NCBI GenBank assembly: GCA_002070455.1 | Contig: MWDG01000005.1 | Coordinates: 1 to 64,000, forward strand | DNA length: 64,000 bases | Direction: 5' to 3' | DNA from: Deltaproteobacteria bacterium ADurb.Bin151 | GTDB lineage: Bacteria; Desulfobacterota; Syntrophia; Syntrophales; Smithellaceae | Shown here: positions 1-64,000 of the stretch, piece after piece | How positions within the stretch are numbered: position 1 is the first letter of the stretch | Layout of the letters: every line of letters begins with the position of its first letter | Program-made: the position numbers and the translations under genes | Notes under the pieces: model-generated | What the model saw: only the letters and a program-made list of their open reading frames with translations | Told to the model about the DNA's origin: nothing | Databases searched by the model: none

Positions 1-668
1 AAAAAAGAAACACGGGAGATCAACCCCAATAAAGCGCCTGCGGGACAGATTGTGTTGCAATACAGGCGCCCGTGCCGGGCACACAAATACAAAATCAGCA
101 GGACAAAAACCGCTGTCGCAACCGATGCCGAAAGGGGTATGAAGGCTGTCTGCCCTGGATAAAAATAGATATCAAATGGCTTTAATACCAGAATTCCAAG
201 ATTGTAAATCTGGGTGATCAACGGCTGCAGAAAATAAGTGAAAATCCTTCCGGTAAGAGAGTAGGGGTCAAGCATACCGGCGGGGGAAAGGAAGCCGATA
301 GCTGCCGCTGCAACCACCAGTGCCAGAATTGAATAGCGCAGGCCGTTATGTGGTTTGGAGAAAGATTGTTTGGATTTCAGCCCAATCCGTTTGGAACCGA
401 AGATCAGTATATCCTGAATTGTTCCAAGAGGACACAGGAAGGAGCAATAAACCCTGCCGAAAGTCAAGGTGACCAGAATAATAAAGATCAGTCCGGCGAT
501 AAACAGGACTTCCGGTTGGATGATGGTCCTCAAAAGTGCCTGTATCAACTGGAAAGCCGGAAGGATTTCGGACAGGGGGACGGACAATTTTTCCACGCCC
601 GTAAACAGAAAGACAAACAAAACGAGGATGACACCGGATATGATGATGCGCGCTTTGATCAGGTTCAA
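1..668 (-). CDS. NapH-like membrane polyferredoxin, 4Fe-4S binding (partial)
   Basis: An open minus-strand frame starts at a TTG at 668-666, right after an in-frame TAA, with AAGGA 9 nt upstream, and runs off the left edge (about 222 codons seen). The translation shows several hydrophobic segments and two cysteine clusters, YCSFLCPLG near residue 75 and YCNTICPAG near residue 205, which is the CxxxCP arrangement of NapH/CcoG-type membrane ferredoxins. It follows a DUF362 gene on the same strand with a 140-bp gap, so the two are probably co-transcribed. The likely role is membrane electron transfer, with partner unknown. The C-terminal ferredoxin part, if present, lies outside the window. Family assignment is good, function inferred. 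Confidence 0.75.
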   Translation of the reverse strand, partial: MNLIKARIIISGVILVLFVFLFTGVEKLSVPLSEILPAFQLIQALLRTIIQPEVLFIAGLIFIILVTLTFGRVYCSFLCPLGTIQDILIFGSKRIGLKSKQSFSKPHNGLRYSILALVVAAAAIGFLSPAGMLDPYSLTGRIFTYFLQPLITQIYNLGILVLKPFDIYFYPGQTAFIPLSASVATAVFVLLILYLCARHGRLYCNTICPAGALLGLISRVSF

Positions 669-809
669 CGATAATATTCCTTATTCCAATCCTAAACCTT
701 TTATCGGGACGGTGAACGGTTCCGCTGTCCGTAAGCGGGGTTTGAAAATTTGATATCCTGATCAGATAACGGAATGTGGCAAGAATAAACCGGTGCGACA
801 GTCCGTATA

Positions 810-1763
810 CTACATGGCATAGGTGGCTATTTTCAGTTCTTTCAAATTCATGTTGCCGGTTCTTTGCGCGTGAGCGATTTTGATATAGCCGATGCTTTCA
901 GGATCCTTTCCGAAAATTTTGGCGGCTGCCGCATCCACTGCCACGATATCTCTTGACATCAGGAGGGTTTTTTTCATTTGAACGTTGGCGGACTGCGGAT
1001 TGGAAGGTCCTGACGGCCCCTGGCTCATCAATACGCGATAGGCATCCACAACATTGAGATCCGGTCTGCGATAGAGGCAGAAGTCCGCGATGCACTGGTC
1101 AAGGCCGGTCAGGTGATATTCCATGCGGTTTTTGACGATTCCCATCAGGTTTTTCATGGCGATGGACAGATGTGTGGAACTGTGATGCTTGAGGACCGGA
1201 ACGTTGATAAACACGTCGCAATCCAGAATCAGACTGTGCACATCTGCCGTCTTGAGGGTTTTTCCGCCTGGAATCGTAACTTCACGGTAGCTGAAATTGT
1301 CGAGCGGAACAATGATGCCGCGGGCGGATTTGGCTGCTTCTTCGATTCCGCTGAGTCGATAGCAATTCCGGGCGTTGCCGGAGGTTGGCGTCACCACATT
1401 GTCAAAAACATAAACGCGTTTCGCGCCGGCCGTATAGCAGGATTCAATAATGGTTTTGACCAGCAGTGGATTGGTTGTGGCGCCGACTTCGGGCAGGCGC
1501 GGAAAACCGATGTTGGGTTTGACAACAACCGTCTGTCCTTTTTTGACAAACCGTTCCATACCCCCCATCAGTTCGATGGCTTTGATGAACATGGCGTCCG
1601 GTTCTCCATTTTTGACGGCGACCAGATCGGGGATGCCGACGGGTTTCTCCTTTGCCATGAGCAGGTCCGGTTTGCCGAGAATCACCGTACTGCCTGCGAC
1701 AAGACCCAGCGTTAAACCTTTTTGGATCACTTCCCGCCGATTGTATTTCCTTGTATCTTCCAT
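810..1763 (-). CDS. DUF362 domain protein with Tat-type signal
   Basis: About 317 residues. The N-terminus has NRREVIQKG followed by a hydrophobic stretch, which fits a twin-arginine leader, so export of a folded cofactor-bearing protein is likely. The body matches DUF362, with VVVKPNIGFP near the start and VPVLKHHSSTHLSIAMKNLMG in the middle. DUF362 proteins often occur with ferredoxin domains, and a NapH-like ferredoxin gene lies downstream. An ATG at 1787 is also possible, but the ATG at 1763 has AGGA 8 nt upstream while the 1787 start has no visible ribosome site. No catalytic activity can be assigned. Confidence 0.8.
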   Translation of the reverse strand: MEDTRKYNRREVIQKGLTLGLVAGSTVILGKPDLLMAKEKPVGIPDLVAVKNGEPDAMFIKAIELMGGMERFVKKGQTVVVKPNIGFPRLPEVGATTNPLLVKTIIESCYTAGAKRVYVFDNVVTPTSGNARNCYRLSGIEEAAKSARGIIVPLDNFSYREVTIPGGKTLKTADVHSLILDCDVFINVPVLKHHSSTHLSIAMKNLMGIVKNRMEYHLTGLDQCIADFCLYRRPDLNVVDAYRVLMSQGPSGPSNPQSANVQMKKTLLMSRDIVAVDAAAAKIFGKDPESIGYIKIAHAQRTGNMNLKELKIATYAM

Positions 1764-1825
1764 AGCGAGTTCCTGTATGTCATGCATGGTTAAGGGACAA
1801 ACAAATTATGTTAACATTTTATGAA

Positions 1826-1854
1826 ATAATAGGGAAAATTAGCAGAGGTGTCAA
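1826..1854 (-). promoter_or_regulatory. sigma-70-type promoter of the DUF362 gene
   Basis: Read on the minus strand, TTGACA (1854-1849) and TATTAT (1831-1826) are separated by exactly 17 bp. Transcription would begin near 1819, giving a short leader to the DUF362 start. The rest of 1764-2048 shows no gene. Confidence 0.65.
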
Positions 1855-2048
1855 TGAAAAACGGTTTGAGCTTTCCCTCTGGCTGTTTGGCCGGAATTTC
1901 ATAAAGGAAAACCATTGCCTAATAGCAAACTGCTGATAACGATCGTTTCTGCCGCGTGAGCGGGATAAATTTTATCTGTTCAAAGACCTGCTGATCGTAT
2001 AAAATATGCCACGATGATATCGAAGGGTATGAAATTAAAAAAATATTT

Positions 2049-2468
2049 ATGCTGAACCCTGATTTTACCTGCTATTCGCTGGCGCTTTTGGAAGACGGGA
2101 TGATCATCCATTCTTCCAGAGGAAGCGGTCTGCGTCCTTTATGGAACGCCCTGGAAACATATTCGGGAAGGTCAGGCCTGATTCTGCATGACAAGGTCAT
2201 GGGGCTTGCGGCAGCTCGACTGATCAATCGTTCCGGTATGATTGACGAGGTTTATACAACGGTTGCATCGCTGCCTGCCGAGAAATTTATGAAAGGCTGC
2301 CGTATCCGTCTGACGGCGATTCAGGTTGTCCCGAATATTCTGACCAACGATAAAAGGAATATCTGCCCGGGCGAAATCATCGCGCTGAATACGAGCGAAC
2401 CGGATGCTTTTTACCGGCAAATCAAGGCAATGCTGGATACCGCCCCGAGTCTTCTTCCCCTGCACTAG
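2049..2468 (+). CDS. DUF1893 domain-containing protein
   Basis: 139 residues. The pattern CYSLALLEDGMIIHSSRGSG, then DKVMGLAAARLI, EVYTTVASLPAEKF and a late NICPGE cysteine motif, is that of DUF1893, a small single-domain family. The family resembles nucleoside deaminase-like folds, but no reaction is established and the usual paired CxxC zinc motif is not visible here. No clear ribosome site precedes the ATG (upstream is A/T-rich). It stands alone between two minus-strand genes. Confidence 0.7.
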   Translation: MLNPDFTCYSLALLEDGMIIHSSRGSGLRPLWNALETYSGRSGLILHDKVMGLAAARLINRSGMIDEVYTTVASLPAEKFMKGCRIRLTAIQVVPNILTNDKRNICPGEIIALNTSEPDAFYRQIKAMLDTAPSLLPLH

Positions 2469-2596
2469 TGTGGTGCTTCATTATGACCTTGTCATATCGA
2501 CCAGCGGGAGATATCTTTTTTCTGTGCCTGATTTATTAAGATTTCTCACTTCGTTCGAAAGGACATTATTGTAAAATATTTTACTGAAACAATACG

Positions 2597-3796
2597 CTAG
2601 AGAGTGAATACCCCCCGGTCGTAAATGACAACTTTCCTTCCATCGGTCAAATGAGCCGTTACGGTCTTCGGTTCCGTATTCACCAGGTCCCAATGAAGGG
2701 CGGAGTCGTTAAATCCCAGTTTTTTCTTCAGAGCCCCGGTCAGTTTGGCCGGGTCACCGTTGAAAGTGTCGCTGTAGGATGAACCTAATGCAATATGGGA
2801 GTTGCCGGCTTTACCGCCGAAATTTTCATCAAAGAGCGTTTCTGCCATGAAGCGGTCGATCCGCGAAAACCGTTTATCGGTCAGTGAGAATTCCCCAACC
2901 TGACACGCGCCCGCGTCCATGGCCAGCTGCTTCTTTGCAAAGGCTTCTCCCTGCTTTGCCTCGATCCTGACGGCCCTTCCTCGTGCAAAAGTGATTCGAA
3001 TTCCCTCAACATAGTTACCGCTCCGGAAAGAGGGAAGGTTTGCAAAATAGACACCTTCCGTCCCGCGCCAGTCCGGAGAGATGAAAACTTCGAAACTGGG
3101 CACATTATGGCCCGAAACACCTGCCCATTTACGTTGGTCGCCGGGTGTGATTTTTAAATCCATGCCGGCAGATTCCATACGGAAGTATTTAACGGGAAGG
3201 GAACTGAGCCGTTTCTTAATGGCCATGACCTCTTTGTGAATGTGCTGCCATTCGGCGACGGGATGGTCCCTGTCGAGGTAACAGCCTTTGACAACCTGTC
3301 CGGTGTATTGTTTGATAGACATTCTGGCCTGACGGGCCAATTCATCGGTTGGGACAATGCAAAGTGTCCAGCTGTATTTGTGCTGTTCTTCGCGGCGGTC
3401 AAGTATGTCTTTGAGGGGTTTTCGGGACACCATGGCCTTGCCGATTCTGGACGGCTCAATGTCTTTTAAATGGGTGAGAGATTCGGGGGCGTGCAGATAA
3501 ATCCGGCCTCCGATGTTCTGGTACAGCTCCTGGTCGCCGGGGGTGAGAAAAGTAAGCTGTTTCGGATTGGCCTTCTCATAAAAACTTTTTTCCATTTCAA
3601 AGGTGGCCACCATCCGTTGTACGGGATGAATGCCCATGTCCAGGAGGCGCGCGTAGAGAATCTCCGCTAGCTTCAGCGCCGGTTGGCCGTACTGGATCAG
3701 GACAATTTCATTTTTCTTCAAAGAGGCTTTTTTGGCTGTCTGCAATCCCCACAATAGCACATCGGCGTATTTCTCAAGGTGATTCGGGCTCAGCAT
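2597..3796 (-). CDS. M29-family metallo-aminopeptidase
   Basis: 399 residues, the usual length for family M29 (AmpS/AmpT), which removes N-terminal amino acids using two divalent metals. Near the C-terminus it has the family pattern VGEFSLTDKRFSRI, TLFDENFGG...NSHIALG and ALHWDLV, which supplies the Glu, His and His/Asp metal ligands. The segment YVEGIRITFARGRAV-RIEA before it is also typical. The start has AAAGGA upstream. No signal peptide, so cytoplasmic. It is monocistronic as far as seen. Confidence 0.85.
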   Translation of the reverse strand: MLSPNHLEKYADVLLWGLQTAKKASLKKNEIVLIQYGQPALKLAEILYARLLDMGIHPVQRMVATFEMEKSFYEKANPKQLTFLTPGDQELYQNIGGRIYLHAPESLTHLKDIEPSRIGKAMVSRKPLKDILDRREEQHKYSWTLCIVPTDELARQARMSIKQYTGQVVKGCYLDRDHPVAEWQHIHKEVMAIKKRLSSLPVKYFRMESAGMDLKITPGDQRKWAGVSGHNVPSFEVFISPDWRGTEGVYFANLPSFRSGNYVEGIRITFARGRAVRIEAKQGEAFAKKQLAMDAGACQVGEFSLTDKRFSRIDRFMAETLFDENFGGKAGNSHIALGSSYSDTFNGDPAKLTGALKKKLGFNDSALHWDLVNTEPKTVTAHLTDGRKVVIYDRGVFTL

Positions 3797-4039
3797 TCAT
3801 TTTCCTTTCATTGCAGGTTGTTGAAGATATCATTACTAGGATTTATGGCCGCAGGCAAGTATTTATATTGTTGGCTTTTTCATTCCGGGAAGAAATGATT
3901 TATGATTCCTGGAATTCGCGGTGTTGCTGACAGGATTGAATGCTTTTCGGTTTTGTGATATTAGAATAGAAAATCCATTTCTATTTCTGCATTGCCGGTT
4001 GATGTTCCTAAAATTAAAAAACAAGGAGGTCTATAAGCG

Positions 4040-4402
4040 ATGTCGGAAGAAACTCACAAAAAGAAAGAACACGACGAAAAACACCTGGACAAAATGACCG
4101 TGAAAGAGCTGCGGGAAGTGGCGGAGGGGCTTCCCCATGAGCGGGCAATTCATGACATGAAAAAAGAAGAGTTGATAGCCTTCATCAAGCAGGCGAAGGG
4201 CATCAAGGATGAAGGACATGTGCACAAGCACAAACCCAGGGGTAAAATTAAGATGACCAAAGCCGAAGTCAGGGCGAAGATCCGGGAATTGAAAATTTTG
4301 CATGGTCAGGCCATTGAAGAAAGAAATAAGGATACAGCGGTGGTACTTCGGCATCAGATCAGCCGTCTGAAAAAAATATCACGCCGGGTTGCGGAAGCAT
4401 GA
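4040..4402 (+). CDS. Small Rho_N/SAP-like domain protein
   Basis: 120 residues, very charged. Residues 15-55 (DKMTVKELREVAEGLPHERA...MKKEELIAFIKQ) resemble the Rho termination factor N-terminal (SAP-like) helix-extended-loop-helix fold. The C-terminal half is basic and helical with a predicted coiled-coil tendency (KAEVRAKIRELKILHGQAIEE), somewhat like the helical part of ribosomal protein L29. A strong AAGGAGGT lies at 4023-4030. Nucleic-acid binding is a fair inference; there is no helicase domain, so this is not Rho itself. Exact role unknown. Confidence 0.65.
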   Translation: MSEETHKKKEHDEKHLDKMTVKELREVAEGLPHERAIHDMKKEELIAFIKQAKGIKDEGHVHKHKPRGKIKMTKAEVRAKIRELKILHGQAIEERNKDTAVVLRHQISRLKKISRRVAEA

Positions 4403-4407
4403 ATAAA

Positions 4408-4524
4408 TAGCCTGTTAGGCTGTAGACTGTTAGACTGTTAGGTTACAGGAGGAAATAAAAAAAGAGACGTCATGCGACGTCTCTTTTTTTCCTTTTAACT
4501 ACAGCCTATAGCCTAATAGCCTAT
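4408..4524. repeat. Degenerate TAGRCTGT repeat array flanking a terminator
   Basis: From 4408 to 4449 the + strand carries tandem variants of TAGRCTGT (R = A/G). From 4499 to 4524 the reverse-complement form (ACAGCCTATAGCCTAATAGCC) appears. The two arms can pair imperfectly and enclose the hairpin at 4457-4490. The same repeat family recurs at 31589-31737. Confidence 0.7.
4457..4490. terminator. Bidirectional intrinsic terminator
   Basis: Perfect 15-bp stem: A7-GAGACGTC, loop ATGC, GACGTCTC-T7. Because the stem starts with A7 and ends with T7 it can stop transcription from both the Rho_N-like gene (+) and the thiolase gene (-), which converge here. Confidence 0.9.
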
Positions 4525-4527
4525 TTT

Positions 4528-5787
4528 TTATAACATCTCAATCGCACAGGCCATTGACACACCGCCGCCGCCGCACAGGGTTGCCATTCCAAGCGTTTTG
4601 TTGCGCTTTTTCATCGCGTGGATCAACGTTACGACAATTCTCGCTCCTGTGGATCCGACAGGATGCCCGAGGCCAATGCCTGAGCCGTTGACATTGGTGA
4701 CTTCCCTGTTGATGCCCAATTCTTTTTCGCAGCCCAGGTACTGGCCAGCGAACGCTTCGTTAAGTTCAATCAGCTCAAAAGCGTCCAGCGAAAGTTTCGG
4801 GTCGTTTTTAAGAAGATTCTTTACAGCCGGGACCGGGCTCAAGCCCATGACAGAAGGATTGCAGGCACCGCGTCCGGCGGAGCGTATTCTGGCGATCGGC
4901 TTTAATCCCAGTTCTTTGGCCTTTTCGGCAGACATAATAATTAAGGCGGAAGCGCCGTCATTGAGACCGGAGGAATTACCGGCGGTGACCTTGCCGATTT
5001 TGGGGATAAATGCCGGCGGCAGGGACTGCAACTGTTCCATGGTCAATCCGGGACGGAAATGTTCGTCCTTGTCAAAGATAACGGGCGGTTTGCCTTTTTT
5101 CTGGGGAATTTCAACCGGTACAATTTCTTCCTTAAAGTCACCTTCTTTGGTGGCGCGTTCTACATTGTTATGGCTGCGCAGGGCAACTTCATCCATTTCC
5201 TCACGGCTGATGTTCAAAAGCTGCGCGATCAATTCTGCGGTATGCCCCATGATGTACGGTTTTCCTTTTAGACTGTCGAAAGGCTGGCCCGACTTGACAG
5301 GGCAGGTGTCGTCAAGCGGCATGACATAGGAACCGCAGTGCAATGCGCGGATCATGGCATCGACAAAAACCGTGTCTTGGAGACGGCATCCCCAGCGGGC
5401 GTCGAAACTGACGTAAGGTACACCGGACATATGTTCAACACCACCCGACAGAACAATGTCGGCCATCCCGGCCTTGATCATGGCCGCGCCGCTGAGCATA
5501 GCTTCCATGCCGGAAATGCATACGCGGTTCATGGTGACAGCAGTCACGGTCTCCGGAATACCCGCCAGAAGAGCACCCACACGGGCTGTGTTCAGTGTGT
5601 TAGGGTGTTCAAGGCAGCAGCCAAATCTTACATCATCAATTAACGCGGGATCGATCCCGGCGCGCCTAACGGCCTCTTTCATGACAACGGCGGCAAGACG
5701 GGCACCGATTACGTTTTTCAATGTTCCGCCAAAAGTTCCTATGGCCGTTCTGCACGCTGATACAATTACTACATCCTTCATTTTCAA
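4528..5787 (-). CDS. Thiolase (acetyl-CoA C-acyltransferase family)
   Basis: 419 residues, slightly longer than the usual 390-400. Catalyses reversible thiolytic cleavage or condensation of acyl-CoA. Active-site motifs are present: the nucleophile Cys90 in NRVCISGMEA (most thiolases have CGSG, so CISG is a variant), GSGIGLGHPVGSTGAR, and LCGGGGVSMA with the second Cys. GGAG lies just upstream of the ATG. It is monocistronic, ending at a bidirectional terminator. Substrate (acetoacetyl-CoA or longer chain) cannot be told from sequence; a role in fatty acid or butyrate-type beta-oxidation is plausible in a syntroph. Confidence 0.88.
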   Translation of the reverse strand: MKMKDVVIVSACRTAIGTFGGTLKNVIGARLAAVVMKEAVRRAGIDPALIDDVRFGCCLEHPNTLNTARVGALLAGIPETVTAVTMNRVCISGMEAMLSGAAMIKAGMADIVLSGGVEHMSGVPYVSFDARWGCRLQDTVFVDAMIRALHCGSYVMPLDDTCPVKSGQPFDSLKGKPYIMGHTAELIAQLLNISREEMDEVALRSHNNVERATKEGDFKEEIVPVEIPQKKGKPPVIFDKDEHFRPGLTMEQLQSLPPAFIPKIGKVTAGNSSGLNDGASALIIMSAEKAKELGLKPIARIRSAGRGACNPSVMGLSPVPAVKNLLKNDPKLSLDAFELIELNEAFAGQYLGCEKELGINREVTNVNGSGIGLGHPVGSTGARIVVTLIHAMKKRNKTLGMATLCGGGGVSMACAIEML

Positions 5788-6170
5788 TCTCCTTTTTCAA
5801 TAGAATAAGTAATTTACTGCCGCCATTTTTCGTGTGGGATGGCAGGTCAATTCGTTTTAACCTTAAGACTTGAATTTGAGCTGCCATTCTGTAAAGGGAG
5901 TAAAAAAAGTTGTCAAGCAGAATTAATGAAATTGAGCACACAAGCCTGACAAATTGCAGTAAAATATTTATTAAATACATATTATTAAAGATATTTCGCG
6001 AATTATAATGATTGGACAACCGGTTTTAAAGAATATTCGTTATTTTGCTAAATAATGAATTGAAGTTGTTGACATCTGTCTGTTCTTGTATTATGTACCC
6101 GTTGAAATTTTTCTTAAGTAATCCGATTTTTTGACAATCATCGGGTGAAGGGAAAACAAACGAAAGATGT
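5788..6170. other. Intergenic region between thiolase and tRNA-Asn
   Basis: A/T-rich, with no convincing ORF. It must hold the thiolase promoter (minus) and a tRNA promoter (plus). A candidate for the latter is TTGTTG at 6066-6071, a 17-bp spacer and TATTAT at 6089-6094; an overlapping TTGACA at 6069-6074 would give only 14 bp. Confidence 0.45.
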
Positions 6171-6246
6171 TCCCCAGTAGCTCAGTCGGTAGAGCGGCTG
6201 GCTGTTAACCAGCATGTCCGTGGTTCGAGTCCGCGCTGGGGAGCCA
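6171..6246 (+). tRNA. tRNA-Asn (anticodon GTT)
   Basis: 76 nt including an encoded CCA. Acceptor stem TCCCCAG (6171-6177) pairs with CTGGGGA (6236-6242). The D arm (GCTCAGTCGGTAGAGC), anticodon loop CTGTTAACC with GTT, and T-loop GTTCGAGTC are all canonical. Mobile elements often insert at tRNA genes, and an accessory island follows directly. Confidence 0.97.
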
Positions 6247-6253
6247 AAACAAT

Positions 6254-6294
6254 AATGGTCGATTTCATCATTGGAATCGGCCATTTATTTTTTG
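6254..6294 (+). terminator. Intrinsic terminator after tRNA-Asn
   Basis: An 11-bp stem AATGGTCGATT / AATCGGCCATT (one G-T pair) with a 10-nt loop is followed by TATTTTTTG. It sits 8 nt after the tRNA CCA end. Confidence 0.8.
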
Positions 6295-6429
6295 TTGAAT
6301 TTCAGGCATCAACCATCGTAATAAATAAAACCAGCAATAATAATGTGTTAACCGGTTTTGTAAGTGTATCAGATGGTCTTTGTTGTTCTGCGAATATTTT
6401 CACATTTGAATATGTGTGCACCTGTTCAC

Positions 6430-7557
6430 TCACTCTATTCCTAGCTTTTCCCAGTTCAACTCATAGCTCGCACTTCGCCCTTTACCAGGATTCTGTTTGA
6501 TGATCCCAAGTTTTATAAGGTGGTCAATCTCCCTGAATGCTGTTGCTCTACTGACTTTGGCAAGAGAAACGTATTTTCTGGTTGTGAGCCCACCTGCAAA
6601 ACCTCCCTTTCCTGCATCCAGCAACCGATTAATGACCTTCCGCTGCCGTTCCGTCAGTGAAACATCCGAATGTGATTTCCAGAATGAGGCCTTATTAAGG
6701 ACTGTTGCCAACATCACTTCCGAGCTTTTGATGGCTCTCGAAAAGCAACCAAGAAACCAACTAAACCAGTCAGTGATATCGCCATTACCCTTCTGGCAGC
6801 GTTCTAGTACATTGTAGTATACATCCCGCTCGGCCATAATCTGAGAGGAAAGACTATAATAACGTATTGATTGTCTGTCATCCTGAGCCAGCGCCATATC
6901 AGTCAATGATCGGGCAATCCGACCGTTACCATCCTCGAATGGATGGATCGTCACAAACCAGAATTGAGCAATTGCTGCCCGGAGCAATCCCTCCACATTA
7001 CCCCTGCTCGTTTTCCACCACTCAAAGAACCTGCCTATTTCAGAGGAGATGCGATCAGAGGGAGGAGCTTCGAAATGAATATTTTCACGGCCGATGGGAC
7101 CGGATACAACACGCATGGGCATATCACCCCGCCATTTGCCCACTCTAATTTTGTGCATACCTGAATAGCCAGTCGGAAAAAGTGAAGCGTGCCAACCAAA
7201 GAGACGTTTCTGCGTAAGCGGTTCCTCATGATTTTTTGTAGCATCAAGGAGAATAGATACAAGTCCATCTATATAGTGGTCCACTCTTAATCCTGCCGAG
7301 GGTAGCCCAAGCTTTCTAGCGACCGATGACCTAACAAGCTGAGCATTGAGATTTTCTCCTTCGATTAAAGCAGTCTTTAAAGTCTCCTCCGTTAATATTT
7401 CAATCTGAGCCTGGTTTTCAAGGGTAAAGCCAAGATCGGCCACTCTACTCAAAAGTTTTCCTTGCAACATCCGGCACTCACCCAGCGCAAGAAGAATATT
7501 TTCATTCTTCCATCTAAAGTTTGTCCAATCCGGACGCTCCCATAAATACTGAGTCAT
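6430..7557 (-). CDS. Fic/DOC family AMP-transferase with winged-helix C-terminus
   Basis: 375 residues. The N-terminal part (YLWERPDWTNFRW...) matches the DUF4172 domain found before Fic domains. The catalytic motif HPFEDGNGRIAR is intact at residues 205-216. An inhibitory-helix motif of the S/TxxxE(G/N) type, TALIEG at 62-67, lies N-terminal, which marks a class II, self-inhibited Fic enzyme. The last 75 residues form a winged helix-turn-helix (TTRKYVSLAKVSRATAFREI), so the protein may bind its own promoter. Fic proteins transfer AMP to Ser/Thr/Tyr hydroxyls; the target is unknown. It lies next to tRNA-Asn and opposite an AbiE pair. Confidence 0.9.
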   Translation of the reverse strand: MTQYLWERPDWTNFRWKNENILLALGECRMLQGKLLSRVADLGFTLENQAQIEILTEETLKTALIEGENLNAQLVRSSVARKLGLPSAGLRVDHYIDGLVSILLDATKNHEEPLTQKRLFGWHASLFPTGYSGMHKIRVGKWRGDMPMRVVSGPIGRENIHFEAPPSDRISSEIGRFFEWWKTSRGNVEGLLRAAIAQFWFVTIHPFEDGNGRIARSLTDMALAQDDRQSIRYYSLSSQIMAERDVYYNVLERCQKGNGDITDWFSWFLGCFSRAIKSSEVMLATVLNKASFWKSHSDVSLTERQRKVINRLLDAGKGGFAGGLTTRKYVSLAKVSRATAFREIDHLIKLGIIKQNPGKGRSASYELNWEKLGIE

Positions 7558-7582
7558 TTGCCACCTATTATTGCTTCTTATT

Positions 7583-7618
7583 ATGAAGCGATTATATTCT
7601 TTATTCGCTTCATGTCAA
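7583..7618 (-). promoter_or_regulatory. Fic promoter with inverted-repeat operator
   Basis: On the minus strand, TTGACA (7618-7613), a 16-bp spacer and TATAAT (7596-7591). The 9-bp arms ATGAAGCGA (7583-7591) and TCGCTTCAT (7605-7613) form a perfect inverted repeat with a 13-bp centre that brackets the -10 box and touches the -35. A dimeric repressor, perhaps the winged helix of Fic itself, could block polymerase here. Confidence 0.75.
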
Positions 7619-7647
7619 GTCAATCTTAACAGAATGCCCAGATCACG

Positions 7648-7670
7648 CCCCTTACCGGTGCCAACAATTC
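7648..7670 (+). repeat. 23-bp direct repeat, copy 1 (intergenic)
   Basis: Identical over 23 bp to 8879-8901 inside the AbiEii-like gene, where it encodes PLTGANNS. In the intergenic copy the same reading frame is open between a TAA at 7627 and the downstream AbiEi frame. It looks like a remnant of another AbiEii-type gene or a short recombination footprint. Confidence 0.8.
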
Positions 7671-7693
7671 GTTGTTGTATGCTATTTTTAATA

Positions 7694-7728
7694 AATACCT
7701 TGACAAGGTATTAACCTATAAATATAAT
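7694..7728 (+). promoter_or_regulatory. AbiE promoter with 19-bp palindromic operator
   Basis: Consensus TTGACA (7700-7705), 17-bp spacer, TATAAT (7723-7728). A perfect 19-bp palindrome, AATACCTTG-A-CAAGGTATT (7694-7712), contains the -35 box. AbiEi antitoxins are known to repress their own operon by binding inverted repeats in the promoter, so this is a strong operator candidate. The expected transcription start (about 7735) coincides with the preferred ATG, implying a leaderless mRNA. Confidence 0.85.
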
Positions 7729-7734
7729 ACACAC

Positions 7735-8535
7735 ATGAAACAGGGATTGGGAAAACTCGAGGCACAGTTTTTTGCGTATACGCAGATGCGGAAGATTAAA
7801 TCGGTTAGCACGGGTGAAATCGTGTCGTCGCTTGCGCTGACTGAAGATCAGGAACGAAAACTTCTGAGTCGCCTTGCTCTGTCAGGGATGATTGCAAGAG
7901 TGCGGAGAGGTCTATATCTTGTACCTGAACGATTACCCCTGGGAGGCAATTGGAGTCCCGATCCCTTCACCGTTCTTGATACCGTAATACAGGATCGTAA
8001 GGGAAGTTATCAGATATGCGGTCCCAACGCCTTTAATCGCTATGGATTCGATGATCAGGTGCCGGTCAGGCTCTATGCATACAACAATGTTATTTCCGTT
8101 GAAAAGAATGTTGGGGCTGTGGCGCTTTCGCTGATCAAGGTTGATAAAAATCGTTTGGGTGATACTGAGGAATTTCAAACGACAGAGGGGGTCAATGCAA
8201 TTTACTCGTCAAGAACGCGTACTCTTGTGGATGCGGTCTATGACTGGTCGAGGTTCAATAGTCTGCCCAGGGCATTCACATGGATTACGGATGAACTTCG
8301 CGCTGATCGGATCGACGCAACCGCATTGGTGATGGCAACTGAACGTTTTGGCGACATGGGTACCGTGCGACGTATTGGTGCCCTTCTGGAGAAGGAAGGT
8401 GTTGAGAATAAATTGCTCAAACGGTTAGAAAAGCTGCTTAGACCATCGACAAGCCTGATTCCCTGGATTCCAACAAAACCAAAACGGGGAAAGGTCAACC
8501 GGCGTTGGGGGGTCATCATCAATGAAACAGCCTGA
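7735..8535 (+). CDS. AbiEi-type antitoxin / autoregulator
   Basis: 266 residues from the ATG at 7735. The N-terminal winged helix (STGEIVSSLALTEDQERKLLSRLALSGMIARVRRGLYLVP) and the C-terminal body match the AbiEi family of type IV toxin-antitoxin systems, where AbiEi represses the operon and counters AbiEii. The frame is open upstream to a TTG at 7672, but that region contains the promoter, so translation very likely begins at 7735. Its stop overlaps the next gene by 14 bp, showing translational coupling. Confidence 0.85.
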   Translation: MKQGLGKLEAQFFAYTQMRKIKSVSTGEIVSSLALTEDQERKLLSRLALSGMIARVRRGLYLVPERLPLGGNWSPDPFTVLDTVIQDRKGSYQICGPNAFNRYGFDDQVPVRLYAYNNVISVEKNVGAVALSLIKVDKNRLGDTEEFQTTEGVNAIYSSRTRTLVDAVYDWSRFNSLPRAFTWITDELRADRIDATALVMATERFGDMGTVRRIGALLEKEGVENKLLKRLEKLLRPSTSLIPWIPTKPKRGKVNRRWGVIINETA

Positions 8536-9424
8536 ATATAAACCACTTACTTTACTTCATGAAGATCCTGATCTCTTTCGGTCAGCCCTGAATTATTCAT
8601 CTGCTGAAACATTATTCATCCCCCGGTTATTGGAAAAAGACTATTTCTGCACTCTACTGCTTCATTATTTGTCATCAACGGATGAGACACTGGTGTTTAA
8701 GGGAGGGACCTGTCTTGCCAAAGTACATGCAGGGTTCTATCGACTCAGTGAAGATCTGGACTTTGTTATATCAGCGTCTGGTGACTCTTCACGATCCGTG
8801 CGCAGCAGGAAAATGGCTGCGACCAAAAAAGCCATATTACGCATATCCGAAAAGCTTGGTGTTTTTCGGTTGATTCAACCCCTTACCGGTGCCAACAATT
8901 CAACGCAATATATTGCCGCTGTTGGTTATTCTTCTTTACTTGGTAACACGGAGGAAACCATTAAAATTGAAATAGGCTTGCGCGAGCCGTTGTTGATGTC
9001 GTTTTCTCATGGTACCGTTGCCACAATCCTTTTGAACCCAATAACCGGTAAACCAATGATTCCGACATTTCCAATGACATGCATATCTTATAATGAGGGC
9101 ATGGCTGAAAAGTTCAGAGCAGCCTTGTCACGACGTGAACCAGCGATCAGGGATTTTTATGATATCCATTATGCTATTTCTCATCTGAACTTGAACGCCA
9201 GGGATGCAAGCTTTATTGATCTTATAAAAAAGAAGCTTGCCGTTCCAGGAAATAATCCAGTGGATGTTTCCAAAGAACGCCTGTCTGCCATCAGGCGACA
9301 GCTTGATACCGAACTTAAACCTGTCCTGCGCACCCTGGACTATGCTACGTTTGATCTTGAACAAGCATTCCAGGTTGTGATTGATGTGGCCATCCGATTG
9401 GAACAATCGCCCGTTGCAAAGTAA
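8522..9424 (+). CDS. AbiEii-type nucleotidyltransferase toxin
   Basis: 300 residues. Nucleotidyltransferase motifs are intact: FKGGTCLAKVH (GG[S/T] motif) and LSEDLDF (DxD metal-binding pair) around residues 60-83, and the later KFRAALSRREPAIRDFYDI that is typical of AbiEii/DUF1814. In characterised AbiE systems this is the bacteriostatic GTP-binding toxin used in phage abortive infection. A 23-bp segment inside it is duplicated upstream of the operon. The catalytic residues look functional. Confidence 0.88.
   Translation: MKQPEYKPLTLLHEDPDLFRSALNYSSAETLFIPRLLEKDYFCTLLLHYLSSTDETLVFKGGTCLAKVHAGFYRLSEDLDFVISASGDSSRSVRSRKMAATKKAILRISEKLGVFRLIQPLTGANNSTQYIAAVGYSSLLGNTEETIKIEIGLREPLLMSFSHGTVATILLNPITGKPMIPTFPMTCISYNEGMAEKFRAALSRREPAIRDFYDIHYAISHLNLNARDASFIDLIKKKLAVPGNNPVDVSKERLSAIRRQLDTELKPVLRTLDYATFDLEQAFQVVIDVAIRLEQSPVAK
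8879..8901 (+). repeat. 23-bp direct repeat, copy 2 (within AbiEii gene)
   Basis: Second copy of the segment at 7648-7670, coding for PLTGANNS in the toxin gene. The two copies lie 1,231 bp apart in the same orientation. Confidence 0.8.
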
Positions 9425-9475
9425 TCATGATCGTGATGGAGGCACAGAGTTTTCTCTTTTTGATACAAGATCCTC

Positions 9476-9504
9476 TTGACTTAATAGTTAATTTGGTTTA
9501 CAAA
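9476..9504 (+). promoter_or_regulatory. Candidate promoter of the riboswitch transcript
   Basis: TTGACT (9476-9481), 17-bp spacer and TACAAA (9499-9504). The -35 is good and the -10 weak. The predicted start near 9511 falls at the 5' edge of the riboswitch. Confidence 0.45.
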
Positions 9505-9509
9505 ATAAA

Positions 9510-9603
9510 CACTTGAAAAAGGCAAACTGCTTGAAAAAGCGGGGCGCAAAGTTAACGACCTAAATCTCGTTTAAAGGGGATACGGTGGCTGAACTGCCAG
9601 GCA
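9510..9603 (+). promoter_or_regulatory. Cyclic-di-GMP-I (GEMM-I) riboswitch
   Basis: The sequence carries the GEMM-I landmarks in order: GGCAAAC, a GCTT/AAGC helix capped by a GAAA tetraloop, GGGGCGCAAAG, CGACCTAAA, then GATACGGTGGCTGAAC and a closing CTGCC. This is the aptamer that binds c-di-GMP. It precedes a PAS/HD-GYP gene whose product should degrade c-di-GMP, giving a feedback logic. The leader to the preferred ATG (9796) is about 190 nt; I see no clear terminator in it, so the switching mode (on/off, translation or transcription) is open. Confidence 0.87.
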
Positions 9604-9795
9604 GGATAATTGCTCTGAAGAATCTAAGTAATTTCATCTCTCCTTTCAGTTCCCAAGATCAGAATCGAAAAAAGACGAAATGCGGACGGAACAGGTATTA
9701 TAAGCATTGTGACAGGCTTAATTCGTTTATCCTCACAAGGAAATGGATTAACGAAGAATGTCATGAACATCGTTAATCAAAACAGGTGGCATAAG

Positions 9796-11256
9796 ATGAA
9801 TGATCCATCCAAAGAATATCAAGAGCTGATAGAAGAGAATACCTCCTTAAAGCAGAAAATCCGGAAACTGGAAAAATCAGCAGCAGAGATCGGGGAGACG
9901 GAACTGCAGACGGATAAGAAATTTGACGCCATATTCCAATGCAGTCCCGACGTTATTACGGTTACCGACGCGTCCAACGGTTCGCTGCTGGATGTGAATG
10001 ACTCATTCCTGCAATTAACTGGATATTCAAAAAAAGAAGTCATCGGTTCATCAACGAAGGAATTGAATATTTGGGGCAGTATGGAAGACAGGGAAAGGAT
10101 TGTCAAACAGTTAAAATCCGGTGCCAACGTTGACAAGGTAGAATTATCATTCAGAACCAAAAGTGGCGAACTCAGGCAAATGCTTTTCTCTTCCCGATTG
10201 ATCGAGGTCGATGGCAGGCAGCTTATCATCGCCAATACCCACGACGTTACCGATCACAATGTAACAGAAGAGAAATTGCTGGAAAGCGAGGAGAAATACA
10301 GGATCATTCTTGAAGATATGGAAGATGTTTACTTTGAAGTGGACATCAGGGGAAATATCGCGTTCGTTAATACTTCATCCTGTAAAAAGAGCGGATACGG
10401 TAAAGAGGAACTGCTGGGGATGCCTTTTACACAAATCAGTGTACCCGATGGCATTGAAAGGATCATGCAATATTTTGGAGAAATTTTTAAGACAGGCAAA
10501 ACAGGCAAGCCATTTATCTGGCATCTGAAGAAAAAGAACGGGGAGGAGGGATTTTTTGAGCTGGTCGCCTCTTTGATCAGGGACAGGCAGGGCAAACCCA
10601 CAGGGTTTCGGGGGATCGGGCGGGACATTACCGAGCGTAAACAGTCGGAAGAGAAACTTCAACAAACCCTCAGCATCCTTAGAAAGTCTATGGGTGTGAC
10701 CATCCAGGTGATGGTATCGGCGATTGAGGTCAGGGATCCGTACACAGCCGGTCATCAGAAGAGAGTTGCAGACCTTGCCAGGTCTATCGCCACGGAAATG
10801 GGATTAAATAAGGATAAAATAGAGGGAATCCGGATGGCAGGTTCGATCCATGACATCGGGAAACTGGCGATTCCCTCGGAAATACTGGCCAAGCCCACCA
10901 AGCTGACAAATATCGAATTTTCTCTGATCAAAGAACACTCTCAAAGCGGATATGAGATGTTGAAAAATGTGGAATCTCCCTGGCCCCTGGCACAAATTGT
11001 TTATCAACACCATGAACGGATGAACGGATCCGGTTATCCAAGAAAACTGAAAGGGGAGGAAATTATTATAGAAGCCCGCATTATGGCCGTGGCTGATGTT
11101 GTTGAAGCCATGGCTTCTCATCGTCCATATCGTCCGGGTTTAGGTCTTGATGCCGCCCTTGATGAGATTGAGAAAAACAAGGGAATAATGTATGATAATA
11201 GTGTTGCCGATGCCTGCCTGAGATTGTTTCGCGAGAAAGGCTATCACCTTCAGTAA
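9796..11256 (+). CDS. PAS-PAS-HD-GYP c-di-GMP phosphodiesterase
   Basis: 486 residues from the ATG at 9796 (AGGTGG upstream); a GTG at 9709 is an in-frame alternative. A short coiled coil is followed by two PAS domains (first with FDAIFQCSPDVITVTDA, second with YRIILEDMEDVYFEVD) and a C-terminal HD-GYP domain: AGHQKRVADLA, HDIGKLAIP, HHERMNGSGYP and ADVVEAMASHRPYR. The HD metal ligands and the GYP motif are intact, so hydrolysis of c-di-GMP is likely. No transmembrane segment, so a cytoplasmic sensor. Expression is probably controlled by the c-di-GMP-I riboswitch directly upstream. Confidence 0.9.
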   Translation: MNDPSKEYQELIEENTSLKQKIRKLEKSAAEIGETELQTDKKFDAIFQCSPDVITVTDASNGSLLDVNDSFLQLTGYSKKEVIGSSTKELNIWGSMEDRERIVKQLKSGANVDKVELSFRTKSGELRQMLFSSRLIEVDGRQLIIANTHDVTDHNVTEEKLLESEEKYRIILEDMEDVYFEVDIRGNIAFVNTSSCKKSGYGKEELLGMPFTQISVPDGIERIMQYFGEIFKTGKTGKPFIWHLKKKNGEEGFFELVASLIRDRQGKPTGFRGIGRDITERKQSEEKLQQTLSILRKSMGVTIQVMVSAIEVRDPYTAGHQKRVADLARSIATEMGLNKDKIEGIRMAGSIHDIGKLAIPSEILAKPTKLTNIEFSLIKEHSQSGYEMLKNVESPWPLAQIVYQHHERMNGSGYPRKLKGEEIIIEARIMAVADVVEAMASHRPYRPGLGLDAALDEIEKNKGIMYDNSVADACLRLFREKGYHLQ

Positions 11257-11474
11257 TCTACCACAGGCGGACCCTTTTCTGTTGATACTTTCCCTGTTTT
11301 GTAGCCGAAAAAGCCATGCAAAATGAAATATATTTTCCCGAAAAAGTTTTTGAAACATGACGTAATCGGGATCAGAACAAAAGACTGGTTAAAAAACGGT
11401 CCTTTTGTTCATCATTGTCTTGCCTCCCGTTCCGGGATACGATATAAACACCCATCACGAATTTTGGATGTTTC

Positions 11475-12632
11475 ATGATCAAAAAACCAGGCAGTCAGTC
11501 TCGACTGAAAAAAAGTGTATTGGAACAGAGCCTTTGCACCGGCTGCGGGGCCTGTGTAGGACTTTGTCCTTATCAGGTCATTTATGCCGACCGGACGGTA
11601 CAGCTCTTTGATTGTGATCTGCCTGATGGCAAGTGTTATGCTTTTTGCCCCAGAACACCCGCTGATCATAACCATATTAGAAAAAGCCTTTTTGATGTCA
11701 ATGACTTGACACCGGAAATCGGTGCGGTAAAGGGATATTACTTCTCGCGGGCTTTAAACCCCCGACTGCGCGCAGATGTCCAGCATGGTGGTACGGTTAC
11801 GGCGCTTCTGGAGCTGGCCATGGGGGAAGGTGTGATCGATTCTGCCATCGTCTCTTCACGAAGCGAAGATTTTGAACAATGCGGCCTGCTGGTTACGGAT
11901 CAAATCCAATTGCGCAGGCACTCAAAAAGCTGGTTTACGGTATCTCCTACGCTTGCCGCTTTTAATCGGATACCTGATGATCGTAAAAAAAGAACTGGGG
12001 TTGTGGCGACGCCCTGTCAAGCTATGGCTTTGGCAAAAATGAAGACGGCAGAAATTCCCGGTAATAGTGGATCCGACTTTCCCGGTCTGGTCATCGGCCT
12101 CTTTTGCGGCTGGACGCTTTCCATGGAAAAATTTCACAATCTTCTCGCACGATATGGAATAACCGAGGCGGATTTGACCGGAATGGACATTCCGGCGGGA
12201 AAGAATATCCTTGAGCTTTTCACTGCAGGTGGTTTGCTGTCTGTTCCTATGGCTGAAGTGGATCATTGCGTACGGACAGCGTGCCGCTATTGCATGGACA
12301 GTACGGCGGAGTTTGCCGATCTTTCTGTCGGAGCGGCACGCTTTGGAACGGACTGTGAAGAAATGAGGGGGTGGAACCAGATCATGGTGCGATCTGATCG
12401 CGGCAAAGAGCTTATCGAACTGGCCGTTGCAAAACAGGTGCTTCAACTCCGTGAAGCTTCTGCACAAGCCCTGCGGGAACTGAAAAGGGCAGCAGCGGAA
12501 AAAAAGAAAAAAGCATTAAAAAATATTGTTGAAAAAAGTCGTTCAGCGAAAAATCTTCTGTATCTGAAAAGCGATGATCCGATCGTGCGGAGGTATTTGA
12601 GCGTTGATAAGAAACGAAAAGGGAAATCATGA
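11475..12632 (+). CDS. FrhB/FdhB-family (coenzyme F420 hydrogenase beta-like) iron-sulfur protein
   Basis: 385 residues. The N-terminus has a ferredoxin-like cluster, LCTGCGACVGLCPYQV, followed by the FrhB_FdhB N and C domains (ATPCQAMALAKMKT; VDHCVRTACRYCMDSTAEFADLSVG). The family carries Fe-S and flavin and moves electrons between ferredoxin, F420 or other carriers. The C-terminal 70 residues are unusually Lys/Ala-rich. Its stop overlaps iorA by 4 bp (ATGA), so it probably serves as an electron-transfer partner of the indolepyruvate oxidoreductase. The acceptor is not known. Confidence 0.82.
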   Translation: MIKKPGSQSRLKKSVLEQSLCTGCGACVGLCPYQVIYADRTVQLFDCDLPDGKCYAFCPRTPADHNHIRKSLFDVNDLTPEIGAVKGYYFSRALNPRLRADVQHGGTVTALLELAMGEGVIDSAIVSSRSEDFEQCGLLVTDQIQLRRHSKSWFTVSPTLAAFNRIPDDRKKRTGVVATPCQAMALAKMKTAEIPGNSGSDFPGLVIGLFCGWTLSMEKFHNLLARYGITEADLTGMDIPAGKNILELFTAGGLLSVPMAEVDHCVRTACRYCMDSTAEFADLSVGAARFGTDCEEMRGWNQIMVRSDRGKELIELAVAKQVLQLREASAQALRELKRAAAEKKKKALKNIVEKSRSAKNLLYLKSDDPIVRRYLSVDKKRKGKS

Positions 12633-14575
12633 GCAAACTGTTGTCATCGGACAAATCCACTGTTTTGTTTCTGGGTAACGAGGCGATCGCAAGAGGTGCG
12701 CTGGAGGCCGGTATAGAGGTTGCCACGGGATATCCGGGTACGCCGTCCTCGGAGGTGATCGAGTCACTGGCCGGTGTCGCACGGGAACGGAATCTTTATG
12801 TGGAGTGGTCGGTCAATGAAAAAGTGGCGCTCGAAGTTGCGGCCGCCGCTTCATTTGCCGGCTTGCGTTCGATGGCCGTCATGAAACAAAACGGCGTCAA
12901 CGTGGCTTCAGACTTCCTTCTGCACCTGACCGCGTCGGGGACACGGGGAGGGATCGTGCTGGTGTCCTGTGAAGATCCGGGTGCACTTTCAAGTGTTAAC
13001 GAGGGGGAATCACGTTATTTTGCGAGCATGCTCGAAATGCCGCTTCTGGAGCCGGCGGATTTTCAGGAAGCCAAAGACATTACGAAATGGGCTTTTGAAC
13101 TTTCTGAAGCCATCGGTAATGTCGTCATGCTTCGATCCGTTACACGAATGTCGCACGCCAGCGGCAATGTGACCTGCGGGAAACTTCCGACAAAACGAAG
13201 AAAAGCCTCTTTTCAATATGACGGGCCGGTGATGGATTCACAGACCGGGCCGATGATCAGCACGCCGGTTGTGGCCAAACACCTGCTTCGTCAGCAAAGG
13301 CTCAAAGATGTGCAGAGGATGTTTGATGAGAGTCCTTTTAACCGGTATACCGGCCCGGCAAAACCCCAACTCCTGATCATCACCAGCAGCGCCTGTTTCC
13401 TGTATTCCTGCGAAGCCGTTGAGATGCTCGGACTGGAAAAGAAAGTGGGGATTTTGAAACTGGCCACAACCTGGCCTTTGCCTTCAAAGCTTCTTGAAAA
13501 AACCCTTCGAAAAACGAAAAAGATTCTGATTGTCGAAGAAGTCATGCCGTTTTTGGAGGAGAATGTGAAGGTTATGGTCACCGGCATTGTGGACCGGATC
13601 GGCATAAAAACATTCTTCGGCAAATACGACGGCACACTGCCCTCTGTCGGGGAACTTAATCCGGATATTGTGGCTGATGCAGTGGGCAGAATTCTGAAAG
13701 TAAAACGCAAATCCCTGCCGGCAGATTATCAGACAGACGTTCAGAAAACTGCGGCCCTGATTCCAGTTCGGGAACAGACATTCTGCGCCGGCTGCCCGCA
13801 CCGTGCGTCGTTCTGGAATATCCACAACGCTATAGCCCTTGACGGACGGAAGGGATTTGTCTGTGGCGATATCGGCTGTTATTCGATGGCTGCGCTATCA
13901 CCCGCTACCGGTTATCATACCATGCCGACGCTTCATTCCATGGGTTCCGGAACGGGACTGGCCGGCGGTTTTGCCAAATTGGGCCAATTCGGTCTGGATC
14001 AGCCGATCCTGACTGTCTGCGGCGATTCCACATTTTATCATGCGGTGATTCCGGCGCTCATCAACGCTCAGCACAACCGGGCGGACATCACCTTTATTGT
14101 TTTGGACAATGCGGGGACAGCCATGACGGGGTTTCAGCCGCATCCGGGTCTGTCGGTAAGTGCACTCAAAGACGTGGTTCCAGCGGTTGACATTGCCGCG
14201 ATCTGCAAGGCGATCGGGGCAAAAGTGGCCATCAGTGACCCATTTGATCTTGCGGCAACCGGCCGAATACTGACATCTTTTCTTGCCGACAAAGGATCTC
14301 TCAAGGTGCTGATCCTGCGTCAGGCCTGTGCCCTGAGTCCCGAGAAGAAGGGGAAGAAAACGTTTGACATAAAAGTGGACGAGGCCCTGTGCTTGGGGGA
14401 TGCCTGCGGCTGCAACCGGCTGTGCACAAGGATTTTCCGCTGTCCGGCTCTTACCTGGGACCGCGATAAAAAGAAAGCCGTGGTGGATGAAGTGATATGC
14501 GCCGGCTGTGGTGTATGTGCGTCAATCTGTCCGCAGCAGGCGATTGTCAAAACGGAGGTCATCACACCGGGATGA
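12629..14575 (+). CDS. iorA: Indolepyruvate:ferredoxin oxidoreductase, alpha subunit
   Basis: 648 residues. Oxidatively decarboxylates aryl-pyruvates to aryl-acetyl-CoA, reducing ferredoxin. The N-terminal pyrimidine-binding part has GYPGTPSSEVIE. The thiamine diphosphate site is in the GDSTFYHAVIPALINA...VLDN stretch, preceded by CAGCPHRASFW. The C-terminus carries two Cys clusters (CLGDACGCNRLC and CAGCGVCASICPQQAI) for 4Fe-4S centres. Gene order FrhB-like, iorA, iorB with 4-bp overlaps shows a tight operon. Aryl substrate preference is from family knowledge. Confidence 0.92.
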   Translation: MSKLLSSDKSTVLFLGNEAIARGALEAGIEVATGYPGTPSSEVIESLAGVARERNLYVEWSVNEKVALEVAAAASFAGLRSMAVMKQNGVNVASDFLLHLTASGTRGGIVLVSCEDPGALSSVNEGESRYFASMLEMPLLEPADFQEAKDITKWAFELSEAIGNVVMLRSVTRMSHASGNVTCGKLPTKRRKASFQYDGPVMDSQTGPMISTPVVAKHLLRQQRLKDVQRMFDESPFNRYTGPAKPQLLIITSSACFLYSCEAVEMLGLEKKVGILKLATTWPLPSKLLEKTLRKTKKILIVEEVMPFLEENVKVMVTGIVDRIGIKTFFGKYDGTLPSVGELNPDIVADAVGRILKVKRKSLPADYQTDVQKTAALIPVREQTFCAGCPHRASFWNIHNAIALDGRKGFVCGDIGCYSMAALSPATGYHTMPTLHSMGSGTGLAGGFAKLGQFGLDQPILTVCGDSTFYHAVIPALINAQHNRADITFIVLDNAGTAMTGFQPHPGLSVSALKDVVPAVDIAAICKAIGAKVAISDPFDLAATGRILTSFLADKGSLKVLILRQACALSPEKKGKKTFDIKVDEALCLGDACGCNRLCTRIFRCPALTWDRDKKKAVVDEVICAGCGVCASICPQQAIVKTEVITPG

Positions 14576-15186
14576 AAGAACAGAATTTAACGAAAACAAG
14601 AAATGTCATTTTAACCGGTGTCGGCGGGCAGGGGAATGTGATGGCCTCGAGAGCACTGGCCCATATGCTTGTTGATGCGGGATATGTCGTCACCATCGGG
14701 GAGACATTTGGTATGTCTCAGCGTGGCGGTTCAGTGATGAGTCATTTGCGTGTTTCACCCGATTCAGTCAAAAGCCCGCAGATTCCGCGCGGCGGAGCGG
14801 ACGTGATTGTCGGTTTGGAGCCCCTTGAGGCCCTTCGTGTTTTGACGGTTTACGGCAACCCGCAGGTATGCGTCTTATATAATTCACGTCCCGTCTATCC
14901 CATTGGTGTGATTACGGGCGAGCTCTCTTATCCTTCCGGAGAAACCATCAGGAACGCTTTTGAACGGTTGTCCTCCAGGTACTGGGAGATCGATGCGACA
15001 TCCGTTGGCCTGAAACTTGGCAATCCTGTTTTGAGCAATATCGTCATGATTGGTGCGCTCGCCAAAACAGGTCTTCTGCCTTTTGACCGGCGAAGTTTTG
15101 AAAAAGAGATCAAAAAAACCCTTTCAGTTGGAAAATATAAAATAAATCTGAAGGCTTTTGACGCAGGCGCAGATATGATCAAATAA
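14572..15186 (+). CDS. iorB: Indolepyruvate:ferredoxin oxidoreductase, beta subunit
   Basis: 204 residues from the ATG overlapping the iorA stop (ATGA). VILTGVGGQGNVMASRALA and GETFGMSQRGGSVMSHLR are the signature motifs of the POR gamma-type subunit, which completes the IorAB enzyme. A longer frame from 14497 is open, but it would overlap the coding end of iorA. Confidence 0.92.
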   Translation: MKEQNLTKTRNVILTGVGGQGNVMASRALAHMLVDAGYVVTIGETFGMSQRGGSVMSHLRVSPDSVKSPQIPRGGADVIVGLEPLEALRVLTVYGNPQVCVLYNSRPVYPIGVITGELSYPSGETIRNAFERLSSRYWEIDATSVGLKLGNPVLSNIVMIGALAKTGLLPFDRRSFEKEIKKTLSVGKYKINLKAFDAGADMIK

Positions 15187-15253
15187 GGGTTGACGATACG
15201 TAATTGAAACTTATATTACCATTTCGTAAACTTTAATTCTCAGGAGGCGGTTC

Positions 15254-16462
15254 ATGAATAATATTTATTCCGCAATTCAAATCAGTGAGCATGTATACTG
15301 GGTGGGCGCCATCGACTGGTCCATTCGGGACTTTCACGGCTACACAACGCCGCACGGCAGCACCTATAACGCCTACCTGGTCATGGCCGATAAGATCACG
15401 CTGATCGATACAGTCAAGTCTTCTTTTATGGATGAGATGCTGTCAAGGATTGCGTCCGTCGTGGATCCGTCAAAGATCGATTATATTGTTTCCAATCATT
15501 CCGAGCAGGATCATACCGGCTGCCTTTTAAGGGCCATTGACCGGATTAAACCTGAAAAAGTATTTGCCTCCGCAGTAGGAGTGAAAACCCTCAAGGAGAT
15601 CTTCCACGCCCAGCATGATATCCAGCCGGTCAAGGACGGTGAAACGCTCAGCCTGGGAAATATGGATTTAAGGTTCCTGGAAACCCGGATGATTCACTGG
15701 CCGGATTCGATGTTTTCCTATCTGGAAAAAGACGGTGTCCTGTTTTCGCAGGACGCTTTCGGCATGCATCTGGCAACCTTCGAGCGTTTTGCCGATCAAC
15801 TGCCATCAGACATGCTGGAATATGAAGCGGCAACTTATTACGCCAATATTGTCCTGCCTTATTCGCCGGTTGTTCTCAAGGCACTGGACAAGGTTGCCGC
15901 CACGGGCTGGTCATTCAAATTATTTGCGCCGGATCATGGTCCCGTATGGAGGCAGAACTTAAGTTTCATTCTCGACCTGTACAAAAAGTGGGCACTCCAG
16001 AAACCGGCCAATAAAGCGGTTGTGGTTTACGCGACGATGTGGCATTCCACGGAAATGATGGCCAAGGCGATTGCCGAATCGATGGCGCGCGAAGGGATCC
16101 GTGTCAAACTTTTATCCATGAACGAAGTACACCGCAGTGAAGTGATTTATGAAGTGCTGGAGGCAGGCGCTCTGATTGTTGGTTCACCGACGCTCAACAA
16201 CAATATCTTGCCGCAAATGGCGGATGTGATGACATATATAAAGGGATTGAAACCGTCTCATCTGATTGGAGCGGTTTTTGGTTCATACGGCTGGAGCGGA
16301 GAATCCGTCAAGGATCTGGAAGCTATTCTAAAGGAGATGAAAGTGGATATCGTGGCCGAAACGGTTTCTGTTAAGCATGTTCCGGGCGAGGATGTTCTTG
16401 AAAAATGTTCGGAGTTAGGCCGAACGGTTGCAGCTGAATTGAAAAAAAGAATTGCTGATTGA
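15254..16462 (+). CDS. FprA-type flavodiiron protein (O2/NO reductase)
   Basis: 402 residues. The N-terminal beta-lactamase-like domain has the di-iron ligands HSEQDH in SNHSEQDHTGCLL and a late HGPVW. The C-terminal flavodoxin domain starts at VVYATMWHSTEMMAKAIAE and binds FMN. The protein reduces O2 to water, or NO, with electrons from rubredoxin. CAGGAGGCGG lies before the ATG. It is followed within 31 bp by a rubredoxin gene and then by rubrerythrin, so the set forms an oxygen-defence operon of an anaerobe. Confidence 0.93.
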   Translation: MNNIYSAIQISEHVYWVGAIDWSIRDFHGYTTPHGSTYNAYLVMADKITLIDTVKSSFMDEMLSRIASVVDPSKIDYIVSNHSEQDHTGCLLRAIDRIKPEKVFASAVGVKTLKEIFHAQHDIQPVKDGETLSLGNMDLRFLETRMIHWPDSMFSYLEKDGVLFSQDAFGMHLATFERFADQLPSDMLEYEAATYYANIVLPYSPVVLKALDKVAATGWSFKLFAPDHGPVWRQNLSFILDLYKKWALQKPANKAVVVYATMWHSTEMMAKAIAESMAREGIRVKLLSMNEVHRSEVIYEVLEAGALIVGSPTLNNNILPQMADVMTYIKGLKPSHLIGAVFGSYGWSGESVKDLEAILKEMKVDIVAETVSVKHVPGEDVLEKCSELGRTVAAELKKRIAD

Positions 16463-16492
16463 AGAAATTTTCACAATGGAAGGAGGAAGCTC

Positions 16493-16651
16493 ATGAAAAA
16501 GTATGTTTGTGGAATATGCGGTTATGTATACGATCCGGCCAACGGTGATCCGGAGAACGATGTGGCGAAGGGTACGGAGTTTAAGGATCTGCCCGAGGAC
16601 TGGACCTGTCCGGTTTGCGGTGCAGACAAGAGCGAGTTTTCTCCGGAGTGA
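16493..16651 (+). CDS. Rubredoxin
   Basis: 52 residues, [15 protein letters not shown] at the N-terminus and [14 protein letters not shown] at the C-terminus. The two CxxC pairs bind one iron. Strong GGAGGAAGC upstream. It very probably delivers electrons to the flavodiiron protein encoded upstream and to the rubrerythrin downstream. Confidence 0.95.
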
Positions 16652-16683
16652 GTTTTTCAATATAAAGAGACAGGAGCTGACTT

Positions 16684-17184
16684 ATGGACGAAAAGATTCG
16701 TGAGGCCCTCCAGCAGGCTTATGTGGGTGAAGCAAAGGCTGCACTGAGGCTCAAGGTTTATGCTCAGAAAGCGGAAGAGGAAGGATTTAAACAGATTGCC
16801 CGACTGTTCCGCGTCATTGCCTTTTCGGAGGAGATTCACGGGGCACGGGCGCTCAGGGTTCTCAAGGACATCAAAACGACGGAGGAAAACCTGGCTGCGA
16901 GTTTTGAGTCGGAAAAGACCGTGGCGGAAATTGCCTATGACCGTTTTGTGAAAATGGCAGAGCAGGCGGGGGATAAAGCTTCGCTTCTGCATTTCAGCCA
17001 GAGCCGTGATGTGGAAGAAACCCATGCCAAGCTATACAAACAGGCGATGAATCACTTCATGGAAGAACGCGAAACCGTTTATCATGTCTGCAAGGTGTGC
17101 GGTTATGTGGCGGATGGTGTATTGCCGGATGAATGTCCTGTTTGCGCGGCAAAGAAAGACCAGTTTACAACGTTTGACAGCTAA
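16684..17184 (+). CDS. Rubrerythrin
   Basis: 166 residues. An N-terminal ferritin-like four-helix domain carries Glu/His di-iron ligands (EAKAALRL, SEEIHGA, DVEETHAKLY), and a C-terminal rubredoxin-like domain has CKVCGYV and CPVC. Rubrerythrin reduces hydrogen peroxide in anaerobes. It is the third gene of the flavodiiron-rubredoxin-rubrerythrin operon, with AGGAG just before the start. Confidence 0.93.
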   Translation: MDEKIREALQQAYVGEAKAALRLKVYAQKAEEEGFKQIARLFRVIAFSEEIHGARALRVLKDIKTTEENLAASFESEKTVAEIAYDRFVKMAEQAGDKASLLHFSQSRDVEETHAKLYKQAMNHFMEERETVYHVCKVCGYVADGVLPDECPVCAAKKDQFTTFDS

Positions 17185-17209
17185 TCAACAAAACGAAAGG
17201 AGAATGGTC

Positions 17210-18058
17210 ATGGCCGCGCTCCGTGTCGTTCTTTTGATGTTGATTCTTGTTTTTCTGGCATTACCGCAAAAGACTCTCGGCGCTCAAAAGCCGTTGTGGG
17301 AACTTGGCGTTGGCGGCGGATTTCTCCTGATGCCGGATTACCGGGGATCCGATGAAACACGCGCCTATCTTCTTCCATTTCCCTACGCGATCTATCGCGG
17401 AGGGGTATTCAGACTGGAGGACAAGCGGGTTGCGGCCAGGATATTCAAGACTGACAGGATCACCCTTGACGCAAGCGGGTATGGAGCGGTGCCTGTTCGC
17501 AGCGGCAATAATGACGCAAGAATGTGGATGCCGGATCTGGATGCCACCTTTGAGTTCGGGCCGGCGCTGCGCATTAAACTTCTGGAATCCAAGGAAAACA
17601 GGTATCTTTTGAGCCTGGTGCTACCGGTCCGGGCGGTTTTTTCAACTGATTTCCGCACGGTGCGTTATGAAGGATTTATCTTCAGTCCCCGGCTGAATTT
17701 CGAAAAAGGCGATGTGATTCCCGGAACGGGCGTTTATGCAGGCGTATCGACGGGGCCGATGTTTGCCGACCGCGGCTATCATAATTATTTTTATGAAGTC
17801 GAGCCGGAATATGCCATGCTTTCGCGACCGGCTTATACGCCGGATGCAGGCTACAGTGGATCGGCGTTCACCATCGGTATCGGGAAGGATTACAAGCAAC
17901 TAAAATTTCATGCTTTTGCCAGTGTTGATTTTCTGCAGGGAACGGCGTTTGAGGAAAGCCCTCTCGTGAAGAGAAAGATGTCCTGGATGGGCGGTTTCAG
18001 TATTACCTGGGTCTTCTTGAAATCGGAAAAGACCGTCGAGGACGAAAGCCCCTATTAA
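17210..18058 (+). CDS. MipA/OmpV-family outer membrane protein
   Basis: About 282 residues from the ATG at 17210, which has AAAGGAG 7 nt upstream; longer frames from 17084 run through rubrerythrin. A signal peptide (ALRVVLLMLILVFLALPQKTLGA) is followed by a beta-strand-rich body with WELGVGGGFLLMPDYRGSDE, YLLPFPYAIYRGG and an aromatic C-terminal beta-strand, typical of the MipA/OmpV family. Its role here is unknown. It is 25 bp downstream of rubrerythrin, so may be co-transcribed. Confidence 0.8.
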   Translation: MAALRVVLLMLILVFLALPQKTLGAQKPLWELGVGGGFLLMPDYRGSDETRAYLLPFPYAIYRGGVFRLEDKRVAARIFKTDRITLDASGYGAVPVRSGNNDARMWMPDLDATFEFGPALRIKLLESKENRYLLSLVLPVRAVFSTDFRTVRYEGFIFSPRLNFEKGDVIPGTGVYAGVSTGPMFADRGYHNYFYEVEPEYAMLSRPAYTPDAGYSGSAFTIGIGKDYKQLKFHAFASVDFLQGTAFEESPLVKRKMSWMGGFSITWVFLKSEKTVEDESPY

Positions 18059-18090
18059 AGATGGTGCAATTTGCGGAAAAAGGACAATTC

Positions 18091-18510
18091 ATGTTGTTTC
18101 TTCTGACCAGGTGGCTGGTGATCACCGTGGCCATTTTAGTGGCGGCCACCATCCTTCGCAAGGGGATTCACGTGGATTCTCTGACCACGGCCATTATTGC
18201 AGCTGCAATTCTGGGAATCATCAACGCTTTTTTGCGTCCGGTTCTGCTGATCCTGACATTGCCGCTGACCATTTTGACGCTGGGTGTTTTTACATTTGTC
18301 CTCAATGCATTTATGCTGCTTCTGGTAGCTTATTTTGTTCCGGGGCTGGAGATTGACAGTTTTTCCTGGGCCTTTCTGGGAGCCCTGATTATCAGTATCG
18401 TCAGTTGGATCGCCAACCGCTTTATCAATAAATCAGCGCCGGATACCGTCAATCGCCAAAAACCGGACTTCATCGATATGAAGCAGGGGGATGACGGGAA
18501 ATGGCGCTAG
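18091..18510 (+). CDS. Phage-holin-4_2-type (PF04020-like) inner membrane protein
   Basis: 139 residues from the ATG at 18091 (AAGGA upstream); an ATG at 18061 lacks a ribosome site. Four hydrophobic segments ([70 protein letters not shown]) give the pattern of this small membrane family. Despite the name, chromosomal members are not phage lysis genes. It overlaps the start of mutS by 10 bp. Confidence 0.78.
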
Positions 18511-21128
18511 ACGCAACGTTCAATCTAACCCCAGCGATGAAGCAGTACATCGAAATCAAGAAAAAATATCCGGATTGTATCTTGTTGTACCGGATGGGTG
18601 ATTTCTACGAGATGTTTTTTGAAGATGCCCTGACGGCGGCTCCTGTTCTGGAGATCACGCTCACCTCCCGCAACAAGTCTAAAGAAGACGCGGTCCCGCT
18701 TTGCGGCTTTCCGTACCATGCCGCTTCTGCATACATAACAAAACTCGTGGAGAAAGGATTCAAGGTCGCTGTCTGCGAACAGGTCGAAGACCCCAAAAAT
18801 GCCAGGGGGATCGTCAAACGAGAGGTCATCCGGGTCATTACACCCGGTCTGATTCTGGATGAGGAGAACCTCAAATCCGGCGAAAACAATTACCTGGCCT
18901 GCGTTGCGCTGGTACAGCAAACGCTGGGACTGGCTTTTCTCGATCTGTCCACGGGGGAATTTCAAATCGGCGAGTTTGCCGGTCGCGAACGGCTGCTGGC
19001 TGCTGTCGGAGGTCTGGATTTCAAGGAATTGCTGGTCAGCCGTACATTTTCTGACCCGGTTTTGATCAAAATGCTGGAGGCGCAAATGCCTGCCGGCCGC
19101 GTAAATGCTATTGATGGAACCTCTTTTGCACCGGGATGGTCTGATGAAATTCTGGAGAGGGAACTCTCCTTGCAGGTTTTGGATCAATCCGGGATTAAAA
19201 GCAGGCCGGCGGCCAAATTTGCCGCCGCCGTCATCTTGCACTACGTTAATTCCACGCAAATGGTTCGTGCCGCGCACATTTCTGAAATCCGTTGGTACGC
19301 GCCGGAAAATTATCTGGTCCTGGACGATGCCGCCCGCCGGAATCTGGAAATATTTTCAACCATCCAGGACAATACCCGTGCCGGTTCTCTTTTTTCCATG
19401 ATCAATGAAACTCTCACTCCGATGGGCACGAGGCGCCTGCGATGGTGGATGGGTTACCCGCTGGTAGATCCCGAAAAAATCCGTGCCCGGCTCGCAGCCG
19501 TGGCGGAAATCAGGGATAACCACATTGTGCGGTCGGATTTGCGAAAAGCTCTTTCACAGGTTTATGATCTGGAAAGACTGGCCGGACGTGTCGCGCTCAG
19601 GGTCGCGACGCCGCGGGATCTGATTGCACTGAAATTGTCGCTTGCCGTTTTGCCCGAGCTGCAATCCATGCTTGTAGATTTCACCGCCCCCGCCCTGTTG
19701 TCGATTCGCAGGGAGATCAGGGATATGTCCGCTTTGGTGGATCTACTTTCCCGGGCCATTGTTCCTGATCCTCCGTTGCGCATCCAGGAGGGAGGATTTA
19801 TCGCTCAAGGTTTTGATGAAGGGCTTGACCAACTGCGTTTGATCAGCCGCGACGGGAAAAAATGGATTGCGTCGCTTGAAGCAAAAGAAAGACAGGCTAC
19901 GGGCATCAATACCCTCAAGATCGGGTTTAACAATGTTTTCGGCTATTATATTGAAGTCACCAAGGCCAATGCCGGTTCAGTGCCGGAATCGTATGTGCGC
20001 AAGCAGACACTGGTCAATGCCGAGCGCTATATCAATCAGGAGCTGAAAGAATTTGAACAGACGGTTCTGAATGCTGAAGAGAAAATACATGAACGCGAAT
20101 ATGAAATCTTCAATCAGCTGCGTGACGACGTAATGCCTTATATTCCGGAGATTCAGTATAACGCTTATCGCGTGGCCGAGCTTGACGCGTTTTGCTCGCT
20201 TGCTGAAGTGGCCGAAAAGCATTCCTTTGTCTGCCCCGAAATTGACGAAGAAGACCTGATCGATATTCAAGACGGACGTCACCCGGTGGTTGAGGCGGCC
20301 TTGAAAAAAGAGGGGTTTGTGCCCAATGACACGCTGATGGACCTGCAGAGCAACCGCCTGCTGGTGATCACCGGTCCCAATATGGCGGGCAAATCCACTT
20401 ATATCCGCCAGGTGGCTTTAATTGTGCTTTTGGCGCAGATGGGCAGCTTTGTTCCGGCTTCACATGCGCGGATCGGCATCGTCGATAAAATTTTCACCCG
20501 CATCGGTGCATCGGACAACCTGATGAAAGGGCAGAGCACATTTATGGTGGAAATGATGGAAACAGCCCGGATTCTGACGGATGCGACGTCCCGGAGCCTC
20601 GTGATCCTGGATGAAGTGGGCCGGGGAACTTCGACGTTTGACGGATTGAGCATTGCCTGGGCGGTGGCCGAATACATTCATGATTTTGGCGGTGTCGGCA
20701 TGCGGACCCTTTTTGCAACACACTATCACCAGTTGACAGATCTGGCGGCCTCAAAAGAAGGCGTGAAAAATTACAACATCGCCGTGAAGGAATGGGGCGA
20801 AAAAATCATTTTTTTGCGTAAGATCATGCAAGGCGGGACAAGCCGAAGCTATGGCATCGAAGTGGCCCGGATCGCCGGGGTTCCATCCGAGGTGATTTTA
20901 CGCGCCAAAGAAATCCTGCGCAATCTGGAAAAGGGAGAGTTCGATGAGATCGGCATGCCGCGAATCGCACGGGGGAAAAACACTGCGAAGTGTGGAAATC
21001 CACAGTTGAGTCTTTTTGCGCAAAGCGAGGATGCGGTTCTTGAAGAGCTTCGGCAAATGGATACTTCTTCCATGACGCCGCTTGACGCGCTCAACACACT
21101 CCATCATCTCAAAGAAAGATTAACCTGA
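18501..21128 (+). CDS. mutS: DNA mismatch repair protein MutS
   Basis: 875 residues, full length. N-terminal mismatch-binding domain with [14 protein letters not shown] (the Phe of the F-x-E wedge), core and clamp regions, then the ATPase domain with GPNMAGKST (Walker A) and [15 protein letters not shown] (Walker B and signature). Recognises base mismatches and recruits MutL. Start ATG lies within the end of the membrane-protein gene. It converges with the PilB-like gene 14 bp away, with no separate terminator visible. Confidence 0.97.
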
Positions 21129-21141
21129 CCTTATCGTTGTT

Positions 21142-23802
21142 CTAAACGCCTTTTCTCACGCAGGTCAGTTTTACCTGCCTTAGATCGCTGAATCCAGAGA
21201 GAACTTTGGAAATACCTTCTTGTAAAAGAGTGGTCATGCCGTTGGCGGCGGCTGCCTGATAAATGGATTCGATGCTTTCTTTGCGCCGGATCATACGTTT
21301 GATTTCCCGGGTGAAAATAAAAATCTCTGAGACGCACATTCGGCCGGCGTATCCGGTTTGACCACACACGTCACACCCTCTGGGACGGAAAAGATAAAAA
21401 TGGTTCGAATAGGGGATATTGAGTTTTTCAAAATTCTCTTTCCCGTACAATTGAGCAATTTCTTCATATTCTTCCTGGCCGGGGTGGTATTTTTCCTTGC
21501 ATTTCGGGCAGAGTGTTTTCATTAGCCTCTGTTCCATGATGGACAACATCGCATCGGCAAAAATTAAACGGCTGATGCCCATATCCAGAAACTTTTCCAT
21601 GGCATCGATGATGTGATCAGCCCATAGCGTGCTGATCACAAGATGTCTTTTCAGGGAGGCTTCCATGCATATTCCGGCCGTTTCCGGATCACAAATCCGG
21701 CTTGCTGCAATGATGTCCGGATCGGCATTCAAAAATGAACGCAGCACGGCAGGATAATCAAGGCCTTTTCGAGGATCAACGGGAACCTGCCTCAAACCGT
21801 CTTGTGTAATCTCGATAGACTCTTCCGCCGTCCAGATTTTTTTCTCCGGCGTATTGATGTTGTCAAGGCAGGCATGAAGAGTTGTGTTCATGCCTGCTCC
21901 CGGTGGTCCAACAATGAAAAACATGCCCCTGGGCTGCCGCAGAATATTCACCAGTTCTTTGTAATGATTTTCCGACAGCCCAAGCAGTTCCAGGGGGATT
22001 TTTTTCGCTTTCGCCGAAATGTGAATCACCAGGTCTTCGGGTCCGGTGTGTGTCGGAATAAAGGTCGCCCGCATGTGGATGGCGTTTCCCGATGGTCGTG
22101 TTAATGTCAGATTTCCCTGCTGGATGGCGGGCTGCCGGGTTTGGCTGAGATTAGCCAATTGTTTCACCTGATCAGTGAACTTTGCATATTCTTCAGCGGT
22201 GATCGTCTTGTTCTTCAAACACTGTCCGTCAATGCGGACGCGTAAATAAATGGTTTTGCCGGCAGCGTCCGGTTCAAAATGAATGTCAGAGCCCCGGCGG
22301 TTGTATGCGTCATAAATAATGTCGGTGAACAACGGAAGAATGCGTGATTGAGGAACGGTCGCAACGGCTATAGCGCTTTCTGCGGTTGTGGTGATTGTGA
22401 CGGTTGCAGGTTCCTCAGGGATGTCATGATCCATATCCTTTGGAAATAGATCCCGAAGGAATATGGCTGCGGCTTGCAGTGGCCCATCGGATGGCCTCAC
22501 GTCTGACTGATACCGGTTTTGAAAAGCAGTTGCAGGAGCTGTTTCAGGCGTCAAAGCCTCGGTATGCGTGATGCCGGATAGAAAAGAGTCGCCATTTCGT
22601 GGACCGTTTTCGGATTCGGGAACGACGATGCTTTCCGGTTCAATAGGGGGCTCCGGCTTCGCGATGGTTTCAGGACGGGTCAAAATGCCTGGATCAGGAT
22701 CGCGTGGATGCTCTGCAAAAAGTCGCTGAACGGCCGGTTCTGCCGACAGTTCTTCGTCTTTTTCTAAATAGTGAAGATGAATCAGCCTCAGGATATCACT
22801 GGACAGGGCAACCTCGTAAACGACGGAGTCCGTTTCCAGCATTTTTTCGATTTCCCGCCTTTTGGCAAGGTTTGACGGGTCTTCCACGAGGACATGGATT
22901 TTTCCTTTCACTACGTTCAGAGGAAACCAGAGCATATCGATGAGTGCGGACTTGTCAAGGCTGTAAAGGAGATCATTGATGACAGGCAGGTCATCGCTGT
23001 AAGCCCGGAAGGGACAGGAGAAGTGGTCAGACAGTGCCGCCCCGATATATTCTTTTGAAATATTGTAGCGTTCCATTAAAATCGTTGCCACATCTTCTTT
23101 TGTGGCAAAAGATGCCTTTATTGCATAATTCATTTGCTCTGGAGTGACGATTCCATCATGAATCAGCTTTTCATATCTCTCTCCGCGTTTGTGACCGGCT
23201 TGCTCAAAGTCCAGCATCATAAAAAATGCTTTGGCCAGACAGCTTTCGATTTCATCTAGAAAGATGTGCGAGTAATCATCAATGGTTTCGCCGTTTTTTT
23301 TGTTCATGATTTCCATGACGCCTAGGATGTTGCCGTCATACAGGATGGGGCTGGCGATAATCTGACCGGTCAGGATTCCGGTTTTTTCATCCAGTGAATC
23401 GTCAAAACGCAGTGCGTCATTAATTCTCCTGATTTCCCTGACATTGTAAGCGTCTGAAACATGGAGCATTTTTTTCTTTCTCGCAACATAACCGGCAAAT
23501 GTTGTGTTATCAATGGGGAGGCGGATTTCTTTTGTTTTTGTGCCGCCGTTCTGCAGTGTGAAAATTTCTTTTTTTGCCTTGTCGACCACATAAATTGTGA
23601 GGACGTAAATATTAAACAGTTTTCGGATATCTTCCTTGATATCAACAATGATTTCCCGAATATTTTCAGCAGAGTTAATACGGCTGGTAATACGCTGGAT
23701 TGACTTGTGAAATTCAAGATTTTTTAACAGTTCCTCAACCTGAGGCGCCTCGGATATTTCTTCCTTCAGCGATTTTTTGATATACGTGCTGGTTTTAGAC
23801 AT
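21142..23802 (-). CDS. GAF-MshEN-PilB/GspE-like protein with degenerate ATPase sites
   Basis: 886 residues from the ATG at 23802 (AAGGA upstream). An N-terminal GAF domain (about 45-200), a MshEN/T2SSE_N-type domain (about 215-350, a family that can bind c-di-GMP), a Pro/Glu-rich linker, and a C-terminal GspE/PilB ATPase fold with its Cys4 metal motif (CPKC and CDVCGQTGYAGR). The Walker A region reads GPPGAGMNTTL near residue 630: the catalytic Lys is Met and the next residue Asn, where the family has GKT/GKS. The Walker B/Glu motif GEIRD is replaced by ASRICD near 695. It probably cannot hydrolyse ATP and may act as a regulator or structural subunit. Confidence 0.85.
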   Translation of the reverse strand: MSKTSTYIKKSLKEEISEAPQVEELLKNLEFHKSIQRITSRINSAENIREIIVDIKEDIRKLFNIYVLTIYVVDKAKKEIFTLQNGGTKTKEIRLPIDNTTFAGYVARKKKMLHVSDAYNVREIRRINDALRFDDSLDEKTGILTGQIIASPILYDGNILGVMEIMNKKNGETIDDYSHIFLDEIESCLAKAFFMMLDFEQAGHKRGERYEKLIHDGIVTPEQMNYAIKASFATKEDVATILMERYNISKEYIGAALSDHFSCPFRAYSDDLPVINDLLYSLDKSALIDMLWFPLNVVKGKIHVLVEDPSNLAKRREIEKMLETDSVVYEVALSSDILRLIHLHYLEKDEELSAEPAVQRLFAEHPRDPDPGILTRPETIAKPEPPIEPESIVVPESENGPRNGDSFLSGITHTEALTPETAPATAFQNRYQSDVRPSDGPLQAAAIFLRDLFPKDMDHDIPEEPATVTITTTAESAIAVATVPQSRILPLFTDIIYDAYNRRGSDIHFEPDAAGKTIYLRVRIDGQCLKNKTITAEEYAKFTDQVKQLANLSQTRQPAIQQGNLTLTRPSGNAIHMRATFIPTHTGPEDLVIHISAKAKKIPLELLGLSENHYKELVNILRQPRGMFFIVGPPGAGMNTTLHACLDNINTPEKKIWTAEESIEITQDGLRQVPVDPRKGLDYPAVLRSFLNADPDIIAASRICDPETAGICMEASLKRHLVISTLWADHIIDAMEKFLDMGISRLIFADAMLSIMEQRLMKTLCPKCKEKYHPGQEEYEEIAQLYGKENFEKLNIPYSNHFYLFRPRGCDVCGQTGYAGRMCVSEIFIFTREIKRMIRRKESIESIYQAAAANGMTTLLQEGISKVLSGFSDLRQVKLTCVRKGV

Positions 23803-23991
23803 CAAGCAGTTCCTTGCCGTCAACTTAAAAAATGATCTCTTTCGGTATTTAGCAAGACGTGTGCCGAAACAGAATAAAATATAATGTTCATGAATAATAA
23901 ATAGTTACGGTGATTAAAAGGGATGAAAACAAAAGGGGCACATCAGGCTGAATGATTCATTTTGACCCCGGAATCTGTTTCTACAGTGAAT

Positions 23992-25344
23992 CTACAGGTT
24001 ATAGGATTTAACTTTTCTTTTCAGCGTAGAAAGGGAAATGCCCAGCGCTTTTGCGGATTGGGAGTAATTTCCATTGAATTTTTTCAGCGCGCGGCTGATG
24101 CAGTTCTTTTCAGTCATTTCAAGCGGCAGTATTTCTTCATCATCCAAAGCGGCCGGAGCGGAATGAGAATAAGGGGTTATATTGTTTTTCAAAAGCAGTG
24201 ATGGTCGCAGCGTCTGTCCCCGCTGGATGATCAGGGATCGTTCAATGACATTTTTCAATTCACGCACGTTGCCCGGCCATTCATATTCCATCAGTTTGCC
24301 CAGTTCCGGGTCGCTTAGTCGGATGCTTGCATCCCGGGACATTTTTCCGATGAAATATTCACAAAGTTTGGGGATATCATTTTTTCTTTCGCGAAGCGGC
24401 GGAATATGGATTCGAATGACGCTGAGACGGTAGTAGAGGTCATTTCGAAATGTTTTTTCCTTGATGGCCTCTTCCAGATCATTGTTGGCGGCGGCGATAA
24501 TACGCACGCTGATCGGTTTGACGGTTTCGCTGCCGATGCGCCTGATTTTTTTCTCTTCCAGAACTCCCAGCAGCTTGGATTGAAGATGGATCGGCATGGA
24601 GCCGATTTCATCCAGCATCAGGGTTCCTCCCTCCGCAAGCTCAAAAATACCCTTGCGTGTGGAACTTGCCCCTGTAAAGGCGCCTTTTTCGGACCCGAAC
24701 AATTCTGCCTCGATTAGATTTTCGGGAAAGGCGGCGCAATTGGCTGTGAGAAATAGTTTTGTCGGCAGATCGCTTTTATAGTGAATGGCTCTTGCCACAA
24801 CATTTTTGCCCGTTCCGGTTTCTCCGGTGATGAGAACAGGTGCGTCGGTGCCAGCCGCAAGATCAATGGTCCGGTTGATTTCATCAAATATTCCGTGACC
24901 GGCGATCAGTTCATGTTCAACGGTGTCTTTCGTGTTCTGGTAGTCCTGGATTTGCTCTGTTTTCTCGAGTTCCTGCGTGCGGAAAGCCTGTTTGACGGTC
25001 AACTCCAGTTCAGCCATTTCAAAGGGCTTGGAAAGATAGTCGTGGGCGCCGACCTTGATGGCTTCGATGGCATTGTTAAAGCTCGGGTAGGCTGTCACGA
25101 AGATGATTTTCGTCTGCTCATTTTGTTTTAAAATGGCGGGGCAAAGCGCTATGCCTTCCGTATCGGGAAGCTTCTGATCGAGAATGACCACATCAATTTT
25201 TGTTTCTTTACAGAGCTTCAGGCCGTCTTTGCCTGTATTGGCCATCAGCACATCTGTTTTTTCATCGGTCAGCAGATCATGCACGGATTCACAGAAAATA
25301 TCATTGTCGTCGATGATCAGGATTCTTCTTTTCACTTTCATCAT
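23992..25344 (-). CDS. NtrC-family sigma-54 response regulator
   Basis: 450 residues. A receiver domain with phospho-acceptor Asp56 (DVVILDQKLP), an AAA+ domain with GETGTGK near 175 and ESELFGSEKGAFTGA-type sequence near 220-240 (the sigma-54 contact loop), a second Walker region (GTLMLDEIGSM), and a C-terminal Fis-type helix-turn-helix (NYSQSAKALGISLSTLKRKV). It should activate sigma-54 promoters when phosphorylated by the partner kinase. Its ATG overlaps the stop of the kinase frame (ATGA), and the PilB-like gene follows. Confidence 0.93.
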   Translation of the reverse strand: MMKVKRRILIIDDNDIFCESVHDLLTDEKTDVLMANTGKDGLKLCKETKIDVVILDQKLPDTEGIALCPAILKQNEQTKIIFVTAYPSFNNAIEAIKVGAHDYLSKPFEMAELELTVKQAFRTQELEKTEQIQDYQNTKDTVEHELIAGHGIFDEINRTIDLAAGTDAPVLITGETGTGKNVVARAIHYKSDLPTKLFLTANCAAFPENLIEAELFGSEKGAFTGASSTRKGIFELAEGGTLMLDEIGSMPIHLQSKLLGVLEEKKIRRIGSETVKPISVRIIAAANNDLEEAIKEKTFRNDLYYRLSVIRIHIPPLRERKNDIPKLCEYFIGKMSRDASIRLSDPELGKLMEYEWPGNVRELKNVIERSLIIQRGQTLRPSLLLKNNITPYSHSAPAALDDEEILPLEMTEKNCISRALKKFNGNYSQSAKALGISLSTLKRKVKSYNL

Positions 25345-26408
25345 GCGTTACGCGTACCTTCGGGAATTAAGATCGTCACACTCGTCCCTTTATCTTTGAT
25401 GCTGTTAATTTCCATGTTTCCCTTCATAAGCGTTACCATTTTCAATGTAATCATCAAACCGAGACCCGTCCCGCGGGTTTTTGTTGTGTAGAAGGGTTTG
25501 AAAAGATTGGCCTGCGCCTCTTTGGACATTCCACAGCCGTTGTCTTCGACAATCATTGCAACCAGGTCTTCCTATTTGATTACCCGGATCGTAATTTTCT
25601 TGTTTTTTTGATCTTCAAGTGCATCCGATGCGTTGGTGATCAAATTCAGCAGAACCTGGTGGAGGAGACGAGGATCCGCACTGATGTTTGTCACATTCAA
25701 ACCGACGATTTTGCTGATTTCAATGCCGGATTGATGAAGATCATTCCGTACCAGCGCGATAAAGCGGGTCAGGAAATCATCGATTTGTACGTCCTGGATT
25801 TCAGGTTTTTCAAAGATGCTGAAACTCTTCAACGCCCTCAAGAGAAACTCGACACGGGATATTTCTGTCATGGCGCGGTCAACATACTTTTCAACCGTTT
25901 CGGGAGAGTATTCGCTGAGGTTTCTTTTCAGGACGCTTAAGGTCATTTTGATGGAATTGATCGGATTGCCCAGTTCATGCCGTATGCCGGAAAACACAAA
26001 GCTGATGTTGTCCATTGAATTGACCGCTTCAGCGATGGACTCCAGGCGGCTTCTTTCCGTGATGTCGCGGATGATGATCCAGATGAAGTTGTCTGCAATC
26101 ATGTAGGGCGTATAGCCCAGCAGGCGGTTTTTAAAGCGCAGTGTATAATTTTTTCCGAAAATTTCTTTTTCGGGTTTGCTGCCGTAGTCTGTCAAGAGCA
26201 AAGACAGAAGATTTCGATAGTCGAGCAAATTCTGTGTTTGCTGAAAAATTTCCACAGCGAATTTATTTTTGAAAATAAGCTCTCTTGTTTTCACATCCAG
26301 AATGACGATGCCCAGATCAATGGTCTCCATGATACTGGCATATAAAGAATTCTCCAGATGATTTTCCGAATGTGCCATATTCAAATTTTCTGTTGCGGCG
26401 TCACGCAT
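25341..26408 (-). pseudogene. PAS-type histidine kinase with an in-frame amber stop
   Basis: A single open frame of about 355 codons is interrupted once, by TAG at 25574-25572 (codon 279). The N-part has a PAS-like region (residues 25-115) and a HisKA H-box, IRHELGNPI with His144, then the N-box NLITNASDALED. The amber follows ITIRVIK, and the same frame resumes with EDLVAMIVEDNGCGMS (G1 box) and GTGLGL (G2 box), ending at the regulator start. Without read-through the ATP-binding lobe is lost, so the kinase is probably inactive. A sequencing error or suppression is possible. The C-terminal piece also has an internal ATG at 25556. Confidence 0.85.
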
Positions 26409-26512
26409 AATGTGAATATAATCTCATTAAAAGAAACATTAAAACATAGAATCATTTTAATGTTATTCGCGCTTTGATATAAATAATTACCTGTATTGTC
26501 AAGGATATTTTC

Positions 26513-27127
26513 GTGCAGACTTTAAAGCGAACGGTGCTTTTTATTTTGCTTACCGCGGCTGTTGCTGCGGCCGGAATGTTTTTTGCTCCCGGATTTCTAG
26601 CTTATTCGACAAACTACACAAAAGCGGATGCCGTCGTGATATTACTGGGGCCCGTCTTTAGCGATCGTGAAAGGCATGCGCTGGATTTGATTGAAAAGGG
26701 GATGGCGGATTATCTTATCATTCCGGCTTATCATAAAACATTGCGCCTGGATCAGAGGACATTAAAACCCGTTCCGGACAATCCGGACAAAAAAGAAATC
26801 AACTCAAAAAGCAAACCGGTCATGCCGGAATATTACGAAGACACTCATATTGAACTTATCGAAGCAAAAAAGACCATGAAAAGGCAAGGACTGAAGTCAG
26901 CCATATTTGTCAGCTCCCCCTATCATATGCGCCGCATTCAGATCATGGTCAATAAAGAATTTGATCTTCCATCCGAATATTATTTTTCGCCGACACCTTT
27001 TGAAAAAGCGCCCTTAAAAGCATGGGAATTACAGGCGTCCGACTGGAAAAAAGTGCGCAGGGAATACGTCAAGATTCTGTGGTTTTTGATCTATTCCCCC
27101 TGGACAAAGGGGGAAGCATCAGGATAG
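26513..27127 (+). CDS. SanA/ElyC/YdcF-like (DUF218) membrane-anchored protein
   Basis: 204 residues from a GTG at 26513 (AAGGA 7 nt upstream). A single N-terminal hydrophobic segment (TVLFILLTAAVAAAGMFFAPGFLA) anchors a DUF218 domain: KADAVVILLGPVFSDRERHAL, then ADYLIIP, an ETIEAK-like stretch (HIELIEAKKTMKRQGLK) and FVSSPYHMRR. SanA/ElyC relatives affect envelope integrity in Enterobacteria; here function is inferred only. Divergent from the kinase and convergent with rpoH. Confidence 0.75.
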   Translation: MQTLKRTVLFILLTAAVAAAGMFFAPGFLAYSTNYTKADAVVILLGPVFSDRERHALDLIEKGMADYLIIPAYHKTLRLDQRTLKPVPDNPDKKEINSKSKPVMPEYYEDTHIELIEAKKTMKRQGLKSAIFVSSPYHMRRIQIMVNKEFDLPSEYYFSPTPFEKAPLKAWELQASDWKKVRREYVKILWFLIYSPWTKGEASG

Positions 27128-27130
27128 CGT

Positions 27131-27976
27131 TTAGTTGTCCGGCTTGAGATAGGGAAGGGCCAGCTGGACTTTTTTCAGGGCCTGCTTTTCGATCTGGCGG
27201 GCTCGTTCCCGGGTGATATTGTACTTATCGCCGATTTCCTGAAGGGTGAGCGGGTCATCCGCCATGATCCGGTGCTGGATGATAAAGCTTTCCCTTTCGT
27301 TGAGATTGGCCAGTGCCCCGGCGATGTCTCGCTTGACCAGGCTTCTTTCCTCATGCTTAATCAGGGATACTTCCTGGTTGTCACCGTCATGCGTGAGAAA
27401 ATCAAGATGCGATGTTTCTCCGTCATCATTGATGAATTCGTTGAGCGACAGATCGCGCGAACCCATGCGCAAATCCATTTCGGCGACCTCGGAGCCCTTC
27501 ACACCCAGAGAATCCGCGATTTCGCTGAATTCAGGGTTCTTTTTTGAAAGGGTCTCCAGTTCCTTTTTTGCCTGGCTTAATTTGAAAAAAAGCTTTCTTT
27601 GGGCCTGGGTTGTTCCGATTTTCACAATGCTCCAGGACTTGATCAGATAATTCTGAATATAGGCACGAATCCACCACACCGCATAGGAAATGAGGCGGTA
27701 GCCTTTGTAGGGGTCGAATTTTTTCACCGCATGAATCAGACCGATGTTGCCTTCCTGGATCAGATCAGCCAGTTTGAAACCGTAATTCCGGTATTCATGG
27801 GCAATCTTGACCACAAAACGCAAATTGGAGACGATCAACTTTTCCGCGGCCTCCATGTCATTGTATTTCTTGAGCTGCACGGCGAGTTTGAATTCTTCTT
27901 CGGGAGACAGGAGCGGAAAGCGGTTGATCTCGGTAATATAAATGTCAAGAGTGCCTGTAACGATCGGTAACTTCAA
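27131..27976 (-). CDS. rpoH: RNA polymerase heat-shock sigma factor (sigma-32 family)
   Basis: 281 residues. Sigma-70 region 2 (NLRFVVKIAHEYRNYGFKL, DLIQEGNIGLIHAV, YAVWWIRAYIQ) and region 4 helix-turn-helix (TLQEIGDKYNITRERARQIE) are clear. The RpoH box, QRKLFFKLSQAKK, lies between regions 2 and 3 and separates this from RpoD or RpoS. It directs heat-shock transcription. The clpB gene, a classic target, lies close by on the other strand. Confidence 0.92.
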   Translation of the reverse strand: MKLPIVTGTLDIYITEINRFPLLSPEEEFKLAVQLKKYNDMEAAEKLIVSNLRFVVKIAHEYRNYGFKLADLIQEGNIGLIHAVKKFDPYKGYRLISYAVWWIRAYIQNYLIKSWSIVKIGTTQAQRKLFFKLSQAKKELETLSKKNPEFSEIADSLGVKGSEVAEMDLRMGSRDLSLNEFINDDGETSHLDFLTHDGDNQEVSLIKHEERSLVKRDIAGALANLNERESFIIQHRIMADDPLTLQEIGDKYNITRERARQIEKQALKKVQLALPYLKPDN

Positions 27977-28065
27977 CGCTTGGGCCTCCTCAATGAATTT
28001 AACATCGTATTTATGTATCGAAGAGTGTTTTCCCGGTCAAGAAAATTATTCAAATGCCAGGTGTC

Positions 28066-28094
28066 TTGACAGGAAAACCATCAATGTTTATTCT
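28066..28094 (+). promoter_or_regulatory. Promoter of the cdaZ-clpB unit
   Basis: TTGACA (28066-28071), 17-bp spacer, TATTCT (28089-28094), giving a start near 28101 and a 20-nt leader holding AAGGA before the ATG at 28121. This looks like a vegetative promoter; no convincing sigma-32 type element was recognised. Confidence 0.65.
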
Positions 28095-28120
28095 ATGGAA
28101 AAGCAATCTAAGGAATTGAA

Positions 28121-28993
28121 ATGAAATCAGTTAACAGGGTGATGATCGAATCGGCCGTCAAAATGGCCAGGGATGTGAAAGCCGGCATTGTTCTGCTTTG
28201 CGCGGATGTGAAAAAAGAGTTCGCGGAACTGCCGGAAGACGTAAAAAAATCCATCCATTTTATTCTGGTCACACAGGAGAATGAAAACCTGCCGGAAATG
28301 CTGGCAAAATACGTGAGAAAACTGGATGTTCCCAATGTGAATTTAACGCGCATGGGAAAAATAAAAATCGCGATAGCCAAAGGCATCGTGTCCGGTCTTC
28401 TCAAAAAGAATGACAAAATCATTTGTCTTTCCGGCGTGCCGAAATTCGGTTATGCCGACAGCATCTTTTTTATAGACGTTGGAAAAGAGTTCGAAATCCT
28501 GACCTATGATTTCATCAGCGATATTGTAGAGGCCGTTGAGCCTGAAGTTTTCAATGCCGTCTTGAACATTGCCTGTGAACTGGCCGCCCAGGGACGGGAG
28601 AGCCGGAAAGTCGGCACGATCTTTGTCCTCGGCGACGATGAAAAGGTGATGCAATTATCCAGGCAGATGATCATGAATCCGTTCCAGGGATATCCGGAAG
28701 ATGATAGAAATATCCTGAATCCGGACCTGGAAGAAACCATCAAGGAATATTCTTCCATCGATGGCGCCTTTGTGATCAGGTCCAATGGGGTCATCATCAC
28801 GGCGGGCCGCCATTTGAGCGCGGCGCTGGAAAGCAAGGATTTCCCGTCGGGGCTGGGCAGCCGTCACATTGCCGCGGCAGGCATCACCAATTTGACGAAA
28901 GCCGTTACCATTGTTGTTTCGCAATCCACGGGAGACGTCACTGTCTTCAAGAATGGCAGGCTTTTTGTGACCATTGAAAAACCGGTAGAATAA
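28121..28993 (+). CDS. CdaZ-type diadenylate cyclase (c-di-AMP synthase)
   Basis: 290 residues. The first 180 resemble a pyruvate kinase C-terminal (alpha/beta) domain, and the rest is a DisA_N/DAC catalytic domain: IDGAFVIRSNG with the DGA motif at about 214-216 and LGSRHIAAAGI with R248-H249. This PK-like plus DAC arrangement, and RHI/RHM in place of RHR, is the CdaZ (DacZ) architecture best known from Euryarchaeota. It joins two ATP into c-di-AMP. No transmembrane segment. It lies 12 bp upstream of clpB, probably one transcript. Confidence 0.8.
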   Translation: MKSVNRVMIESAVKMARDVKAGIVLLCADVKKEFAELPEDVKKSIHFILVTQENENLPEMLAKYVRKLDVPNVNLTRMGKIKIAIAKGIVSGLLKKNDKIICLSGVPKFGYADSIFFIDVGKEFEILTYDFISDIVEAVEPEVFNAVLNIACELAAQGRESRKVGTIFVLGDDEKVMQLSRQMIMNPFQGYPEDDRNILNPDLEETIKEYSSIDGAFVIRSNGVIITAGRHLSAALESKDFPSGLGSRHIAAAGITNLTKAVTIVVSQSTGDVTVFKNGRLFVTIEKPVE

Positions 28994-29005
28994 AGAGAGG
29001 GAAAT

Positions 29006-31591
29006 ATGAGATTTGATAAATTCACATTGAAAGTACAGGAAGCTCTTCAGGACGCGCAGTCGCTGGCGGGGTCCCTGGGACACCAGGCGATCGAACCGGA
29101 GCATCTGCTGGTCTGTTTCCTTAAGCAGCAAGACAGCATCGTTTCTGCGATTGTGAACAAGTTAAACGCGTCGCCGCAGAAAATAGAGCAGGACCTGAAC
29201 CAATATCTGAAAAAACAGCCGAGCGTTCAGGGTTCTTCAGCAGGCCAGGTTTATCTGGGCGGCAGGCTCAATAAACTGTTTGATAAGGCAATGACCGAGG
29301 CGGCTCAGCTCAGGGACGAATATGTCAGTGCGGAGCATCTGCTGGTTGTCATGGCTGAAGAAAAAGAGGGACAGGCGGGAAAAATCCTGAGTCAGGCGGG
29401 AATTACCCGGGACAGTATTTTCAAGGTTCTTGTCGATATCCGCGGCAACCAGCGGGTCACCGATCCGAACCCGGAAGGCAAGTATCAGGCCCTCGAGCGC
29501 TATGCCCGGGACTTCAATGAACTGGCCCGCAAAGGTTCCTTTGATCCGGTCATCGGCCGGGATGAAGAAATACGCCGTGTCATGCAGGTTCTTTCACGGC
29601 GCACGAAGAACAATCCCGTGCTCATCGGCGAGCCGGGCGTTGGCAAGACGGCCATCGTGGAAGGTCTTGCCCAGCGTATTGTCAACGGGGATGTTCCGGA
29701 AAGCCTGAAAAACAAACGCGTCATCGGTCTGGACATCGGCGCTTTGATTGCAGGGGCGAAATACCGTGGGGAATTCGAAGAAAGGCTGAAAGCGGTCCTG
29801 AAGGAAGTCATCAGCGCGGAAGGAGAGATCATTCTTTTCATCGACGAAATTCATACGATGGTCGGCGCCGGCGCATCAGAAGGTTCCATGGACGCTTCCA
29901 ATATGCTCAAACCCGCCCTGGCCAGAGGTGAGCTGCGCTGTGTGGGAGCGACGACGCTCAATGAATACCGCAAATACATTGAGAAGGATGCTGCGCTGGA
30001 GAGGCGTTTTCAGCCGATTCTGGTCAAGGAACCGACCGTTGAGGATACCATTGCCATTTTACGTGGTTTGAAGGAGCGCTATGAAGTGCATCACGGCGTC
30101 CGTGTCAAGGATTCCGCCATTGTGGCCGCGGCTACCTTGTCGCACCGGTATATCTCCGACCGGTTTTTGCCGGACAAGGCGGTGGATCTGATTGATGAAG
30201 CCGCGTCGCGTTTGAGGATCGAACTGGATTCCATGCCGTCGGAAATTGATGCGATCGACCGGAAAATCATTCAGCTGGAAATTGAAAAGCAGTCCCTGAA
30301 AAAAGATACGGACAAGGCCGCAAAAGAGAGGCGCGAAAAGATCGAAAAGGAACTGGCCGAACTCAAATCCAGCATGGACCAGATGAAGATGCACTGGTCC
30401 GCGGAAAAGGACGTCATTAAAAAGATTCAGCAGATCAAGAGCCAGGTGGAAGCACTGAAAATTGAGGAAGCGAACGCACAGCGTGAAGGCAATCTGGCGC
30501 GCGCGGCGGAAATCCGCTATGGCAAACTGGTGGAACTCGACCGTGAACTTCAGGAACTTCAGAAAAAACTTGAGGAAGTACAGAAAAACAATCAGATGCT
30601 GAAAGAGGAGGTAGATGCCGAAGATGTGGCGGAAGTGGTTTCCAACTGGACCGGCATCCCGCTTTCCCGCATGATGGAAAGCGATGTGCAGAAACTGATC
30701 CATATGGATGAACGCCTGAAGATGCGCGTGATCGGACAGGATGACGGCATTGGGGCTGTGTCTTCGGCCCTCAGAAGGGCACGCTCGGGTCTGCAGGATC
30801 CGAACCGCCCGATTGGATCGTTCATTTTCCTGGGGCCCACCGGTGTGGGAAAAACCGAACTGGCCCGGGCTCTGGCGGAGTTCATGTTCGACAATGAGCA
30901 GGCGATGATCCGCATCGATATGTCCGAGTATATGGAAAAACACGCGGTGGCCCGTCTGATCGGGGCTCCTCCGGGATATGTCGGATATGATGAGGGCGGT
31001 TACCTGACCGAATCCGTCAGGCGAAAACCCTATTCGGTTCTGCTTTTTGATGAAATTGAGAAAGCACATCCGGATGTTTTCAACATTCTGCTGCAGATTC
31101 TGGATGACGGCAGGCTAACGGATGGGCACGGCCGTACGGTGGATTTCAAGAACACCGTCGTGATCATGACATCGAACGTGGGCAGCCAGTGGATTCAGGA
31201 CCCCTCTCTTGACGATTCGGAAAAGCAAAACCGTGCTATGGAAGTGCTGCGTGCGACCTTCAAACCTGAATTCTTAAACCGCATCGACGATATCATTATG
31301 TTCCATGCGCTGAAACTGGAACACATTTATAAAATCGTCGATATTCAGCTGAATCTGATCGACAGGCGTCTCCAGGAACGCAAGCTCAGCATCGAATTGA
31401 CAGACGCGGCCAAAAAATATATAGCCGAACAGGGTTACAGCCCGGTTTACGGGGCAAGGCCGCTCAAACGTTCTTTGCAGAAGCTGATTCTCGATCCGTT
31501 GTCGCTGGATATTTTATCCGGAAAATTTTCCGAAGGAGATCATATTGTCGTCGGAATTTCCAAGGGGGAAATTACGTTTAGCAAGAAATAG
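29006..31591 (+). CDS. clpB: ATP-dependent disaggregase ClpB
   Basis: 861 residues, full length. N-terminal Clp repeat domain, NBD1 with [15 protein letters not shown], the coiled-coil middle domain ([26 protein letters not shown] region), NBD2 with [15 protein letters not shown], and the C-terminal D2-small domain ([13 protein letters not shown]). Works with DnaK to resolve aggregates. Lacks a ClpP-binding loop as expected for ClpB. AGAGGGAAATATG is the start context. Confidence 0.97.
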
Positions 31592-31737
31592 ACTATAGAC
31601 TGTTAAATTTAGGCATTTAGACTGTAGGCTTTTAGACTATTAGGATGTTTGGCTGTAGTTCTTGACTGCCTAACAGCCTACAGCCTAATAGCCTAATTAG
31701 TTATTGTTTGGCTAACAGTCTACAGTCTAATAGCCTA
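31589..31737. repeat. Degenerate TAGRCTGT repeat array, second locus
   Basis: Starting at the clpB stop codon, this A/T-rich 150-bp array holds forward units (TAGACTGT, TAGGCT, TTTAGACTATTAGG) to about 31657 and reverse-complement units (CCTAACAGCCTACAGCCTAATAGCC, ACAGTCTACAGTCTAATAGCC) from about 31668 on. It could form a large imperfect hairpin. It is the same repeat family as at 4408-4524 and fills the clpB to DUF1844 gap. Confidence 0.75.
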
Positions 31738-31755
31738 TATTTTGAGGAGGGATTT

Positions 31756-32145
31756 ATGGCAGAAGAAACCAAAGGAGAAGGATTTGTCATTAAGGATAGG
31801 CGTTTTACGGATGAGCCGGAGCACAAGGAAGAACCGGCTCCGGCCCAGGAGAAGTCTGCCGGTGAGGCAACGGGATCCGGAGCGGAGGCGCGTGAAGACT
31901 ATCCTTCGGTAAATTTTACAAACTTCGTGATATCGCTCAGCACGTCGGCCCTTTTTCATTTTGGCGATTTCCCTGAAACTGAAGGGGGCAAGGCAGAGAA
32001 AAATCTGCCGGCGGTAAAGCAGACCATTGATATTCTGGATATGCTGAATGAAAAAACCAAAGGCAATCTTGACCAGAATGAAGATAATTTAATTAAAGGC
32101 GTTTTATATGAACTGAAAATGCGCTATGTTAAAGAAAAAGCCTGA
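31756..32145 (+). CDS. DUF1844 domain-containing protein
   Basis: 129 residues from the ATG at 31756, preceded by GAGGAGG; an ATG at 31708 lies inside the repeat array. After a charged, Glu/Pro-rich region comes the DUF1844 signature (VNFTNFVISLSTSALFHFGD...KQTIDILDMLNEKTKGNLD). Function of the family is unknown. It overlaps the next gene by 20 bp, a common neighbour of ispE in this lineage. Confidence 0.85.
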   Translation: MAEETKGEGFVIKDRRFTDEPEHKEEPAPAQEKSAGEATGSGAEAREDYPSVNFTNFVISLSTSALFHFGDFPETEGGKAEKNLPAVKQTIDILDMLNEKTKGNLDQNEDNLIKGVLYELKMRYVKEKA

Positions 32146-32986
32146 AATGCAAAGGCTTGCACCTGCAAAAATCAATCTTTCACTGCATGTTTTGGGAAAA
32201 CGGCCGGACGGTTATCATGATCTGGCTTCCGTTATGCAGAAGATATCCATCTACGATGAATTAATTTTTTCCCCTTGTGACGGGGGAATAAAGCTTTGTT
32301 GTCCGGGGACAGATCTCCCCACAGATGAAAAAAATCTTGTGTATCGTGCCGCCCGCGCCATTTTTAAACATGCGGGTTATATGGGCGGCGTTGAAATCGT
32401 TTTGACAAAAAAGATCCCTTCCGCCGCTGGTCTGGGGGGAGGGAGTTCCGATGCGGCCGCCACATTGGTGGCCTTAAATGACTTGTGTTCACTGAACGTG
32501 AGTCAGTCCGACCTGTTAAAGCTTGGAGCAAAACTCGGCGCAGATGTCCCTTTTTTTGTTTTCGGCTCCCGGGCATTTGCCACCGGTATCGGAGACGAGC
32601 TTCAAGTCCTGCCAGATTTCCCTCCTTTGAACATCATTTTGATCAATCCGGCCTTTGAGCTTTCCACAAGAAAGGTTTACGAAAACCTGAATTTAGCATT
32701 GACAAAGAAAAAAAATAATTATAGTATTCCGCGGTTTTACGCACTAGGTGACGTAATTCGGGAATTGCATAATGATTTAGAAGCAGTATCGTTTCGAATG
32801 CATCCCCAATTGAATGCATTCAAGCAATTGCTGTTGGATGAAGGCGCCCTCGGTGCATTGATGTCGGGCAGTGGTCCTACGCTTTTTGGTATTTTTGCTG
32901 ATGAAAAATCTGCGAAAGAAGCGCAGGATGCCATTTTGAAAAAAGTTTCCGGAGATTGTCTGGTTTTCTTTGCCCAATCATTGTAA
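32126..32986 (+). CDS. ispE: 4-diphosphocytidyl-2-C-methyl-D-erythritol kinase
   Basis: 286 residues. GHMP-kinase family enzyme of the non-mevalonate (MEP) isoprenoid pathway, phosphorylating CDP-ME at the 2-hydroxyl. Motifs: LAPAKINLSLHVLGKRPDGYH, IPSAAGLGGGSSDAAATL (ATP-binding) and GALMSGSGPTLFG. An internal ATG at 32147 would start at MQRLAPAK; neither has an obvious ribosome site, so initiation may rely on coupling to the DUF1844 gene it overlaps. Confidence 0.93.
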   Translation: MLKKKPEMQRLAPAKINLSLHVLGKRPDGYHDLASVMQKISIYDELIFSPCDGGIKLCCPGTDLPTDEKNLVYRAARAIFKHAGYMGGVEIVLTKKIPSAAGLGGGSSDAAATLVALNDLCSLNVSQSDLLKLGAKLGADVPFFVFGSRAFATGIGDELQVLPDFPPLNIILINPAFELSTRKVYENLNLALTKKKNNYSIPRFYALGDVIRELHNDLEAVSFRMHPQLNAFKQLLLDEGALGALMSGSGPTLFGIFADEKSAKEAQDAILKKVSGDCLVFFAQSL

Positions 32987-33026
32987 TAGCTGTATGTATT
33001 TGTAATTACACATAATAGAGTGACGA

Positions 33027-33101
33027 TGGGGCGTCGTCAAGCGGTAAGACACAGGATTTTGGTTCCTGCACTCGGAGGTTCGAATCCTCCCGCCCCAGCC
33101 A
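33027..33101 (+). tRNA. tRNA-Gln (anticodon TTG)
   Basis: 75 nt with encoded CCA. Acceptor TGGGGCG pairs with CGCCCCA, D arm GTCAAGCGGTAAGAC, anticodon loop ATTTTGGTT containing TTG, and T arm GGAGGTTCGAATCCTCC. The position between ispE and prs is widely conserved in this group. Confidence 0.97.
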
Positions 33102-33127
33102 GATTACTATTGCGGAGATAGAACTAA

Positions 33128-34069
33128 ATGTTAGAAAGAATAAGGGTTTTTTCCGGCAACGCCAATGTTCCCCTGGCACAAAAAATATGTCAGAAACTGG
33201 GCGTATCCCTTGGGCAGGCCAACGTCACAACTTTCAGTGACGGTGAAACTCGAGTTGAAATTAATGAAAATGTCCGCGGAATGGATGTTTTCATTATTCA
33301 ATCCACCTGCACACCGGTGAATGTAACCTTGATGGAACTGCTGATTATGATCGATGCCATGAAGAGGGCATCGGCTGACCGGATCACTGCTGTTGTGCCT
33401 TATTACGGGTATGCGAGGCAGGACAGAAAAGTTGCCCCCCGTGCGCCCATTTCGGCAAAACTGGTGGCTGACCTGATTACGACCGCGGGCGCACAAAGGC
33501 TTTTGTCCATGGATCTGCATGCGGGACAGATTCAGGGGTTCTTCAACATTCCCGTGGATAATCTTTTTGCCACACCGGTTTTGATTGATTATATGAAAAA
33601 AAATTATCAGGATGACACGGTGGTGGTTTCGCCGGATACCGGCGGTGTGGAAAGGGCCCGTGCTTTCGGCAAAAGGCTGGGAGCATCACTGGCAATTATC
33701 GATAAAAGGCGTGAAGGTCCCAATGAGGCCCAGGTGATGAATATTATCGGTAACGTGAAGGGAAAACGGGCCATCATCCTCGATGATATGGTCGATACGG
33801 CAGGTACCGTTGTTCAGGCGGCTAATGCTCTTTCCGATGCAGGCGCTCTCGAAGTATCCGTCTGCTGCACGCATCCGGTCTTGTCCGGTCCGGCGATTGA
33901 TCGCATCCAAAACTCCAATATCAGGGAATTTGTGGTTACGGATACCATTCCGCTGAGTGAAAAAGCGGCCGGTTGTAAAACAATAAAAGTACTGTCGGTT
34001 TCCGGCTTGTTATCGGAAGCTGTACGACGCATCTACTATAACGATTCAGTAAGCTCATTATTTATTTAG
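33128..34069 (+). CDS. prs: Ribose-phosphate pyrophosphokinase (PRPP synthetase)
   Basis: 313 residues. Makes PRPP for nucleotide, His and Trp synthesis. PRPP-binding loop [12 protein letters not shown]...[11 protein letters not shown], plus [11 protein letters not shown] and [11 protein letters not shown], are intact. ATP/R5P sites are family-typical. First in the prs-rplY-pth run. Confidence 0.96.
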
Positions 34070-34083
34070 GAGGAGAGGGGTAA

Positions 34084-34746
34084 ATGGAAATAACCGATTT
34101 GACGGCGCAAGTCCGTAAAGAACAGAAGAAAGGTCCAGCCCGCCGTCTGCGGCAGCAGGGATTAGTTCCGGCTATTTTTTACGGTGGATCCACGGAAAAC
34201 ATCCCGCTGACCGTGAAAAGCGCTGATCTGTTAAAATTGCACAAGGAGAAGAAAGATCACGCATTTATCAAACTGATCATTGATGACGGCGGCAAGAAAG
34301 TGGAGAAACTTTCCCTGATCAAGGAGCTACAGGTTCAGCCACTGACGGGGATATTGTATCATGCGGATTTTTATGAAGTAGACATGAAAAAGAAACTCGT
34401 GTTCGATGTCTCTCTGAATTTTACGGGAAAAGCAATTGGCGTTGAGAACGGCGGCGAATTGCAGCATATCAAGCGTGATATCAAGGTCTTATGTCTTCCT
34501 TCCGATCTGCCCGATCATATCGATGTGGACATCACCCCCATTGAGATCGGTCATTCTATTAAAGTCAAGGATATCCAGCTTCCTGAAAACCTGACTCATC
34601 TGGATCCTCCGGAGGCCGCAGTGGTGTCGGTTGCCGCTGTCAAAGTTGTGAAGGTTGAGGCCGCCGCTGAAGAAGCACCGGTGGAGGGTGCAACGACTGC
34701 CGCAGCTGAACCGGCCAAAGAAGAAAAGAAAGAAAAGGAAAAATAA
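34084..34746 (+). CDS. rplY: Ribosomal protein L25, long Ctc/TL5 form
   Basis: 220 residues. N-terminal L25 domain (ARRLRQQGLVPAIFYGG) binds 5S rRNA, C-terminal TL5/CTC beta domain, and an Ala/Glu/Lys-rich tail of about 35 residues. GGAGGAGAGG is upstream. The long form is usual in Deltaproteobacteria. Confidence 0.93.
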   Translation: MEITDLTAQVRKEQKKGPARRLRQQGLVPAIFYGGSTENIPLTVKSADLLKLHKEKKDHAFIKLIIDDGGKKVEKLSLIKELQVQPLTGILYHADFYEVDMKKKLVFDVSLNFTGKAIGVENGGELQHIKRDIKVLCLPSDLPDHIDVDITPIEIGHSIKVKDIQLPENLTHLDPPEAAVVSVAAVKVVKVEAAAEEAPVEGATTAAAEPAKEEKKEKEK

Positions 34747-34830
34747 AGCTAAGCGAGATCCGGGTGGTAGATCATGCTTCCCTCTGCTTTGAATAAATTA
34801 TTCTTTCGTTTTCGAAAAGAGGGAGAGCAA

Positions 34831-35424
34831 ATGGCGAATCTGATTGTCGGCCTGGGAAATCCGGGGAAACGCTACGAGGCGACAAGGCACAATATCGGTT
34901 TTATGGTGCTGGAAAAACTCGCCAAAGAGTGGGAAGTAGAGTTAAAGCATAAAAGTTTCAATGCGTTGTGGGGCAAAAGAACCATTGCCGGAAAGAATCT
35001 TCTTCTGGCCAAGCCTCAAACATTCATGAATTTGAGTGGTACTGCGGTCAGGCAGTTGCAGACGTTCTTTAAAACGGATATCAGCAATCTCATTGTTATT
35101 CACGATGATCTCGACTTGCCTTTCGGGGCGATCCGCCTCAAGTCCGGTGGGGGGACTGCCGGTCATAAAGGACTGGCATCTATCGAGTCTAACTTGGGAA
35201 CTTCCGGTTTTTTGAGGGTAAGACTGGGTATTGGCAAACCAGTTGACAAATCCCGAATAGAGGGTTATGTGTTGGAACCCTTCCGAAAGGAAGAGCAGGA
35301 AGTGCTGCCGGAGGTTGTCAGTCGGGCGGCCGATGCGAGCGCTGAAATCGTATTGAATGGTCTGCAGAAAGCGATAAGCAAGTACCAGACAAAAAATATA
35401 AATATTTTGAAAAAGGAGGAATAG
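34831..35424 (+). CDS. pth: Peptidyl-tRNA hydrolase
   Basis: 197 residues from the ATG at 34831 (GAGGGAGAG upstream); a further in-frame ATG at 34774 lacks support. MANLIVGLGNPGKRYEATRHNIGFM with catalytic His, then NLSGTAVRQL, VIHDDLDLPFGAIRLKSGGGTAGHKGL. It hydrolyses peptidyl-tRNA released from stalled ribosomes. Confidence 0.94.
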   Translation: MANLIVGLGNPGKRYEATRHNIGFMVLEKLAKEWEVELKHKSFNALWGKRTIAGKNLLLAKPQTFMNLSGTAVRQLQTFFKTDISNLIVIHDDLDLPFGAIRLKSGGGTAGHKGLASIESNLGTSGFLRVRLGIGKPVDKSRIEGYVLEPFRKEEQEVLPEVVSRAADASAEIVLNGLQKAISKYQTKNINILKKEE

Positions 35425-35427
35425 TTA

Positions 35428-37866
<2,439 letters not shown>

Positions 37867-37892
37867 AAAGAAGTCGTTTAACCCTTAACCAC

Positions 37893-37927
37893 AAAAAAAG
37901 GCGCTCCCCAAAAGGAGCGCCTTTTTT
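37893..37927. terminator. Bidirectional intrinsic terminator
   Basis: Stem AAAAAAAGGCGCTCC (37893-37907) with GGAGCGCC-TTTTTT (37914-37927) and a 6-nt loop CCAAAA. It ends the pyrophosphatase gene and the minus-strand conserved gene that converge here. Confidence 0.9.
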
Positions 37928-37928
37928 A

Positions 37929-38444
37929 TTACATTTTGCGGCTGTCGTAAGCCCAGTGCAAAAGGGCCTGGCGCTGTCTGCGCCGGCAGTGAAGGTCGCC
38001 TGCCGGACAATGTTTGCGCAGTTGGGCGATGTGCCGCTGCATGGCTTTCCAGCGCTTGATCTGCCTTTCATCGTCGGGGCAGCGGCGGCCCATGTAGTAA
38101 CGGCAATACCATTGAAACCAGCCGCGGGGATCGTCAGGGTAAATCCAGCCTTTAGCAATCCAGTAGGAGAGGGGTTTTGACGCGCTGACGCCAAAGCAGT
38201 TCAGTTTCGGCTCATGCCGTTCGGGAGAGAGTTTGGCTTTGGAAAACCAGGATTGGGGGAATTCATTGCGGCAGTCGGTCATATATTTTCCGCCGAAGAC
38301 ACCCATCTCCAGCATTTGTTTCGGCGTCAGTTCCGGACAGAATTCAGAGTCGAAATCTCTGCCGACAGGTTTTGTCAAAAAGTAACGATAACCTTTCTGC
38401 ATCCGGTCGTTGACGATGATTTCTTTGTGCTTCATTTCCGCCAC
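37929..38444 (-). CDS. Conserved hypothetical protein, Trp/Arg-rich
   Basis: 171 residues of a type found across many bacteria, but no domain name I can assign. Features: YRYFLTKPVGRDFDSEFCPELTPKQMLEMGVFGGKYM, SYWIAKGWIYPDDPRGWFQWYCRYYMGRR, and a basic C-terminus with the Cys pair HCPAGDLHC. The strong conservation of Trp, Gly, Asp and Arg suggests a folded enzyme or nucleic-acid-binding role; neither is proved. No signal peptide. Its gene ends 1-2 bp from the shared terminator. Confidence 0.6.
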   Translation of the reverse strand: MAEMKHKEIIVNDRMQKGYRYFLTKPVGRDFDSEFCPELTPKQMLEMGVFGGKYMTDCRNEFPQSWFSKAKLSPERHEPKLNCFGVSASKPLSYWIAKGWIYPDDPRGWFQWYCRYYMGRRCPDDERQIKRWKAMQRHIAQLRKHCPAGDLHCRRRQRQALLHWAYDSRKM

Positions 38445-38499
38445 CTGTTTCGTAAAAAACTTTTGATAAGGATCGACGCGTTAAGATATACTCAAACTT

Positions 38500-39858
38500 T
38501 TACTGCGGGTGTGTATCTGTGTGCGCCAGATTTTCAAAGGTGGTGAACTTGTCCAGAAAGGCCAGTTTCACAGATCCGGTGGGGCCGTTTCGTTGTTTGC
38601 CGATGATGATTTCGGCAATGCCTTTATCAGGATTATCATCAGACTTGTTGTATACTTCATCCCGGTAAATAAAAGCGATAACGTCAGCGTCCTGTTCAAT
38701 GGCGCCCGATTCCCGCAAATCAGCCATTTGCGGCCTGCGGTTCGGACGGTCTTCCACCTTCCGGTTCAGCTGGGACAAAGCGATCACAGGCACCTTCAGT
38801 TCTTTGGCAAGGGCTTTGAGTGAACGGCTGATTTCCGATATTTCCTGCTCACGGGAATTTTGATAGGTGCTGGCTCTCATCAATTGAATATAGTCCACGA
38901 TAATCAACCCGAGTCCCGATTCCGCCTTGAGCCGTCGTGATTTCGCTTTCATTTCCAGAACGGTAATCGCCGGTGTATCGTCGATGTAGAGAGACGCCTC
39001 GGAAAGACGGCCAGCCGCTGTGGTCAGTTTCGGCCAGTCGGTTTCTCCCAGATATCCCTTACGGATTCGTCCGGAATCCACTTTTGCCTCGGAGGAGAGC
39101 ATTCTGAAGGCCAGCTGCTCCTTGGACATTTCAAGTGAAAAGATCGCAACAGGTGTCTGGGTTTCCAGCGCGGCATGCTGCGCGATATTAAGTGCGAACG
39201 CAGTTTTGCCCATGCTCGGGCGTCCGGCGATAATGATCAGATCGGAATTCTGCAGACCGGATGTCATGTCATCGATCTTATGAAAACCTGTAGGAACGCC
39301 GGTGATGAGCTCCTTGCGGGTGAAGAGGTCTTCGATGGCTTTGAAACTTTCCCTGACGATATTTTTAATTGGGTAGAAAGAAGTCCGGATTTTATTTTCG
39401 GATATTTCAAAAATTCTGTGCTCCGCTTTATCAAGCACCTGGTCAACATCGGAGCCGGTTTCGTAGCAGCTATTGATGATTTCGGTTGCTGAACCGATCA
39501 GCCCCCGCAGAATCGCTTTTTCTTTTACAATCTTGGCATAGTTGGAAATGTTGGCGGCTGAAGGGACGTTATCCACCAGTGAAGCAAGGTAAGCGGTACC
39601 GCCTACGGAATCCAGAAGTTTCCTGTCTTTCAGGGCATTGCTTAACGTAATCAGGTCAACAGGCTCGTTTTTGTCGGCTAGCTCGGCGATGACGGAAAAA
39701 ATTCTCCGATGTGCTTCATTGTAGAAATCATTCGGGTTGATAATTTCCTGTGCTGCATTAATGGCATGATTCTCCAGCAGGACACTGCCCAGAATGGATT
39801 GCTCCGCTTCAATATTCTGCGGGGGAAGTTTATATAAAGCAGGGTCAATATCTTTCAT
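38500..39858 (-). CDS. dnaB: Replicative DNA helicase
   Basis: 452 residues. N-terminal primase-interaction domain (PPQNIEAEQSILGSVLL), C-terminal RecA-like motor with Walker A GRPSMGKTAFALNIA, Walker B LIIVDYIQLM, and the DnaB motif around ALSQLNRKVEDRP. Unwinds DNA at forks. Start ATG overlaps the rplI stop. The order rpsF-rpsR-DUF2232-rplI-dnaB is a classic gene cluster. Confidence 0.96.
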   Translation of the reverse strand: MKDIDPALYKLPPQNIEAEQSILGSVLLENHAINAAQEIINPNDFYNEAHRRIFSVIAELADKNEPVDLITLSNALKDRKLLDSVGGTAYLASLVDNVPSAANISNYAKIVKEKAILRGLIGSATEIINSCYETGSDVDQVLDKAEHRIFEISENKIRTSFYPIKNIVRESFKAIEDLFTRKELITGVPTGFHKIDDMTSGLQNSDLIIIAGRPSMGKTAFALNIAQHAALETQTPVAIFSLEMSKEQLAFRMLSSEAKVDSGRIRKGYLGETDWPKLTTAAGRLSEASLYIDDTPAITVLEMKAKSRRLKAESGLGLIIVDYIQLMRASTYQNSREQEISEISRSLKALAKELKVPVIALSQLNRKVEDRPNRRPQMADLRESGAIEQDADVIAFIYRDEVYNKSDDNPDKGIAEIIIGKQRNGPTGSVKLAFLDKFTTFENLAHTDTHPQ

Positions 39859-40304
39859 GACTCTTCGCCGACAACATTCACTTTCAGTTCTGTTTCAACA
39901 CCGGGGAGCAACTTGACCCGCACTTTGAATTCGCCCAATGACTTGATCTGCTCGTCGTGCACGATCATTTTACGGTCGATATCGAAGCCTTTTTCTTTGA
40001 GGGCCACTTCGATATCTTTGGAGGTGACTGAACCGAAGATCTTGTGCTGGTCTCCAACTTTTCGGGGTAAAGTCAGCGTAACCTGCGACAAACGTTCAGC
40101 CAGTTCCTGCGCACCGGTTTTCTCTTTTTGTGCTTTTCGCAGGATATTCTTTTTTTCAAATTCATAGGCTTTGATATTCTTATCATCAGCCTCGATAGCC
40201 AGGCCTTTCGGAATCAGCAAATTGCGGGCATAACCATCATTGACTTTTATCAAATCACCGGCCTTACCCAGAGAAGGTACGTTTTGTTTTAAAATAACCT
40301 TCAT
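39855..40304 (-). CDS. rplI: Ribosomal protein L9
   Basis: 149 residues. N-domain MKVILKQNVPSLGKAGD with RNLLIPKG, a long connecting helix and the C-domain ending VKVNVVGEES-like. Binds 23S rRNA. GGAGGTTTTCC precedes the ATG. Confidence 0.95.
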   Translation of the reverse strand: MKVILKQNVPSLGKAGDLIKVNDGYARNLLIPKGLAIEADDKNIKAYEFEKKNILRKAQKEKTGAQELAERLSQVTLTLPRKVGDQHKIFGSVTSKDIEVALKEKGFDIDRKMIVHDEQIKSLGEFKVRVKLLPGVETELKVNVVGEES

Positions 40305-40340
40305 GGAAAACCTCCTGCCATCATTAAATTATTTATAATA

Positions 40341-41303
40341 TCAAGTTGTTGTCTGATCTTTGCGAAAGTATTTTCGAAAATCGATCCAGATGTCGAATAA
40401 CCCCATCACAGCTATTGCTATCATAAGAATTTGCTGAATCGCAATTAAAAAATAGCTGATCCAGCGGAAAAAGAAGGGGATGTTTTTATGCTGAAAAAAG
40501 AAGCTAACAATAGCAAGACCTTGAAGCAGATAAATGAAAGATACAACCAGAAAAACATTGAGTCCCCAAAGACGGATATTTGCCTGTCCAAGTAAACTCA
40601 AAGCGCCGCCGGCGATAAAAAACCACACCAGCCAGCCCGGAGCACGCCATTCGCACAGCGAGGAAAGCTGGGGTAGGACAACACCGGCTTTGTACAGCGC
40701 TCTGTTTCCCATGAGCGTGTTCATCCAAACGATGAATAATACGACAATGATGCAAAGGGCGGGAAAAATTCCTGTAAAAAGGTTAATGACGGCGGGTTTG
40801 CTGTCTTGAATCGCCTTGAGCTCTTCGGGTTTTAAAGGCAGCTGGCTGTAAAATTTTATGTTCAGTTCAACAGCCTGCGTGAAATATTTTTCAATCAGTT
40901 GCCAGGCGCTTATGGAAAGCTGTGATGCGCTGTAGAAGACATAAAAAACGATTGCCCCCAACAGAATCAAGGCGGGCAGGATCGTGATGACTTCAGTTGA
41001 ATAATTCTTTTGTGCTGTTCTAGCCATTACCATGCCAACCAGTCCCATCGCGGCCAGTACAAACACGGGCAGGATGGAATGTATGGATGCTAGGAGGATT
41101 GCCAAGACGCAAAGTACAACAACGAAAGCGATCAGTGTTTTTGATGGATCATTGAGAAGATAAAGGACAAATAAAACCATCGGCAGTGTTATAAGGAACA
41201 GTAAACCAATGAATGGAATCAGGGAAGCGGCTGAAAAAAATGTAATAATCAGCAACAGCCTGAAAAATGGACTGTTTGAAGAAAATAAACTTGTGTTTGC
41301 CAA
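40341..41303 (-). CDS. DUF2232 multi-pass membrane protein (YybS-like)
   Basis: 320 residues with about eight hydrophobic segments. DUF2232 proteins have this size and often sit between rpsR and rplI in this phylum. Contains QLPLKPEELKAIQ and WRAPGWLVWFFIAGGAL. Function unknown; transport or a ribosome-linked membrane role has not been shown. Confidence 0.78.
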   Translation of the reverse strand: MANTSLFSSNSPFFRLLLIITFFSAASLIPFIGLLFLITLPMVLFVLYLLNDPSKTLIAFVVVLCVLAILLASIHSILPVFVLAAMGLVGMVMARTAQKNYSTEVITILPALILLGAIVFYVFYSASQLSISAWQLIEKYFTQAVELNIKFYSQLPLKPEELKAIQDSKPAVINLFTGIFPALCIIVVLFIVWMNTLMGNRALYKAGVVLPQLSSLCEWRAPGWLVWFFIAGGALSLLGQANIRLWGLNVFLVVSFIYLLQGLAIVSFFFQHKNIPFFFRWISYFLIAIQQILMIAIAVMGLFDIWIDFRKYFRKDQTTT

Positions 41304-41367
41304 GGGTATAACCTGTGCTGAAAAAACGTCTATGATAATGAAAAAGTTTTTGCCTGCGGGTAAATCA

Positions 41368-41406
41368 ATTCCGGCCGGTTCAATCCACGGAAAAACCGGC
41401 CGGAAT
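41368..41406 (-). other. 13-bp hairpin between rpsR and the DUF2232 gene
   Basis: Perfect inverted repeat ATTCCGGCCGGTT (41368-41380) and AACCGGCCGGAAT (41394-41406) with a 13-nt loop. No T-run follows, so it may be a processing or attenuation site rather than a terminator. It separates ribosomal genes from the downstream membrane protein, so it could set relative expression. Confidence 0.55.
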
Positions 41407-41420
41407 ATTTGAAAGTTTAT

Positions 41421-41690
41421 TTATCTGCCTTCCGCGGTAACAAAAGGCATAATTGCGATAGTGCGGGCGCGCTTGATGGCAACGGTCAGCTCTCTCTGGT
41501 GACATGCGCAATTGCCGGTAATTCTTCTGGGCATAATCTTGCCGCGTTCTGTGACAAAATTACTGAGGATTACAGGGTTTTTATAATCAATTTTAATATT
41601 GGAGTCCGTGCAGAATCTGCAGAATTTCTTTCTGTGAAAAAATTTCTTGTGAGCCGGACGTGATGGTCTTTCGCCGTTGGGTACAGCCAT
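41421..41690 (-). CDS. rpsR: Ribosomal protein S18
   Basis: 89 residues. Basic, with [10 protein letters not shown] at the N-terminus and the RNA-binding helix [30 protein letters not shown]. Translated 2 bp after rpsF, so they are coupled. S18 pairs with S6 on the 30S platform. Confidence 0.95.
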
Positions 41691-41692
41691 GG

Positions 41693-42166
41693 TTATTCCC
41701 CTTTCGTTGTATTTTCTTCCCGGGTGATTGTTTTGCGCGGAGCTGGCCTGCCTGGCCTGGCTTCACCTGCCGCGGCCTTTTCGTCTTTATTTGCCCCTGC
41801 GTTCTCTGTTTCAATACGGATTTGGGAGCGTTTGACTTCTGCTGCCGCCACTTCCGCATCCATTCCTTCACGGGTGACCGCACCTTCTTTGGTCACGGTC
41901 ATGAATTTTAAAACCCGGTCATCGATTTTAAAATTTCTTTCCATTTCAGACACAATGGATCCTTCACCGGCATAGTCGATGAAAAAATAAAATCCGTCTT
42001 TCTGTTTTTTGATTTCGTAGGCCAGCCGCCGTTTGCCCCATTTTTCAGCTTTAGCGATGACCCCCTGACGTTCGGTGATGATATTGGAAGATCGCTCCAT
42101 AATAGCGTTGATTTCTTCTTCCGTCAGGTCCGATTTGACAATAGCGACAACTTCGTATCTTTTCAA
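41693..42166 (-). CDS. rpsF: Ribosomal protein S6
   Basis: 157 residues: a usual S6 domain ([38 protein letters not shown]) and a low-complexity Ala/Lys/Arg tail of about 50 residues. Strong AAAGGAGG upstream. First gene of the S6-S18 cluster. Confidence 0.94.
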
Positions 42167-42393
42167 AATTTCCTCCTTTCGGGTCTATAGCCCCTGATAC
42201 AGTTCAGGAGCAAGGGGAGTCCCTATTAAATTGTGAATGGTTCTTTTACAGCATGATCGATTAAAAATCAAGGATTAAAAAATCAAGGATTAAGTTGACC
42301 GTACGGACGTGATGAGTGTAATATGTTAATAAAAATCATTACGTTAAACTAGGAAGGTAAGATTAACTCGACAGGAAGGGGAGGTAGGCCATT

Positions 42394-43071
42394 GTGGCTA
42401 TGAAATTGAAGTTCAATCGTTTTCGGAAAGATGTTCTTGATGCCAGTCTCTGGCTTTCAAGTCAGGGCTATTTTGGTTCATCAAGGGGGTCAGGAGGCAA
42501 TGTTTCAGTACGGATTGATGACAAAACCATGGCTGTCACGCCGTCGGGTGTCGCATACCGGGACATGTCTGATGATGACATCTGCATTATTGGATTAGAT
42601 CTTGCCGCTTGCCAGGTAAAAAGAAACCGCAGGCCGTCGATGGAATCGGGGATGCACAGCATCATTTACCGGAAAAGGTCCGATGTCAATGCCATCGTTC
42701 ATACGCACCAGATTTACGGCAGCGTCTTTGCCCTGATCAATACACCGATTCCTTGCCTTTTCGATGAGGTTTCCCTGTCGCTGGGGCCTGTGATTGAGGT
42801 TGTACCTTACGCCTTTTCAGGCAGCGACACACTGGCCCGGAATGTCGGAAGGACACTCGCCGGCGGTGCCAATGCTTGTATTATTCAGAATCATGGCATT
42901 GTGGCACTGGGCAGGACGCTGGACGAAGCCATTCTTCACGCAGAGCTATTGGAAAAAGTCGCTCATATCTATTGCCTGGCTTTATCGACCGGCAAGCCGG
43001 TGACGACATTGCCAGAGTCCAGCGTCCAAAAAATTGCCCGGATGCATAAAGCGCAGGCCGTTAAAAAGTAA
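42394..43071 (+). CDS. Class II aldolase/adducin-family protein
   Basis: 225 residues from a GTG at 42394 (GGGGAGGT nearby). Zinc site of class II sugar-phosphate aldolases: HTHQIYG and QNHGIVALG with the required histidines, and the PSMESGMHSIIY stretch. Fuculose-, ribulose- or rhamnulose-1-phosphate aldolases and epimerases share this fold, so substrate remains open. Confidence 0.85.
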   Translation: MAMKLKFNRFRKDVLDASLWLSSQGYFGSSRGSGGNVSVRIDDKTMAVTPSGVAYRDMSDDDICIIGLDLAACQVKRNRRPSMESGMHSIIYRKRSDVNAIVHTHQIYGSVFALINTPIPCLFDEVSLSLGPVIEVVPYAFSGSDTLARNVGRTLAGGANACIIQNHGIVALGRTLDEAILHAELLEKVAHIYCLALSTGKPVTTLPESSVQKIARMHKAQAVKK

Positions 43072-43112
43072 ATCATGAATCGCAGCATCGGATGAAAATA
43101 ATGAATACCGGC

Positions 43113-44135
43113 TCAGGGGACAGGCGGAAGAGTTTCCTCCGTTGTTTCGGCTTTTTCTTCGGGAGTGCGGACCGGTTCTTCCGGTCTTGCCGTGTGGAAG
43201 TCATCCCGCAGCCCTTCGTAAATATAAAGAACGGCGGAAACATAGATATCACTGTGATTGTAGGCGAATACGGCTTTATATTTGGCGTCGTGATCAGCCA
43301 TGTTATTTCCTGAAAGATTATGCCTGTAGAGATAATTCTCTATGCTGAAGATGGTATCTTCGAGGGAGAACGGGTCGGTATCCTCATGTATGCCGTTCGA
43401 ATCGATAAAAAAAGCAAGCAGCGACGACGGGATAAACTGTCCCCACCCGATCGCCCCCGCGTAAGAACTGGTGAAATACTGAGGTGCATGCCCCGTCTTT
43501 CTTGAAAATTTATAGAGAGCCGTGATTTCCCGGATGGCAAATGTTTTCCGTTTTGTAAAAACGTATTGAGAGACCAGTGAATTGAAAGCGTAGAAATTAC
43601 CCCGCTGATGACGGTCGGCAAAATTGGTTTCAATCCCTACGATGGCGGCGATCAATTCCTTGTGGATGCCGTGTTTTGCTTCAGCCCTGTCGAAGATAGC
43701 TTTATGGGCTTCAATGAATGTCCTGCCTTTTTCAATTTTGGCATCCACACCAAGTCTTGCGAAGTACCATTCCCTGTCTCGTTTCTTGTCATGATCGACC
43801 TGCTTTTCGGCGGCTTTCTGGAAGTAACGGGCGATGGAGGAGTGAATTCTGAAGGATTCGTGCCGGGTCTGTTCGTCAAACCATTCTTCGGGGACTCCGT
43901 TTGCGGCCAAACGCTGTTTCAGTTCAATCATCTTCTCGGCCAGAACTGATTCCGAAGGTTCATCAAATTCGGGAAGTGTTGAGAGGCCTTCCGATGTTTT
44001 TTCCTGAGTTGAAAGGGATTCTGAACTGGAATCTGTTTTGTTTTCCGGCCTCTTTTTGACATGCCCGCCGCTTCCCGCACAGGCAATGAGCAGGATGGTC
44101 ATCGCAAATGCGATCAGAATATGGCTAACTCTCAT
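43113..44135 (-). CDS. MltB-like lytic murein transglycosylase, lipoprotein
   Basis: 340 residues. Lipobox LLIACAGS with Cys19 gives an outer-membrane or periplasmic lipoprotein. The SLT_2 domain has IVGIETNFADR with catalytic Glu169, and YAGAIGWGQFIPSS later. It cleaves peptidoglycan glycan strands. A Ser/Glu-rich stretch lies between anchor and domain. It follows tRNA-Arg on the same strand. Confidence 0.9.
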   Translation of the reverse strand: MRVSHILIAFAMTILLIACAGSGGHVKKRPENKTDSSSESLSTQEKTSEGLSTLPEFDEPSESVLAEKMIELKQRLAANGVPEEWFDEQTRHESFRIHSSIARYFQKAAEKQVDHDKKRDREWYFARLGVDAKIEKGRTFIEAHKAIFDRAEAKHGIHKELIAAIVGIETNFADRHQRGNFYAFNSLVSQYVFTKRKTFAIREITALYKFSRKTGHAPQYFTSSYAGAIGWGQFIPSSLLAFFIDSNGIHEDTDPFSLEDTIFSIENYLYRHNLSGNNMADHDAKYKAVFAYNHSDIYVSAVLYIYEGLRDDFHTARPEEPVRTPEEKAETTEETLPPVP

Positions 44136-44195
44136 GGGCGATCCACATATTAATTATAATTCCTAAAAGGTAAAGTGTCTTCACTCTGATTATAT

Positions 44196-44272
44196 TGGTG
44201 GGCGATGAGAGACTCGAACTCTCGGCACCTGGCTTCGGAGGCCAGTACTCTATCCAACTGAGCTAATCGCCC
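44196..44272 (-). tRNA. tRNA-Arg (anticodon CCG)
   Basis: 77 nt on the minus strand with encoded CCA. Acceptor GGGCGAT / ATCGCCC, D arm AGCTCAGTTGGATAGAGT, anticodon stem CTGGC and loop CTCCGAA with CCG, and T arm GAGAGTTCGAGTCTCTC. Confidence 0.96.
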
Positions 44273-44321
44273 ACAGCGGGTTTCTACTATATCCCGCCAT
44301 AATCTTCAATGAATAAAATCA

Positions 44322-45869
44322 TCAGGAGGGTTTGTTGCTGAACTTTTGGGAGGTGTGATCCTTCCCCTGGTAGTAATTGATCCAGGAGGACGTTTGATAT
44401 AGATCCCAGTTGCAGGGGGGGACAATTTCCCCGGACAGTTGTCCTTCTTCGCCGTATTTTTTCAGCCGGGCATAGGCGCGGACATAAACGCAAGGCCTCT
44501 TTCCCGGGTAGACTTCACACCAGCCTTTGTAGCTTCCACCGCAGGCGCCGTTGCGCTGGTTTTTCGGGCATTGCGACATCGGGCAGAGATAGGCGACGTC
44601 AATGAGGGCGCAGTCCCCGCAGTCTCTGCAATCAAAAAGCACAGCCTTGGTCAGGTGCTCCATTTTGTGAAAAGGCCCTTCCATTATTGTTCCCTGGATC
44701 TTTCCGCACAGGCCCTTCATGAAGCCGTAAAGATTTTTCCCGGGTTCGTACATGAAACGGTGGAAGAAACGGGAAAATGCATAAGAGCATCCGATTTTAA
44801 CATCAGGCAGCTGATCTTCCAGTTTAACAGGGGCTTCGCGGTTGAGACCCGTTTCCGGATCTTTCTCATAGTAATAAAATCCACCCTCAATGGGGTAATC
44901 AAAATACTGTACCAAATCTTTCCATTGCGATGTGAGAGATTCTCCTATCTCAACGATTGCATCAACCTGTTCGTATTTGATGTTGTGTCCTCCGATGTGC
45001 ACGCCGCTGAAGCCCATGCCTTTCAGAATGGCATACATCCTGGCGGCGCGCAGGATTCTGGCACCTTGGCCTTTATCGGGGGCGTTCTTTTCATGATCCA
45101 GGTCTGCCAGAAGTTTATCGGTGACGACTGATCCGGGCAGATCGTTGCGGTTCATCATTTTGGCCGCACCGAACGGCAGGATGTAGATGTTTCCGATCAG
45201 CGGAATGCTGAAGCCGTTTTGTTTCATGTAAAGCAATACTTCATGAAATTTTCTGGCGTCGTACCCCAGTTGTGTAACGATAAATTGTGCGCCGGCTTCG
45301 ATCTTTTTTTTCAGTTTGCTGTACTGGATGATCTGCTCCGCTTCTGTTGCCTTGAAGGGAGAGACCACTGCACCGGCAAAAAAATCGGCTGGCTGGTGAC
45401 GGGTGGTGCCTTTCATGCCAGGATATTCAAGTCCTTTGTTCATCTCCGATATCAACTGCAGAACATGAATCGGATCCAGATCAAAGACAGGGGCGGGCCT
45501 TCCCTGATAGCCTGAAACCGGGTAATCGCCGCTCATGACCAGCAGGTTCCGGACGCCTGCGCGATCCAGTGCATACAGGCTGCTTTCCATAGCATTGCGG
45601 TTCTTATCTTTGCAGGTAAAATGGACGAGGGGTTCGATGCCCAGCCTGACAATTTCACTGCCCATGAAATCGGCGGACATGGCCGGGGTTCCTCCCGGGT
45701 TGTCCGTGAGTGTCAGGGCATAAATATGGCTGTTGGAAACAGCCTGCCTGGCCAGGTCCAGCGCTTTATCCTGCGCGGCTTCCCTGGCGCCTCTTCCCGG
45801 AACAAGCTCCCAGGTGACCGGGAATACGGAGGGATTCAATAAAGCTTCCTTGAAACGATTTTCCTGCAT
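44322..45869 (-). CDS. MetF-type methylenetetrahydrofolate reductase fused to MTHFR_C domain
   Basis: 515 residues from the ATG at 45869 (AAGGA 5 nt upstream); a longer start at 45911 lacks support. An N-terminal MTHFR barrel (VTWELVPGRGAREAAQ, GVRNLLVMSGDY, QFIVTQLGYD) is followed by a C-terminal Cys-rich MTHFR_C-type domain with CRDCGDCALIDVAYLCPMSQCPKNQRNGACGG-style cluster motifs (cysteines only cited in part). The fusion resembles the MetF-MetV arrangement of acetogenic and other anaerobic Wood-Ljungdahl organisms, where the partner supplies Fe-S and electrons. NAD(P)H or ferredoxin donor not decided. Confidence 0.87.
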   Translation of the reverse strand: MQENRFKEALLNPSVFPVTWELVPGRGAREAAQDKALDLARQAVSNSHIYALTLTDNPGGTPAMSADFMGSEIVRLGIEPLVHFTCKDKNRNAMESSLYALDRAGVRNLLVMSGDYPVSGYQGRPAPVFDLDPIHVLQLISEMNKGLEYPGMKGTTRHQPADFFAGAVVSPFKATEAEQIIQYSKLKKKIEAGAQFIVTQLGYDARKFHEVLLYMKQNGFSIPLIGNIYILPFGAAKMMNRNDLPGSVVTDKLLADLDHEKNAPDKGQGARILRAARMYAILKGMGFSGVHIGGHNIKYEQVDAIVEIGESLTSQWKDLVQYFDYPIEGGFYYYEKDPETGLNREAPVKLEDQLPDVKIGCSYAFSRFFHRFMYEPGKNLYGFMKGLCGKIQGTIMEGPFHKMEHLTKAVLFDCRDCGDCALIDVAYLCPMSQCPKNQRNGACGGSYKGWCEVYPGKRPCVYVRAYARLKKYGEEGQLSGEIVPPCNWDLYQTSSWINYYQGKDHTSQKFSNKPS

Positions 45870-45944
45870 CACTGTCCTTGGCTTTTTTAATTTGTGGGGT
45901 GAAAATCGCATTTACCAGAGAGCTTGTCAACCATTTTTATAAAA

Positions 45945-46136
45945 AGCTTCAAGATAGAAGGCACAAGATACAAGATAAAAGGGACAAGGAACGCTTCGAC
46001 AGGCTCAGCGACCGAAGGTTCTACGGGCAGGCGGCGCGATCGGGGATCGCGCCCTACGGGCTCAGCGACCGAAGGAGCAAGAAAATCTTTCAACTTGAAC
46101 CTTTCACCTTGCCCCTTGCCCCTTGTCCCTTCTTCT
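45945..46136. repeat. Intergenic repeat element with partly inverted ends
   Basis: A purine-biased left end (AAGGCACAAGATACAAG...AAGGGACAAGG, 45958-45990) and a pyrimidine-biased right end (ACCTTGCCCCTTGCCCCTTG, then TCCCTTCTTC) are roughly complementary. Inside are two copies of GGCTCAGCGACCGAAGG (near 46003 and 46058) and a CGCGATCGGGGATCGCG hairpin. It has the look of a small repetitive or MITE-like element between metF and the amidase gene. No transposase. Confidence 0.6.
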
Positions 46137-46176
46137 TAAAGGTTGCAGTTGTTATGGAAATTTGATAATTAAAATT

Positions 46177-47757
46177 ATGCATTGGGTAACGACAAAGCAA
46201 ATGAGAACACTGATGTCCTTTGCGGTGGTTCTTTTGTCCTTATTTCTGTCTGCTCATGGTTTTGCCGCGACTGAAATTACCAACGTCCGCCACTGGGCAG
46301 CACCGGATCACACTCGTGTTGTTTTTGATCTCAGTGCCGATCCGGACTACCGGTTCAAAAGCAGTGATAATACACTCACCCTCAATTTTTCCGGAACCTC
46401 TCTTCATCCATCGCTACCCGCAGAAAAGGTGATCGATAAACCGGGAATCCGTAAAATCCTGTTTCAAGCTGCAGGTCGTGACAAATGTGTCATTACAATT
46501 GTTCTGGGACCGCATATCAAGACGGAAGTCTTCAAGCTGAAAAAATTCATGGATAAGCCTGACCGTGTTGTTGTGGATATTATCGTTGGACAGGCGGCGG
46601 TTAAGGAGGAAATCCCGCAGGAATCCGTCAGAGTCCCTTCTGCGAAAAAAAGAGTAATTGTCATTGATCCGGGTCATGGAGGTGAAGATCCAGGCGCTAT
46701 CGGCGCCAACGGAACTTATGAAAAGCATGTCGTATTGGCCATCAGCCGTGAAATCAAAAAAGCAATCGACAAAATGCCCGGATATCGTGCGGTATTAACG
46801 CGCGACGGGGATTATTATGTATCTTTCAGCAGACGTCTAAACGTAGCCAGAAAGACGAACGCGAGTCTTTTTATCAGCGTACACGCTGATGCAGCCAGAA
46901 ACCGGCAGGCCAGGGGCAGTTCGGTTTATTGCCTGTCCACAGGCGCTGCGAGCAATGAAGCGGCAAAACTGCTGGCGAACAATGAAAACCTTTCCGATAT
47001 CATTGGCGGCGTGCCCGACGGGGAAGGCAACAATCAATCCGATGAGATCATCCTCAATATGTTCCAAACAAACACGATCAACCTTTCTAAAACTTATGCT
47101 TCTCATTTGCTGGATCAGGTCGGCCGTGTTAACTGTCTGAAATATACCCACTTCCATGAGGCTCCTTTCCGGGTTTTAAAGCTGCTGGATATCCCCGCCG
47201 TGCTCCTGGAAACCGCATACCTCTCCCATGATGAAGAAGAGCGCCTGCTGAAAACAAGCAGGTTCAGAAAAAAGATTGCTTCCGCGGTTGCTTCATCTGT
47301 AGATGAATATTTTGCGAACTCGTCTCCAGCTGTGCTGGCTGCGGATGCGGAAAAAACACAGGACAGTTCAGCCGAACCGCAATTGAAAAAGACTACAGAA
47401 GCAAAACGTCCTCAAGTAAAAACGGTCACCTACCGTGTGAAACCTGGCGATAACCTCAATGCCATTGCCAGAAAGCATGAAACAACCCTGGCGGCTCTTT
47501 TGAAGCTGAATCATATAAAAGTTGATGATCCTCTCTATGTCGGCAGAAAAATTCTGATTGAGGCTGGTAAAATTGAATCTGGTAAACTGGAAGCGACCGC
47601 CGGAAGATCCCTGAAAAGATACATAGTAAAAAAAGGCGATACGATGTTTTCTCTGGCCAAAAGCTGTTCTATTACCGTCGAAGAGCTGCGGCGCATCAAC
47701 AACATGTCGGAATCCGATTCTTTATTGCTGGGGCAGAAAATCAAATTACCCCAATAG
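46177..47757 (+). CDS. AMIN-amidase_3-LysM N-acetylmuramoyl-L-alanine amidase
   Basis: 526 residues from the ATG at 46177; an earlier ATG at 46123 lies in the repeat and a later one at 46201 is possible. Signal peptide ending SAHGFA, an AMIN domain (septal targeting), the zinc amidase_3 domain with VIDPGHGGEDPGA, Glu in GTYEKHVV, SVHADAA and LETAYLS, and two LysM repeats (YRVKPGDNLNAIARKHE, YIVKKGDTMFSLAKSCS). This is an AmiC-type cell-separation enzyme; activators (NlpD or EnvC) are not in the window. Confidence 0.92.
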   Translation: MHWVTTKQMRTLMSFAVVLLSLFLSAHGFAATEITNVRHWAAPDHTRVVFDLSADPDYRFKSSDNTLTLNFSGTSLHPSLPAEKVIDKPGIRKILFQAAGRDKCVITIVLGPHIKTEVFKLKKFMDKPDRVVVDIIVGQAAVKEEIPQESVRVPSAKKRVIVIDPGHGGEDPGAIGANGTYEKHVVLAISREIKKAIDKMPGYRAVLTRDGDYYVSFSRRLNVARKTNASLFISVHADAARNRQARGSSVYCLSTGAASNEAAKLLANNENLSDIIGGVPDGEGNNQSDEIILNMFQTNTINLSKTYASHLLDQVGRVNCLKYTHFHEAPFRVLKLLDIPAVLLETAYLSHDEEERLLKTSRFRKKIASAVASSVDEYFANSSPAVLAADAEKTQDSSAEPQLKKTTEAKRPQVKTVTYRVKPGDNLNAIARKHETTLAALLKLNHIKVDDPLYVGRKILIEAGKIESGKLEATAGRSLKRYIVKKGDTMFSLAKSCSITVEELRRINNMSESDSLLLGQKIKLPQ

Positions 47758-47819
47758 GGCCGGTATGATGGAGACAGTGCGTCCGGAAATAAAATTTTGA
47801 CCATTTCAAGGAGGTTAAC

Positions 47820-48473
47820 ATGACAGCAGCAACCGAACAGGCGTTGAGCGGACTGCGCGATCTTTCCATGATCAAATGGTACATTATTCCTCTTCTGGCC
47901 ATTGTGTTTTATGTTTATTCGCGCGAAATCAAGGATGCGAGAAAGACCGGTGACTGGAATGCGGTTCTTGCCGGGTTGACCATTTTCGGCGTTGATTTCT
48001 TCAACGAAACCTGGAACGGATGGGTTCTGCATTTTACTCAACGTTCCGCTTTCTGGACAACTCCCGGTGACACTGCACTGCGCACGATGGTCGGATGGAA
48101 TATTGAAATCATGTTCATGTTTTTGCTGGTGGGCATTATTTATTACAATACGCTTTCTGAAAGCAAAAAAGAGAAAATTATGGGGCTTCCCGAAAAATGG
48201 TTCTGGGCAATCGGATACAGCGTATTTTGTGTCTTTGTGGAATGCCTGCTGAACATTGGCGGACATCTTGTCTGGGAGTATCCCTTCTGGTATCTGTCCT
48301 TCAAAGGCGTCTGGCTGATTTTCCTGATCGGTTACTTCCACTTCTTCTGCTTCGCCATTTTAGTCATTAGTCTCAAATCAATGAAGGCCAAGTTGACGAC
48401 CCTCAGTATTATTTACGCCGTGCCAATTGTGATGAATGTCCTTGCTTTCGGATTCTGGGGCTGGAAATACTAG
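47820..48473 (+). CDS. Multi-pass membrane protein of unknown function
   Basis: 217 residues, with about six hydrophobic segments (IKWYIIPLLAIVFYVY, WNAVLAGLTIFGVDFF, WNIEIMFMFLLVGIIYY, IGYSVFCVFVECLLNIGG, GVWLIFLIGYFHFFCFAILV, LSIIYAVPIVMNVLAFGF). A tryptophan-rich central motif, FNETWNGWVLHFTQRSAFW, is notable. No family recognised. AAGGAGG precedes the ATG. The gene is convergent with the hemerythrin gene. Confidence 0.6.
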   Translation: MTAATEQALSGLRDLSMIKWYIIPLLAIVFYVYSREIKDARKTGDWNAVLAGLTIFGVDFFNETWNGWVLHFTQRSAFWTTPGDTALRTMVGWNIEIMFMFLLVGIIYYNTLSESKKEKIMGLPEKWFWAIGYSVFCVFVECLLNIGGHLVWEYPFWYLSFKGVWLIFLIGYFHFFCFAILVISLKSMKAKLTTLSIIYAVPIVMNVLAFGFWGWKY

Positions 48474-48482
48474 AAGGATGAT

Positions 48483-48517
48483 GCGTCATGCGCTGTTTTC
48501 ACGACAGCGCATGACGC
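48483..48517. terminator. Hairpin between convergent genes
   Basis: Perfect 14-bp stem GCGTCATGCGCTGT / ACAGCGCATGACGC with a 7-nt loop TTTCACG, lying 10 bp after the membrane-protein stop and before the hemerythrin stop. It lacks a clear T-run on either side, so termination may be Rho-assisted or weak. Confidence 0.6.
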
Positions 48518-48527
48518 CACAGATGGT

Positions 48528-49064
48528 TTACAGTCGGCTGTAGTCTTCGACAACCTTGTTATATTTTTCGTGGATCATTTTTCGGTCAAACTCCCAGAAT
48601 TGGGTCAGCATTTTTTCCTGTTCGTCTTTGCTGAAATATTCCTGGCAGGGGTAAAAGAAGTGTTTGTCTTCCTTCTCGATGTGTTTGGGATAGAAACTTC
48701 CCAGTTCTCTTGTCAGACGGATAATTTCACCAAGCTTTCCTTCCTCTCCCGATAAGAATGCTTCTTTTGCGGCAACAATCTGTGCCGTGGTTTTTCGGCC
48801 CCACACATGTTCATCAAACAGTTCCTGCATGGTTTTTTTCAGTTCGGCGGTCAGCTCTTTCTGAGCCAGATTCCGAAACAGAATTTCTTCTTCTTTGCCG
48901 TGATGTGTCCGGTCCGCATACATGCGGATAAAATCAACGGCCGTGTCAATGATGATAGGATTTATTTTTTTATCCGTTTCCGCCTTGTCGATGTGCCGCA
49001 TCAGGTGGCCAAGCATTTTCTCAATCAGGCGGTGTTCCCACATTAAAGGTCCAATCGGCTTCAT
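48528..49064 (-). CDS. Hemerythrin-domain protein
   Basis: 178 residues from the ATG at 49064, which has AAGGAGG 7-8 nt upstream (an ATG at 49085 precedes that site). Four-helix hemerythrin ligands: WEHRLIEKM, RTHHGKEEEILF, DEHVWGR and KHIEKEDKHFFYP. Binds a di-iron site, used for O2 or NO sensing or storage, consistent with the anaerobe's oxygen-defence genes. No signal or membrane segment. Confidence 0.9.
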   Translation of the reverse strand: MKPIGPLMWEHRLIEKMLGHLMRHIDKAETDKKINPIIIDTAVDFIRMYADRTHHGKEEEILFRNLAQKELTAELKKTMQELFDEHVWGRKTTAQIVAAKEAFLSGEEGKLGEIIRLTRELGSFYPKHIEKEDKHFFYPCQEYFSKDEQEKMLTQFWEFDRKMIHEKYNKVVEDYSRL

Positions 49065-49156
49065 TGATTCGTCCTCCTTTTTCATGATGATCGTATTTTG
49101 GTGAAGATCTGTAACTTATGTACGCTTCATTATACCATTGTAAATCTCGGATAGCT

Positions 49157-49186
49157 ATTGCAACTTGGTTGCAATTTTGGTACACT
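49157..49186 (+). promoter_or_regulatory. Metal-transporter promoter with palindromic operator
   Basis: A perfect inverted repeat ATTGCAAC-TTG-GTTGCAAT (49157-49175) contains TTGCAA (49158-49163), which with a 17-bp spacer and TACACT (49181-49186) can serve as promoter. Location about 125 bp upstream of the znuA-like start suggests a Zur/Fur-type metal repressor site; which protein binds it is inference. Confidence 0.65.
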
Positions 49187-49310
49187 CGCAAACGAAACAG
49201 GAAAGCTGTCAGGCATATTTTCTTGCGTAAGCTTCGCATGGGGCAGGTTTTTCCAGAATGCCTTGGCACATGCACATCAAGAAAACATTTAGGGACGAGG
49301 ATCATCAGTG

Positions 49311-50279
49311 ATGAATGCAAAAAAAATAATCTTGTTTTTCTTGATCGTGCTTTTCTTTACGGTGAGCTGTAAACAGGCGGACGAGCCTCCCGGGGAAAAT
49401 GCACGTCTGAAAGTTGTTGCCACCATTTTCCCTCTCTATGATTTTGCCCGCAATATCGGAGGCGATAAAATCAAGGTAACCATGCTGCTTCCGCCTTCAT
49501 CCGATCCTCATCATTATGAGCTGAAGCCCGATGACATTATACGGATCGGTAAAACGAATGTTTTTCTTTTTACCAGTTTTGAAATGGAGCCCTGGGCCCG
49601 CAAAGTGATTGATACCGTCGCCGACAAAAAGAACATGCTGGCGGTCGAAACCGGACAGGGTGCCCTGTTTCTGCCTCTGCCACAGCATCACGAACATCAC
49701 TCAGGGAATCCGTCCGGCCTGAAGGAAAATAACGCTGATCATGCGGCAAAGGCTGATCCACATATCTGGCTGGACTTTGATAACGCGCAGAAAATGATCG
49801 ACAACATCACAAAAGCATTCATTCTCAAGGATCCGATTAACAGTTTATTTTATGAAAAAAATGCACGGGACTATAAATTCAGACTGATCGATCTGGATAA
49901 AAAATATCGTGAGCAGCTGTCCAACTGTAAAACAAGAACTATCCTGCATGCCGGTCACTGGGCCTTTGCTTACCCCGCGAAGCGTTACCGTTTACAATAC
50001 ATGGCCGCTTATAATATATCGACGGACGCAGAACCGTCGCCGCAGCAGATCCTGGCGCTGATTGAAAAGATCAAAGATCAAAAGCTGCCGTATATTTACT
50101 ATGAAGATCTTGCCGCGCCAAGACTGGCCGCGACCATTGCCTCTGAAACCGGCGCAGGTTTGCTCAAACTCAGCAATGGACAGGACATCCGTAAAAAAGA
50201 CATTCTAAATGGTATATCGTTCGTGTTCCTGATGGAACGAAATCTCGAAAATCTGAAAAAGGGAATGCAATGCCCGTAG
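49311..50279 (+). CDS. ZnuA-type metal ABC transporter substrate-binding lipoprotein
   Basis: About 322 residues from ATG 49311 (a GTG at 49308 is equally possible). Lipobox FFTVSC, then metal-site motifs: PLYDFARNIGG, SSDPHHYELKPDD, a His-rich loop (PLPQHHEHHSG), ADPHIWLDF, and HAGHWAFAYPAKRY. The His-rich loop points to zinc rather than manganese, though this is not proof. It is the first gene of a znuA-C-B-like operon with 10-bp overlap to the ATPase gene. Confidence 0.88.
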   Translation: MNAKKIILFFLIVLFFTVSCKQADEPPGENARLKVVATIFPLYDFARNIGGDKIKVTMLLPPSSDPHHYELKPDDIIRIGKTNVFLFTSFEMEPWARKVIDTVADKKNMLAVETGQGALFLPLPQHHEHHSGNPSGLKENNADHAAKADPHIWLDFDNAQKMIDNITKAFILKDPINSLFYEKNARDYKFRLIDLDKKYREQLSNCKTRTILHAGHWAFAYPAKRYRLQYMAAYNISTDAEPSPQQILALIEKIKDQKLPYIYYEDLAAPRLAATIASETGAGLLKLSNGQDIRKKDILNGISFVFLMERNLENLKKGMQCP

Positions 50280-51007
50280 TTCGCGTTGATAATCTGACTT
50301 TCCGCTACAACGGCATCGATGTGCTCAGCAACATTTCTTTTGCCGTAGAAAAGGGATTGTATCTGGGGATTGTGGGACCCAACGGCTCTGGCAAAAGTAC
50401 TCTGATTAAAAATATCCTGGGCATTTTGCGGCCGGAAAAGGGCAGGGTGGAATTGTTCGGCAGGCCCCTTTCTGATTTCAGGCAATGGGAAAGAATCGGT
50501 TATCTGCCGCAGCGTCTCAGCGCCCTGAATACGCATTTTCCAGGGACAGTTGAAGAAATTATTCAGATGGGTTTGTCTAAAAAAGATCAGGACACTCTTA
50601 CACGAACATTGAAGATGATGGCAATCGCTCATCTGGGTTCACGTTTGATTGGCGAACTTTCTTACGGGGAGCAGCAGCGGGCCATGCTGGCCAGGGCGCT
50701 CATCCGGCGGCCGGAATTACTGATCTTTGATGAACCGACCACCGCACTGGATCCGGAAACGCGGGAGATGTTTTATTCACTCACCGGTGAGATGAACCGG
50801 CAGGAGGGAACCACCGTTATTCTTGTGACCCATGATATCGGTGTTATCGGAGAATACGCCCGCAATCTTCTTTATTTGGACAAGAAAGTCATCTTTTCCG
50901 GGACGTTCAAGGAATTCTGTTCCTCCCGGGACATGGCTGGAATTTTTGGCCCGTCAAGCCAGCACATTATCTGCCATCAACACGATCGCACCGGGGGAAC
51001 CATCTGA
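50270..51007 (+). CDS. Metal ABC transporter ATPase (ZnuC-like)
   Basis: 245 residues. Walker A GPNGSGKST, signature LSYGEQQRAMLARAL, Walker B LLIFDEPTTALDP and switch His in VTHD. Energises uptake of zinc or another divalent metal with the adjacent ZnuA- and ZnuB-like proteins. It overlaps both neighbours (10 bp and 1 bp). Confidence 0.92.
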   Translation: MPVVRVDNLTFRYNGIDVLSNISFAVEKGLYLGIVGPNGSGKSTLIKNILGILRPEKGRVELFGRPLSDFRQWERIGYLPQRLSALNTHFPGTVEEIIQMGLSKKDQDTLTRTLKMMAIAHLGSRLIGELSYGEQQRAMLARALIRRPELLIFDEPTTALDPETREMFYSLTGEMNRQEGTTVILVTHDIGVIGEYARNLLYLDKKVIFSGTFKEFCSSRDMAGIFGPSSQHIICHQHDRTGGTI

Positions 51008-51834
51008 TGGATTTGATGGAAGTCATGAGATACGGATTTGTCCAGCGGGCAATGATTGCGGGTGTATTGATTGCCGCCGTTTCAGCCCTTCTGGGAATGT
51101 TTCTTGTTTTACGGAGGTTTTCCCTGATCGGTGACGGCCTGGCCCACACGACCTTCGGAAGTGTGGCCGTTGTCCTTTTAATCGGTATCAGCCCGCTTTA
51201 TGTTACCGTGGCGGCGCTTCCGCTGGTGATCATTTCCTCCCTGGCCATTTACAAGTTAACGTCGTCTAGGAAGATCAATGCGGATTCGGCCATCGGAATC
51301 ATTTCTTCGCTGGGGATTGCTGCGGGTGTTGTCCTGGCCAGTTTGTCCGGTGGATACAATGTTGATTTATTCAGCTATCTTTTTGGAAATATTTTGACGG
51401 TCAACAATACCGAACTGATTCTTGCTTTTATTGTATTTGTGATGGTTTTAGCCGTGGTTGTTTATTTCTACGATGATCTTTTTGCCCTGACCTTTGATCA
51501 GGAGCTGGCTTGCAGCATGGGAATCAACACCGGACGGATCAACATCCTTCTTTTCCTGCTGACAGCCGTTGCCGCCGTTTTGGCCATGAAGGTTGCCGGT
51601 ATCATGCTGGTGTCCGCGATGCTGATCCTTCCCGCACTCACTGCTCTTCAGATGTCCATGAGTTTCCGGAAAACACTGATTGCCGCGGTCGGCTTTGCTG
51701 TCGGAGCTGTTCTTTGCGGAATCATCATCGCTTTTATTCTGAATTTGCCGGCCGGCGCAATGATTGTCCTTTTGAACATCTGCTTTCTTTCCGTAGTTTT
51801 TGTGGTTAAAAAACTTTACGTACCGAGGAGGTAA
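51007..51834 (+). CDS. Metal ABC transporter permease (ZnuB-like)
   Basis: 275 residues, eight or nine hydrophobic segments. ABC-3 family signature: GMFLVLRRFSLIGDGLAHTTFG, ISSLGIAAGVVLASL, AMKVAGIMLVSAMLILPALTALQ. It is the membrane channel of the Znu-like importer. Confidence 0.92.
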   Translation: MDLMEVMRYGFVQRAMIAGVLIAAVSALLGMFLVLRRFSLIGDGLAHTTFGSVAVVLLIGISPLYVTVAALPLVIISSLAIYKLTSSRKINADSAIGIISSLGIAAGVVLASLSGGYNVDLFSYLFGNILTVNNTELILAFIVFVMVLAVVVYFYDDLFALTFDQELACSMGINTGRINILLFLLTAVAAVLAMKVAGIMLVSAMLILPALTALQMSMSFRKTLIAAVGFAVGAVLCGIIIAFILNLPAGAMIVLLNICFLSVVFVVKKLYVPRR

Positions 51835-51840
51835 GGCACG

Positions 51841-52758
51841 GTGTCGTTAGTTAAAATATTTGCATCGTTTTCCAACCTTCTTTTTATTCTGGCCATTGTG
51901 CCGGGAATCTTTCTGCCGCAAGCCGCGCATACGGTTTCCTTTCTGGTCTTGCCTGCATTAATGATTGTACAAGCATTAACCCTGCTGCGTTTTCCCGGGG
52001 GGTTTTTTCATGAGCCAAAAAAACTTGTTTCCGGAGCCCTCTGGGGCAACCTGATGAACTATCTGATTTTAGGAAATCTGATTATTCTGGGAAGCATTTT
52101 TCTGATACCAGATGAAAGACTTTGGGTTGGTCTGGTTCTGGTTGCCGCTGTGCCCCCTGCAGTCTCGGTCTTGCCTCTGGGATTAAAACTGCAAACTGAT
52201 AAAATATTGCTCCTGGAGGGCCTCGCCGGAGCTTATGTAGGGGCAATCATTCTGATGCCACTGATAGGCATCGCATTTCTCAAATTTATTCCGGTTCAAT
52301 ACGATAAATTAATCATATTATTCTTCACCTTGATCGTTCTGCCGCTCATTCTGTCCCGAATTGCGGTTGATCGGAACTGGGATTCCCGGATCATGCAGTA
52401 TCAGGGTACCATTTCCAATGTTTGTTTCTTTATAGTGTTTTACGCACTGGCATCCAGTAATGCAAATCTGATTAAAGAATGGCCGCTGGAAATCATCCTG
52501 ATTTCCGTTCTCGCGTTTAGTGTCATCTTTCTGATCTGGATCGTTCTGACGCTGATCGGCTGGTTTTATAAAATATCCCCTTCAAAAATAAAATCGCTCA
52601 TGCTTTTAGGAACCATGAAAAATTACGGAATGGCCGGCGGAATTGCCCTGTATCTTTTCAATCATGAGGCGGCTTTACCTGCTTTGATCTTTTCTGTTTT
52701 CATGTTTGGTCAGGTGACCCTGATGAAATTATGGGCGAGAAATGACTTGCCCGATTAG
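51841..52758 (+). CDS. BASS-like multi-pass permease
   Basis: 305 residues from a GTG at 51841. About ten hydrophobic segments. The order of segments, a Pro-rich motif (VAAVPPAVSVLPLGLKLQ) and a second similar region (LMLLGTMKNYGMAGGIALYLF) resemble the bile acid:Na+ symporter/arsenite efflux superfamily (BASS). Substrate unknown. It starts 7 bp after znuB and is probably in the same transcript. Confidence 0.6.
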   Translation: MSLVKIFASFSNLLFILAIVPGIFLPQAAHTVSFLVLPALMIVQALTLLRFPGGFFHEPKKLVSGALWGNLMNYLILGNLIILGSIFLIPDERLWVGLVLVAAVPPAVSVLPLGLKLQTDKILLLEGLAGAYVGAIILMPLIGIAFLKFIPVQYDKLIILFFTLIVLPLILSRIAVDRNWDSRIMQYQGTISNVCFFIVFYALASSNANLIKEWPLEIILISVLAFSVIFLIWIVLTLIGWFYKISPSKIKSLMLLGTMKNYGMAGGIALYLFNHEAALPALIFSVFMFGQVTLMKLWARNDLPD

Positions 52759-52791
52759 GAATCGGAACCACATGTGCCGGATAACTAACAT

Positions 52792-52819
52792 TTGACAAAA
52801 CGCGCAGGCTGCCTATACT
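52792..52819 (+). promoter_or_regulatory. Promoter of the superoxide dismutase gene
   Basis: TTGACA (52792-52797), 16-bp spacer, TATACT (52814-52819), start near 52826 and AAAGGAG before the ATG. Confidence 0.65.
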
Positions 52820-52852
52820 AATCTGAAATAACCACAGAAAGGAGATCAAGAT

Positions 52853-53446
52853 ATGGCTGTAAATTTACCCGACCTTCCTTACGCGAAAGACGCGCTGTCC
52901 CCGTATATCAGCGCAAATACATTGGAATTTCATCATGGCAAGCATCACAAAACGTATGTGGACAACATAAATAAGTTGATTGACGGGACTGATCTGGAAG
53001 GGAAGACACTGGAAGAAATTATCGCCAATTCCGCAAAGGATCCAGCCAGGGCGGGTATCTTTAATAATGCCGCGCAGGTCTGGAATCATTCTTTTTACTG
53101 GAAATGTCTGAAGCCTAAAGGAGGTGGAGCTCCGACGGGAGAAATTGCCGCTAAAATTAATTCCACTTTTGGCAGTTATGATAAGTTTGCGGAAGAATTC
53201 AAGAATGCCGGTACAACGCAGTTTGGGAGCGGTTGGGCATGGCTGGTTCTGGATGGAAATGACTTAAAAATAACCAAAACGCCGAATGCCGACACCCCGT
53301 TGGTCCATGGACAAAAAGCTCTGCTTACGATTGATGTCTGGGAGCATGCCTATTATCTGGATTACCAGAACCGTCGGCCTGATTATCTTACGGCAGTGAT
53401 CCAGAACCTGATTAATTGGGATTTTGTGAACTCCAATTTAGGATGA
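52853..53446 (+). CDS. sodB: Superoxide dismutase, Fe-type
   Basis: 197 residues. Metal ligands: His in LEFHHGKHHKTYVDN and NHSFYW, and DVWEHAYYLDYQNRR. The GTTQFGSGWAWLV motif, with the glutamine in its iron-type position, fits an Fe-SOD. Converts superoxide to H2O2 and O2. Monocistronic with its own promoter and terminator. Confidence 0.93.
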   Translation: MAVNLPDLPYAKDALSPYISANTLEFHHGKHHKTYVDNINKLIDGTDLEGKTLEEIIANSAKDPARAGIFNNAAQVWNHSFYWKCLKPKGGGAPTGEIAAKINSTFGSYDKFAEEFKNAGTTQFGSGWAWLVLDGNDLKITKTPNADTPLVHGQKALLTIDVWEHAYYLDYQNRRPDYLTAVIQNLINWDFVNSNLG

Positions 53447-53479
53447 TATCCCTTCGGGTTTGTAATCGAATAGACAATA

Positions 53480-53517
53480 AAAAAGACGGGAACTTGTTAA
53501 CAAGTTCCCGTCTTTTT
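53480..53517. terminator. Bidirectional intrinsic terminator
   Basis: Perfect 17-bp stem AAAAAGACGGGAACTTG / CAAGTTCCCGTCTTTTT with loop TTAA, between sodB and the convergent IHF-like gene. Confidence 0.92.
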
Positions 53518-53539
53518 ATGAGAAGCATTTGCAGGATTA

Positions 53540-53821
53540 CTAAATTTTTTTATCGACCCGGTCTTTGAGTTCTTTGCCTACTTTGAAAAAAGGCAGTTTT
53601 TTAGGCTCAACTTTAATTTTTGTGCCGGTTTTCGGGTTTCTTCCTGTGTAGGAGCCATATTCTTTAACAACAAAGCTTCCGAATCCCCGGATTTCGATAC
53701 GTCCGCCGTTTTTCAGCTCATCGGTAAAACCTTTAAAAACAAGGTTTACAACGTCAATTGCTTTTTTCTCTGTTAAATTAAGCTTTTTGCTCAAAGCTTC
53801 AATAAGACCGGACTTGTTCAT
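53540..53821 (-). CDS. IHF/HU-family DNA-bending protein (IHF-beta-like)
   Basis: 93 residues. Beta-arm motif RGFGSFVVKEYGSYTGRNPKTG followed by LPFFKVGKELKDRV is the IHF-beta style. A second family member (HU) is encoded at 57.2-57.5 kb. GGAGGCTC precedes the ATG. Bends DNA in recombination, replication and sigma-54 transcription. Confidence 0.85.
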   Translation of the reverse strand: MNKSGLIEALSKKLNLTEKKAIDVVNLVFKGFTDELKNGGRIEIRGFGSFVVKEYGSYTGRNPKTGTKIKVEPKKLPFFKVGKELKDRVDKKI

Positions 53822-53929
53822 AGAGCCTCCTTAAGACTATTAACAGGATGGATCGCCTGATATTGTGATGCTGATCACCTTGCACGTCGGCGACTATTAT
53901 TTATTTTTCAACGATTGTCAAGAATATTT

Positions 53930-54661
53930 TTACCTTTTTTGACCACTGGAGTCATTTAGCAACTGTCGGATTTCACCGCCTTTCAGGTGCCGCCACTGTC
54001 CTTCTTTAATGCCCGTCAAAGTGATTTTACCGATGGATTCCCTCACCAAGCGGGTAACCTTACGGCCGGTGGCCTCAAATCCTCTCCGAATTATTCTGTT
54101 TTTCCCCTCACGAAGTGTGAGACTGAGCCAGGTGCTTTTATCATTGATCTTTTCAATCTTTAAATTTTCCGGTTTGAATACCGTATCCGGCAATTTGACG
54201 CCGTTGACGAATTGTTTGAATTCTTCCTTGCTTAAACGGCCTGAAATTTTAACCCGATAGGTTTTGGGTACCTGAAAACGGGGATGTTGAATCTTTTGCG
54301 CAAAATCTCCATCATTGGTGAGAAGTAGAAGCCCTGAAGAATCATAGTCTAAGCGGCCGACCGGGTAAACCCTTTCCGGGACATCTTTGATCAGGTCCGC
54401 AACAGTCGGCCTTTTCTGCGGATCGGACATGGTGGTGACATATTCCGCCGGTTTATGCAGTGCGATATAGCAGGGGGTGGTTTCCAGGGAAATGGTGTTG
54501 CCGTCAATACGGATGACATCTTTTTGGGGATCAGCTTTGACTCCTAATTCGGTAACTATTTCTCCATTGATGCTTACACGTCCCGATGTAATCAGCACTT
54601 CCGCGTGACGTCGCGATGCAATGCCCGCTGCGGCGATAATCTTCTGAAGGCGTTCTTTCAT
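53930..54661 (-). CDS. rluB: 23S rRNA pseudouridine synthase (RluB family)
   Basis: 243 residues. S4 RNA-binding domain (RLQKIIAAAGIASRRHAEVLI), then the RsuA/RluB catalytic motif GRLDYDSSGLLLLTNDGDF with the essential Asp, and LREGKNRIIRRGFEATG. Its start overlaps the scpB stop, so it forms one unit with scpA and scpB. Confidence 0.9.
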   Translation of the reverse strand: MKERLQKIIAAAGIASRRHAEVLITSGRVSINGEIVTELGVKADPQKDVIRIDGNTISLETTPCYIALHKPAEYVTTMSDPQKRPTVADLIKDVPERVYPVGRLDYDSSGLLLLTNDGDFAQKIQHPRFQVPKTYRVKISGRLSKEEFKQFVNGVKLPDTVFKPENLKIEKINDKSTWLSLTLREGKNRIIRRGFEATGRKVTRLVRESIGKITLTGIKEGQWRHLKGGEIRQLLNDSSGQKR

Positions 54662-55311
54662 GAATCATTATCATCCTCAGAAATCTCTTCGGGAATTTCC
54701 TGAGAAATCTGTTTCTCGAAAGATTCCTGTGTTATAATTTGTTGTTCGCCGACGTTTTCCTCTGCCGTTTCCAGGTCAAGTGCGCTTTGTTGTTCGGTAA
54801 TTTCCGTAAGTTCCCTCATGGTCGGCAGATCCGTCAGTTCTTTGAGATTGAATACTTCCAGAAATTTCTTTGTGGTGCCGTAGATGATTGGTTTTCCGGG
54901 AGCGTCCTTGCGTCCCATGATCCTGATCAGTTTCTTTTCCAGAAGGCCTTTGAGCGGCGCGCTGACGTCTACCCCCCGAACAGTTTCGATTTCCGCTTTG
55001 ACAATTGGCTGCCGGTAGGCAACGATTGCCAGCGTTTCGAGCGCTGCGGGAGAGAGGGATCCGGGTTTTGTGCCTTTAAGCTTTTTGATCCAGAGGGCCA
55101 GTTCGGGCCTTGTGCGAAACTGAAAACCACCGGCGACTTCCTGTATGCTGATGCCACTCTGGCGTTCTTCATATGCGGCAATGAGTTTATCCAGGGCGTC
55201 TTTCACTTCTGTTTTATCCACACCGTCCAGGACGGCGCAGATTTTTTCCAGCGGCAGGGGGGATTCGGACGCAAAAATTAACGCTTCAATAACGGCAGGT
55301 ATGTTATCCAT
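54658..55311 (-). CDS. scpB: Segregation and condensation protein B
   Basis: 217 residues with two winged helices; ALIFASESPLPLEKI and LSPAALETLAIVAYRQPIVKAEIETVRGVD are the family signature. Acts with ScpA and SMC in chromosome condensation. The C-terminus is Glu-rich and disordered. Confidence 0.93.
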   Translation of the reverse strand: MDNIPAVIEALIFASESPLPLEKICAVLDGVDKTEVKDALDKLIAAYEERQSGISIQEVAGGFQFRTRPELALWIKKLKGTKPGSLSPAALETLAIVAYRQPIVKAEIETVRGVDVSAPLKGLLEKKLIRIMGRKDAPGKPIIYGTTKKFLEVFNLKELTDLPTMRELTEITEQQSALDLETAEENVGEQQIITQESFEKQISQEIPEEISEDDNDS

Positions 55312-56058
55312 TTAAGACTCCACGGCCGGGAAAATTCGAATGACACCAAACGCCGCTGTCTGATAGGCCTTGACCATTTTCAGCTTGATCAGCTCCAGCA
55401 AGGCCAGAAATGTATAGACGATGCGGCGGCGGTCTTTTCGTTCACCCAGCAACTCTTCAAAGGTAAGGTTTCTTTCGCGCGTCAGGCGATCCATAACATC
55501 GTTGATGATATCCGTCAGCGACAATTTCTCCAGGTCAATTTCCAGGAGTTCTTTGTTGTCCAGGCGTGCAACAATATTGTGAAAGGCTTCAATCAGTTCA
55601 AATATACTCGCTTCGATCAGTTCGTCATCCTCCGGTCGAGATCGGATCATGTCTTCCGGCAGGGCAGCGGATCGAACGAACACATCCCTTTCGAGAAGAG
55701 GTCTTTTAGCCAGCTTTTCGGCTGCCTCCTTGAAAGCCTGGTACTCGATCAATTGGCGGACCAGTTCCGAGCGAGGATCCTCTTCCAGATCCTCTTCGGA
55801 GGGATCCTCCGGTATGGGCAGCAGCATGCGGGACTTGATATGAATCAGGGTGGAAGCCATGACCAGGTACTCACCGGCCAGGTCCAGGTTCAATGATTTG
55901 ATCATATGAATGTAGTCGAGATACTGCTGTGTGATAAGAGCAATGGGAATGTTGTAAATGTCGATCTCGTTCTTTTTTATCAGATATAACAGCAGATCCA
56001 GCGGACCCTCAAAAATGTCCAGCTTGATCGCGTAATCTGTCGAAAGTTCTTCATTCAT
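55312..56058 (-). CDS. scpA: Segregation and condensation protein A (kleisin)
   Basis: 248 residues. FEGPLDLLLYLIKKNEIDIYNIPIALITQQYLDYI at the N-terminus (SMC neck contact) and a C-terminal winged helix that contacts the SMC head (FLALLELIKLKMVKAYQ). Abuts scpB with no gap. Confidence 0.93.
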   Translation of the reverse strand: MNEELSTDYAIKLDIFEGPLDLLLYLIKKNEIDIYNIPIALITQQYLDYIHMIKSLNLDLAGEYLVMASTLIHIKSRMLLPIPEDPSEEDLEEDPRSELVRQLIEYQAFKEAAEKLAKRPLLERDVFVRSAALPEDMIRSRPEDDELIEASIFELIEAFHNIVARLDNKELLEIDLEKLSLTDIINDVMDRLTRERNLTFEELLGERKDRRRIVYTFLALLELIKLKMVKAYQTAAFGVIRIFPAVES

Positions 56059-56120
56059 AGAAAAATCAAACGCCTTGCAGCAAGCCAGGGAAAATGAACG
56101 CTCGTCGGGCGTGAGCGGGA

Positions 56121-57110
56121 TTAAATTTTTATCGCTTCACGAACCTCTTCCATTGTCTGCCTTGCGATTTTTGCAGCTCTGCCGTTACCGTCAGCTATGA
56201 TATCATGAATTTCCTGCAAATGGTTCTGGTAATAATCCATGCGTTCATGTACGGGCGCCAGGGATTCTTCAATACGGGACGCCAGCATTTTTTTGCATTC
56301 AATGCATCCGATCCCGGCAACCCTGCAGGCCTGGTTGATTTCAGCCACGGTCTCCGCGGGTGAATAGATTCCGTGAAATGTAAAAACATTGCAGATATCG
56401 GGATTCCCCGGATCTTTTTTTCTCATTCGCTGCGGATCGGTAAACATGGATGCGACTTTCCGGTGAAGCTCCTTTCCACGATCGGACAGATAAATAGAAT
56501 TGTCATAGGACTTGCTCATTTTCCGGCCATCGGTACCCAGAAGCTTCGGAACGCTTGTTAAAAGGGGTTCCGGTACGGGGAAGACTTCTTTATAAAGAAA
56601 ATTGAAACGGCGGGCGATCTCGCGGGTCAGTTCGATATGCGGCAGCTGGTCCACGCCGACGGGCACTCCATAGGCCTTGTACATGATGATGTCGGCAGCC
56701 TGCAGGACGGGATAACCCAGGAAACCGAAAGTGGACAGGTCCCGGGAAGTCAGTTCCGCCTGCATTTCCTTGTAGGTGGGATTACGCTGCAGCCAGGCCA
56801 GAGGGGTGATCATGGAAAGCAGCAGAAATAATTCCGCATGTTCTTTCACTGCCGATTGAACAAAAAGGGTGCTTTTTTTCGGATCGAGACCGGCGGCCAG
56901 CCAGTCGATCAGCATGTTCAGGGTATTGTCCTTGATGCATTCTGTAGAACTGTATTCGCTGGTGATTGCGTGCCAGTCAGCCACGAAATAAAAACAGTCG
57001 TACTTGCCGCTTTCCTGCAATTCCACCCAGTTGCCCAGCGCGCCGTGCAAATTTCCCAGATGCAGAAGCCCGGTGGGTCTCATCCCGCTGAGAATTCTTT
57101 TTTGAATCAA
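56121..57110 (-). CDS. trpS: Tryptophan--tRNA ligase
   Basis: About 329 residues from a TTG at 57110-57108, which has AAGGAG 8 nt upstream; the longer ATG at 57164 lies inside the HU/trpS hairpin. Class I synthetase: GMRPTGLLHLGNL (HIGH-like HLGN), VDQLPHIELTREIARR, and GRKMSKSYDNSIYLSD (KMSKS). Charges tRNA-Trp. It may also be expressed from a promoter in the intergenic hairpin. Confidence 0.93.
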   Translation of the reverse strand: MIQKRILSGMRPTGLLHLGNLHGALGNWVELQESGKYDCFYFVADWHAITSEYSSTECIKDNTLNMLIDWLAAGLDPKKSTLFVQSAVKEHAELFLLLSMITPLAWLQRNPTYKEMQAELTSRDLSTFGFLGYPVLQAADIIMYKAYGVPVGVDQLPHIELTREIARRFNFLYKEVFPVPEPLLTSVPKLLGTDGRKMSKSYDNSIYLSDRGKELHRKVASMFTDPQRMRKKDPGNPDICNVFTFHGIYSPAETVAEINQACRVAGIGCIECKKMLASRIEESLAPVHERMDYYQNHLQEIHDIIADGNGRAAKIARQTMEEVREAIKI

Positions 57111-57144
57111 AACAAAAACTCCTTGCTGCAGTTGAATAAATGCA

Positions 57145-57190
57145 CCAGGGCCTCCGATTGTCAAATAAATAATGCGGAGGCCCTGGTTTT
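57145..57190 (+). other. 12-bp hairpin between trpS and the HU gene
   Basis: CCAGGGCCTCCG (57145-57156) pairs with CGGAGGCCCTGG (57175-57186), loop of 18 nt. A TTTT follows on the + strand, while HU is read on the minus strand, where no U-run follows, so it is not a standard terminator for HU. Minus-strand TTGACA (57165-57160) lies in the loop, 17 bp before ATTTAT, and could start the trpS transcript. Confidence 0.5.
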
Positions 57191-57208
57191 AATAAGAACT
57201 TAAAAAAA

Positions 57209-57481
57209 CTATTTTACTTTGTCGGCCAAAGTCTTACCGGCCTTGAATTTGACAACTTTCTTCGCGGGAATCTTAATTGCTTTACCCGTTTGAGGATTCC
57301 TGCCTTCGCGTGCTTTTCTCTTTACGACGGAGAACGTTCCAAATCCAACCAAGCCCAGTTTTCCGGATTTTTTCAGTTCTTTGGTGACCGCCGTGACAAA
57401 TGCATCCAGAGCCTCGGACGCCGCCGCTTTGGTAATCCCTGCCTCATCCGCCATGATTCCGACCAAATCTGCTTTCGTCAT
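57209..57481 (-). CDS. HU-family nucleoid DNA-binding protein
   Basis: 90 residues. LVGFGTFSVVKRKAREGRNPQTGKAIKIPAKKVVKFKAGKTL is the HU signature (cited in parts). GGGGGG-rich ribosome site upstream of the ATG. Compacts and bends DNA; second HU/IHF-type gene of this window. Confidence 0.9.
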   Translation of the reverse strand: MTKADLVGIMADEAGITKAAASEALDAFVTAVTKELKKSGKLGLVGFGTFSVVKRKAREGRNPQTGKAIKIPAKKVVKFKAGKTLADKVK

Positions 57482-57963
57482 ACTCTTACCCCCCTTTCAT
57501 GAAAAGAAACATTTAATGAAATAATACGCCTTTTACGGCGACTCATAGGCTATCATGAACTTAAAAGATTTGCATGATTCTTGCGATTGTCCCGGGCTGT
57601 CTTTCAGAAACTGCACCCGACTCGCCATTGCATTTTCCGTAACTCTTTTTGTATACTCGTAAGACGAAGTGTATCATGCTTCAAACTGGCGCTACGCCTA
57701 ACACATAAAAAAATAACAATCAAGAAAAAAGTGATGAAGCAGCCCCTTTACCATGTCATTTCAGAAACCGAAAAATAATTGCAGCGACCAAAGAAAAAAA
57801 GGGGAAAACGCACCGTCATGAAAGAGTGTCTTCTCTTTGACAGGAATTATTCAATGTGTTAGTAAGCCCAACCTTTAAGAGTGAACGGAAGGCCATGGAA
57901 AACAATCACAAATGGTCCGGGAACAATTATCATGCCCTCTAAGAAGAAAGTCCGGATATTGTT
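57482..57963. other. 480-bp region without a supported gene
   Basis: No ORF with family support; a 65-codon frame at 57581-57778 lacks a ribosome site and any known motif. A candidate UbiA promoter is TTGACA at 57837-57842, 17-bp spacer, TAGTAA at 57860-57865. Otherwise nothing recognised. Confidence 0.45.
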
Positions 57964-58884
57964 ATGAAAAATATCTCCACACAAGCACTGAAAGGCTGGA
58001 TTATCCTGTCCCGTCCACCTTTTCATACAGTGGGCATCCTGCCTTTTCTCCTCGGGACCTTTCTGGCCTATCGCCTGACCGGCGCTTTTTACCCGGAAGT
58101 GTTTGTGTTTGGAGTTGCCGGGGTTATTCTGATTTTGTTATCCACCTATCACGCAGGTGAATACTTTGACCGCAGGGAAAACGCCATTTCTGCGAGGATT
58201 CACGAAAATCCCTTTGCCGGCGGCACCCGGATGATCAACGAAGGAAAAATCTCCGCCCGCGTTGCCCTCTGGACAAGCATCATCTCCATTTTTATGGCTT
58301 TTATCATCGGGGTTGTCCTTCAGTTTGTCTATAAAACCGGTCCATATACGCTGCTGATCGGTTTCCTGGGTGCGGTTCCCGGCTTTTTCTATTCCACGGA
58401 ACCCGTGAGGCTTGTCAAACGGGGTGTTGGTGAGCTATTCATCGGTTTTTGCTTCGGCTGGTTGCCCGTGGCTTCTTCCTATTACATTCAAACGGCGTCG
58501 ATCGCTCCGGTGATTCACTGGTTATGGATGCCGATCGGTTTTTCCATTTTCAATGTGATTCTGCTCAATGAATTTCCGGATTACGAGGCGGATATCGTAA
58601 CGGGGAAAAAGAATCTTCTGGTTCGGATCGGCAAACAGAAAGGGAAAATTGTTTATATCATTTTCAATCTGTTCACCTGCCTGACCATGCTGATATCGCC
58701 TTGCTTCGGAGTTCCTTTTCAAGTGATCTATTTTTATCTGCCGTTTGTTGCCGTTGCCCTTTTTATCGTTTATCAGGTATTGAAAAACCGTCATGAAGAT
58801 GCCCGATGGCTGAAAATATTGTGCGGCCTGAACATCGCCGTGAATCTTGGAACGTCCCTGGCTTTTATACTGGCCTATGTATGA
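57964..58884 (+). CDS. UbiA-family prenyltransferase
   Basis: 306 residues, about eight membrane segments. Two Asp-rich regions, STYHAGEYFDRRENA near 65 and NEFPDYEADIVTGKKNLLVR near 205, bind prenyl diphosphate via Mg2+. MenA-like, but substrate (naphthoate, chlorophyll-type, or other) is not decided. The stop overlaps the next start, so the two are coupled. Confidence 0.82.
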   Translation: MKNISTQALKGWIILSRPPFHTVGILPFLLGTFLAYRLTGAFYPEVFVFGVAGVILILLSTYHAGEYFDRRENAISARIHENPFAGGTRMINEGKISARVALWTSIISIFMAFIIGVVLQFVYKTGPYTLLIGFLGAVPGFFYSTEPVRLVKRGVGELFIGFCFGWLPVASSYYIQTASIAPVIHWLWMPIGFSIFNVILLNEFPDYEADIVTGKKNLLVRIGKQKGKIVYIIFNLFTCLTMLISPCFGVPFQVIYFYLPFVAVALFIVYQVLKNRHEDARWLKILCGLNIAVNLGTSLAFILAYV

Positions 58885-60115
58885 GATGACCATGAAAAAA
58901 AACAAGGTAAAGGCATTTTACAATCCCCCTTCGCTTTTATTCAGGCAGCTGGGAAGCATGCTGCTGATGGGATATCTGAACCGCTGGCGGAATTTCTTCG
59001 GGTGGCTTGTCCACCATGGAATTCCATCCATGCCCGTCGCCAACGGCGCCTGGGGAATGGGCTGCATCGGTTATCCCGGACATCCCGTCTGGGAAGTAAC
59101 CGGCGCCTGTAACCTGCGCTGTATCCACTGTCATGCCACAAGCGGTCAGGCCGATGCCGATGAACTGACCACTGACGAGGGGAAAAAGCTGATTGATCAG
59201 CTTGCAGCGGAAAGGGAGTTCCGCACCCTGATCTACACCGGCGGTGAGCCGCTGGTGCGGCCGGACATTTTTGAACTCCTGAGGCATTCACAAAAGGCGG
59301 GACTCGCCAACATCATCGCCACGAACGGAACGCTGATTGATGAAGAAATGGCCTTTAAACTCAAAGACCACGGGGTGGTTTGCAATGCGATCAGTTTTGA
59401 TGCGGCCAATCCCGATATTCACAATATGATCAGAAATAAGCCCGGTTCCTTTGATCTGGCCATGCGGGCGGTTGAAGCCACAAAAAAAGCCGGCATTATG
59501 CTGCAGATCAACACAACGGCGATGGAGTATAATATGCTTCATCTGCCGGAGCTGATTGATTTTGCCGATGCCAGCGGGGCAGGCATCATGCTGATGTATC
59601 AGCTGGTTGCTGTAGGGCGGGGCGAAAAAATCGAAAAAGCCACCCTCAAGAAAACTGCCAACAGGCATTTGAGTGAACTGATTGCCGAAAAACAGAAAAA
59701 CGCCAAAACGATTATCGAGCCGGTGGCCGGGCCGCAGTATTGGCCGTATCTTCTGGAAAGAGGAGGCATCCGGGGCGGGTTGCCGCTTAAACTGGCCGGA
59801 AAAGTATTTCACGGTTGCGCCGCGGGACGCGGATTTGTTTATATCAAGGCCAACGGTGATATCTGGCCCTGTCCATTTGTCGAGGTAAGCGGAGGAAATA
59901 TCCGTGAAAAGAGTTTTCATGACATTTATACAGCTTCCGCTTTATTTCAGGATTTGCGTCATCGTGAAGAAAAGCTCAAGGGACTTTGCGGTGATTGCCA
60001 GTACAAGACCGTCTGCGGCGGATGCCGCGGGCGGGCCCATGCATACAGTGGCGACTACCTGGCGGAAGATCCGCGCTGTTTCATAAGGGAGAGAGAAAAG
60101 AAGCAGTCGTCCTGA
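58877..60115 (+). CDS. Radical SAM/SPASM-domain protein
   Basis: About 412 residues; starts at 58877, 58886 or 58892 are all possible without a clear ribosome site. After a 65-residue N-terminal extension the radical SAM cluster CNLRCIHC appears, with GGEPL later, then a SPASM region at the C-terminus with CAAGRGFVYIKANGDIWPC and CGDCQYKTVCGGCRGR for auxiliary Fe-S clusters. Resembles PqqE/NirJ/AhbD-type enzymes; substrate unknown. Coupled with a UbiA prenyltransferase gene, so a prenylated or quinone-like cofactor modification is a possibility, not shown. Confidence 0.82.
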   Translation: MYEMTMKKNKVKAFYNPPSLLFRQLGSMLLMGYLNRWRNFFGWLVHHGIPSMPVANGAWGMGCIGYPGHPVWEVTGACNLRCIHCHATSGQADADELTTDEGKKLIDQLAAEREFRTLIYTGGEPLVRPDIFELLRHSQKAGLANIIATNGTLIDEEMAFKLKDHGVVCNAISFDAANPDIHNMIRNKPGSFDLAMRAVEATKKAGIMLQINTTAMEYNMLHLPELIDFADASGAGIMLMYQLVAVGRGEKIEKATLKKTANRHLSELIAEKQKNAKTIIEPVAGPQYWPYLLERGGIRGGLPLKLAGKVFHGCAAGRGFVYIKANGDIWPCPFVEVSGGNIREKSFHDIYTASALFQDLRHREEKLKGLCGDCQYKTVCGGCRGRAHAYSGDYLAEDPRCFIREREKKQSS

Positions 60116-60226
60116 TATTTCTATTTATTTGCTATGGCTTCCCCGACATGATTCTTTTTTTCCTGGAAGTTATCGTTGCTCGCTGAGCATTTACAGACAA
60201 ACATTGGCGATTTACAAGAAGTTCTG

Positions 60227-60312
60227 TTGCATTTTCTCCACGACTGGATGTATAATCAATAACAGGCTACACCTTGAGCAGAACCGCTTTTGCGCCATGA
60301 AAGATCATGGCG
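60227..60312 (+). promoter_or_regulatory. Promoter and leader hairpin of the I9-subtilase region
   Basis: TTGCAT (60227-60232), 18-bp spacer, TATAAT (60251-60256). The 90-nt leader contains a perfect hairpin CGCCATGA-AAGA-TCATGGCG (60293-60312). The role of the hairpin is unknown. Confidence 0.5.
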
Positions 60313-60353
60313 GGAGATCCCTGAACTGATTACCTGATCGGGACAGACTTCAT

Positions 60354-60812
60354 ATGCTGAAAAAAAGATTTTTAAAGATGTGGCCATGTCTTGCATCCCT
60401 CTTCTTGATGATACTTCCAGGCTGCTCTCAAATCGTGAATGCGCACAACCTGGAGGCAAATCCTCCTGTTTCACAAAACGAAAGTACATCTTCAGTCAAA
60501 GACTACAGCCGGCTTCTTACCGTGGCGGAGACTGCAGGAAGTGTTCGAATTCTGGTAAAATTAAACATGCCGTTTGTCCCTGACGGTCAATTATCCCCGA
60601 AACAGTCGGAAGAACAACAAAGATACATATCAAAAATGCAGGATCAGCTGTGCACGGTATTGGTTCAGCATGATGTTCAAGGCATTAAAAGATTCAAGTA
60701 TACACCCTACATGGCTATGAGAGTGAATGCAGCAGCCCTGAAGGTGCTGATTTCCAGCTCCTTTGTATCATCGATTGAAGCGGAAAGTGCCATGCCGCCA
60801 ACAGAAAGATAG
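60354..60812 (+). CDS. Free-standing I9-like propeptide protein, lipoprotein
   Basis: 152 residues. Lipoprotein-type signal (ASLFLMILPGCSQ). From residue 60 on it matches the propeptide of the downstream subtilisin: AGSVRILVKLNMPF versus [14 protein letters not shown], then GQL, VQGIKRFKYTPYMAM versus [15 protein letters not shown], and a similar ALKVLISSSFVSSIEAE end. This is an Inhibitor_I9-type domain with no protease attached. It could inhibit or chaperone the neighbouring protease; that is inference from homology and position. Confidence 0.8.
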   Translation: MLKKRFLKMWPCLASLFLMILPGCSQIVNAHNLEANPPVSQNESTSSVKDYSRLLTVAETAGSVRILVKLNMPFVPDGQLSPKQSEEQQRYISKMQDQLCTVLVQHDVQGIKRFKYTPYMAMRVNAAALKVLISSSFVSSIEAESAMPPTER

Positions 60813-60883
60813 GCCGGGAAAAGTGATTTTATAAAACAGGCGTTGTCAGATAAATGAATGATAGGATTTTCAGGAGGGGTAGG

Positions 60884-63241
60884 ATGGCAGACAAGGCATA
60901 CAGAAATCTGGAATCAGAAGCCAATTGGGCACATCGGTTTTGCCGGCTGTTTGCATTCACATTTTTTGTTCTCTTGCTTTTTGGCGGTATCATGGCGGCT
61001 GAAGGGCAGGGCAGCCAGAAAGCATCCCCTGCGCTCCTTGCCAAGGTACAAAAGGCGGGCAGCGTGCGGGTCATCGTAAGATTGAATACGTCTTTTCAGC
61101 CGGAGGGGCAGTTGCCAGGACCGACAGCGGTTGCTGGCCAAAAGGCCCGAATAGCAAGTACGCAGGCCCGGCTGCAGCAAGAATTTTCCAAACACAATGT
61201 GAGGGGAATAAAAAAATTTAAACATATTCCGTACACTGCTATGGCCGTGGATTCCAATGCACTGGATGCTTTGATTGCCAATCCCCTTGTGGTTTCGATT
61301 GAAGAAGATAAGCTTGTTCCGGCGATATTGACGGAGAGTGTCCCTTTGATCAAGGCAGATCAAGCCTGGGGACTGGGTTATACAGGATCAGGATGGACGG
61401 TGGCTGTTCTTGATTCTGGAGTTGATAAAACTCACAGCTTCTTTCCTGCCGGTAAAGTGGTTGCAGAGGCTTGCTTTTCCACCACTGACGCCGGCCAGCA
61501 CGCAGAAACGGTTTGTCCGGATGGCAATGAGTCTCAGACAGGAGCAGGCGCGGGGATCCAGTGCGGGGGAGCAAACGGTACAGAAATTGATGGATGTAAG
61601 CATGGAACCCATGTGGCTGGTATTGCCGCGGGCAAGTCGGCTTCCATAAATGGTGTGGCCAAAGAAGCGAACATCATTGCCATTCAGGTATTTTCAAAAA
61701 TCACTGACGCAGCATCCTGCAGCAGTTACGGTCTTACTTCACCTTGTGCGCTTTCCTTCACGTCTGACCAGAATCTTGCCCTGGAACACGTTTACTCATT
61801 GAAAAATACCTATAACATTGCAGCCGTCAATATAAGCATCGGAGGTGGTCAATATTTTACCGCCTGCGATACTTCCGAATCTTCTACAAAGGCCGTCATT
61901 GACAACCTACGTTCGGCGGAAATTGCCACCGTCATATCATCGGGGAACGAAGGTTATAAAAACAGTGTGAGTTCACCTGCCTGTGTTTCTTCTGCAGTAA
62001 GTGTGGGGGCGACGACAAAAGCGGATGCCGAGGCGGACTATAGTAACTATCACCCTGTCATGCTGTCTCTCTTTGCGCCCGGAAGCGCCATCAATTCTTC
62101 GGTTCCGGGCGGAGGCTGGGACAGCTGGGATGGAACGTCCATGGCAGCCCCTCATGTGGCGGGCGCCTGGGCCATCATCAAGCAGAAATGGCCGACGGCT
62201 TCCGTTGCAAATGTATTAAAGGGACTTCAGGATACAGGTGTAGCCGTGACTTTAAAAGCGGGGGATATGGCGGGTGGTTCCATAAAGAGAATAAATGTTC
62301 TGGCTGCCCTGAAGGTTAATCTCGCGTTGAATATGCCGACGGGCCTTTCCGGTTCTTCAGTATCAACCAGCGGGATCGATCTGAGCTGGACGGACAACTC
62401 TACAGGCGAGACGGGGTTTAAGGTTGATAGAAAAACGGGTGCAAGCGGCACATACAGCCAGGTTGCCACTGTCGGCGCCGGAACGGTTACCTATTCGGAT
62501 ACCGGTCTCAGTGAGGGAAAGACCTATTACTACCGTGTGAGTGCATATAACGCTGAAGGGGACTCTCCGGATTCCAATGAGGCATCCGCAGTGACCATGC
62601 TTGGGGCACCCAGCGGTCTGACCGCATCGGCTGTTTCCTATACACAAATCAATTTGAGCTGGACGGATAATTCCGGCGCGGAGTCGGAGTTCATCATCAG
62701 CCGGTCAGGCGTTTCCGGTGGGCCTTATACGGAGATCGCTACTGTGAGTGCCAATTCGACGAGTTATAGCGACACGGGGCTGACGTTCGGCACAACTTAT
62801 TATTACCGGGTGCAGGCAGTGAATGATGTAACGGCATCCGTTTATTCGAATGAAGCTTCCGCAACAGCTTTAATTATTGCGCCACTGGGAGGGGACGGAG
62901 GAGGTGGCTGTTTTATTGCCACGGCTGCTTTCGGCACTCCATGGGAAAAGCATGTTCGCATTTTGCGGTCATTCCGCGACCGTTGTCTCCTCACAACCTC
63001 TGCGGGGAGAACGTTTGTAAAATTTTACTATGAGTTCAGTCCGCTGCTTGCCGCCAGGATTTCGCAAAACGAGGGTTTACGTTTCCTCACGCGATGCACT
63101 TTAATGCCGCTGGTGGGGTTGGCTTATGGAATGGTTAATTATGGCGCAACGACCGTGTTTCTTTTTGCTTTATCCTTGATCTTTATGACGAGTGTTTTCA
63201 TCCGTCTGGTTCGAAGGAAAATATCTGCTGCCAAAAGATAG
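60884..63241 (+). CDS. Subtilisin-family (S8) protease with FN3 repeats and CFI-box C-terminus
   Basis: 785 residues from the ATG at 60884 (AGGAGGGG upstream; 60854 is an alternative). A membrane/signal segment, an I9-type propeptide (about 45-145), an S8 catalytic domain with D177 (VLDSGVD), H240 (HGTHVAG) and S419 ([11 protein letters not shown]), two fibronectin-III-like repeats (sharing ISLSWTDNS-like and SYSDTGL motifs), then [16 protein letters not shown] near 670 and a C-terminal hydrophobic helix. This last block is the CFI-box-CTERM type seen in Deltaproteobacteria. Exported, probably surface-bound protease. Insert with extra Cys within the catalytic domain. Confidence 0.9.
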
Positions 63242-63264
63242 GTTTCTCGTTGCGAATCGAAAAG

Positions 63265-63298
63265 AAGGGGGGATTTGTCTGGAATCCCCTTTTTTTTA
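63265..63298 (+). terminator. Intrinsic terminator after the subtilase gene
   Basis: GGGGATT / AATCCCC stem (63269-63275 and 63283-63289) with loop TGTCTGG, followed by a run of eight T. It converges with the Fe-S gene end. Confidence 0.75.
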
Positions 63299-64000
63299 TT
63301 TTTTGTTATCCCGGATGCCCAGCGATTCACAGAGAATTTCCACCGGATCGAAAGCGTACATGCCGGAGAGGCCGGCAAGCTGCATGCGGCAGGAACCGCA
63401 GTCTGCCACAATCGCCTCTGCGCCGGTATTTTTGATCAGCGATACGGCACGATCTCCCAGCTGCATGGCCGTGGTTTCGTTGATTTTTTTAAATCCGTAG
63501 CTGCCGTTGAGCCCGCAGCAGGCATCGTCAAGAATCCTGCATTCCAGGCCGGGGATCATCTTCATTAAATCGGCTGCCGGATAACCGATTTTCAGTGCGC
63601 GCAGATGACAGGGGATATGATAGGCAAGCGTCCGGCTAACTTGCTGAAATTCGGGTTTAGCCCCACCGCGTTCAGCGATCAGTTTAAGAATATATTCATG
63701 CAGGTCATAGCTGTTTTCTGCAATTTTTTTCGCGCCGGGAATATCCATGATCCCCTGGTAATCATGCAGCAGGCAAAGACCGCAGGATGTACAGGAATAA
63801 ACCACATCATAGCCCGCGTCGATATAATTGGACAGGGAGGCAACATTTTTTGCGGCAAATTTTTGTGCCAGCGCCAGGTTGCCGTTACCCAGCGCGGGCA
63901 GACCACAGCACCATTGCGGAGGCAGCACGACGTCAACCTGGAAAGACTGGAGAAGCCGGATAATTTTTCTCCCAATATCCGGGCGGTAAAAGTTGATGAA
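63296..64000 (-). CDS. CCG-domain (cysteine-rich) Fe-S oxidoreductase, partial
   Basis: At least 234 residues; the open frame continues past the right edge, so the N-terminus is missing. CCG-domain motifs: PPQWCCGLPALGNG, CTSCGLCLLHDY, HIPCHLRAL, DDACCGLNGSYG and DCGSCRMQLAG. This is the GlpC/GlcF/HdrB type, which holds a special 4Fe-4S centre and passes electrons from a flavoprotein dehydrogenase (glycerol-3-phosphate or glycolate type). Which dehydrogenase it serves lies outside the window. Confidence 0.85.
   Translation of the reverse strand, partial: FINFYRPDIGRKIIRLLQSFQVDVVLPPQWCCGLPALGNGNLALAQKFAAKNVASLSNYIDAGYDVVYSCTSCGLCLLHDYQGIMDIPGAKKIAENSYDLHEYILKLIAERGGAKPEFQQVSRTLAYHIPCHLRALKIGYPAADLMKMIPGLECRILDDACCGLNGSYGFKKINETTAMQLGDRAVSLIKNTGAEAIVADCGSCRMQLAGLSGMYAFDPVEILCESLGIRDNKK

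Follow-up and report, generated by a model that had tools for sequence, protein, structure and literature searches.

The window, which is the whole stretch of 64,000 nucleotides of DNA analysed in this study, carries on its minus strand (21142..23802) an open reading frame for a protein of 886 amino acids related to the PilB/GspE secretion ATPases. This protein, called pseudo-PilB here, was characterized by translation, Pfam searches, AF2 modelling and residue mapping. The convergent neighbour on the plus strand, mutS (18501..21128), is kept at the locus and was used as the dN/dS control. Two regulatory genes lie on the same strand as pseudo-PilB: one for an NtrC-family sigma54-dependent response regulator with REC, Sigma54_activat and Fis-type HTH domains (23992..25344, minus strand), and one for a histidine kinase with PAS-like and HisKA domains (25572..26408, minus strand). 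The kinase frame is truncated by an in-frame TAG at 25572-25574, ahead of the ATP-binding part, which continues in frame to about 25347; the kinase orthologues in G006, G010, G011 and G018 have full-length frames.

Pseudo-PilB consists of a GAF region (residues ~30-200), an MshEN-like region (~205-350), a disordered linker (353-487), and N2D followed by a dead T2SSE domain with a Cys4 site (487-877). The T2SSE (487-877, 240 bits) and MshEN (282-349, 30.7 bits) matches are above the Pfam cut-offs. The GAF match (90-170) reached 17.2 bits and is below its cut-off of 22.4, and GAF is above the cut-off in the closest intact relative (L120). The AF2 model (mean pLDDT 79.6, mostly above 80 within the domains) has confident GAF, MshEN, N2D and ATPase domains, with residues 353-487 disordered. 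The model is in line with the original prediction, made from the DNA alone, that a GAF and an MshEN domain are fused in front of the ATPase. The best PDB matches found by Foldseek were PilF, PilB and EpsE, with E values of 1e-37 to 1e-39 for PilF and PilB. The NCBIfam equivalog scores of the protein are below what is needed for either PilB (281 against 676 bits) or GspE (274 against 630 bits), and the intact GAF relatives are likewise under these cut-offs (473-503 bits).

The original prediction also held that the Walker A lysine had become methionine and that the catalytic glutamate motif was changed, with the Cys4 motif and the fold remaining. Translation gives a Walker A motif of GPPGAGMNTTL from residue 632 (codons at approximately 21890..21910, minus strand) and a Walker B motif of DPDIIAASRICD from residue 694 (codons at approximately 21685..21723, minus strand). 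Both align without gaps with the canonical motifs GPTGSGK[ST]TT and DPDVIMVGE[IM]RD, and the alignment therefore gives the changes Lys638 to Met, Gly701 to Ser and Glu702 to Arg. The glycines of the Walker A loop are still present, the Cys4 metal site (C765, C768, C810, C813) is intact here and in every member with sequence there, and the T2SSE domain and predicted fold are retained. Residues were then mapped onto G. metallireducens PilB (GmPilB) through the PilB-like protein of the same genome, with residue roles taken from PMC5424180. The gamma-phosphate arginine finger R286 corresponds to H594 and the His-box H420 to W727, and both are lost in all six members that could be read. T411 corresponds to K718, and the catalytic E395 to R702, where none of the six members has kept Glu. 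The Asp-box Glu (E357 in GmPilB, a Mg ligand; E664 here) is retained in all six. Based on this mapping, the changes of the arginine finger (to His) and of the His box are losses additional to the lysine and glutamate losses already predicted.

When 132 homologues were compared, the Walker A lysine was kept in 126 and missing in six, all from one genus. Its place is taken by Met in the window protein and G001, Ile in G018 and G010, Leu in G006 and Val in G011. This hydrophobic replacement, Arg594 to His, and the loss of Glu702, His727 and Thr718 are common to all six readable orthologues; the corresponding catalytic residues are each kept by 124-126 of the 126 other homologues. A sequencing error in a single gene was ruled out, as the losses are common to six genomes. 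In a seventh orthologue (G017) the Walker A motif is unreadable because about 344 bp are deleted across residues 602-713. The lysine-less proteins form one clade (SH-aLRT 100) nested within a clade of intact operon-type proteins. The genomes concerned, all draft assemblies in many contigs, represent seven of the 20 species of the genus, and the other 13 genomes have neither pseudo-PilB nor its regulator. A search of 155 genomes from the order and 395 from the phylum gave no more close members above a strict threshold, but this threshold excludes G006 itself and more divergent members could therefore be missed.

The losses fall on the active site much more than elsewhere. At 10 published catalytic contacts, 23% of ancestral residues are kept in the clade; the figure for a further 112 near-invariant positions is 69% (permutation p 0.0003). 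Eight derived residues are common to five or six of the six members. When the window gene was compared with that of G001, NG86 dN/dS was 0.095 in N2D, 0.155 in the ATPase core, 0.18 in MshEN, 0.42 in the linker and 0.20 overall, with 0.093 for the mutS control. NG86 was used since YN00 was unstable for saturated pairs, and deep pairs were given little weight. A neutral simulation at 0.1 substitutions per site produced about seven stops per 886 codons, with no stop-free runs out of 200, whereas the window gene has no stops. The selective loss of catalytic contacts, the low dN/dS and the absence of stops suggest that the active site was lost under continued constraint on the remainder of the protein. 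The sequence comparisons thus indicate that purifying selection is maintained on pseudo-PilB after the loss of its active site. The original prediction left open whether the loss of lysine and glutamate is shared or marks a single decaying gene. Both are gone from all six readable orthologues, and although intact homologues do occur at the same locus in sister genera, the loss is clade-wide and accompanied by purifying selection. The description of a conserved-looking, inactive secretion ATPase is supported on these grounds, with catalytic residues lost in common among orthologues and the predicted fold kept.

A sigma54 -24/-12 promoter, CGGCACACGTCTTGCT (23851..23866, minus strand), lies about 50 bp before the ATG of pseudo-PilB and is followed by an AAGGA ribosome-binding site. 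Further upstream are two tandem enhancer-like dyads, GTCAAAATGA and TTCAGCCTGA, at 14-bp spacing (23940..23968, minus strand), which are a probable regulator binding site. When a sigma54 promoter with at most one mismatch was sought on the coding strand in the gap that separates the regulator from the gene after it, it was present at 16 of 17 loci. Over the 489,552 positions scanned the pattern had 22 matches in total, so that only about six lie elsewhere. The promoter is kept in four of five readable pseudo-PilB loci; the locus scan gave no recognisable sigma54 site before the gene in G006. Dyads of the form KTCA-N3-TGA lie about 75-90 bp further upstream of the promoter. Most loci have them as a tandem pair at 14-bp spacing, and one or both copies are recognisable in the pseudo clade. 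Their position and conservation suggest that the adjacent NtrC-type regulator may bind them.

The same arrangement is found around intact proteins. In three sister genera (g3, g5 and g6) and two further families of the order (f18 and f15) the locus encodes a histidine kinase, an NtrC-type regulator, a REC protein with a Lys/Glu/Ala-rich tail and an intact GAF-MshEN-ATPase, and in some of these it adjoins mutS. The operon of the sister genera, with kinase, NtrC-type regulator, sigma54 promoter, REC/coiled-coil gene and intact GAF-MshEN-ATPase, is the ancestral one. Within the pseudo clade, G006 and G011 retain only a bare receiver of the REC gene, and G000, G010 and G018 lack the gene. The regulator is 76-80% identical, compared to 43-54% for pseudo-PilB outside the window's two closest relatives. 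The tail of the REC protein encoded with the intact ATPase (L121 2494-3822, L120 7830-9476) is long and probably coiled-coil; the protein recalls RomR in outline, and receiver matches in the PDB are generic. In a Nitrospinae assembly (L073 1291-7177), two GAF-ATPase frames, each nearly 1000 amino acids long, lie in tandem.

The genome was searched for a composite pattern of a dyad followed after 70-100 bp by a sigma54 promoter, with the reversed pattern as control. There were four matches compared to none for the control, and one of these is the pseudo-PilB site. Another lies upstream of an operon with genes for REC, DUF4388, roadblock-like and roadblock proteins and an MglA Ras-like GTPase (G000:C1:68416-73320; L170 1417-6321). 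The GTPase matches MglA structures (E 1e-52), as the second roadblock protein does MglB (E 1e-19). The REC of this operon shares 65-79% identity with receivers encoded at the ATPase locus in this family. A similar site precedes the mgl operon in G006, G010, G011 and G018, though it was read by eye and has at least one promoter mismatch and imperfect dyads. Six genomes that have the pseudo-PilB locus also carry the REC, DUF4388 and first roadblock genes, and two that do not have it (G008, G013) lack them; G003 and G016 could not be called because of contig ends. In five genomes the REC-DUF4388-roadblock-roadblock-MglA operon lies downstream of an intact GAF-ATPase. The third composite site is found before a GAF-HD-GYP gene (L168 3136-5327, G000:C38), a possible member of the regulon. 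The fourth, on contig C155, is not followed by any sensible target gene and was taken as a chance match.

A regulatory role for pseudo-PilB, as had been suggested originally, becomes likelier given its sigma54 promoter and its connection with the MglAB operon. However, the part of that suggestion which cast it as a c-di-GMP-responsive switch did not hold up. The c-di-GMP-binding MshEN domain is defined by two (R/K/L)LGxx..G...L...L..Q motifs (PMC11731258), and the window protein has ERYEKLIHDG and DVATILMERY instead. RLG is missing from both motifs in dead and live relatives alike, so sensing of c-di-GMP through MshEN was rejected. With the motif absent, binding of c-di-GMP by pseudo-PilB is unlikely. 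In the broader GAF-MshEN-ATPase family (for example L003, L057 and L085), the sampled MshEN domains are without the RLG c-di-GMP motif despite intact ATPase motifs.

Taken from sequence, the reading that we consider reasonably probable is that pseudo-PilB is a conserved, non-hydrolysing PilB/GspE paralogue that is switched on by a two-component system together with MglAB and tunes type IV pilus extension, whether by competing for a docking site, as an adaptor or as a signal. It would probably regulate pili rather than power them. In the proposed mechanism, the kinase/regulator pair would induce pseudo-PilB along with the MglA/MglB operon bearing the same composite site. The protein may then dock at the cytoplasmic base of the type IV pilus, or partner an active PilB or GAF-ATPase, without ATP hydrolysis. 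Once docked, and gated by a signal, it could set when or where pili extend, either as an adaptor or as a competitor. Candidate partners do exist. The genome encodes a T2SS-type GspE beside a secretin, and a PilC/GspF gene comes after the one for a PilB-like ATPase. PilT-family genes number at least three, and there are two further GAF-ATPase loci that stand alone, one of them cut by a contig end. The most specific version, in which the two-component/sigma54 switch makes a dead PilB with the MglAB genes, and this signal-induced pseudo-motor occupies or bridges the pilus base and so decides where and when the live motor acts, is put forward tentatively, as possible rather than probable.

The original prediction also offered, as one option, a protein that caps or poisons a PilB hexamer. 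Co-assembly into hexamers of PilB or of a GAF-ATPase paralogue, which would then stall, fits the retention of the fold and most structural residues and the fact that the genome also encodes PilB and intact GAF-ATPase paralogues. However, the inter-subunit contacts R286, T411, H420 and partly H413 and R271 are lost, and PilT and PilU apparently form no mixed heterohexamers (PMC6762196), which makes this reading quite improbable. It appears at least as likely that the protein competes for the docking site, acts as an adaptor or signals. The docking competitor or adaptor is favoured over a poison subunit because of precedents from PilB, MglA, PilT/PilU and Acinetobacter baylyi. A Walker A mutant of Myxococcus xanthus PilB, K327A, is a dominant signalling form (PMC5544727); it is likewise a dead, non-hydrolysing motor, but differs in being a single engineered change in PilB itself rather than a natural paralogue. 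MglA and SgmX together recruit PilB to the pole, where MglA licenses it (PMC11580455), and the MglA/MglB polarity module has the same composite promoter site in the genome studied here, with a putative physical link to pseudo-PilB. Pili can still be retracted by PilU when PilT is inactive, which gives an adaptor-motor model (PMC6762196), although PilT and PilU are retraction motors and both naturally have intact motifs. In A. baylyi a PilB inhibitor, CpiA, is made under its own regulator (PMC8213720), and such separate control is also seen with phage PilB inhibitors, but these are unrelated proteins and not motor homologues. The PilB signalling precedent, the composite sites in common with the MglAB operon and the well-conserved GAF region would also fit a protein whose GAF/MshEN part senses a ligand and whose dead ATPase is a scaffold for the MglAB or EPS pathway and does not touch the pilus motor. 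Contacts of the motor type seem to have been retained, judging by the conserved Cys4 site and C-terminal motor surfaces, and we regard this purely signalling role as rather unlikely.

It may also be that the ATPase lost its function after its REC/coiled-coil partner was lost and is slowly on its way out, furthest so in the window's sublineage. The frames of the closest relatives are broken by a 94-bp deletion in G001 (L128 ~1870) and by the deletion in G017 (L129 ~1270), which together with the TAG in the window's kinase points to possible ongoing loss of the system in this sublineage; the changes may be either recent and real or draft-assembly errors. The low identity of pseudo-PilB relative to its regulator and the shortened or missing REC/coiled-coil gene point the same way. 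On the other hand, full-length frames persist in G000, G006, G010, G011 and G018 despite long divergence, dN/dS in the dead ATPase domain is 0.10-0.16, and the simulated stops are absent. The loss is also selective for catalytic sites, with fold, Cys4, promoter and shared derived residues kept. Slow decay is therefore judged improbable. That the protein is an unorthodox yet active ATPase using other residues is hardly credible. The Asp-box Glu and Gly-rich loop are kept, but Lys, Glu, the His-box His and the arginine finger have all been lost, and the residues that replace them are unrelated from member to member.

Compared with the known PilB/GspE structures (GmPilB 5TSG/5TSH, Vibrio cholerae EpsE 1P9R, Thermus thermophilus PilF 5OIU), pseudo-PilB is alike in T2SSE fold, MshEN-like N1 domain, Asp-box Glu and Cys4 site, at 27-30% identity in the best Foldseek matches. 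It differs in the replaced Lys, Glu, arginine finger and His-box His, the extra GAF domain and the long disordered linker. The intact GAF-MshEN-GspE proteins of sister genera (L120-L123, L151-L155) have the same kinase-NtrC-sigma54 locus and domain order at 42-48% identity, but with all motifs intact and the REC/coiled-coil gene between regulator and ATPase. No natural pseudo-PilB/GspE was found in the open-access literature searched. Regulation of pili by a pseudo-ATPase would, if true, be of a kind not found in that literature, where prior evidence for PilB functions beyond hydrolysis comes from laboratory mutants. The annotation of some proteins as GspE/PulE family ATPases should also be read with care, as some are probably not ATPases. 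A natural, selected dead paralogue with a two-component promoter and an MglAB link would offer a means, already at hand, of testing what a motor does without hydrolysis, and a new approach to the licensing of pilus extension.
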